From contig JAFGBW010000091.1 of assembly GCA_016932965.1 (NCBI GenBank), positions 1 through 30,559 of the forward strand: DNA of 30,559 bases, written 5' to 3'. Positions 1 to 30,559 of the stretch are shown piece after piece. This DNA comes from Candidatus Auribacterota bacterium (GTDB lineage Bacteria; Auribacterota; JAFGBW01). A program made the position numbers and the translations under genes. The notes beneath the pieces were generated by a model. The model saw nothing but the letters and a program-made list of their open reading frames with translations, was not told the origin of the DNA and made no database searches. How positions within the stretch are numbered: position 1 is the first letter of the stretch; every line of letters starts with the position of its first letter.

Positions 1-38
1 AGCTTCCATCGCCCTTTGCTGGTTGATGGAGAAAGGGA
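1..38 (+). repeat. Composite repeat, terminal stem C fragment
   Basis: The window opens inside the last module of the dispersed repeat family. CTTCCATCGCCC is followed by a short loop and GATGG, which pairs with CCATC, and the same block recurs at 4602-4638. The left part of this copy lies outside the window. Confidence 0.7.
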
Positions 39-93
39 AAAAGGGGGCTGGACGGACCGGAGTTCCTTTCAGAGTTCGGCGGACTTGCTGTTC

Positions 94-615
94 TTATTTG
101 TCCGGCCCCAGTTTATTCAGGTCCTTGTCATACATGGCCGCGAGCAGCAACTCTCCCTTTTCATCCACGCGAAACTGTCCGTACTTTGCCGGCTGATAAT
201 ATCTGCCGTGGCCTTCCTGAAAAAAATAGGCGTTGGTGGCAAATTTCACCATGCCTTCACGAACACGGTAACGCAGAAGAATTTCATTATTGGATAGGGT
301 CTGATCTTTATAAAGACTCTTGAAGGTGCCTGTGTTTCGTTCATCCAGGCCGGTCAAAACGTATCCGTCTGAGGAGGCAACATCATGCCGCCACCGTCTG
401 TGATCCTTTGTTTTTGGGAGAGCGTTATAGACTTCATCTGCCAGACGGAAACGCAGGGCCATGTAATCCCCCTGCATGAGAGAACGGGGATCAACGGGGG
501 CCAGTTCAAGGTAGACCGTCCTGCCTTCAGCCAGATGTTTTTCCTTGCCGGCAATAGACCAGTTCACGAGAACAAGAATAATGATGAGAGAACCGAAAGC
601 GATTTTTTTATTCAT
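94..615 (-). CDS. GDYXXXR domain membrane-anchored protein
   Basis: This protein belongs to the GDYXXXR family, named for the motif seen here as GDYMALR near residue 50. It has one N-terminal membrane anchor (residues about 5-24) and an extracytoplasmic domain of about 145 residues. Members are usually encoded with DUF4401 and DUF2157 membrane proteins, exactly as here, and the three probably form one envelope complex of unknown role. I chose the ATG at 615 because it puts a short MNKK n-region in front of the hydrophobic stretch. An ATG at 627 in the same frame is possible and gives 177 residues. Either start overlaps the end of the upstream gene, so translation is probably coupled. The biochemical function is not known. 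Confidence 0.85.
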   Translation of the reverse strand: MNKKIAFGSLIIILVLVNWSIAGKEKHLAEGRTVYLELAPVDPRSLMQGDYMALRFRLADEVYNALPKTKDHRRWRHDVASSDGYVLTGLDERNTGTFKSLYKDQTLSNNEILLRYRVREGMVKFATNAYFFQEGHGRYYQPAKYGQFRVDEKGELLLAAMYDKDLNKLGPDK

Positions 616-1675
616 GGGGCGTCTCATTGTTTGCGGGAATCATGTATTTCATCAGCCACCGGAGAAACAATATGATAAGACCGGCCAAGAACAAGGACCG
701 GGACTTGTCCAGTAAGGTCGTATCCAGCATGTAATAGTAAGTGGATATATAAAAAAGGAGAGACACAATCCCCAGACCGAGAAGAATGCGGTTGGCGCCG
801 AAAAAACCCAGACAGACGATCACCATTCCCACAGTGATCCCCTGAACATGGACGGATACCGCACAGACGAGGAGCGTGGCAAGTAAAACTGTCATTGACA
901 GACGGCCGTTCACCGGCTGTCCATAGCGCTGCAACAAACTCCATACAACATAGAGCGTAATCATAGTGATGATGATTTCTCCAAGCCATGGCCGGGTCAG
1001 CAATTCCTGCTTTTGCGGGAACAGCACGTTGACCGTTCTATACCAGAATAATGCCGTCCCCTTGAATGTAACGAGGGCGAGGACCAGGCCGTACCCCATG
1101 GCTCTCATTTTTTTCATCTGTTGCGGATAACGGAATTCATTCAGCCAGCAGAAAGAAGCGCTGAACATAATGATACCGCCGATAAAATAGGGGATATCCA
1201 TTTTATGAAGCGCCATTGAAAAAGCGATTGCCGCAACCATAGCAGAAAAGACGCCATGAACAAAATTGGGCATGAGTGCAGCCAGGAGGGCCTGAAGAAC
1301 AGCGAGCATCAGCCATGTCGTTATTTCATTATGATGGGAAATATCGAATATGGCGTAGGCAATCAAAGCCTGTCCCGCCATGCTTATTGCCAGCCCCAGG
1401 TGTTCAATAAACTCATTGGCGGAAGCGCGCAGCAGGATATACGCACTGACGATCATGGTCATTCCGAGTATGAAGGCGACACTGATATGTTCAAAGACAA
1501 ACGCGAAAGCGGCCCCGATAAAACCAAGAATAAAGCCTGCCGCCAGCCAGCCGGAAAAAGCCAGAAGCATTTTCACATACCAGGGAGAAGCAGAAATTTT
1601 TTTTGTCGGCTCCTCGCCCTGAACGATTCCGTTTTCCTTAAGGAGTGTCCATGTCTGACCGGTCTGATTATTCAT
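608..1675 (-). CDS. DUF4401 domain polytopic membrane protein
   Basis: A 355-residue polytopic membrane protein of the DUF4401 family. After a short polar N-terminus there are about ten hydrophobic segments from residue 32 to near the C-terminus. It is the middle gene of the DUF2157-DUF4401-GDYXXXR operon. Its ATG overlaps the upstream TGA by four bases (ATGA at 1672-1675), and its own stop lies inside the start of the next gene, so all three should be translated together. The family has no established activity. Assignment rests on the operon architecture and the all-helical membrane pattern rather than on catalytic residues, of which I see none. Confidence 0.82.
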   Translation of the reverse strand: MNNQTGQTWTLLKENGIVQGEEPTKKISASPWYVKMLLAFSGWLAAGFILGFIGAAFAFVFEHISVAFILGMTMIVSAYILLRASANEFIEHLGLAISMAGQALIAYAIFDISHHNEITTWLMLAVLQALLAALMPNFVHGVFSAMVAAIAFSMALHKMDIPYFIGGIIMFSASFCWLNEFRYPQQMKKMRAMGYGLVLALVTFKGTALFWYRTVNVLFPQKQELLTRPWLGEIIITMITLYVVWSLLQRYGQPVNGRLSMTVLLATLLVCAVSVHVQGITVGMVIVCLGFFGANRILLGLGIVSLLFYISTYYYMLDTTLLDKSRSLFLAGLIILFLRWLMKYMIPANNETPHE

Positions 1676-2643
1676 GATAAAGACTCCTGGCTGACCTTTT
1701 TAAGCCACAGGGCAGAGCCGCCTCCCATAGCAATTACAACGAGGGCAAGAAACAGAAAAACGCCGGAGTCTCCATGGTGTAACAGGTGCTTACCCAGGAA
1801 TGAAATGATGACCGTTATGGCGGACAAACAGCATCCGGCAAGCATGAAAAGATCGACTTTTAGTTTTCTATAAACACAGTACATTGCCCCCAGCCAGATC
1901 CCCCAAACCAAACCAGGCAGGAAGTCTGCTTCCCGATGGTTAAAAATGGAAAATAAAACCAGCCAGGTCAGGGGAACGCCGGAACCGACAGCAAGGAGGC
2001 GAACAGCCCAGTTTTGAGAGAGCCAATGCCAGGCTTTTACCAGCAGCTGCCATGCGATGAAGGCAAACGTGTTGAAAAGAAATGTGCCCCACAACATGCC
2101 GGATTCGGAGCCGATAACAAATCCAAATATTCCCCCGAAGGTCAGGTAGTACATGATAATGGAAACATTCACGAGTGCGACCCAGACGATCCAGATGGCG
2201 GGAAAACGACTGATGAGAGCCCACGGTAACATCAAAAGGGCCCAGTTGAAAAACAATTGCCAGGGATCTGCACCTGTCTGATAGGTTTGGCCGTATAAAG
2301 CCAGCAAAACACCCAGGGAAATGGCTGCCACAAGAAGCCACACCTTGCCCGCGATGGTATTATCGGCCAGTTTGCAATACGCGGCAATGGCCAGAGCCAT
2401 GAATCCCTCCACCATCGCGAATTTGGTAAAATGACCCAGGCTTTTCCAGTTGTATGCGATAAAGAACATGACGGCAAAAGCGAGAGCAAGGCCGCCGAGC
2501 CAGATGAGGAACTGGTCAATAAAAGTCCGCCAGCTTTTACCGTCGGGAGTGACCTTCACGGCGGCGAGGGCAGCTTCGATTTTCTCTGCCGGGATGGTTC
2601 CCTGCTCGATCAAGTCGATTAATTGCCTGCGGGGTGAGCTCAT
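1672..2643 (-). CDS. DUF2157 domain membrane protein
   Basis: A 323-residue membrane protein of the DUF2157 family and the first gene of the operon. Residues 1-40 form a soluble helical region (RQLIDLIEQGTIPAEKIE) typical of the family N-terminus. About nine hydrophobic segments follow from residue 46. AGGA lies nine bases before the ATG. The function is unknown; co-occurrence with DUF4401 and GDYXXXR proteins suggests one envelope assembly. Upstream at 2727-2733 the minus strand reads GTTGACC, which resembles an attC core site next to the tail of a dispersed repeat, so the operon may have a mobile history. That last point is inference. Confidence 0.85.
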   Translation of the reverse strand: MSSPRRQLIDLIEQGTIPAEKIEAALAAVKVTPDGKSWRTFIDQFLIWLGGLALAFAVMFFIAYNWKSLGHFTKFAMVEGFMALAIAAYCKLADNTIAGKVWLLVAAISLGVLLALYGQTYQTGADPWQLFFNWALLMLPWALISRFPAIWIVWVALVNVSIIMYYLTFGGIFGFVIGSESGMLWGTFLFNTFAFIAWQLLVKAWHWLSQNWAVRLLAVGSGVPLTWLVLFSIFNHREADFLPGLVWGIWLGAMYCVYRKLKVDLFMLAGCCLSAITVIISFLGKHLLHHGDSGVFLFLALVVIAMGGGSALWLKKVSQESLS

Positions 2644-2736
2644 GTATCGGGTCCTATGTTAGGGATGTATTTTATATGCAATTGAAATATTTATAAAAGA
2701 TTTATTTGCTGCATATAAGCCTGCCGGGTCAACGCA

Positions 2737-2850
2737 CAAAAAGTGGGGAAGTCAATTGGAGTTATGAGTTTTGAGCGTTGAGTTTTGAGTTGATGAATTA
2801 GCTATCATGTTTAGACAGGATCAGCAGGATTTTTTTTCGTTATCATGCTA
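2737..2850 (+). repeat. Composite repeat, left modules only
   Basis: This copy carries the left end of the family: the tail AGTGGGGAAGTCAATTGGAG, then heptad repeats (GAGTTTT, GAGCGTT, GAGTTTT), then a nonad pair (ACAGGATCA, GCAGGATTT). The hairpin modules are absent. The rest of the spacer between 2643 and 2892 shows no gene. Confidence 0.7.
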
Positions 2851-2891
2851 TGATGATACAGTCCCTGAATCTTCGCAGATTTCCGGTTGAA

Positions 2892-3938
2892 TCAGGCTCC
2901 TGCCAGCACATTGCTCTGACGCGGTTTGTCATGCGAATATTCAGCCGGTAGAATGGCAGATGCAATTTTCAGTTTAAGCCTTGCAACTTCATCATCGGCG
3001 ATGTCCCTGTTGATTTTAGGACCGTTATAATCCAGAATTTTGCAGATAAAATCAACGAGGTCCTTTCGAAAACGTCTTCGTGTATTTCTGACAAATGAAA
3101 AATGTTCTTCAAGGGCAGAATCGGAATAATGGATTTCCGTTTTTCTTATATCAGATGCTATCTCTTCAAGTATTTTTTCCAGGGGCAACCCGTCAAGGAA
3201 TGCAATAAATTTCCGGATTACATCCAGATTGATTACACGGTCACAGAAATCACTGAGTTTCTTTGGATAGGCCCCTTGAAAATATCCATCGATAAATAGT
3301 TTTGAAAATGATTCAACATCCAGACAGGACGGATGAAATCCCTGTTCTTCATCAAAGGTTATATTCACATCAGAGTCTTCCAGTCTGGATATATTCAAAT
3401 TATTGTAATCATAAACCCGCAACAGAAATGCTGTTAAAAAATTGTAAATAACAGCCGTGTAAAAATCCTTTTGGATAACCTGATCATCATCGCGTTTATA
3501 GTTGAATCCAAGTCTGACAAGATATACCTGATCAGGATGAACAGGATTTTCTTCCGTGCTCACGATGTTTGCGAGGTAGAGCCTCTCTGCTTTTTCAGGA
3601 ATGATTACATCACAAATGTTAGACCCGACGGCCCGGGAAATTCTGAAGGCTACATATTCCCGTATAGGATCATTTTGATCCTTCCATCTCAATCCCGCCG
3701 TTTCGGGTATATGATATTTCAATACATATAATTCGTTGCCTCTTCTAATAATGAATCCTTCGAACATGGTTTCGAAAGCATGTTTTTCAAAACGATCCGA
3801 ATCCGCCGGATAAATGTCTGAAATATCTTCAACGAGTTCAAATTTTTCATGTCTGGTATTTTGTGATTGAGGGGCTAATCCGAGAACAAATGGTTCGTTC
3901 AAGCTAATGAATACAATGATACAAATAATTTTTTTCAT
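2892..3938 (-). CDS. Exported protein with kinase-fold-like residues
   Basis: I do not recognise a named family. The protein has a signal peptide (residues 1-20) followed at once by LAPQS, a motif shared by four other exported proteins here. The middle resembles the HipA/phosphatidylinositol-kinase/Fam20-like fold: K74 in YVLKYH as the ATP lysine, E94 in REYVAFRISR as the helix-C glutamate, D177 with N182 five residues later (DYNNLN) as a catalytic loop, and D196 in FDEEQGF as the metal aspartate. Spacing and order fit, but the match is by eye and a degenerate fold is possible. Charged helices follow. If active it would act outside the cytoplasm, where ATP is scarce. No strong ribosome-binding site is seen. 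Confidence 0.75.
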   Translation of the reverse strand: MKKIICIIVFISLNEPFVLGLAPQSQNTRHEKFELVEDISDIYPADSDRFEKHAFETMFEGFIIRRGNELYVLKYHIPETAGLRWKDQNDPIREYVAFRISRAVGSNICDVIIPEKAERLYLANIVSTEENPVHPDQVYLVRLGFNYKRDDDQVIQKDFYTAVIYNFLTAFLLRVYDYNNLNISRLEDSDVNITFDEEQGFHPSCLDVESFSKLFIDGYFQGAYPKKLSDFCDRVINLDVIRKFIAFLDGLPLEKILEEIASDIRKTEIHYSDSALEEHFSFVRNTRRRFRKDLVDFICKILDYNGPKINRDIADDEVARLKLKIASAILPAEYSHDKPRQSNVLAGA

Positions 3939-4068
3939 TAGATATAGTTACCATATGACAGAATAATGTCAAATTAATGAGCCGCCCACATCAGATGCAC
4001 AACAGAAAGTAAGAATTTTTGAATTTTAAATTGAAAACGTTTACCGATGGAAGCGAAGATGGGGAAAT

Positions 4069-4119
4069 AACCGGAGCCATGAGTTTTGGTTGCCGAGTTA
4101 TTTTCGGTTAACTCCGGTT
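4069..4119. terminator. Inverted repeat at the end of the DUF2007 gene
   Basis: AACCGGAG at 4069-4076 pairs perfectly with CTCCGGTT at 4112-4119, and the right arm overlaps the last codons of the minus-strand gene ending at 4108. It could be a terminator for that gene, but there is no clean T-run on the minus strand. Confidence 0.35.
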
Positions 4120-4446
4120 TTTATTTTCTTCCTGTTTTATTTCTGTTCCGCAATGCCAGCAGGCATCATATTGAGATTCGATTTGTTCCCCGCAATTCGG
4201 ACATTTCCAGGATTTCAAATTTGGATCAACCTGGGGTTTTAAAAATTCTTTTAATAAAGCGGAAGCTTTTTCGAAATCTTCATCATTGAGTATCCAGATT
4301 TCCGGATCAGTATCCACAAAAGGGACGGGGCCTCTTAAACTCTGGAGGTTTTTAAACCTGATTTCAATCGGAATATCTTCTTTTTGCATGAATGAACCGA
4401 TCAGGTCCGCTTCCTGTTCATTTAAGCATACATGTAATTTTTTCAT
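4108..4446 (-). CDS. DUF2007 domain protein with C-terminal zinc ribbon
   Basis: A 112-residue soluble protein. Residues 1-70 match the DUF2007 fold, a small alpha-beta domain related to PII-like proteins, with the typical start LHVCLNEQEADLIGSFM and later IWILNDEDFEKASALL. A zinc ribbon follows with CPNC and CWHC knuckles around residues 83-100. A signalling or adaptor role is often assumed, but no ligand is established. AAGGAG lies seven bases upstream of the ATG. On the same strand GTTCTCT (4459-4465) sits 13 bases before the start, next to the tail of a dispersed repeat, and resembles an attC core site. Confidence 0.8.
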   Translation of the reverse strand: MKKLHVCLNEQEADLIGSFMQKEDIPIEIRFKNLQSLRGPVPFVDTDPEIWILNDEDFEKASALLKEFLKPQVDPNLKSWKCPNCGEQIESQYDACWHCGTEIKQEENKNRS

Positions 4447-4458
4447 GATTTCTCCTTA

Positions 4459-4640
4459 AGAGAACATTAGCTCCAGAAGAGGGGAAAAGTCAATTGGAGT
4501 TATGAGTGTTGAGTTGAATAGGGGGATTTTTTTGACAGGATAGATGTTGAATTGAGAATTAAGAATTGAGAATTCTGAGTTAATGAAAAGGTTTTCCCCG
4601 CAGCTTCCATCGCCCTTTGGTGGTTGATGGAGAAAGGGAC
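4459..4640 (+). repeat. Composite repeat, copy with stems A and most of B deleted
   Basis: In order: a possible half attC (GTTCTCT on the minus strand), the tail GGGGAAAAGTCAATTGGAGT, heptads (GAGTGTT, GAGTTGA), a GACAGGAT nonad, further heptads (GAATTGA, GAATTAA), the right arm of stem B (AAAAGGTTTTCCCCGC) and stem C (CTTCCATCGCCC...GATGG). Stem A and the left arm of stem B are missing. It lies between divergent genes. Confidence 0.8.
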
Positions 4641-4651
4641 ATTGCCGCTAT

Positions 4652-4680
4652 TTGACACGCGGCTGAATTTAGTGTATTGA
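4652..4680 (+). promoter_or_regulatory. Candidate sigma70-type promoter
   Basis: TTGACA at 4652-4657 and TATTGA at 4675-4680 are 17 bases apart, about 29 bases before the ATG of the large exported protein. The -10 box is imperfect, so this is a candidate only. Confidence 0.4.
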
Positions 4681-4708
4681 TAAGCCGCATAAAAAGTAAG
4701 TGACAACA

Positions 4709-7700
4709 ATGACTGACGTTATAAAAATATTGATCGTGCTCATCTGCATGACGAACCTGGTGCAGGCGCGGAACGTATCCGACCATCATCTGGCGCCGGT
4801 TTCATTCACGAAATTACTGGCTCCGGAAGATCCTGATTACGCGGTCTGGAACTCAATTCCTTTTCAGCTTCGTATTTCAAAACAATTGCTGATGAGGTAT
4901 GAAGACCTTGGATTTTCAAGTGTCCAGCATCTTGAAAGATTCATATTCGAATCCGTCTGCCCGCATCCCCAGGAGGAATTGTTCCTCAATGAAACCGGCC
5001 GGGTGTTCATCATTGAACTGGAAGACATTGAAAACCGGCTTTATTCCAGCGGCAGAGAGACCTTGAGTCTTTCGAACACTCTTTTTGATACGGACAATTT
5101 CACCCCCAATGTCAAACGATCCCTTTTTGAAATGGCGCTGTCTGAATTTACCAGAAGGAAATATTTCCGGGCAGAACTTGATTTTGTCCGGAAATTTGAC
5201 GCCGGCATCGAACCGTCTGAAATCCCGCCCCTGATGCGTGAACCGTCCTGGACAAAAAAATGGGGGGAATTCAGAAATAGAGTCAATCTTCAGGAATTCG
5301 ACAACTATGTCCAGGCATATCACGACACGGCAAACGCCCATTTTCTGACCGCCGCACTTACCCAGCGTGAAGCAGACCTTATTCCGGTGCATTTGATCCC
5401 GTACAGGAACAGATCAGGTCAGGACCCCTCGGATTCTCTTGCCTGGCTTGAGGAAAACGAGTTCGGAGTCACGTACAGCATGGCATTGGGCGCTTTGTCC
5501 CAGCGCAGGGGAACGGCACGTCTATTGATCGAACGATTGGATCGAATCCCTGAGGTCGCGGGAATCGACGCATCACTCATGATGTACCACGTTTCCAGGG
5601 GGCTTATATACACCCTATACCCGTCCTTGCGGGGGACCGTGGATCCCGGATTTCAGGCATATCTTCTGGATGTCTGGTACAGGAAGATGAATGAATGGAA
5701 TCAGCCGGAAACCGAGACAGACGCCCAATTCAAGAGACTGGCTGAAATGTACAACACATTCATGAGCGTCCTGGCCCATCACGGGGGACTGGCTGAGGAA
5801 TACTTCAAGCTGGTGACAGAGCATCCTGAAAACAATGCGGATCTGATCCATTATGTCTTCAGCGGTGACTTTGATAACGGGGATTCAGTCCATCCGGGAA
5901 TCATAACGATTCTGGCGGAAAAAATTTCATCCTGGTCGGTGCAGCAAGTGCGTACACAGGCCCAGATGGATATGATGATGAATTTTGCCGCTAATCCCGT
6001 GATCGACAACCATTTATTCAGACCGGAAACACCGTCCGGAGAACCGGCTTTTTATGAAAGGATGCTGGAATGTTTTTCCGGCAATGAACTGATTGACCTG
6101 CTTCTGGAATGTCCGGAACGGAGCATCGGTTCATGGATATTGTTTTTAAATCAGATCGAAAAATTCATACGGAGTCCTGACATGGGTGGAATTGACCTGT
6201 TGAGGATTGAAAATCTCATGAAGATTTTCAGGGACAGGATATCGGCCGCTGTTCTTGATAAAAAATATTTTTACACTGAAGCCAATTTAAAGCGAGTGAA
6301 CCAATGCATCCTGTTCATGCAGGCATGGCCGGCAAGAGATCGTGAGGACCTCGGGGAGATCAGCCGGACCATTGCCGAACATCATCCTTCGGTGAAACCT
6401 TCAGCCGTTAAAGCCAGGGAAACCATACGGGAATGGCTGGCCTCGTTCACAGACAGGATCATTTTTTCCATTTCCTTTTTATTCGACGTCTTTTTCAGGA
6501 ACCCGCTTTTAAACAGGATCGTAGCGGTTCCTGAAAACGACATCAGCCAAGGGCTGGCTGAACTTGAAAGGCTGGAAAAGGAGGTAACGGGGCTTGAAGC
6601 CAGGACTGCAAGGCATTTGAAAGAAGCTTCCATCGAAGATCTGAAGTGCCTGAATGAAATGATGATTCAGATCAGGATTTATGCCGAAAGGGTTGGAATA
6701 CCTGACACCAGCACACGATATTTTTCCGTGTGCGAATCCTTTTTAAGGGACGTCAGAAACCCTGTTTTCAGATCCGTCGTCAGGACCGGCCTTCTTAAAT
6801 ATTTCATCAATCTCAAAAAAAACAGGCTGTTGAGGAGTTATTTCGGTTTTATCAGGCAGGGAAAGACATACACGGCGGAGGAAATCGCCTCGCTGCCTTT
6901 GGAGGACCGTTTGAAACTGGATTTGATGCTGGGGGTTCATCCCGAGAGATTCCGGTTCAGGGCGGGCAGGACTTTCCTGCACCTGCAATGCGATGTCAGG
7001 TCCTTCGCCCGGTTTAAAAGCCCTAAGGTTTCTCTGGCAAGGACAAAAAACGCATCTACTGCAGGCGAATATTTCAACAATCATCCTGTCTATATCCTGG
7101 GCCGGGACTTCGAACAACTTGAGCCGATCCATGAAAAAGATATCACCGACTGGGATCTTTTGATCAGCCAGATACAAAAGGACCAGCCGGAGACCGCCTA
7201 TCTGAAAAAATCATTGAGTCCTGAAATAGGGCAGAGGATACAGGATCTCAAACCCGGGGAGGAAATTCCAGGGGACATCAGAAATCACATCCTGGAGCGA
7301 TATAACAGCATGCGTACCAATCTTCGTCTCATCCCAACTCTTTTGGAACACAACCAGGCTTTCAGAAACAATTTTCTTCTCAACATGCTGCTCGTTGAAT
7401 TGATCAATGAAAATATATTGAGACCCGACCTGACTCCCTCGGCTTTTATTTCAGGGGAGCATGATAAAAGGATCGTGTTATGCAACCGAATCTGCCTTTA
7501 CCTGATCAATCCGGCGATATTCGGCACTCCTGTTTTGGGAAACATGATCATGACCACCATCGACCAGCCGGAATACGTGATGAGGCATGAGGGTCTGCAT
7601 TTCGAGGGCTACCAGTATTTTGAAAGCATCCTGCAGAAATTCTATCCGGCCAGGAAGAATCAGGCACCCGATGAAGCGGCGGACGAAGAGGGGATCGTTC

Positions 7701-8167
7701 AGGAGATGAGGGACAATTTCTATTATTTCCTGCATCACGAGATGGCGAGTTTTTCCAGTGAATACGAAACAGGCGGCGCCTCCTTCGCCCAGCTTCGCGG
7801 CTACATCAGGGAATACAAGAAGTATTTCAGGATGAGTCTGCTGTCAAAGGGTGTCAGTGATGAAAGGACGCGGAAAGTCACGGCTGAATTTGACGATGCG
7901 GAAAAAGTCATTGATAGGTGCATGGGTCTTTACCCGCGTGTTCTGGAATTAAGGGCCAGAATCCTGCAATATCAGTACCGGGACCTGCCTGAGGATGACC
8001 GGTATAAACTAGCGGCCCTGTGGATAGCGACTTTCATCAAACAGGTTCCTTTTGATCGTATTTCAGGATTGATGGCAAAACTGGTCCGCGACATGAAGAA
8101 CGAATTGAAGAACACTGAATCACGGAGGAATCCGGAAAACAGGGGCAGTGTTTCATTAAGCGCCTGA
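4709..8167 (+). CDS. Large exported HExxH protein
   Basis: A 1152-residue protein with a signal peptide (residues 1-20) followed by HHLAPVS, the shared [L][A/S]P motif. Most of it is helical, with no transmembrane segment after the signal, and I recognise no named domain in residues 50-900. Near residue 960 it has HEGLH in YVMRHEGLHFEGYQ, a zincin zinc-binding motif. HHEMAS about 50 residues later may supply a further ligand. An exported metallopeptidase is the best guess, but the motif is short and could be chance. GTG at 4700 is an alternative start. I prefer the ATG because it leaves a normal n-region. The gene is monocistronic, and a dispersed repeat follows its stop. Confidence 0.85.
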   Translation: MTDVIKILIVLICMTNLVQARNVSDHHLAPVSFTKLLAPEDPDYAVWNSIPFQLRISKQLLMRYEDLGFSSVQHLERFIFESVCPHPQEELFLNETGRVFIIELEDIENRLYSSGRETLSLSNTLFDTDNFTPNVKRSLFEMALSEFTRRKYFRAELDFVRKFDAGIEPSEIPPLMREPSWTKKWGEFRNRVNLQEFDNYVQAYHDTANAHFLTAALTQREADLIPVHLIPYRNRSGQDPSDSLAWLEENEFGVTYSMALGALSQRRGTARLLIERLDRIPEVAGIDASLMMYHVSRGLIYTLYPSLRGTVDPGFQAYLLDVWYRKMNEWNQPETETDAQFKRLAEMYNTFMSVLAHHGGLAEEYFKLVTEHPENNADLIHYVFSGDFDNGDSVHPGIITILAEKISSWSVQQVRTQAQMDMMMNFAANPVIDNHLFRPETPSGEPAFYERMLECFSGNELIDLLLECPERSIGSWILFLNQIEKFIRSPDMGGIDLLRIENLMKIFRDRISAAVLDKKYFYTEANLKRVNQCILFMQAWPARDREDLGEISRTIAEHHPSVKPSAVKARETIREWLASFTDRIIFSISFLFDVFFRNPLLNRIVAVPENDISQGLAELERLEKEVTGLEARTARHLKEASIEDLKCLNEMMIQIRIYAERVGIPDTSTRYFSVCESFLRDVRNPVFRSVVRTGLLKYFINLKKNRLLRSYFGFIRQGKTYTAEEIASLPLEDRLKLDLMLGVHPERFRFRAGRTFLHLQCDVRSFARFKSPKVSLARTKNASTAGEYFNNHPVYILGRDFEQLEPIHEKDITDWDLLISQIQKDQPETAYLKKSLSPEIGQRIQDLKPGEEIPGDIRNHILERYNSMRTNLRLIPTLLEHNQAFRNNFLLNMLLVELINENILRPDLTPSAFISGEHDKRIVLCNRICLYLINPAIFGTPVLGNMIMTTIDQPEYVMRHEGLHFEGYQYFESILQKFYPARKNQAPDEAADEEGIVQEMRDNFYYFLHHEMASFSSEYETGGASFAQLRGYIREYKKYFRMSLLSKGVSDERTRKVTAEFDDAEKVIDRCMGLYPRVLELRARILQYQYRDLPEDDRYKLAALWIATFIKQVPFDRISGLMAKLVRDMKNELKNTESRRNPENRGSVSLSA

Positions 8168-8182
8168 AATCCCGCATGCCTG

Positions 8183-8442
8183 GGAGTTTTGAATTTTGAG
8201 TGTTGAGTTTTGAGTTGGGAAATTATTTTAACGAAATGCACGAAATATACGAAAGAAAATTCTGAGTTGATGAAATGATTTTCTTTTCATCTCTTTATAA
8301 AAATTTTATGCGCGGAGAGATTTTTCAGAGAAAAATCTTTTCGCGCACATTTAAAAATTTTTTGGACAGGGGTACGGGGAGAACCTTTTTTATAAAAAAG
8401 GTTCTCCCCGCAGATTTCCAGCACCCTTTAATGGTTGCTGGT
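8183..8442 (+). repeat. Composite repeat, nearly complete copy
   Basis: Heptads (GAGTGTT, GAGTTTT), nonads (ACGAAATGC, ACGAAATAT, ACGAAAG), a linker ending AAAATTTTAT, stem A at 8310-8346 (16-base arms, loop CAGAG, two G-T pairs), stem B at 8375-8410 (17-base perfect arms) and stem C (CCAGCA pairing with TGCTGG). It lies between convergent genes, where stems A and B could act as bidirectional terminators. Confidence 0.88.
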
Positions 8443-8450
8443 CGGGCAGT

Positions 8451-8825
8451 TTAATCGAGCTGTGTCCAGGCTTTTTTCTCTTTGCCGATCTGCAAAACGC
8501 AGTAGAGCAACGCAAGACCGGCGAGACCAAGAGTGGCCTGAACGATGTTGATACCCAGCATCAGGTTAACGAAGAATGTGACTATCGTCGTTGCGAGGAA
8601 GCCAAAAAAAACCCACTTTTTCCATTGGAAAAGCGCGACCGCGCACACAATGTTTACAATTCCCATTATGGTAAGAACAGGAAATGCCCACCCGGGCGCA
8701 GAAGGAAAATTCTGTCTGACAGCCTCGCTCCCCAGCAGGTACATCAGCGCTGAGGCCGCATTCGCAATAATCATCAATACCAGCCACGCAGTAAGGCATC
8801 CATGACGCTGTTTTCCCTCACTCAT
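8451..8825 (-). CDS. Small four-helix membrane protein
   Basis: A 124-residue membrane protein of no family I can name. Four hydrophobic segments (residues about 12-33, 43-63, 68-88 and 94-114) are separated by short loops, and both ends are charged. I chose the ATG at 8823-8825 because GGAG lies seven bases upstream. The same frame stays open to an ATG at 8879, which would add an 18-residue arginine-rich leader. A degenerate attC-like site at 8892-8935 lies just upstream on the same strand, and a composite repeat directly follows the stop. It may therefore be an old integron cassette. Function unknown. Confidence 0.72.
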   Translation of the reverse strand: MSEGKQRHGCLTAWLVLMIIANAASALMYLLGSEAVRQNFPSAPGWAFPVLTIMGIVNIVCAVALFQWKKWVFFGFLATTIVTFFVNLMLGINIVQATLGLAGLALLYCVLQIGKEKKAWTQLD

Positions 8826-8891
8826 CTTTCGTCTCCTTTTCCGGGGCTTTGGTTCCAGTTCGGCAATGACACGCCCCATTTCATGTTTGAT

Positions 8892-8935
8892 GCCGAACCT
8901 TCAGCTTCACCCGCAAGTGGGACAGGGGGTTGAAG
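8892..8935 (-). other. Degenerate attC-like site fused to a repeat tail
   Basis: On the minus strand CTTCAAC (8935-8929) and GTTCGGC (8898-8892) bracket a short imperfect hairpin containing TGCGGGTGAAGCTGAAG. The right half closely matches the attC sites at 23961 and 20441. The left half is replaced by the tail of the dispersed repeat. Confidence 0.45.
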
Positions 8936-9333
8936 TCATTAGTTTTGAGTTATCTGATTAACTATCTTATTTGAGACAGGATTTACAGGATAAAAGTTGA
9001 ATTGAGAATGAGAGGAAGGGAATTTTTCACCGCGGAGGACACGGAGAGCACGGAGAATTTTCAAAGCGTTGCTTTGAAAATTTAGGAGTTGTTGAAATAA
9101 TGTTTTACCCATAACTCTTTTTAATAAAGTTTTATGCGCGGAGAGATTTTTCCCTGAAAAAGCTCTCCGCGCATCATTTAAAAAATTTTTTGGACAGGGG
9201 TGCGGGGAAAACCTTTTGCTGCGGCCATCCTGGCCTTGCCCTTACGGGTTCCCTTTGGTCACCAAGCTCCGACAATCCTGTCTTCGCTTCTTATAAAAAG
9301 GTTTTCCCCGCAGACTTCCAGCGCCCTCTCAGG
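8936..9333 (+). repeat. Composite repeat with long-loop stem B
   Basis: Modules in order: GAGTTAT heptads, ACAGGATTT nonads, GAATTGA heptads, CACGGAGAG nonads (9029-9055), a private perfect hairpin at 9056-9082 (12-base arms, loop GTT), stem A at 9134-9174, and stem B with arms 9202-9217 and 9296-9311. The stem B loop is about 78 bases instead of two. A stem C remnant follows. The long loop is shared with the copy at 13747-13856. Confidence 0.88.
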
Positions 9334-9340
9334 TCAGTGA

Positions 9341-10696
9341 TTAAACTGAAGTCATTACAGCTTTGAACAGGGAGGGGTTGCCTTCCTGCATTTTCAGATC
9401 AACCTTGATTCTTAAAATAATTGGAAGAGAACGGAAGATGATTCCGGCTTCCTCATGCCTTCCTTTTCGTCCCAAATAATCTGTAATGAAAGAAATCATA
9501 TACGGCGTCATCTTTTTCAGAAAGACTAATTGTAAGGGATTATTCAGATCCAGCTGGGCAACAATATCCTCCAAGTGAAAACCCTCAGGCATCCTGGTAT
9601 CGTAATGATCTGCCAGTATCTGGATCATTTCAGCTTGATCCCCTGGATTTAAATCTTTGGTAAAAGACAAGACCGTGTTCAAGCCCAGCTTTTTAGCCAT
9701 GTGTATGATCCCGTATGAAACGCTTTTCCTCTGGGATTCAAGATTTCTGTATTCAAATGATGTTTTTGCCTGTTTACAATCCGTGACGCGTTTGTCGGCC
9801 TCCTTATATTCATCAATCAACTGACGAAACAGGCTGGTATCGGTAACGGAACCCAGCATTTCCGTCCAGTTTGCCTGAAATTGATTACGGCGTATCCCTA
9901 ATTGTCTGAATGTATCACTGAGATATCCGCATAACATCCTGAGCGCACTTTGCGATTCAGCATCACCAGGTTCAGTCATGGTCGCTGCCAGAGCATCGGG
10001 ATAGTCATGATAAACATGAAAAGCACTTGCCATGAATTCGTCTAACGAATCATGAGGATGTCCTGAATTGGGTATTTGATCATACTTTTCGTCCTTGATG
10101 AAAAGATACCTTCGATGGATTAAAAAAATGCAGAATATTTTTTTTAATTCATCTGAAATTTCCGGGACATTCAGAAGATTCAACGGTCCCCCAAACATGG
10201 CGGCGTTCTTTTTAAACATCCCGGGCTCAATGGCTGCAAAAAGAGCGTGTCCCATTTCATGCGTTATAGCAGACGGGTTTGCGAGGGTAAGGGTATGAAA
10301 TTCCGCGTCATAACCGTCTCTTTCGGGATTGATGCAGATTGTTGTAACGGGCTGAAAACCATGATCCGGAACATTTATAAAAGAATTGAAATAGGCTATT
10401 TTTTTTACAAATTCGTTTCTGCCGATCCTGTTAAAAAAACGGTCAAAATGATCGTTGTTTGTGGCTTGAAGGGTAATATTATAATCATGCCCGCCTTCAC
10501 GGATGTTCCAGGTTTCTATTATATTGGGGCCCTGGGTTGTGACCTGCAATTGTCTCACCATTATCTGATCCGCATTCACTCCTGTTGTTTTTGAAAATAC
10601 GAACCGGGGAGCCAGACAGACACAAGGTTCACTCTGAATCTGTTTTGGAACAGGAACAAAGACGGCGATCAAGACGATGGTTTTCAGGAATTTCAT
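9341..10696 (-). CDS. Exported HExxH metallopeptidase-like protein
   Basis: A 451-residue exported protein. A signal peptide (about residues 1-22) is followed by CVCLAPRF, a variant of the shared [L][A/S]P motif. HEMGH at residues 146-150 (SAITHEMGHALF) is a clear zincin motif. E220 in SLDEFMASAF has the position and context of the third zinc ligand seen in gluzincins such as the anthrax lethal factor family (EFFAEAF-like). A secreted zinc peptidase is likely; the substrate is unknown. The C-terminal 200 residues are helical and unassigned. The gene lies alone between a composite repeat downstream and an attC remnant about 180 bases upstream. Confidence 0.85.
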   Translation of the reverse strand: MKFLKTIVLIAVFVPVPKQIQSEPCVCLAPRFVFSKTTGVNADQIMVRQLQVTTQGPNIIETWNIREGGHDYNITLQATNNDHFDRFFNRIGRNEFVKKIAYFNSFINVPDHGFQPVTTICINPERDGYDAEFHTLTLANPSAITHEMGHALFAAIEPGMFKKNAAMFGGPLNLLNVPEISDELKKIFCIFLIHRRYLFIKDEKYDQIPNSGHPHDSLDEFMASAFHVYHDYPDALAATMTEPGDAESQSALRMLCGYLSDTFRQLGIRRNQFQANWTEMLGSVTDTSLFRQLIDEYKEADKRVTDCKQAKTSFEYRNLESQRKSVSYGIIHMAKKLGLNTVLSFTKDLNPGDQAEMIQILADHYDTRMPEGFHLEDIVAQLDLNNPLQLVFLKKMTPYMISFITDYLGRKGRHEEAGIIFRSLPIILRIKVDLKMQEGNPSLFKAVMTSV

Positions 10697-10872
10697 GCTT
10701 ATTTATTTCATGGCTGTTTATTAAAAACGATTGGCCTGCCGAGTGTTGATTGCGGCTCTGATGCAAACAGGCATGTTGAGAAAAAGATAAAAGGTTTTAT
10801 GATAAAGTAATAAGACTTCATGATTACTTATACCATAAATACATGCTTAACGCAATGGGTGTGAATGAATAA

Positions 10873-10930
10873 ATTCAACATCAGCTTCACAAGAAGGGGG
10901 ACCCCTTGCTTTTTGATTTTTGAATAAGCT
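10873..10930 (-). other. Shortened attC site downstream of the glycosidase gene
   Basis: Minus strand: the conserved block CTTATTCAAAAATCAAAAAG, then AAGGGGTCCCCC, then GAAGCTGATGTTGAAT ending in the core site GTTGAAT (10879-10873). The block matches the one before the plus-strand attC sites at 22590 and 24575. The central hairpin is mostly deleted. Confidence 0.6.
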
Positions 10931-10933
10931 GAC

Positions 10934-12025
10934 TCATCCTTTTTCAATTAAAGATTTAGAGGAACTCCTCCCCTGAACTCCGGTAGTTACGTTTTTAAAA
11001 ATATAGTATGCCTTCTTTTTATCTAAATTAGCTTTCATCAACCCTGAATTTTCATGATAGGTTTGAGGGTTATCAATCAGGTTAAAATAATAGGCTTCCA
11101 TGATTGGTAATGTTTTTATAGCATCTATGTATTTAAGCATTCTATTTGCGTGATATTCTTCTGAATAAATTTCAAATTGTGATGACGGACCGCCAAATTC
11201 CGACACCAATACAGGCTTAGTTATGATCGAAGTTATCGTTTTTACATAAAATTTCCAGTTCTCGGCATCGTCATAGAGATGAAGATCGATCATATCATAT
11301 TTTGCATTTTTTAATACGTATTCTACACGTGTTTTAAGGAATTGTTTTGTGCAGATACGGTCGCATCTTTCATATAAATCTATCCCGGGCTTCAAAGACA
11401 TTTCTTTGAATGAAAGAGGGTATTTATTGACGCATCGGGACATATATACAGGATATAACCGGGTCAATCCCCCCAGGATCACTTTTATTTTTGGAGATAT
11501 GTTTTTTACTTCGTCATATAAAATATTATTAAATTGAACATACTCTTTTTCTGTGCCGGGGTACCATTCCGGATTATCCCACTCATTAGCAAATTGAATT
11601 TTATCAATTTTGTCTTTGTATCTTTTTAATAATGCCTGGACATACTTTCTGAAATCGCGGGCATTAGTAAATACGCCTGTCCCATGGCTCGTTCTATCTG
11701 TGCAGGCCCAATCGGGAGCGACTGCCGTGATAGTCAATAAAATGGATATATGATTGGTGTATAAGCTGTTTATTCTTTGATCGAGAGGAGGCCAATTGAA
11801 AATTTCTTTTTCAGGTTCTCTGAATTTCCAATCCGTTGAGATTCTAACTAATGAAATATTCAACGATTTCATTTCTTGAATGGTGAATTGTATTTCTTTG
11901 GCATTTTTGATTGGAGGAAAAGATAAGCCAAAATCAACTTCTTCCTCAGCCAAAGCGTAATAGCAAGGCAGTAAGCTTATAACGAGTAATAACAAAAATA
12001 CATTTTTTACTTTAATTTCAGGCAT
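10934..12025 (-). CDS. Exported clan GH-A-like glycoside hydrolase
   Basis: A 363-residue exported protein with a signal peptide (about residues 8-26) and a single (beta/alpha)8-type domain. N147-E148 in IQFANEWDNPEW fits the acid/base of clan GH-A, and E276 in VLVSEFGGP fits the nucleophile about 128 residues later. The family within the clan (GH5, GH39 or GH42-like) cannot be fixed by eye. The likely role is polysaccharide cleavage outside the cytoplasm. attC-like sites flank both ends in the same orientation, so this is an integron gene cassette. The start codon sits inside the attC core site GTTATGC (12028-12022), and no conventional ribosome-binding site is seen. Confidence 0.85.
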   Translation of the reverse strand: MPEIKVKNVFLLLLVISLLPCYYALAEEEVDFGLSFPPIKNAKEIQFTIQEMKSLNISLVRISTDWKFREPEKEIFNWPPLDQRINSLYTNHISILLTITAVAPDWACTDRTSHGTGVFTNARDFRKYVQALLKRYKDKIDKIQFANEWDNPEWYPGTEKEYVQFNNILYDEVKNISPKIKVILGGLTRLYPVYMSRCVNKYPLSFKEMSLKPGIDLYERCDRICTKQFLKTRVEYVLKNAKYDMIDLHLYDDAENWKFYVKTITSIITKPVLVSEFGGPSSQFEIYSEEYHANRMLKYIDAIKTLPIMEAYYFNLIDNPQTYHENSGLMKANLDKKKAYYIFKNVTTGVQGRSSSKSLIEKG

Positions 12026-12091
12026 AACATCAGTTTCTCACGGCAGGGGGAAGAACGCACTGCAAACCCCGCCGTGTGGTCCCTGTCGGGT
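12022..12091 (-). other. attC site between the zinc-ribbon and glycosidase genes
   Basis: Minus strand from ACCCGAC (12091-12085) to GTTATGC (12028-12022). Inside, CACGGCGGGG pairs with CCCCTGCCGTG leaving one unpaired base, an extrahelical base as in attC hairpins. The right half GTTCTTCCCCCTGCCGTGAG aligns with the sites at 23894 and 24575. The flanking block GTTAACTAACTTATCC lies 5' of it, up to about 12137. Confidence 0.7.
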
Positions 12092-12165
12092 ACAAGCAAC
12101 GTGGGGGCCTTTCTTTTCTGGATAAGTTAGTTAACACATCCCCTGTTTTTATTTCGCGGCCGGTG

Positions 12166-12459
12166 TCAGCCGGCAATGATATTTCCCCATATAGGATTAT
12201 TTTTAAATTTACTTTCTTCACGTACAATGATCTTCCCTTCATGTTCGACATATTCAGTCTTGCATGAAATGCATGAATACGCGCTGAAAGGACTGTCCTT
12301 TTCAGGTTGGATATATGCAATAAATTTTGATCTGCGGCTTGAACAGACGGGACAGCTTTTAAATTGAAATGCCATCCGGAATCCAATTGTCATCAACACG
12401 CGATAGACGGCTGCCAGCAAAAAAAACAGCCCTAAAATAATTATCATGAGTCTGATCAT
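12166..12459 (-). CDS. Small membrane protein with zinc ribbon
   Basis: A 97-residue protein with one or two N-terminal hydrophobic segments (residues 1-28), followed by a zinc-ribbon pattern CPVC near residue 36 and CISC near residue 63. The remaining C-terminal part is polar. I do not recognise a family; a membrane-anchored zinc-binding protein is all the sequence supports. attC-like sites lie on both sides on the same strand, so it is probably an integron cassette neighbouring the glycosidase cassette. The overlapping 118-residue frame at 12030-12386 crosses the attC and is not a gene. Confidence 0.7.
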   Translation of the reverse strand: MIRLMIIILGLFFLLAAVYRVLMTIGFRMAFQFKSCPVCSSRRSKFIAYIQPEKDSPFSAYSCISCKTEYVEHEGKIIVREESKFKNNPIWGNIIAG

Positions 12460-12470
12460 AAAATATCACC

Positions 12471-12538
12471 GCCTATCATGCACATGAGCCGTTCCTGGCC
12501 CGCCAGCGAGCGGAATCAACCCAATGTGCCGGTTGGAA
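12471..12538 (-). other. attC-like site upstream of the zinc-ribbon gene
   Basis: Minus strand from TTCCAAC (12538-12532) to GATAGGC (12477-12471), one mismatch from GTTAGGC. Between them GCACAT pairs with ATGTGC, and an inner imperfect stem involves TTCC/GGAA and CGC/GCG. The gene starts 12 bases after the core site. Confidence 0.55.
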
Positions 12539-12679
12539 TTTTTTTAAATTCATTGACTTGAGAAATTGACTTCGCTTTCTATTTCGTTCCCTTTCCCGAA
12601 GGAAACATCTGGAATTCAAGTAAATTCATGTTAATATTTATCAAATAAAAGTGTCATCTGCAAAAGAGGATTTTAAGCC

Positions 12680-12862
12680 GTGAAATGGGTTTATATATTC
12701 CTGGCGGGACTATTTCTTTCAGGCTGCGTCAACTGGAACCAGGCTTTAAAAAGAAGTTTATTCGCGAATTCTCAGGAGGCGAAAACCGGTAAAACCTACG
12801 AGCAGTTTACCGATGATGAGGAAAAGGCCCGGCAGGATTATGACATGATAAACAGGGATTGA
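12680..12862 (+). CDS. Small lipoprotein
   Basis: A 60-residue protein with a lipoprotein signal peptide ending in the lipobox LSGC, with the lipidated cysteine at residue 16. The mature part is about 44 residues, acidic toward the C-terminus and without a recognisable domain. It starts with GTG, supported by GAGGA nine bases upstream. It would be a small envelope lipoprotein of unknown role. No partner gene is evident: the next genes downstream are on the other strand. Confidence 0.7.
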   Translation: MKWVYIFLAGLFLSGCVNWNQALKRSLFANSQEAKTGKTYEQFTDDEEKARQDYDMINRD

Positions 12863-12961
12863 GTCAAGATTAGTTTGCTGTTTTCCTCAATCATACCAGC
12901 CTCCTTACGCCTGATAACTATTTCCGTTGACTCTCCGCCTTTAAGTCGTCCCCTTTTCCGC

Positions 12962-13423
12962 TCAATTTTCTTCGGGCATTTCCTCGAGATTTTCCGCGTC
13001 GGCTTTATCTTTTGCCCTGGAAGAGGATTTTTTATTTCTGATCAGGTCTTCTTTTGAGATCAGGGAAATATTCAGACCTTTGATCCTGAAAATTTTTCTG
13101 CGCGAGTAGCAGTCATCCATATCGATTCCTGAAGCCTGGTTTATCAGCTCTATTTTTACAGGAGGAGCGCCCATCCTGAAAACATTACCCTTTTCTTTAA
13201 AATGTTTTTTATCTATTGCAGGGGCGCCGAATTCATGAAGGGCTTTCAATAATCTATCCAGATTTTTATCATCAATTGATATCAGGATATCCATATCAGC
13301 GGTGGCCCTCGGATAGCCGTATATGCCGACCGCCCAGCCGCCTAAAAGAAGATAGCGGACCTTATTTCTGTTTAACAAACGTAAAAAGTCTTTGAAGTCT
13401 TCCGGTAGTTGCTTCAGAGCCAT
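12962..13423 (-). CDS. MNT/AbiEii-like nucleotidyltransferase
   Basis: A 153-residue protein of the small nucleotidyltransferase superfamily (MNT/AbiEii/DUF6036-like). Residues 22-48 contain the signature: a glycine pair in LLLGGWAVGIYGYPRATADM followed by DILI, giving the D-x-D metal site. Relatives are antitoxins or toxins that transfer nucleotides to a partner protein or RNA. The gene upstream encodes the small partner commonly found next to this type. The two coding regions overlap by 62 bases in different frames, which implies translational coupling. Whether this pair is a toxin-antitoxin system is inference. Confidence 0.85.
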   Translation of the reverse strand: MALKQLPEDFKDFLRLLNRNKVRYLLLGGWAVGIYGYPRATADMDILISIDDKNLDRLLKALHEFGAPAIDKKHFKEKGNVFRMGAPPVKIELINQASGIDMDDCYSRRKIFRIKGLNISLISKEDLIRNKKSSSRAKDKADAENLEEMPEEN

Positions 13424-13559
13424 AACAACATTCCCTTAGATAAGTGATCATTTCAATTTTTTTCCCGGCGGATGCTTTTGCCCAGTATTTTTTCTCTTCT
13501 TTTTTGTTGTCTTCCTGGCTGGCAAAAGAAATTTTTTTCCGGTTCATTCTGATCTGCAT
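13362..13559 (-). CDS. Small partner protein of the nucleotidyltransferase
   Basis: A 65-residue basic, helical protein. The pattern AGKKIEMITYLRECCYG followed by GRLQRLFTFVKQ matches the small proteins that commonly precede nucleotidyltransferases of this type: a helix ending YG, then R-L-Q-R-hydrophobic-F. Its last 20 codons overlap the start of the nucleotidyltransferase gene. AGAGG lies about 11 bases before the ATG at 13559. An internal ATG at 13547 has no such site. Function unknown; it may be the target or the regulator of its partner. Confidence 0.7.
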   Translation of the reverse strand: MQIRMNRKKISFASQEDNKKEEKKYWAKASAGKKIEMITYLRECCYGSEATTGRLQRLFTFVKQK

Positions 13560-13624
13560 CTGCTCTATTTCCTCTTAAAGAAACATAAAATTAATTGATC
13601 AATCCGACAAGCAGAAACAATCAT

Positions 13625-13881
13625 CGTATTGAATAGTGAATGGTTGCTAATTAATGGTTGGTGGTTTTAGTTGAGAATGGGAGAGAGAGGAAATCGGGAA
13701 TTATTTTTAACCACAAATACACGAATTGAAATTTTTGGACAGGGATGCGGGGAAAAACTTTTGCTGCGGCCATTCTGACCTTGCCCTTACGGGTTAGTTT
13801 TGGCCACCAAGCTCCGACATCCTGTCTTCGCTTCTTATAAAAAAGGTTTTCCCCGCAGTTTCCAGCGCCCTTTGTTGGTTG
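13625..13881 (+). repeat. Composite repeat, copy with long-loop stem B
   Basis: Contains ACCACAAAT/ACACGAATT nonads, then GGACAGGGATGCGGGG, stem B arms at 13747-13762 and 13841-13856 enclosing a 78-base loop almost identical to the one at 9218-9295, and a stem C block (TTCCAGCGCCCTTTGTTGG). Stem A is deleted. Confidence 0.85.
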
Positions 13882-13913
13882 TAAGTTGAAAAAGATTCCT
13901 CGCCAGTGCAGGT

Positions 13914-14234
13914 TTAAAATATGGATTCAATAAGTTCTTTGTCCTGAAGGGATATTTTCAGCAATTGAAATCCCGCACGATAAACATAATCTGTGAGTTC
14001 CGTTTTACACCAGATGCATACCACATCAAAGTTGATGCTTTCGTATCTCATGTATTCGGGCAATAGTATTTTTAATTCATAGACCTTATTGGGCTCCAAT
14101 TTCTGATTGGTTATCAAATTGATGCCTTCTACGGATATATCAGTCAGGTGTCCTGTTAACTCATTTGTGTTTCTGTCAACAGTCTTGAAAAATTCATACA
14201 AATGTTTTCTGGGGATTTTTCTTCTGTTCAACAT
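13914..14234 (-). CDS. PilZ domain protein (c-di-GMP binding)
   Basis: A 106-residue single-domain PilZ protein. Both c-di-GMP contacts are present: RKIPR (R5 and R9, the RxxxR motif) and DISVEG (residues 32-37, the [D/N]xSxxG motif). A beta-barrel pattern runs to the C-terminus. It would act as a cytoplasmic c-di-GMP effector, but its target cannot be read from the neighbours. The ATG at 14234 is chosen because GGAGG lies eight bases upstream. A 12-residue longer form from 14270 lacks such a site. Transcribed alone, with repeats on both sides. Confidence 0.9.
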   Translation of the reverse strand: MLNRRKIPRKHLYEFFKTVDRNTNELTGHLTDISVEGINLITNQKLEPNKVYELKILLPEYMRYESINFDVVCIWCKTELTDYVYRAGFQLLKISLQDKELIESIF

Positions 14235-14395
14235 GACACAGACCTCCTTTTTTAAAAAATAAAAATGCATATTATAGGCCAGAGGGTTCTAATTATTGAT
14301 CGTATTCCTAACTCCTTTTTTATAAGCGAGTAAGAATAATTGAAATAATTTTGGCGCGGAATTTTTATTACTTTTTCGCAACATCATTGTTACTG

Positions 14396-14468
14396 AATTG
14401 TAACAGCGGGAAGGGGGGGGAAGGAAAAAAGAGAATTGAGAATGGGAATTCTGAGTTGAGGAAATGAT
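14396..14468 (+). repeat. Composite repeat, short remnant
   Basis: Only the GAATTGAGAATGGGAATTC heptad part and the linker GAGTTGAGGAAATGATTTA are present, next to a G-run. The rest of the spacer from 14235 holds nothing I can name. Confidence 0.5.
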
Positions 14469-15800
14469 TTAAGCGGAACGTTCTTTAGCGGTGAAGGAGG
14501 GGTTGGACAAGAGGCCGATATAAGTTCTTTCTGCGTTTGGGGGAGAAGTTGCGATGATGGCTTCGGTGAGTGTTGAGATATTGGGTGCTTTAGGCCACGA
14601 CATACTGCTGATATGGACGGGAAGGAGTCCCGCACGTCTGAGGGAAGTAGCCACGGGCGCGCGTATGGAAATAGGGTGGATAGCGACTTCTTTTTTTCCC
14701 TGTAAGAGGGACTGGATACTATCCTGAAGAATCCGTGGGGCATATGAAGGCGGGGGAGTATCGGACAATCCGAAGCTGTACATTAAAAAGCTTTCCAATG
14801 CGCTTGCGAATATTTCGGGGGTGAGGGGGGAGAAGGAAGATCCGGTGGAAGATTGCACCCTATTTTCTGCGAGAAGGCTTTCATTGATGGAGGCGATATC
14901 GCAGCCGAGATAGACGATACCGGTGGGATGAAGAAGATTTGCGATCATGGTCATATGATGTTCTTCAATTCCGAGTTCCAGCTGGGAGAAAGGTTTATTC
15001 AATTTTTCGGGCAAATCGGTTTGATTGGCTTCCAGAGTAAGCCAAAGAGGACTGGGGGATTTTGCTGGTGAGTCTTTTTGCATTTCCATTTTTTTCAATA
15101 TTAATTTAGCCGCGACTGCCCGGCCGAGGTGCTGAATGATTTGAGTCATAGTCATGGAGGAGATAACGAGGCCGAAAGCGTTTCTATCCAGGAAAGGGAG
15201 ATGATTTTTGAAAACAGGGACGTATTTTCCATTGTACTGGTGGGAGCGAAGAAGGGTGATGAGGGCTTGTTCTATCTCATCATACCAATCAGTTCCGTAA
15301 GCGGAGTCGATGATTTCATCGAGTGTCTGGTAGAACTCATCCGTGAAGAGGGAAATATCTTCCTGATGGATTTGTATTTTATCGTTTTGGATGCCTTTTT
15401 CTTCAAGGGCAGTCCGGACGACAGATTCGGCCTGGTCAACGAGGTGGATTTTTGTAAAGCGCGGGTCTGAGAAGATTTCATCCGGGATGTCGTATCCTTT
15501 ACCGTAACCGAAGACAACGAGTTCAGTATCGCCGGGTGCGAGTGCCAGGGACGCACGGATCATTTCTTTTGCCCTCGGAATGACAGATGCTTTCCAGTTT
15601 TCCCTGGAGTCTTTATTGAGAGTGTAATCCACTTCCGAGAGGACACGCATGATTTCCCTGATGGTGGAAGAAGCAGTGAGTTTAACCGATGAAGCGGGCG
15701 CAAGGCAGAGTGTGTCATGGGAAGGAAGGCTGGGGCGGGTTTCTCCGGAACAGTTGAAGAGAATGAAGAGAAAGAGAATGATGTTCAGATAAGTTTTCAT
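14469..15800 (-). CDS. Exported methyltransferase-like protein
   Basis: A 443-residue protein with a signal peptide (about residues 1-20) and then the motif CLAPASS (residues 32-38). Residues 90-180 look like a class I S-adenosylmethionine methyltransferase fold: TELVVFGYGKGYDIP as the glycine-rich motif I, and HLVDQAES with D122 at the end of strand 2. FGLVISSMTMTQI near residue 210 fits the strand-4 region. The glycine pattern is not canonical (GYGKGYD), so the fold may bind another ligand or be inactive. Export of such a fold is unexpected, because the cofactor is cytoplasmic. The gene stands alone. Confidence 0.78.
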   Translation of the reverse strand: MKTYLNIILFLFILFNCSGETRPSLPSHDTLCLAPASSVKLTASSTIREIMRVLSEVDYTLNKDSRENWKASVIPRAKEMIRASLALAPGDTELVVFGYGKGYDIPDEIFSDPRFTKIHLVDQAESVVRTALEEKGIQNDKIQIHQEDISLFTDEFYQTLDEIIDSAYGTDWYDEIEQALITLLRSHQYNGKYVPVFKNHLPFLDRNAFGLVISSMTMTQIIQHLGRAVAAKLILKKMEMQKDSPAKSPSPLWLTLEANQTDLPEKLNKPFSQLELGIEEHHMTMIANLLHPTGIVYLGCDIASINESLLAENRVQSSTGSSFSPLTPEIFASALESFLMYSFGLSDTPPPSYAPRILQDSIQSLLQGKKEVAIHPISIRAPVATSLRRAGLLPVHISSMSWPKAPNISTLTEAIIATSPPNAERTYIGLLSNPSFTAKERSA

Positions 15801-15847
15801 GTTGGGTTTATTACCACATTTTTAAGGCATTGTGAATAGCGGGAATG

Positions 15848-16137
15848 GAAAGCATGAATTGAGAATAGGATTTTTTCACCACAGAGGACACAGAGAACAC
15901 AGAGGGTTGTTGCTCGCATGTGCTCGCAAAAAATAACTCCTCGCGCAGAGGGAGTGAGAATGATTAATTGGAAGTTGATGAAATGATTTTCCTCTCATCT
16001 CCTATAATATAAATTTTATGCGCGGAGAGATTTTTCTTTAAAAAATCTTTTCGCGCATGATTTAAAAATTTTTGAGAAAGGGGTGTGGGGAAAGAACTTT
16101 TTATAAAAAGTTCTTTCCCCACAGACTTCCAACGCCC
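15848..16137 (+). repeat. Composite repeat, nearly complete copy
   Basis: Heptad GAATTGA, nonads ACAGAGGAC/ACAGAGAAC/ACAGAGG (15880-15905), a TAACTCCTCGCGCAGAGG block, the linker ending ATAAATTTTAT, stem A at 16020-16056, stem B at about 16084-16123 (GTGGGGAAAGAACTTTTT with its complement) and the start of stem C. It lies between divergent genes, so it is not only a terminator. Confidence 0.87.
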
Positions 16138-16193
16138 CAGCTTCTGCGGATATCTCTTGCGGGTTTGGGGGAATCTTTATAGTTTAGGTGGCT

Positions 16194-17630
16194 ATGAAAA
16201 GTCTGAATCTATTTCTTAGCGGATGTTGTTTGTTTATCTTTCTGCTCAGATGGGCTGAGTCTGTTCCTGCGGAGGTGGAGGATGTTTCCGGCCGCACGTA
16301 TTTGAAGTCGGTGATCGGGGAGATTCAACACGCGAGGGCCTCGATATACGGGGTATTTTACATCATTCGTCTGAACAAAAACCAGGGCCCGGTTTTTGAT
16401 ATTCTGAGAGAGCTGGTTAAAGCGAAGCAGAGGAACGTCAAGGTTGAGATTGTGCTGAACAGGGGGACTGACTCGTCATTTGATTCCACCTCGCAGAACT
16501 CAAGGGCATTTTCCTTTTTAAAGAAGAACGGCATTTCAGTTTTTTATGATGACACGAGGGTGCTGACGCATTCCAAGTACTGGATATTTGATGAGACGAC
16601 AGTGATTGCATCCAGCACGAATTTAAGTGAAGCCTCGATTTTAAGGAACCGCGAAGCGGGGTTTTTAGTACGGTCCAGGGAAATGGCGGCAGAGTATCTG
16701 ATGAAGTTCCAGGAGATCCCGAGGTTCAGTCCTGAGCCGGTGAAGGGGGCGATACCTGTGCCGAAGAGTTTTTTCATGGACAGGAAGCTGAGGCCGGAAA
16801 TTGATCCCAATTCCTGTTTATGGAGTTTTTGTCTGCGGGTGTACAAAAAATCATATGAAGATAAGACTAAAGTGGTGGTTTTCACGCCAAAGGACGCGGA
16901 AGATTTTTTTTCATATCCGGAGCCTTATGACAAGGCGAAGCACGGCGGAATGTCTGCGGACAAGTATTTGAGGCAGCAGTTATATCACTGGCGGGAGAGG
17001 CACAAGGGCTTATTTATTTCAGCGAAATGGGACTCGATCACAAGGACGAACACGGTCATATTGAGAGACCAGAACGAGGCGATGGAAGACTCGTTATATG
17101 TGGATGAAATGTTCTTCCAGGACCGGTGGGACATGCGGTTATCATCGCGCGGAATCTTTGCATATTTATATGTCCTAGACAGAACGGATTCAGGGAGATC
17201 AGGAAAATACTTTGAGCAGTTCCAGAAGTCTGCTCATAAGGAATACGGCATAACAGTCAGAGTACTGGGCAATGGTCTGACAGACCTGCAGAGGTATAAT
17301 CTGATTGAGAAATATTACAGCCAGAATATGCAGGATTCACTGGAGCCAAATGGCATACAGTTGAATCCTTTTTACATAATGAAGGATTTCAGCGATAAGC
17401 TGGAGGACCTCCGTTCAAAGACGCCAGGGGACCTGATGGCTGTTGCCCTGGCCATAGCGGACAGGATCAATGAGCCGCACGATTTGAACGTGATCAGGGA
17501 ATTGCTCGTATTAGGTACCAAGTTCGGTGCTGCCAGACTCAAGGAGGCTCTTAAAAGAATCCCTAAAACCAAAGTCAGCCGCTACAGGCAGTGGCCCTAC
17601 TTACGCCAGGTCATCATCAGCGGGGGATAG
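16194..17630 (+). CDS. Exported phospholipase D-like protein
   Basis: A protein of about 478 residues with an N-terminal signal peptide. It has a single phospholipase D superfamily domain in residues 35-170. The HKD motif is clear: counting from the GTG at 16188, H128, K130 and D135 in HSKYWIFDETTVIASSTN, with the downstream serine and asparagine also present. Single-HKD proteins of this kind work as dimers, often as nucleases (Nuc type) or phosphodiesterases. The 300-residue C-terminal part is unassigned. Being exported, it could cleave extracellular nucleic acid or lipid; the substrate is inference. GTG at 16188 is an alternative start. Neither start has a well-spaced ribosome-binding site. 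Confidence 0.85.
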   Translation: MKSLNLFLSGCCLFIFLLRWAESVPAEVEDVSGRTYLKSVIGEIQHARASIYGVFYIIRLNKNQGPVFDILRELVKAKQRNVKVEIVLNRGTDSSFDSTSQNSRAFSFLKKNGISVFYDDTRVLTHSKYWIFDETTVIASSTNLSEASILRNREAGFLVRSREMAAEYLMKFQEIPRFSPEPVKGAIPVPKSFFMDRKLRPEIDPNSCLWSFCLRVYKKSYEDKTKVVVFTPKDAEDFFSYPEPYDKAKHGGMSADKYLRQQLYHWRERHKGLFISAKWDSITRTNTVILRDQNEAMEDSLYVDEMFFQDRWDMRLSSRGIFAYLYVLDRTDSGRSGKYFEQFQKSAHKEYGITVRVLGNGLTDLQRYNLIEKYYSQNMQDSLEPNGIQLNPFYIMKDFSDKLEDLRSKTPGDLMAVALAIADRINEPHDLNVIRELLVLGTKFGAARLKEALKRIPKTKVSRYRQWPYLRQVIISGG

Positions 17631-17638
17631 GGGATGAT

Positions 17639-17925
17639 GGGGAAAAACTTTTTTAGAAAAAAGTTTTTCCCCATACCCCTTTTTCAAAAAATTTTAAATG
17701 ATGCACCTGTGTGTTTTTCAGGGAAAAACACACAGGTGCATAAAATTTTATTAAAAAGGAGATGAGAGGAAAATCATTTCTTCAACTCAGAATTCCCTCT
17801 TCGTGTCCTCGTGGTTAAAATCATTTCCAAAATTTCCATTCTCAATTCTTAATTCTCAATTTTTATATGTCCTGTCCAAAAAACTTCCCCTTTCTCCATC
17901 AACTAACAACCAAAAACCATCACCC
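17639..17925 (-). repeat. Composite repeat, reversed copy with exchanged stem A
   Basis: Reading on the minus strand, modules follow the family order. Stem B at 17639-17672 has perfect 16-base arms. Stem A at 17701-17741 has perfect 19-base arms, but its outer sequence is GCACCTGTGTG instead of GCGCGGAGAG. The shared linkers, heptads (GAATTGA, GAATTAA) and nonad remnants flank it. It lies between convergent genes. Confidence 0.88.
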
Positions 17926-17932
17926 ATTCACA

Positions 17933-19627
17933 TCATGCTGCCATTTCCAAGACTATAATAGAAAAGATGGAAGTCACTTTCTTCCATCGTCCGGAGGCCA
18001 ATTCATTCAGTAAGAACATCAAACGATCCACCTCATTATTCCGCTTGTTTTTCACGGCATCAAACAGAGTCAGGAGGAGATTTCTGGCCAGGGTGATTTC
18101 TTCAGTGGACATGACATTCGTATAGGTTCCTGCCTGGAAAGTCGGGGCTTCAGACACTTTTTTACGTCCTGCCGGCTCATGTTTGGAAGTAAGTAAATCC
18201 ATGCCTAGTACAGGATGAATCCCGCCTTCCTGGTAAAGCCGGGTGCCGGGATAGGGAACGGTAATGGAAACATTGATCAAATCCGGCGGATTCCGGATAA
18301 TATTATCAGCGGTCATTTTGATGCTGTCCCATCCCTGATCGGGATAGCCCACCATGTAAAAGTGCTTAACCTGGATCCCGTATTGTTGTAAAAGACGGGT
18401 TGCAGAAGCCACTTTTTCAAGCTTCAGTTTTTTATGCATGCCTTTTTTTAAAAGAGTGAAATCTCCGGTTTCCACTCCCATGGCAATGCCCACGCAGCCT
18501 GTTCCCTTCAAAGTCTGCACCATCTCCTCGTTGATCCAATCCGCTCTGGCCATGGCCGTATATTGAATAGGGATTTTTATTTTTTGTAACAGGTCCCTTA
18601 ATTTTTCCAGACGATCGAGCTTCACACAGAAATCATCATCAGCAATATTGAATGCAGTGACTCCCTTTTCAGCATATAACTGGATCTCCCTTAAAATTTG
18701 TTCAGGAGAATGCATTTCCAGTTTTGAAAAAATAACCCTGGACGCGCAATAGGCGCAATTGCCCAGACATCCTCTCAAGGTCAATAAGGTTCCGACTGTG
18801 CCGTCGTAGGGAATGCCCTCGAAATTCGAAAAACCCCGGGCATAATTGGACAGATTGATCAGGTCCAGTGATTCCGCAGGCATGGGATATTCGTGCAGAA
18901 GGACTTTTCTTTTTCTTCTGCTTTTAGGAAAGTCGGAAATGTTCCGAATGAGGTCCTCATCCCGGTTTAAAACAACCCCGTTTATGTTATCGGTTTTCTC
19001 TTTTCGGAAAATTCTTAATATCAATTCCGACAGGGCTTCCTCACCTTCTTTTAAAATCGCCACATGAAACGGGGACTCTTTCAGGGCCAGGTTAAATTCA
19101 GAAGGGTTCTGATTCAAAGCGGAAATATGGACCCCGCCTATCACGCGGATGGCTTCAGGAGCAGCCGTTGACGCGAGTTCCGCAATCTCCTCAGCGTGTC
19201 TGTATAAGGGAGAGACAGCGGAAAGCCCGATGAGATCCGGGTTCGTTTGCCTGAGTCTGGTTTTCAGGTCAAAGTCAGGCCCCTCCGCCTGCAGATCAAT
19301 GATTGAGACCTCTATTTCAGGCAATTGTTCAATCTGGATATCCATTCCCAGTGACCGGCATAATACCAACAGAAACATCTTGTCTTTCAGACAGGAGGCC
19401 ATGCTCATTAATCCTATGGGCAACCGGGTGGGCTTGTCCTTGTATTCCGGGTCCTTAGGCAGGATGAAAACCACCCTGATCGGATCTTCCGGAGTTCCTT
19501 TATGGATAAAAGATAATTGATCAAAATTCCGGTGATTCAAAGTCGATTGAGGCGAAAGATGGTCCGGTGCGGAACACAGAACAAAAGAAAGACTCAGGAT
19601 AAGGATTGTGGCTACATATATTTTCAC
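17933..19627 (-). CDS. B12-binding-type radical SAM protein with signal peptide
   Basis: A 564-residue protein. Residues 1-19 look like a signal peptide, followed by DHLSPQS, a variant of the shared motif. Residues 50-205 form a cobalamin-binding-type (Rossmann) domain (IGLSAVSPLYRHAEEIAELA, then RVIGGVHIS) without a clear DxHxxG cobalamin-ligand motif. The radical SAM core follows, with the cluster motif RGCLGNCAYC (C287, C291, C294) and a later GVETGD segment. The architecture matches class B radical SAM methyltransferases and their relatives. Export would be remarkable, because the 4Fe-4S cluster and reductant are cytoplasmic. The leader may instead be a membrane anchor. Product unknown. 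Confidence 0.88.
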   Translation of the reverse strand: MKIYVATILILSLSFVLCSAPDHLSPQSTLNHRNFDQLSFIHKGTPEDPIRVVFILPKDPEYKDKPTRLPIGLMSMASCLKDKMFLLVLCRSLGMDIQIEQLPEIEVSIIDLQAEGPDFDLKTRLRQTNPDLIGLSAVSPLYRHAEEIAELASTAAPEAIRVIGGVHISALNQNPSEFNLALKESPFHVAILKEGEEALSELILRIFRKEKTDNINGVVLNRDEDLIRNISDFPKSRRKRKVLLHEYPMPAESLDLINLSNYARGFSNFEGIPYDGTVGTLLTLRGCLGNCAYCASRVIFSKLEMHSPEQILREIQLYAEKGVTAFNIADDDFCVKLDRLEKLRDLLQKIKIPIQYTAMARADWINEEMVQTLKGTGCVGIAMGVETGDFTLLKKGMHKKLKLEKVASATRLLQQYGIQVKHFYMVGYPDQGWDSIKMTADNIIRNPPDLINVSITVPYPGTRLYQEGGIHPVLGMDLLTSKHEPAGRKKVSEAPTFQAGTYTNVMSTEEITLARNLLLTLFDAVKNKRNNEVDRLMFLLNELASGRWKKVTSIFSIIVLEMAA

Positions 19628-19812
19628 GACTAAGTTAATACCTGATCAGCCAAAGAAGTCAAGTTTGGCAGAGATGGAAAATGTCCCCTTTTTAAAAGAA
19701 TATTAAATGATACGGAAGAGTCCTTTCCTTGAACACCATTCTTCCTGTATGAAAGTATACACAAAAAAAACTCCGGGTGAAATATATTTCATCTTTTTTT
19801 TGTCAATCTATA

Positions 19813-20060
19813 ACCATCAATTAAGAAAGGGCGATGGAAGCTGCGGGGGAAACCTTTTTAAAAAAAGGTTTCCCCCGCACCCCTTATCCAAAAATTTTTA
19901 AATGATGCGCGGAGAGCTTTTTCCGGGAAAAATCTCTCCGCGCATAAAATTTTTTTTATTATTATAGGAGATGAGAGGAAAATCATTTCTTCAACTCAGA
20001 ATTTTCTTTCGTGTATTTCGTGATTAAAAAAAATCCTCTGCGCCACTGCGCGAGTAGTTA
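19813..20060 (-). repeat. Composite repeat, reversed complete copy
   Basis: Read on the minus strand: nonads (ACGAAATAC, ACGAAAG), the heptad tail and linker, stem A at 19905-19945, stem B at 19843-19878 (17-base arms) and stem C (GATGG with CCATC, 19815-19840). Left modules reach further, including CACGGATTT/TACGGATTT at 20379-20399 and the tail at 20440-20460. The stretch 19628-19812 holds no convincing gene. Confidence 0.87.
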
Positions 20061-20440
20061 TTTTCATTGCCTTTCCCCCAAAATTAATATTTAATTTTCG
20101 CATCCAGGGAAAAAGGGAAAAGATATCTATCCAAGTGAAGGGAAGAGCCGTGTTTAATTTATTTTCACGCTCATGGTCTTTTTTTCAAAGCACAACCAAC
20201 GTTACTCCCGGCGGGATTTGGTTCAACGTTTTCCGCCCTAAATGGGGGGAATGATATATTTTGTATAGAATCATTTACCAAATAATTTAATCCGGTCCCG
20301 GGAATTCGAAAAATGAAAATAAACCCAAATATAGATATATAGCAATGCTAATTTTATTCGTCAAAAATATGTATCGTGTCCACGGATTTTACGGATTTTA
20401 ACTCCTGTCAAATAACTATGTTCCAGCTCAAAATTCATGA
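20061..20440. other. Non-coding spacer before the cassette array
   Basis: No gene is supported. It holds an imperfect hairpin in which AACCAA (20194-20199) pairs with TTGGTT (20218-20223) around CCCGGCGGG. This may be a decayed attC. Left-end repeat modules (CACGGATTT nonads, GACAGGAGTT on the minus strand) follow. Confidence 0.4.
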
Positions 20441-20484
20441 CCCCAATTGACCTTCCCTACTTGCGGGTGAAGTCAAACGTGGGA
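20441..20484 (+). other. Degenerate attC-like boundary, first of the plus array
   Basis: TTGACCTTC (20447-20455) pairs with GAAGTCAA (20469-20476) with one extra base, around TTGCGGGT. It is followed by CGTGGGA (20478-20484) in the core-site position. The left half is the tail of the reversed composite repeat. The next gene starts 22 bases later. Confidence 0.45.
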
Positions 20485-20506
20485 AGCAAAAGAAAGGAGA
20501 TTAAGG

Positions 20507-21283
20507 ATGGTGTATAAACCTGGAAAACTGCGTAGGAAGGGAAAAGAAATAGTCAATGCCAGAAATTGGAGTATTGGTATTATAACGGCATTATTAGGTC
20601 TAGGATTCTTCATATCTGAGATACAACGAATAAAAGCACTCAATAATGATCCGATGAATTGGGGTTATTTGGCCCTGTTTATTCTAACAGGCATCTTGGT
20701 ATTTTTGTGGATATGGGCAAGTCAAAAAGAACTGGATCTTCTATTTGACTGGCTCGATCCAGAACGATATGTACCCCCATCTAGCTTGAAAGAAACTATC
20801 ATGATTTTATGGTGTGGCGCAATACTTACGGCGTTACTTTTCTCTTCTAGAGATCCTTATATGTATGGAATTATGTTCTTCCTTTATAGTCTTCTCATAA
20901 TACCATCTGTAAAATACCTCAATGAACAGATAAGAACAGCTATTGATAAGAGTAAAGCAAGGTCAGCGGATGATTTAAACGACCCTAATCAATCAATGAA
21001 AGCGAAACTATACATGGAAGGTGTTGATGTGTTGCATGAATATTTTCTAGAAAGACCCATGTTGAAGCGATTAATAATTATAGCAGTTGCATCTGCAATA
21101 GGTTTAATTGCGGGCATCTATTGGAAACTCTCTGGTCAAAAAATTATTGGAATTTTGTCATATGGAATATTATTTTTAACAATTTTTCTCTCTGAAATAG
21201 TCATCGCACGGTGGCGTTGTATTAGAGATGATAAACTTAGAAAAATTGAAGCTGAATTAGATGAATATATTAGAGATGATTAA
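20507..21283 (+). CDS. Polytopic membrane protein, cassette-borne
   Basis: A 258-residue membrane protein with about six hydrophobic segments (near residues 22-40, 52-70, 98-113, 117-135, 188-206 and 211-230), a basic N-terminus, and a central soluble segment between segments four and five. I recognise no family. AGGAG lies eight bases before the ATG. It is the first gene of the plus-strand cassette array, starting 22 bases after an attC-like boundary and followed 55 bases later by an attC. Its A+T-rich codon use differs from the genes before 19.6 kb, consistent with acquisition. Function unknown. Confidence 0.8.
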   Translation: MVYKPGKLRRKGKEIVNARNWSIGIITALLGLGFFISEIQRIKALNNDPMNWGYLALFILTGILVFLWIWASQKELDLLFDWLDPERYVPPSSLKETIMILWCGAILTALLFSSRDPYMYGIMFFLYSLLIIPSVKYLNEQIRTAIDKSKARSADDLNDPNQSMKAKLYMEGVDVLHEYFLERPMLKRLIIIAVASAIGLIAGIYWKLSGQKIIGILSYGILFLTIFLSEIVIARWRCIRDDKLRKIEAELDEYIRDD

Positions 21284-21337
21284 TCCATAGGAATTCCGGG
21301 TACACAATACTTAATTGTTGAAAAAGGAAGGAATCCC

Positions 21338-21402
21338 GACAAACACATGCACGCTGACCTCATGCGCTGGCGCGCATTCGGTATGGGATGTAGTCGTTGG
21401 GA
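21338..21402 (+). other. attC site 1
   Basis: From GACAAAC (21338-21344) to GTTGGGA (21396-21402). The centre folds as ATGCGC pairing with GCGCAT. AAAAAGGAAGGAATCCC immediately precedes it, as at other attC sites in the window. Confidence 0.65.
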
Positions 21403-21415
21403 AAATATAAACCCT

Positions 21416-22087
21416 ATGATTTTATTTATTTCATCATCTAAAAAATTTATTCTTTTTTTTCTGTTTTGTTTTTTTTGTGCATCTTATTGCTTTGCTGCAA
21501 AAAAATGCCCGAATTGCGGATATATAAACTGTCACCAGGAACGATACTGTCATTCATGTTATACTGACATTTCAAATATCAAAGACGATTCATCTATAAA
21601 TACATCAAAAAAATCAATCGATTTTACCTCAAGTAACCTTAATCTTCAAAAAAATGTGACGGAAAATAATTCTTCATTTTTTAAAATAAAAATCTTTGCC
21701 TACGGAATTTTAGCAGTAGGAATCCTTTTAATCTCAAATCGAATAAAACATGCTTATACAGATTACATGGAAAAGAAAAAGTGGGATGAACGATACAATA
21801 ACTTTAAAAAAGAATCTGCAGAGAATGAAAAAATATGGGAGCAAGAATTTAAAAAAGAAAAAGCAGCAATGGAATTTCAATTAAAACCCTATTCAATTCT
21901 AGGAATCACGCAGGGATCTCCTCAGAATGAGATTAAAAAAAAATATCATGATCTTGTAACAAAATATCACCCTGATAAATTTATTAATGCCTCAAATTCA
22001 GAAAAGGAAATTGCCGCATTAAAGATTAAAGAAATCAATTGGGCCTATAATCAAATAAAAAATATAGTTAAAACTCGTGTGAACTGA
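21416..22087 (+). CDS. Exported zinc-ribbon, membrane J-domain protein
   Basis: A 223-residue protein in an unusual order. A signal peptide (residues about 9-27) comes first, then a zinc ribbon (CPNC and CHSC, with further cysteines, residues 30-50). A transmembrane segment follows at about residues 90-110, then a charged helix, and then a C-terminal J-domain with the HPD motif in YHPDKF. J-domains stimulate DnaK-type chaperones, so topology predicts a periplasmic ribbon and a cytoplasmic J-domain that recruits Hsp70. The frame opens at 21347, but that part lies in the attC. The ATG at 21416 gives a good signal peptide, though no clear ribosome-binding site. Cassette-borne. Confidence 0.82.
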   Translation: MILFISSSKKFILFFLFCFFCASYCFAAKKCPNCGYINCHQERYCHSCYTDISNIKDDSSINTSKKSIDFTSSNLNLQKNVTENNSSFFKIKIFAYGILAVGILLISNRIKHAYTDYMEKKKWDERYNNFKKESAENEKIWEQEFKKEKAAMEFQLKPYSILGITQGSPQNEIKKKYHDLVTKYHPDKFINASNSEKEIAALKIKEINWAYNQIKNIVKTRVN

Positions 22088-22121
22088 GGACAAAGTCAAA
22101 ATAACAATTTAACGAAATATT

Positions 22122-22140
22122 AAGGAAGGAATCCTAGCCA
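22122..22140 (+). other. Left half of an interrupted attC
   Basis: This 19-base stretch matches 22576-22594 with one mismatch (GGAAGGAATCCT/CAGCCA). The attC then stops and an IS110-type fragment begins. It is the left end of the attC of the J-domain cassette. Confidence 0.6.
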
Positions 22141-22143
22141 GTT

Positions 22144-22449
22144 TTTATCACCTACATGGTGATGGGCATCCACTTCATCACTCTTGTTTCCACCCTTTGC
22201 AATCCAGCGGTTTTGTTTGGGATCCGTCACAACGAGGTGTTCCCCGTGCGCATGACATAGATCAACCATCCAGGCTGCCAGCGTTCGTTCCTCGATATAG
22301 ATGGTTCTTGGCTTCTTAATAGATTGACTAAATTGAATGATCGTTTTCTCTGAGGTCGCTGTCTTGGTTCGGGTGACAAGATTCCCTCTTTCATTCACTA
22401 CTGCGGCGTCTATGCTTGCCATGTGTACATCCATTGCGATAATATTCAT
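22144..22449 (-). pseudogene. IS110-family transposase, N-terminal fragment
   Basis: The fragment keeps about the first 90 residues of a DEDD transposase of the IS110/IS1111 family. IIAMDVHMASIDAAVV carries the first catalytic aspartate, YIEERTLAAWMVDLCHAHG the glutamate, and KGGNKSDEVDA the next acidic pair. The remainder is lost: after SDEVDA the frame runs into unrelated codons and stops in attC sequence. AGGAGG sits about eight bases before the ATG at 22449. Related IS1111-group elements are known to insert into attC sites, which fits its place between two attC sequences. It cannot be active. Confidence 0.85.
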
Positions 22450-22482
22450 TGGGTATTCCTCCTTTCGTTGGTTTGTTTGACT

Positions 22483-22501
22483 GTTGCTATTGTATAGCAA
22501 C
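22483..22501. repeat. Perfect hairpin upstream of the transposase remnant
   Basis: GTTGCTAT (22483-22490) and ATAGCAAC (22494-22501) form an 8-base stem with loop TGT. It is probably part of the insertion sequence's regulatory or end region. Confidence 0.5.
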
Positions 22502-22589
22502 TTTGAAAGAAGGGATACCCTCCCTCGACGCCTTATATTCTCAGTGTTAACTAATTGACTTATTCAATAATCAAAAAGGAAGGAATCCC

Positions 22590-22654
22590 AGCCAACACAT
22601 GGAACTGACTTTTTGCGCGGTGCGGGCAAAAAACAGCTCAAGCTGTTGTTTGGA
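22590..22654 (+). other. attC site 2
   Basis: From AGCCAAC (22590-22596) to a core site near GTTGTTT/GTTTGGA (22645-22654). The centre folds as ACTTTTTGC pairing with GCAAAAAAC. The block GTTAACTAATTGACTTATTC lies 45 bases upstream. Confidence 0.6.
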
Positions 22655-22669
22655 AGGAGGGAATATCTA

Positions 22670-23890
22670 ATGAAAAAATCATCTTTAATTTCATTCATCT
22701 TTTTAATGTTAATTCCTTGGGCATTTTCAAAGGAATTAGACAAGGAATTAATCGATTTAATGGAAAAGACACATAATTTCATATCCGGTGCGGAGTATGA
22801 AGTGTCTAAAAGCAAACCAACTGAAATTCCCTTATGTATTGATTCAGGGACGCTATGGATAATCAATTTTATGTGGAAATCTAAAGATGATAAATTCAAT
22901 ATATCGTTAGTAAATCCTAAAGGTAAAAAAATAAAACCGGATAATAAAAAAATTAAATATTTCGAAACAACAGAGGAAGAAGGGGGCCTATCCAGTTTTT
23001 TTTTACTGAATCCTAAATTTGGCATGTGGAAATTTGTTTTATCAGTTGATAAATCTGACCAAGATGCATGTAACATATCCATGATGGTTATGAGTGATTC
23101 AACTATTTCTACTGAAGGAAGCCTTGGCCAGGACATCAGGATTCAGCAGCCAATCCTCTTAAATTTAAAGATTAAAGATGAAAATACCCCGATTCTCAAC
23201 GCCGAGGTCATCGCAGATATTTTTGATGAAAATAATAACTTTATTGAAAAAGTTAAATTGTCAGATGATGGAACAAATGGAGATGAAAAATCAAATGATG
23301 GGGAATATTCGTTTTTATATGAAAATACCAACAAACCTGGAAAATATCATATAAAATATAATATAACGGCAAAATTAAATAATGGAGCTGTTTTAACGCG
23401 TACTGAACTAGCTGGTTATGCTGTAAAAATACCCGTAGAAATTGAAATCCTCGAAATCACAGGCGAATCCACTGTCAGTAAAACCGCGCCTTATCAGCTG
23501 GAAATACAGGTAAAAGTAAAAAATGATCACGGTGTGGATTTTTTTCTGGGCGCTGAACTTTATGATCAGTCAGGTAATAAACATATTTCTTTTGCGCGCA
23601 CGCGAATAGAAGATAATAAAAAGAAACAAGGCATACAAACAGTAACATTGTCTTTCAATACTGATTCCATCTGGGAAGAAAAAATCGATGGTCCTTATCT
23701 CATAAAAGATTTTCTGGCCCACCCACATTCAGATCAAAACGGTTTTCCAACATTTTCTAAATTAACTTATTTAACAAAACCGTATAAAGCATCTGAATTT
23801 GAATACACCAGGGGCAATAAAGGCAAAAGGAGATGGGGACCTGTTTACATTATCGGCAAGGACGGAGTCAGGAAATTATTGGAAGAATAG
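22670..23890 (+). CDS. Secreted Ig-like domain protein, cassette-borne
   Basis: A 406-residue secreted protein with a signal peptide (residues 1-20). Residues 50-150 look like a beta-sandwich of the pre-peptidase C-terminal type (TLWIINFMWKSKDDKFNISL). A second domain at about residues 165-255 contains DDGTNGDEKSNDGEYSF, the signature of the Ig-like domain seen in surface proteins with VWA or choice-of-anchor X modules. A third beta-rich region follows. No catalytic residues are seen; an adhesive or structural role is inferred. GGAGG lies nine bases before the ATG at 22670. The attC begins right after the stop. Confidence 0.82.
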   Translation: MKKSSLISFIFLMLIPWAFSKELDKELIDLMEKTHNFISGAEYEVSKSKPTEIPLCIDSGTLWIINFMWKSKDDKFNISLVNPKGKKIKPDNKKIKYFETTEEEGGLSSFFLLNPKFGMWKFVLSVDKSDQDACNISMMVMSDSTISTEGSLGQDIRIQQPILLNLKIKDENTPILNAEVIADIFDENNNFIEKVKLSDDGTNGDEKSNDGEYSFLYENTNKPGKYHIKYNITAKLNNGAVLTRTELAGYAVKIPVEIEILEITGESTVSKTAPYQLEIQVKVKNDHGVDFFLGAELYDQSGNKHISFARTRIEDNKKKQGIQTVTLSFNTDSIWEEKIDGPYLIKDFLAHPHSDQNGFPTFSKLTYLTKPYKASEFEYTRGNKGKRRWGPVYIIGKDGVRKLLEE

Positions 23891-23893
23891 GAA

Positions 23894-23967
23894 TTCCTCC
23901 CTTTGTTTTCACCCGGCGGGGGCTTAATGCAACGTTCTTATCCCTGCGGGTGAAGCTGATGTTGGAA
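23894..23967 (+). other. attC site 3
   Basis: TTCACCCGGCGGGGG pairs with TCCCTGCGGGTGAA with bulges around an 18-base loop. It ends in GCTGATGTTGGAA, core site GTTGGAA at 23961-23967. The inverse core site is degenerate (TTCCTCC for TTCCAAC). Confidence 0.7.
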
Positions 23968-24033
23968 TTTTTATCACAAATCAACGACTTATGAATTTAG
24001 TTTCATAGTGAAATAAGAAGGGAAACACAATAT

Positions 24034-24510
24034 ATGAAGAAGAACATCTTAATACCAATCACGATCATTCTAATAATATTATCTGGAAAAGCAGAAGCAG
24101 CAATTAAAGGTCCTGTTATCACTAAGGAAAATCAAAAGGAACTTGGATTTGATTTTTCAATAAATATTACTCCCTTAATCGGTCTTACTAAGGATAATAT
24201 AAAGATCTCAAACTCGGAGAACAAATGTTTTCAGATATTGATTGATATCCCAAAAAAGGGAAAGTTAAAACAGATTGAGTTTTTTACTCTTTCAGCTTTT
24301 GATGAAACTGCGAACAGGTTTTTATTTGCAATAAAATTTGATTTAATGAGCAAAGAAAAAAATAACGAGGAAGAATTTGTGCCCCATTTTTTATCCCGAC
24401 CGATCCTAATATCGGAGTCCATTTTAGAAATTTGTGATCTAATTATTACTATTAAAGAAGGAGCGAGTTGGACTTATTTTACAGTAAAATTAAATACTTA
24501 CATAACGTAA
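24034..24510 (+). CDS. Small secreted protein, cassette-borne
   Basis: A 158-residue secreted protein with a signal peptide ending near AEA (residue 22). The mature part is beta-rich, with alternating hydrophobic residues and no cysteine pair or catalytic motif I can name. AAGGGA lies about 11 bases before the ATG. It sits between attC sites 3 and 4 and shares the A+T-rich composition of the array. No family is recognised, and the role is unknown. It starts 67 bases after the core site, further than its neighbours, so the leader may hold its own promoter. Confidence 0.75.
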   Translation: MKKNILIPITIILIILSGKAEAAIKGPVITKENQKELGFDFSINITPLIGLTKDNIKISNSENKCFQILIDIPKKGKLKQIEFFTLSAFDETANRFLFAIKFDLMSKEKNNEEEFVPHFLSRPILISESILEICDLIITIKEGASWTYFTVKLNTYIT

Positions 24511-24532
24511 AGGAACAGGAAAAAAGGGGACG

Positions 24533-24646
24533 GTGTTGACTAATTAACTTATTCACAAACCAAAAAGGAAGGAATCCCCCCCTTGCTTTCACCCGGCGGG
24601 AGGTGGTGCAGCGTTTTTCCCTTTGCGGGGGAAGCTGATGTTAGGT
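24533..24646 (+). other. attC site 4 with conserved upstream block
   Basis: The conserved block GTTGACTAATTAACTTATTC begins near 24534 and runs into AAAAAGGAAGGAATCCC. The hairpin TTTCACCCGGCGGGAGG pairs with CCCTTTGCGGGGGAAGC. The core site GTTAGGT is at 24640-24646. Confidence 0.7.
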
Positions 24647-24654
24647 GTACATTT

Positions 24655-24969
24655 ATGGAAGTGATCGATTATGAAGATTATTGCTGGTATCTGTTAAAAC
24701 ATGACGGAAAATTATTTTTAGATGGAAACTATAATCATAGTGCTTTTGGTTATGATTTTATGATTCAGCTGAATGAAACCGAAGAACAGGTATTTAAAGA
24801 AAAGGGACGAGATTATATTCACGGTCTATATCATGAAATTCAATATTCCGCTCCGATTTTAAAAGACTCGAAATCAGAATTTAAAAACAGAAAAGTTCCC
24901 AAAGAATTTGCAGTCCTGGCCGGCAAAGCTTGTGAAGTATGGAATAAAAAACATGGAAAGCATGGTTAA
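24655..24969 (+). CDS. Small cassette-encoded protein
   Basis: A 104-residue soluble protein starting MEVIDYEDYCWYLLKHDG. It is rich in aromatic residues in the first half (FGYDFMIQLNETEE) with a helical, basic C-terminus. I recognise the general look of small integron-cassette proteins but no functional family. The frame is open back to 24583, but that part is attC. The ATG lies nine bases after the core site, and the core-site region TTAGGTG may double as the ribosome-binding site. It sits between attC sites 4 and 5. Function unknown. Confidence 0.75.
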   Translation: MEVIDYEDYCWYLLKHDGKLFLDGNYNHSAFGYDFMIQLNETEEQVFKEKGRDYIHGLYHEIQYSAPILKDSKSEFKNRKVPKEFAVLAGKACEVWNKKHGKHG

Positions 24970-24983
24970 AGAAAGAGGTTTGC

Positions 24984-25055
24984 ACCTAACAAAACATTCA
25001 GCCTGATTCTAAATTCGCTGCGCGAATGATAGAACGGCTTAATTTTACGTTAGCC
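24984..25055 (+). other. attC site 5 (canonical)
   Basis: The clearest attC. ACCTAAC (24984-24990) and GTTAGCC (25049-25055) form the ends. Inside, CAGCC pairs with GGCT, TTCTA with TAGAA, and TTCGC with GCGAA around loop TGC. TTCAGCC and GGCTTAATTTTACGTTAG resemble aadA-type attC sites. Confidence 0.88.
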
Positions 25056-25075
25056 TAATGATTTTTATTGATCGA

Positions 25076-25118
25076 TTGACATCCATTTTGATAGTATTAC
25101 TATAGTAATACCGGAGGT
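25076..25118 (+). promoter_or_regulatory. Toxin-antitoxin promoter with palindromic operator
   Basis: TTGACA (25076-25081) and TACTAT (25098-25103) are 16 bases apart. A perfect 18-base palindrome GTATTACTATAGTAATAC (25094-25111) covers the -10 box, and GGAGGT (25113-25118) serves the antitoxin gene. Binding of the antitoxin here for autorepression is the expected logic. Confidence 0.7.
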
Positions 25119-25123
25119 AATAT

Positions 25124-25366
25124 ATGTCAGTAGCAAAACTTGCAATATCATTAGATTCTAAAATGTTAAAAAAACTTGATAAACTGGTTGCGATTCATAT
25201 TTTTCCTAATCGCTCAAAAGCAATACAGGAAGCTTTGGAAGAAAAATTAATAAAGATTGATAAATCCCGTCTTGCTTTTGAATGTGCCAAATTAAATCCA
25301 ATAGAAGAAAAACAAATTGCTGATGAGGGCATCGATAATGAGGCAGAAGAATGGGAAAAATATTAA
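25124..25366 (+). CDS. mazE: MazE-like ribbon-helix-helix antitoxin
   Basis: An 80-residue antitoxin. Residues 1-48 form a ribbon-helix-helix DNA-binding domain (KLAISLDSKMLKKLDKLV, then NRSKAIQEALEEKL). The acidic C-terminal tail (EEKQIADEGIDNEAEEWEKY) should wrap and block the toxin. GGAGGT lies six bases before the ATG. The last codons overlap the toxin gene by 16 bases, the usual coupled arrangement. It should bind the palindrome at 25094-25111 to repress the operon. The pair forms one integron cassette, where such modules are thought to stabilise arrays against loss. Confidence 0.88.
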   Translation: MSVAKLAISLDSKMLKKLDKLVAIHIFPNRSKAIQEALEEKLIKIDKSRLAFECAKLNPIEEKQIADEGIDNEAEEWEKY

Positions 25367-25689
25367 GAGGGGATATTTACTGGGCTGATTTAAATCCTGT
25401 AAAAGGAAAAGAACAGGCAGGGCATCGTCCGGTTTTAATAATAAGTGAGGATGTCTTTAATGAACACTCAGGTACAGTAATAGCACTAGCCATCACTAGC
25501 CAACCTCAAAAAGCCGGATTTCCCCTTACATTTCATCTTGGAAAAAGAAATTTATTGAAGGAATCATGGATCAAAATCAGCCAAATCAGAACACTTTCCA
25601 TTGAACGGATTGGAAGTAAACTTGGGCATGTTTCTAACACTGAATTGATGCAGATAATTGACGGCCTTAAAGAAATCATTGGGGGCTGA
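25351..25689 (+). CDS. mazF: MazF/PemK-type mRNA endoribonuclease toxin
   Basis: A 112-residue toxin of the MazF/PemK family. The hallmarks are the N-terminal RGDIYWADLNPVKGKEQ with the conserved arginine and aspartate, GHRPVLIIS, a central strand with the catalytic-face threonine or serine (ALAITSQPQ), and the conserved QIRTLSIERIG. It cleaves mRNA at short sequences in the cytoplasm; the exact site cannot be predicted. Full length for the family. Its stop codon overlaps the first bases of the following attC (ICS-like GGCTGAC at 25684-25690). Confidence 0.92.
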   Translation: MGKILRGDIYWADLNPVKGKEQAGHRPVLIISEDVFNEHSGTVIALAITSQPQKAGFPLTFHLGKRNLLKESWIKISQIRTLSIERIGSKLGHVSNTELMQIIDGLKEIIGG

Positions 25690-25740
25690 CCAGATACTTC
25701 AGCCGACCGCTTACCGCGGCGGCTGAGTTCTATGTTAAGT
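25684..25740 (+). other. attC site 6, end of the mazEF cassette
   Basis: TCAGCCGACCGC pairs with GCGGCGGCTGA leaving one unpaired base, around TTACC. The site runs from GGCTGAC (25684-25690) to the core site GTTAAGT (25734-25740). It is the last attC of the array. Confidence 0.82.
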
Positions 25741-25780
25741 CTGTTTTTTAGTATATATTATTTAATATAGGAAAAAATAC

Positions 25781-25897
25781 ATGAAAAGAACTGGTATTAT
25801 AACATTGACCTTCATGATCTTCATGGTGAAACTATTTTCCTGGATTACCCGAACGAGTCGGGCAATGACTTCCCTTGCTCCGTGCTCTCCGTGGTAA
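25781..25897 (+). pseudogene. Truncated start of an exported protein
   Basis: A 38-codon frame opens 40 bases after the last core site with a signal-like start (MKRTGIITLTFMIF). It then runs into the nonad repeat (TGCTCCGTGCTCTCCGTGG), whose translation includes SLAPCS, and stops. It looks like a cassette gene cut off by the composite repeat. The match of its end to the shared LAP motif may be chance. Confidence 0.4.
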
Positions 25898-26095
25898 AAA
25901 AAATTCCATTCTTTTTTCCTAATTCAAACTTCAATTGATTTCCTCCTTACCCTGACCCGCGGGATGCATCCCCTCCTACAGGGGGAGAGGGGAAAGTTTG
26001 TGGTAAAAAAAAATGTTCCTTTCTCTCATTCTCAATTCTTAATTTTCAATTTCCTTTATTTCTCCTCCCCGTCTACCACGTTTTCATTTTTCAAT
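25870..26095 (-). repeat. Composite repeat, reversed left modules
   Basis: Minus-strand reading gives heptads (GAATTGA, GAATGAG) and CACGGAGAG nonads. Between them lies a plain stretch with a palindrome GGGATGCATCCC (25961-25972) and a C/G-rich hairpin (CCCCTCC with GGAGAGGGG). Stems A and B are absent. Confidence 0.65.
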
Positions 26096-26117
26096 TCAAG
26101 ACCATCCGTTTTAAAAA

Positions 26118-26147
26118 TAATCCACAAGTTATCCACATTGTGTAAAA
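26118..26147. other. Cluster of DnaA-box-like sites
   Basis: TTATCCACA (26129-26137) is a perfect DnaA box. TAATCCACA (26118-26126) and, on the minus strand, TTTTACACA (26147-26139) are close variants. Three in 30 bases beside A+T-rich DNA is notable, but no replication gene is in the window. Confidence 0.35.
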
Positions 26148-26158
26148 ATCGTTGGTTA

Positions 26159-26201
26159 CGAATTTGTAACACTGATATGTGGCATAACAGTTACAAATTC
26201 G
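26159..26201. repeat. Perfect 12-base inverted repeat
   Basis: CGAATTTGTAAC (26159-26170) and GTTACAAATTCG (26190-26201) are exact complements across 19 bases. A related TTTGTAAC lies near 26250. A protein-binding site is possible. Confidence 0.6.
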
Positions 26202-26280
26202 AACAGTAAATACATACTCATTTTTTTTCACATTTCAATCGGGATAAGTCTATTTGTAACAATCTTATTTGCAATAAGTT

Positions 26281-26314
26281 AATAATTATTTTTTTTAACA
26301 AAAAAATAATTATT
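26281..26314. repeat. Perfect A+T hairpin
   Basis: AATAATTATTTTTTT (26281-26295) pairs exactly with 26300-26314 across a 4-base loop, all A and T in the stem. It lies about 110 bases before the giant gene; role unknown. Confidence 0.6.
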
Positions 26315-26426
26315 TATTTTTGTAAGTGGTACCTGACTTGCAATACTCCTAACCTAATCTAAATACTATTTATATGAATAACTTAAGTAACATAAATAAA
26401 TTATAAAATCAATAAAGGAAAATTCT

Positions 26427-29400
26427 ATGAAAACTCAAGCCGACCCAGAGCAACGGATGACCGTTGGCGGCACCCCGGGTCTGTCCACCCCGAGGAAGCC
26501 GTTCAGATCCCAGTTTGGACCCTGGACAAAAACAGTTGCTATGATCACGACTTTCTCGATGGTTTGGCAATCGCTTGTCAGTGCTGCTGCTCTTGATAAC
26601 CTCTCTTGGAGTGCCGTAAGAGATTCAAGAGCAGAACGCAGAAGCGGATTTTTCAAGCCTTCAGAAATCAAAGACGAAAACATGAAGAAATCTGCCTGGA
26701 TCAACCAGAGGAACGCCCTGGCCAACAATCTGAACGCCTTCAACAGGAAGCAGGCGGAGATCAACCAGATACAGGCTGAACAGAGCAAGGACGTGGCCAA
26801 GATCATCAACGACGCCAAGAGGCTGCAGGAACAGACAACCAAGGAAATGCTCGATGCCGCTGAGGAGATCAAACATTACGCTGATCTGGGGTTCAAGGTC
26901 ATCAAGGCCAAGGCCAGGACCGTGACCCTGGCCAGCGGCGAGACCGTTGAGATCCAGAAAAAAACCTACATGCACGGCGGACAGGTGATCGGCGTTTACG
27001 GTGAAATCGTGGAAGGCAGGGACGGAAGCATTTCCATCCGGAATACTTACAACATGCAGTACGCCAACCACCAGCTGGACGCCCAGCCAACAAGTTATAC
27101 CTCCATCACCTATGACACCAATACCGGTATGATCACGGAATCCAAATGGTATGACGGCCAGTACTGGACCGAGGAGGATGAAAAAAATGATACGGCTGCC
27201 GGTTCCGACGTGGTTTCCGGTCACCGCGTTAAAAACAAGCTTTCCGGTTATACCGAAGAAGTCACCATGTGGTACCCGCCCTCTGACGGGTCCTATGACT
27301 CCTGGACCAAGGACATAAGCGATGTGATGTCCCTGGACAAACTGACCGAGAGTGTTTCCAGCGAGGACGAGCTCAAAAAGGCCATGGATTACTCCGGCAT
27401 GTTCCAGGAACAGGGTTACAGGGAAGGCACCACAAACAAGACCGAGCGCACCGAGATGCGGTATTACACGGAAGAGGACGAAAAAGAAAACGAATATCAT
27501 ATTGATGGCCAGATGGCCAGCTACCATGAGGTACGTTCTTCGATTGAAGGCAGATACAGTGACGCGCCTGCTCTGGTCACCACGGTTGACTGGTACGGCG
27601 CAAGCTATGAGTGGGCCTACAAGGACGAGGACGACAGAAATCTGGTTACGGGAGTGGATGAGTCCACGGAATACATTGCCGGATTCAGACGGACTGAGAG
27701 CGAGATAGAAAACCGCCAGTCCGTGTCTCTTTTGACTGGTTTCACGGAACATTCGACAGACAATCTGACTCACGATACCACGCGGACCTGGTCTTCGTTT
27801 ATCAAAAACGACGGCACGTGGAAAATGGACTGCGGTTACGATGAGTACGGACGGATACAGGAATACAAGGACACAACCGAGACTCCGGAAGGCATTTCGG
27901 ATTCGCACCGGTGGGATATTCAATTCTGGGGCTGGGATGATCTGGAAACGGTCACAGGCAGGGAAAACTGGAACTATGTGAAGAGATGGAACTACGGCCA
28001 GACTAAAAGCTATGAGGAGGCCACGGAATTTAACGGCGGATATTATGACGCAACGTCTGTGACGAGGAATGCCACTTATTACGACGGGTACGGGAGGCTG
28101 GACGGATACCAGGAAATCAACCGGAGCATCCCCGTGCAGTTCAGGGACCAGTCCATCACGTTCGACGTGGTGGAATACCGGGACGAGGGATGGGTGTCCA
28201 CGCTCATGAAGGAATATGTGCAGGTGAATTTCCTGGAAGGCAGAAGGACCGTCATCGAGCACAGAAATGATGAATGGGATGAATACGGCCAGATTCTCAT
28301 GTATGCGGAACGGACCACTGTCACGGGAGATTCGGATTTCGCCGGCGGAACCATGATCACGGAAGTGGTCAGGATCAACCACTACAAACAAGGGTCGTAT
28401 TTGCTGGACGGATTTGAGGAATACATCAGTGAGCGGGCTTACACGGAACAGGGGATGGCGAGTGGGACGCCGGAATATGCCACGTACACCTACCACGCCC
28501 GTTATAACATGGAGTACAACAAGTATAACCAGCTGATCGGCTACGATGATTTTTCAGTGGGACTTTTTGAAGACTACTGGTTCAAGATCACAGGCGGACC
28601 CAAGGGCAGTGTTTTTGATATTGATAAAGGCGCGTTCCCGTCGTTTTACGGGACATTCACCATGGGGATGTCCTTTGACGCGATTGCGTCGGTTCTGACC
28701 AATGAATTCGGGGAATGGGGGGTCGCGACGCTGGCGCATCGCTATGATATCGGCTATAACGGGATAAACCAGATGACGGATTACATCGAGGATTCGTGGA
28801 GGTTCGGCCAGGTGGAAGTGGAAGTGCCGGTTCTGGAAGACGGGCAGATCGTGATTGATCCGGTGACAGGAGAAGTGAAAACCACCAAGGCCATGCAGCA
28901 TCTGGATGTCCGCATGCATACGGTGTGGAAGAACGCCAAGTACGACGACAGGGGGAACGTCATTTCCTATGACCAGTGGACAGAATCATCCGCCATGCCG
29001 GGGATTGTCGAATACACGGAGTTCAGGAACGGGCTGTATGATAATTTCGGGAGACAGCTTGGATTTTTGGAAACCACCTATGTGACCGGGACGTATCTGG
29101 ACCAGGGCGTTGCGAAAAAGATCCAATCCGTCACATCACGCGAGAGGATCGCGGCCTATACCAAATACAACCATGCCGGTCAGATAGACAGCTACCGGGA
29201 AATCGTGACAGACCCCAACGGTGCGAAGTCGATTGTGTGGCAGACGGACACCCAGTACGATTTCAGGAACCGGATGGTGGCTTATGTTCAGGAAACAACG
29301 AAACCCGGCGGGAGTCACACCCGTGCAGAACTCACCGCACAGACCTATAATAAATTGAACCAGGTCCTGACCTATCATGAAGTGCTGTACAATTTTGACG

Positions 29401-30559
29401 AAGACGGGGACATGCGTTCCAGGACGATCACGGACCGTTTGAACACGCTGTATAATTCTTCAGGCCAGGCGGTGTATAACCTGGAAACATCCGAGACGTT
29501 CACGGGTTCGTCAGCCATAAGCGATAATGCCTATACCACGTACCGCGAAACCACGTCGCCCCTGGACTGGCTGACGGGTCTGTCAAACGTGGCTTATACC
29601 GAGGAACTCGACCATTATTATGTGAACGGAGTGGATCTGGGTCCGGTCATCGTTGATTATGAGATCCTGGAAAGAGACGGGGAAAACCACGTCCTGTATT
29701 ACAGAAAAAGGGTCTATGAAAACAACAACGGTGTGCGGGGAAATACGGTGAACGATGAGCTGGTCAATAATGCCGAGTTTGATCAGTACGGGAATCCGCT
29801 TCTTCAGAGGCGGATGGACACGCCGACTGGTTTTGACGCGCAGGGACTGGCGGATCTGGACTGGGCCAATGCGCCGGCGTTTGATCTGTCAGCGGAAGTG
29901 ACACGGACAGACGTTGTCTTGACGGAAGTGCATAAATCACTGGTGGCGGAACTGGAAAAACTGAACCGGATCCTGAAACCGGACCTGCAGGTGCAGACCC
30001 AAACCGGCATAGAGCTTTATTTCGTTGAAACCAGGGATGATAACGGACGGCCTCTTTTGATCAGAAAAGTCATCCAGAACACCGAGGGAAAAATTGTCGG
30101 CCAGGAAGCGTATCAGCTTGCGTATCTGGAAAACGGCCTGGTTGACAGGATCAGGAAAAGAATCGACAGCGTGGACACCAGGGAGAACATCGTGCAGGGC
30201 AATTTCCAGGATTTGGATGATGTGATGTCGACGGACCTGGGGCTGATGTTTAAAGATGAGCTGAGGCTGCTTTCAACCAATCCTCTTGAGAAGACCGTTG
30301 ATATTTCGTTCTTTACGGAAAACGGGGAGACAAAAAGAAGGATCCGCACCGTGACGCTGGATTTAGCCGGGGAAGTCACGGGATACAAAGATGAAATTCA
30401 GACTTTTGATCCTATTGCGGAGCGGTTCGTGATTTCGATGGAAAACGTATTCCGCAATCTTTTAAAGACGTCCGACGGGATCATTGTTTCAGGTGAGAAA
30501 GGGGTGAACCTCTATACGAACGGCGCGTTGTCCTTTGAGGGCGCATATGCCCAGACGAC
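26427..30559 (+). CDS. Giant YD-repeat-like surface protein, 5' part
   Basis: An uninterrupted frame of 1377 codons runs off the window, so the gene is partial. AAAGGA lies eight bases before the ATG. The N-terminus is an extended signal peptide: a polar region to about residue 36, then VAMITTFSMVWQSLVSAAA. A charged coiled-coil-like helix follows at about residues 85-150. From about residue 180, degenerate units of some 40-60 residues carry Y-[DN]-x-x-G-[RQ]-x-x-x-Y, for example YDEYGRIQEY, YDDRGNVISY and YDNFGRQLGF. This resembles YD/RHS-type repeats. It may be one of the giant genes known in Omnitrophota, probably a surface or secreted structure. The 611-codon antisense frame inside it is a shadow. 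Confidence 0.85.
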   Translation, partial: MKTQADPEQRMTVGGTPGLSTPRKPFRSQFGPWTKTVAMITTFSMVWQSLVSAAALDNLSWSAVRDSRAERRSGFFKPSEIKDENMKKSAWINQRNALANNLNAFNRKQAEINQIQAEQSKDVAKIINDAKRLQEQTTKEMLDAAEEIKHYADLGFKVIKAKARTVTLASGETVEIQKKTYMHGGQVIGVYGEIVEGRDGSISIRNTYNMQYANHQLDAQPTSYTSITYDTNTGMITESKWYDGQYWTEEDEKNDTAAGSDVVSGHRVKNKLSGYTEEVTMWYPPSDGSYDSWTKDISDVMSLDKLTESVSSEDELKKAMDYSGMFQEQGYREGTTNKTERTEMRYYTEEDEKENEYHIDGQMASYHEVRSSIEGRYSDAPALVTTVDWYGASYEWAYKDEDDRNLVTGVDESTEYIAGFRRTESEIENRQSVSLLTGFTEHSTDNLTHDTTRTWSSFIKNDGTWKMDCGYDEYGRIQEYKDTTETPEGISDSHRWDIQFWGWDDLETVTGRENWNYVKRWNYGQTKSYEEATEFNGGYYDATSVTRNATYYDGYGRLDGYQEINRSIPVQFRDQSITFDVVEYRDEGWVSTLMKEYVQVNFLEGRRTVIEHRNDEWDEYGQILMYAERTTVTGDSDFAGGTMITEVVRINHYKQGSYLLDGFEEYISERAYTEQGMASGTPEYATYTYHARYNMEYNKYNQLIGYDDFSVGLFEDYWFKITGGPKGSVFDIDKGAFPSFYGTFTMGMSFDAIASVLTNEFGEWGVATLAHRYDIGYNGINQMTDYIEDSWRFGQVEVEVPVLEDGQIVIDPVTGEVKTTKAMQHLDVRMHTVWKNAKYDDRGNVISYDQWTESSAMPGIVEYTEFRNGLYDNFGRQLGFLETTYVTGTYLDQGVAKKIQSVTSRERIAAYTKYNHAGQIDSYREIVTDPNGAKSIVWQTDTQYDFRNRMVAYVQETTKPGGSHTRAELTAQTYNKLNQVLTYHEVLYNFDEDGDMRSRTITDRLNTLYNSSGQAVYNLETSETFTGSSAISDNAYTTYRETTSPLDWLTGLSNVAYTEELDHYYVNGVDLGPVIVDYEILERDGENHVLYYRKRVYENNNGVRGNTVNDELVNNAEFDQYGNPLLQRRMDTPTGFDAQGLADLDWANAPAFDLSAEVTRTDVVLTEVHKSLVAELEKLNRILKPDLQVQTQTGIELYFVETRDDNGRPLLIRKVIQNTEGKIVGQEAYQLAYLENGLVDRIRKRIDSVDTRENIVQGNFQDLDDVMSTDLGLMFKDELRLLSTNPLEKTVDISFFTENGETKRRIRTVTLDLAGEVTGYKDEIQTFDPIAERFVISMENVFRNLLKTSDGIIVSGEKGVNLYTNGALSFEGAYAQT

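Follow-up and report, generated by a model that had tools for sequence, protein, structure and literature searches.

The locus considered here raises the question of whether the genes between positions 20441 and 25740 of a bacterial contig are the cassettes of an integron, and of what has become of the integrase that would have assembled them. The window, i.e. the whole stretch of DNA analysed, is contig C154 of genome G000 and is 30,559 bases long; the host genome is a MAG of 3.14 Mb in 300 contigs, 92.6% complete. The original prediction described the block as an integron gene-cassette array, more A+T-rich than its flanks, in the genome of a probable candidate phylum. The composition is as described, the GC content being 35.2% in the block, 44.2% in the left flank and 51.9% in the right flank. 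The phylum is Auribacterota, and a genome of the same order, G017, includes JAGLFH010000003.1 letter for letter, the sequence of isolate RS_1_24 labelled Candidatus Auribacterota. REP-like repeats of other kinds are frequent throughout G000.

The attC sites were searched with two covariance models built for this study and distinct from those of IntegronFinder, so that all E-values given below for either model are rough. Model R1, which describes the R''/R' and L''/L' pairs, was built from an alignment (A4) of 22 unedited sites taken from integrase-bearing contigs of many phyla, whereas model R2 was derived only from the 11 dispersed tails described further on. A training alignment whose spacers had been trimmed by hand (A3) was discarded and R1 restricted to unedited sites, and the initial Python attC finders were abandoned as too strict. 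An Rfam scan of the window gave no match.

The check by an attC covariance model that had been proposed for the array did score sites in it. Only two sites in the window are significant with R1, and both are well formed. The first (24984-25055, plus strand) reaches 39 bits with E 1e-7, its bottom-strand fold lies 4.2 sd below shuffles, and a site resembling it occurs on the integrase-bearing contig G006:C364. The second (25684-25740, plus strand), the last in the array, scores 24.3 bits with R1 (E 5e-4) and 21.3 bits with R2, with a fold z of -5.2. The earlier figure of at least five well-formed sites was thus an over-count. As to the two damaged sites of the same prediction, the damage is real, but more sites are affected. 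A remnant at 20440-20486 (plus strand), which opens the first cassette, retains L' and an altered R' (CGTGGGA); it was placed by alignment to related sites and is unscored by R1 and R2. A decayed attC at 21334-21402 (plus strand; R'' TCCCGAC, R' GTTGGGA at 21396-21402) is likewise unscored by R1. The damaged attC at 22585-22654 (plus strand; R'' TCCCAGC, R' GTTTGGA at 22648-22654) receives 11.2 bits from R1 between 22590 and 22651, which at E 0.87 is not significant; with R1 the remaining sites score nothing. Two further sites have kept the hairpin and lost R'', namely 23891-23970 (plus strand; R' GTTGGAA at 23961-23967; R2 35 bits, E 2.6e-7) and 24572-24646 (plus strand; R' GTTAGGT at 24640-24646; R2 26.7 bits, E 5e-5). 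All sites of the array lie on the plus strand and separate one or two genes, as originally stated. Upstream of the array, a decayed attC of the dispersed-tail type, which has lost R', is present at 20190-20259 (plus strand; R2 21.6 bits, E 0.0012).

Outside the window, R1 revealed another array, with three sites, on contig C37; C204 has one isolated site, and C140 one with a weak score. The attC at C37:5938 scores 30.5 bits. The inner hairpin CTCATGCGCTGGCGCGCATTCGG is common, with one difference, to the site at about 21336, the stems of which have decayed, and to the weak attC at C140:1659. At several sites R'' is replaced by the 13-mer AAGGAAGGAATCC. The idea that AAAAAGGAAGGAATCCC represents a genome-wide mobile repeat was rejected, since all exact copies of AAGGAAGGAATCC in G000 lie at damaged attC sites, either in the window or on C37; two of the matches with one mismatch also fall at damaged C37 sites, and the others look unrelated.

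The best proof of a cassette array is the signature left by the cassette circle. Integration of a circular cassette leaves TTRRRY at its start and the complementary R'' at its end, and the R'' of a site is thereby predicted to match the R' of the preceding site and not its own. In the arrays of G017 this signature was perfect in 45 of 50 cassettes, versus 12% for random pairing, and the match within sites was 11/57. G000 has five intact cassettes, of which two are in the window (24641-25049, plus strand, start TTAGGT, end ACCTAAC...G; 25050-25734, plus strand, start TTAGCC, end GGCTGAC...G; signature 4/4 in each), two are on C37, and one is the lone gene cassette of C204 (G|TTATAT...ATATAAC). 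All 20 of their 20 variable bases fit, a result reached by 1 of 120 permutations, and R'' and R' of the same site agree in 0-2 of 4 positions. The damaged cassettes of genes 20507 and 21416 and the damaged site at 22585-22654 also fit, and the two R''-less cassettes fit at 3/4; since the R'' register of damaged sites was set by eye, only the five intact cassettes are counted. The signature is, moreover, a simple quantitative test for genuine cassette arrays. It contradicts the view of the sites as ordinary hairpins, of terminators or REPs, in a normal A+T-rich island, a view which can draw on the several sites unscored by the attC model and on the abundance of repeats but which is also at odds with the R1 and R2 scores and with the pair of extrahelical bases that one arm of the consensus carries, and which is highly improbable.

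In the cassette proteins described next, signal peptides and membrane segments were assigned by eye. The first gene (20507-21283, plus strand) is an ORF for a membrane protein of 258 aa with no significant family match. The second (21416-22087, plus strand) encodes a secreted or membrane protein with a membrane segment, a zinc-ribbon-like part and a C-terminal J domain (PF00226, E 3e-12), and the third (22670-23890, plus strand) a secreted protein of 406 aa; the choice-of-anchor X domain of the latter matches NF041940 above cut-off (E 3e-8), and no plasmid homologue of this protein was found. These are followed by ORFs for a secreted protein of 158 aa without family match (24034-24510, plus strand) and for a protein of 104 aa with neither family nor signal peptide (24655-24969, plus strand), for which the plasmid search gave one weak and unannotated relative (33%), on a Persicobacter plasmid. 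The last cassette, as had been overlooked before, holds a MazF-type toxin-antitoxin pair consisting of a ribbon-helix-helix antitoxin (25124-25366, plus strand; PF01402, E 1.5e-5) and a MazF/PemK toxin (25351-25689, plus strand; PF02452, E 1e-30). A function of the cassette proteins in phage defence was considered and set aside for want of a convincing PADLOC match, the mad2 match of a methyltransferase on C37 being to the methyltransferase domain only.

An N-terminal fragment of an IS110-family transposase (22120-22500, minus strand; NF033542, E 5e-10), not mentioned in the original prediction, sits between two attC remnants. IS110 was rejected as the source of the R'' damage, since the fragment in the window shares only remote kinship with the IS110 gene beside the attC of C140 and since its point of insertion could not be located. 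Conservation of the gene order across distant relatives, which had been named as evidence against an array, was not observed: a search at the DNA level of 58 other genomes, with no close relative among them, gave no copy of the array, the only matches being to the toxin-antitoxin region, to short stretches of attC and to other short stretches that look like chance.

It had also been noted that no integrase was in view. None is present in the window, and the search of the whole genome for intI that had been suggested (profile TIGR02249) returned only two XerC/D-like recombinases, far below cut-off. An intI gene beside the array, by which a complete integron is defined, was accordingly not found in this 92.6% complete genome. 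Among 44 genomes of the phylum, attC sites (R1) occur in 28 and IntI in 13, the latter being restricted to attC-positive genomes (13/28 vs 0/16 of the attC-negative ones, P 0.0013). The array might still belong to a living integron, with intI in the unassembled 7% or acting in trans and the two arrays as its outlying or rearranged parts; the assembly is incomplete, repeat-rich arrays break draft assemblies (PMC9024848), and G017 has two IntI genes and 53 attC sites (R1) on fragmented contigs. However, both arrays of G000 are flanked on each side by other genes inside their contigs, and therefore a break at the end of an array does not by itself account for the missing intI; most attC sites of G000 are damaged, unlike those of G017; and six other genomes of the phylum that are at least 90% complete have attC sites and no IntI. 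A living integron is thus unlikely, and IntI was presumably lost from the genome rather than missed by the assembly.

Clusters of attC sites lacking an integron integrase are known as CALIN (Cury et al. 2016; IntegronFinder 2.0, PMC9024848); they comprise at least two attC sites less than 4 kb apart and are thought to be degraded integrons (PMC9024848). In the window, sites on the same strand lie within 4 kb of each other both by R1 (24984 and 25684) and by R2 (23891 and 24572), the cassettes have one orientation, and an integrase is lacking. The array is almost certainly an integron gene-cassette array of this known kind, and probably what a chromosomal integron has left behind as it decays. 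It differs from known CALIN in its graded attC decay, with R'' replaced at several sites by the common 13-mer, and in its host, since Auribacterota is missing from the integron-carrying phyla listed in PMC8618304. The integrons of G017 are close to it in phylum and order, and their attC sites are matched by R2, but they possess two IntI, more than 50 attC sites and nearly all signatures intact.

The surprise is a family of dispersed elements without genes. With the R''-less site at 23890 as query, the same hairpin turned up at five unremarkable positions of other contigs, and a wider search gave 11 places in G000 with this tail, eight of them with both ends. The eight two-ended elements measure 195-393 bp, and their longest ORF is of 52 aa. 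Aligned, the elements have a common layout of G|TTATCC, then a body in which CACGAAA/TTTCGTG form inverted repeats, then R'' GGATAAC, CAACGCTTTCACCCGACAGGG...CCCTGCGGGTGAAGCTAAT and a final G. Complementarity between the left end and R'' (G|TTATCC with GGATAAC) is seen in most of the two-ended copies, R'' being GAATAAC in C35 and AGATAAC in C215. The right junction reads G|WT in 9 of 11 elements, against a background of 17% (P 5e-6), and GWT is the consensus of attG sites.

The bottom strand of the consensus tail shows an R box, unpaired spacers, L and a stem of which one arm carries two extrahelical bases, all attC-like, and its fold is only moderately better than shuffles (z -2.1). The single tails are below significance with R1, and there are no compensatory changes among the 11, a lack of covariation that may reflect neutral decay; the attC reading of the tails therefore rests on the consensus and on the cross-matches of R2. 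The latter model was run on 720 kb of own and foreign sequence and gave 15 foreign matches. Fourteen are attC sites called independently by R1 at essentially the same coordinates, and the fifteenth, on an integrase-bearing gammaproteobacterial contig, reads as attC (ACATAAC...GTTATAA). Although the set searched was rich in attC arrays, attC makes up only about 1% of its bases, and hence these cross-matches are not due to chance.

The elements are probably cassettes inserted by an integrase. They could instead be palindromic MITE or REP-like repeats that acquired an attC right end and were moved by another transposase, for example one of the IS200/IS605 kind, which leaves no target duplication. 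Inspection of the eight two-ended copies by eye showed no such duplication. Elements of the IS200/IS605 type are marked by a subterminal hairpin near each end and by a conserved target on the left; in the dispersed elements a right hairpin is present and no short left hairpin was seen. In keeping with such repeats, the palindromic body GTTATCC...GGATAAC also occurs at many places in G000 that have no recognisable attC tail, the terminal complementarity extends about two bases beyond what a cassette needs, and REP-like repeats are common in this genome; no copy of the body was noticed in the foreign loci examined. On the other hand, at least two other tail types adjoin the same body exactly at R'', i.e. 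C37:5938, which is validated by R1, and C220, which is attC-like; the complementarity of the left end to R'' is what the cassette rule requires, and the right junction favours G|WT. An origin as MITE or REP-like repeats beside a CALIN is consequently the less probable one, although it deserves somewhat more weight than a living integron.

The account that appears likely on the whole is that of a relic array together with gene-less and lone cassettes scattered by an integrase, with no IntI found today. An integron integrase would have cut G|TT on the folded bottom strand and added the cassettes, each a gene or gene pair with its attC, one by one. The same or a related integrase may have placed gene-less cassettes, consisting of the palindromic body and attC, at scattered G|WT positions outside the integron, at least one lone gene cassette (C204) being inserted in the same manner, and a repeat-like family would be the outcome. 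As no integrase gene is found in G000, the attC sites are proposed to erode, two of the array being intact and the rest missing R'', R' or stem pairing, and this decay is presumably neutral. It is tempting to go one step further and to propose, with slightly more confidence than doubt, that a gene-less cassette became a MITE-like dispersed repeat, spread by IntI at G|WT and outliving its integrase.

Insertion of cassettes at attG sites has been described (Loot et al. 2024, as cited in PMC12444791 and PMC12901181). The dispersed elements resemble this case in lying outside any integron, in being joined at G|WT and in having no apparent target duplication, but the known case consists of experiments with many cassettes, whereas here one gene-less type is found at no fewer than 11 natural chromosomal places. 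Cassettes without an ORF are known from the integrons of Vibrio and Treponema (PMC11014356, PMC6557892); these too have an attC end and no ORF, but they lie within arrays and act as promoters, while the dispersed elements, with their palindromic body, occur one at a time between ordinary genes. The literature searched contains no report of a dispersed repeat family built from a gene-less cassette. Since attG recombination is known mainly from experiments, G000 would, if the dispersed family holds, be a natural chromosome-wide record of it; it would also mean that a cassette need not carry a gene to turn into a repeat family, and would provide attC sites at graded stages of decay in a genome without integrase.

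A lone attC-type site inside the window (12029-12097, minus strand; R2 25.7 bits, E 9e-5), which had been overlooked, also belongs to the dispersed-tail family and directly precedes an A+T-rich glycosyl-hydrolase-like gene (10934-12025). Half-sites, also passed over in the original prediction, are present near 10870-10910 and 8895-8930.

A second cassette array, also integrase-free, was found on contig L050 (C37) of the same genome at 5938-8043, and three attC sites in it were scored by R1, the covariance model built from sites on integrase-bearing contigs. Two products of this array contain a CLSP/ALSP-type motif behind the signal peptide, a motif common to many exported proteins of the genome. 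At most damaged attC sites of the window array and of L050, AAGGAAGGAATCC or a one-base variant was present in place of the outer box R'' or abutting it (window 21324, 22122, 22576 and 24565; L050 8669, 11686 and 13925), and no exact copies of AAGGAAGGAATCC were found elsewhere in the genome, away from these damaged sites.

An intact single-gene cassette of the form G|TTATAT...ATATAAC...attC stands alone on contig C204 (2151-2700), with apparently ordinary genes on both sides, and is probably an insertion outside any integron. On contig C140 (1659-3032) a full-length IS110-family transposase gene shares its strand with a weak attC and lies about 280 bases upstream of it. Sites of the attC kind proper, attC sites with no IntI gene in the genome, also occur in further members of the phylum with completeness of at least 90%, namely G021 (17 sites), G022, G023, G001, G009 and G012.

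The minus strand of the window contains an A+T-rich (34.6% GC) glycosyl-hydrolase-like gene (10934-12025) with an attC-type site (12029-12097) on one side and an attC-like half-site on the other, and the region 10870-12097 is perhaps another old cassette. An additional half-site lies near 8895-8930. Copies of a GC-rich palindromic repeat in the window (8239-8442, 9123-9330 and 19842-19954) showed 83-87% identity to others on contigs C57, C150 and C136, and the REP-like motif TTCCGGGGACAnnATACnnAATT is dispersed across the genome (window 21294-21316; L050 8635; contigs C39, C226, C252 and C274).
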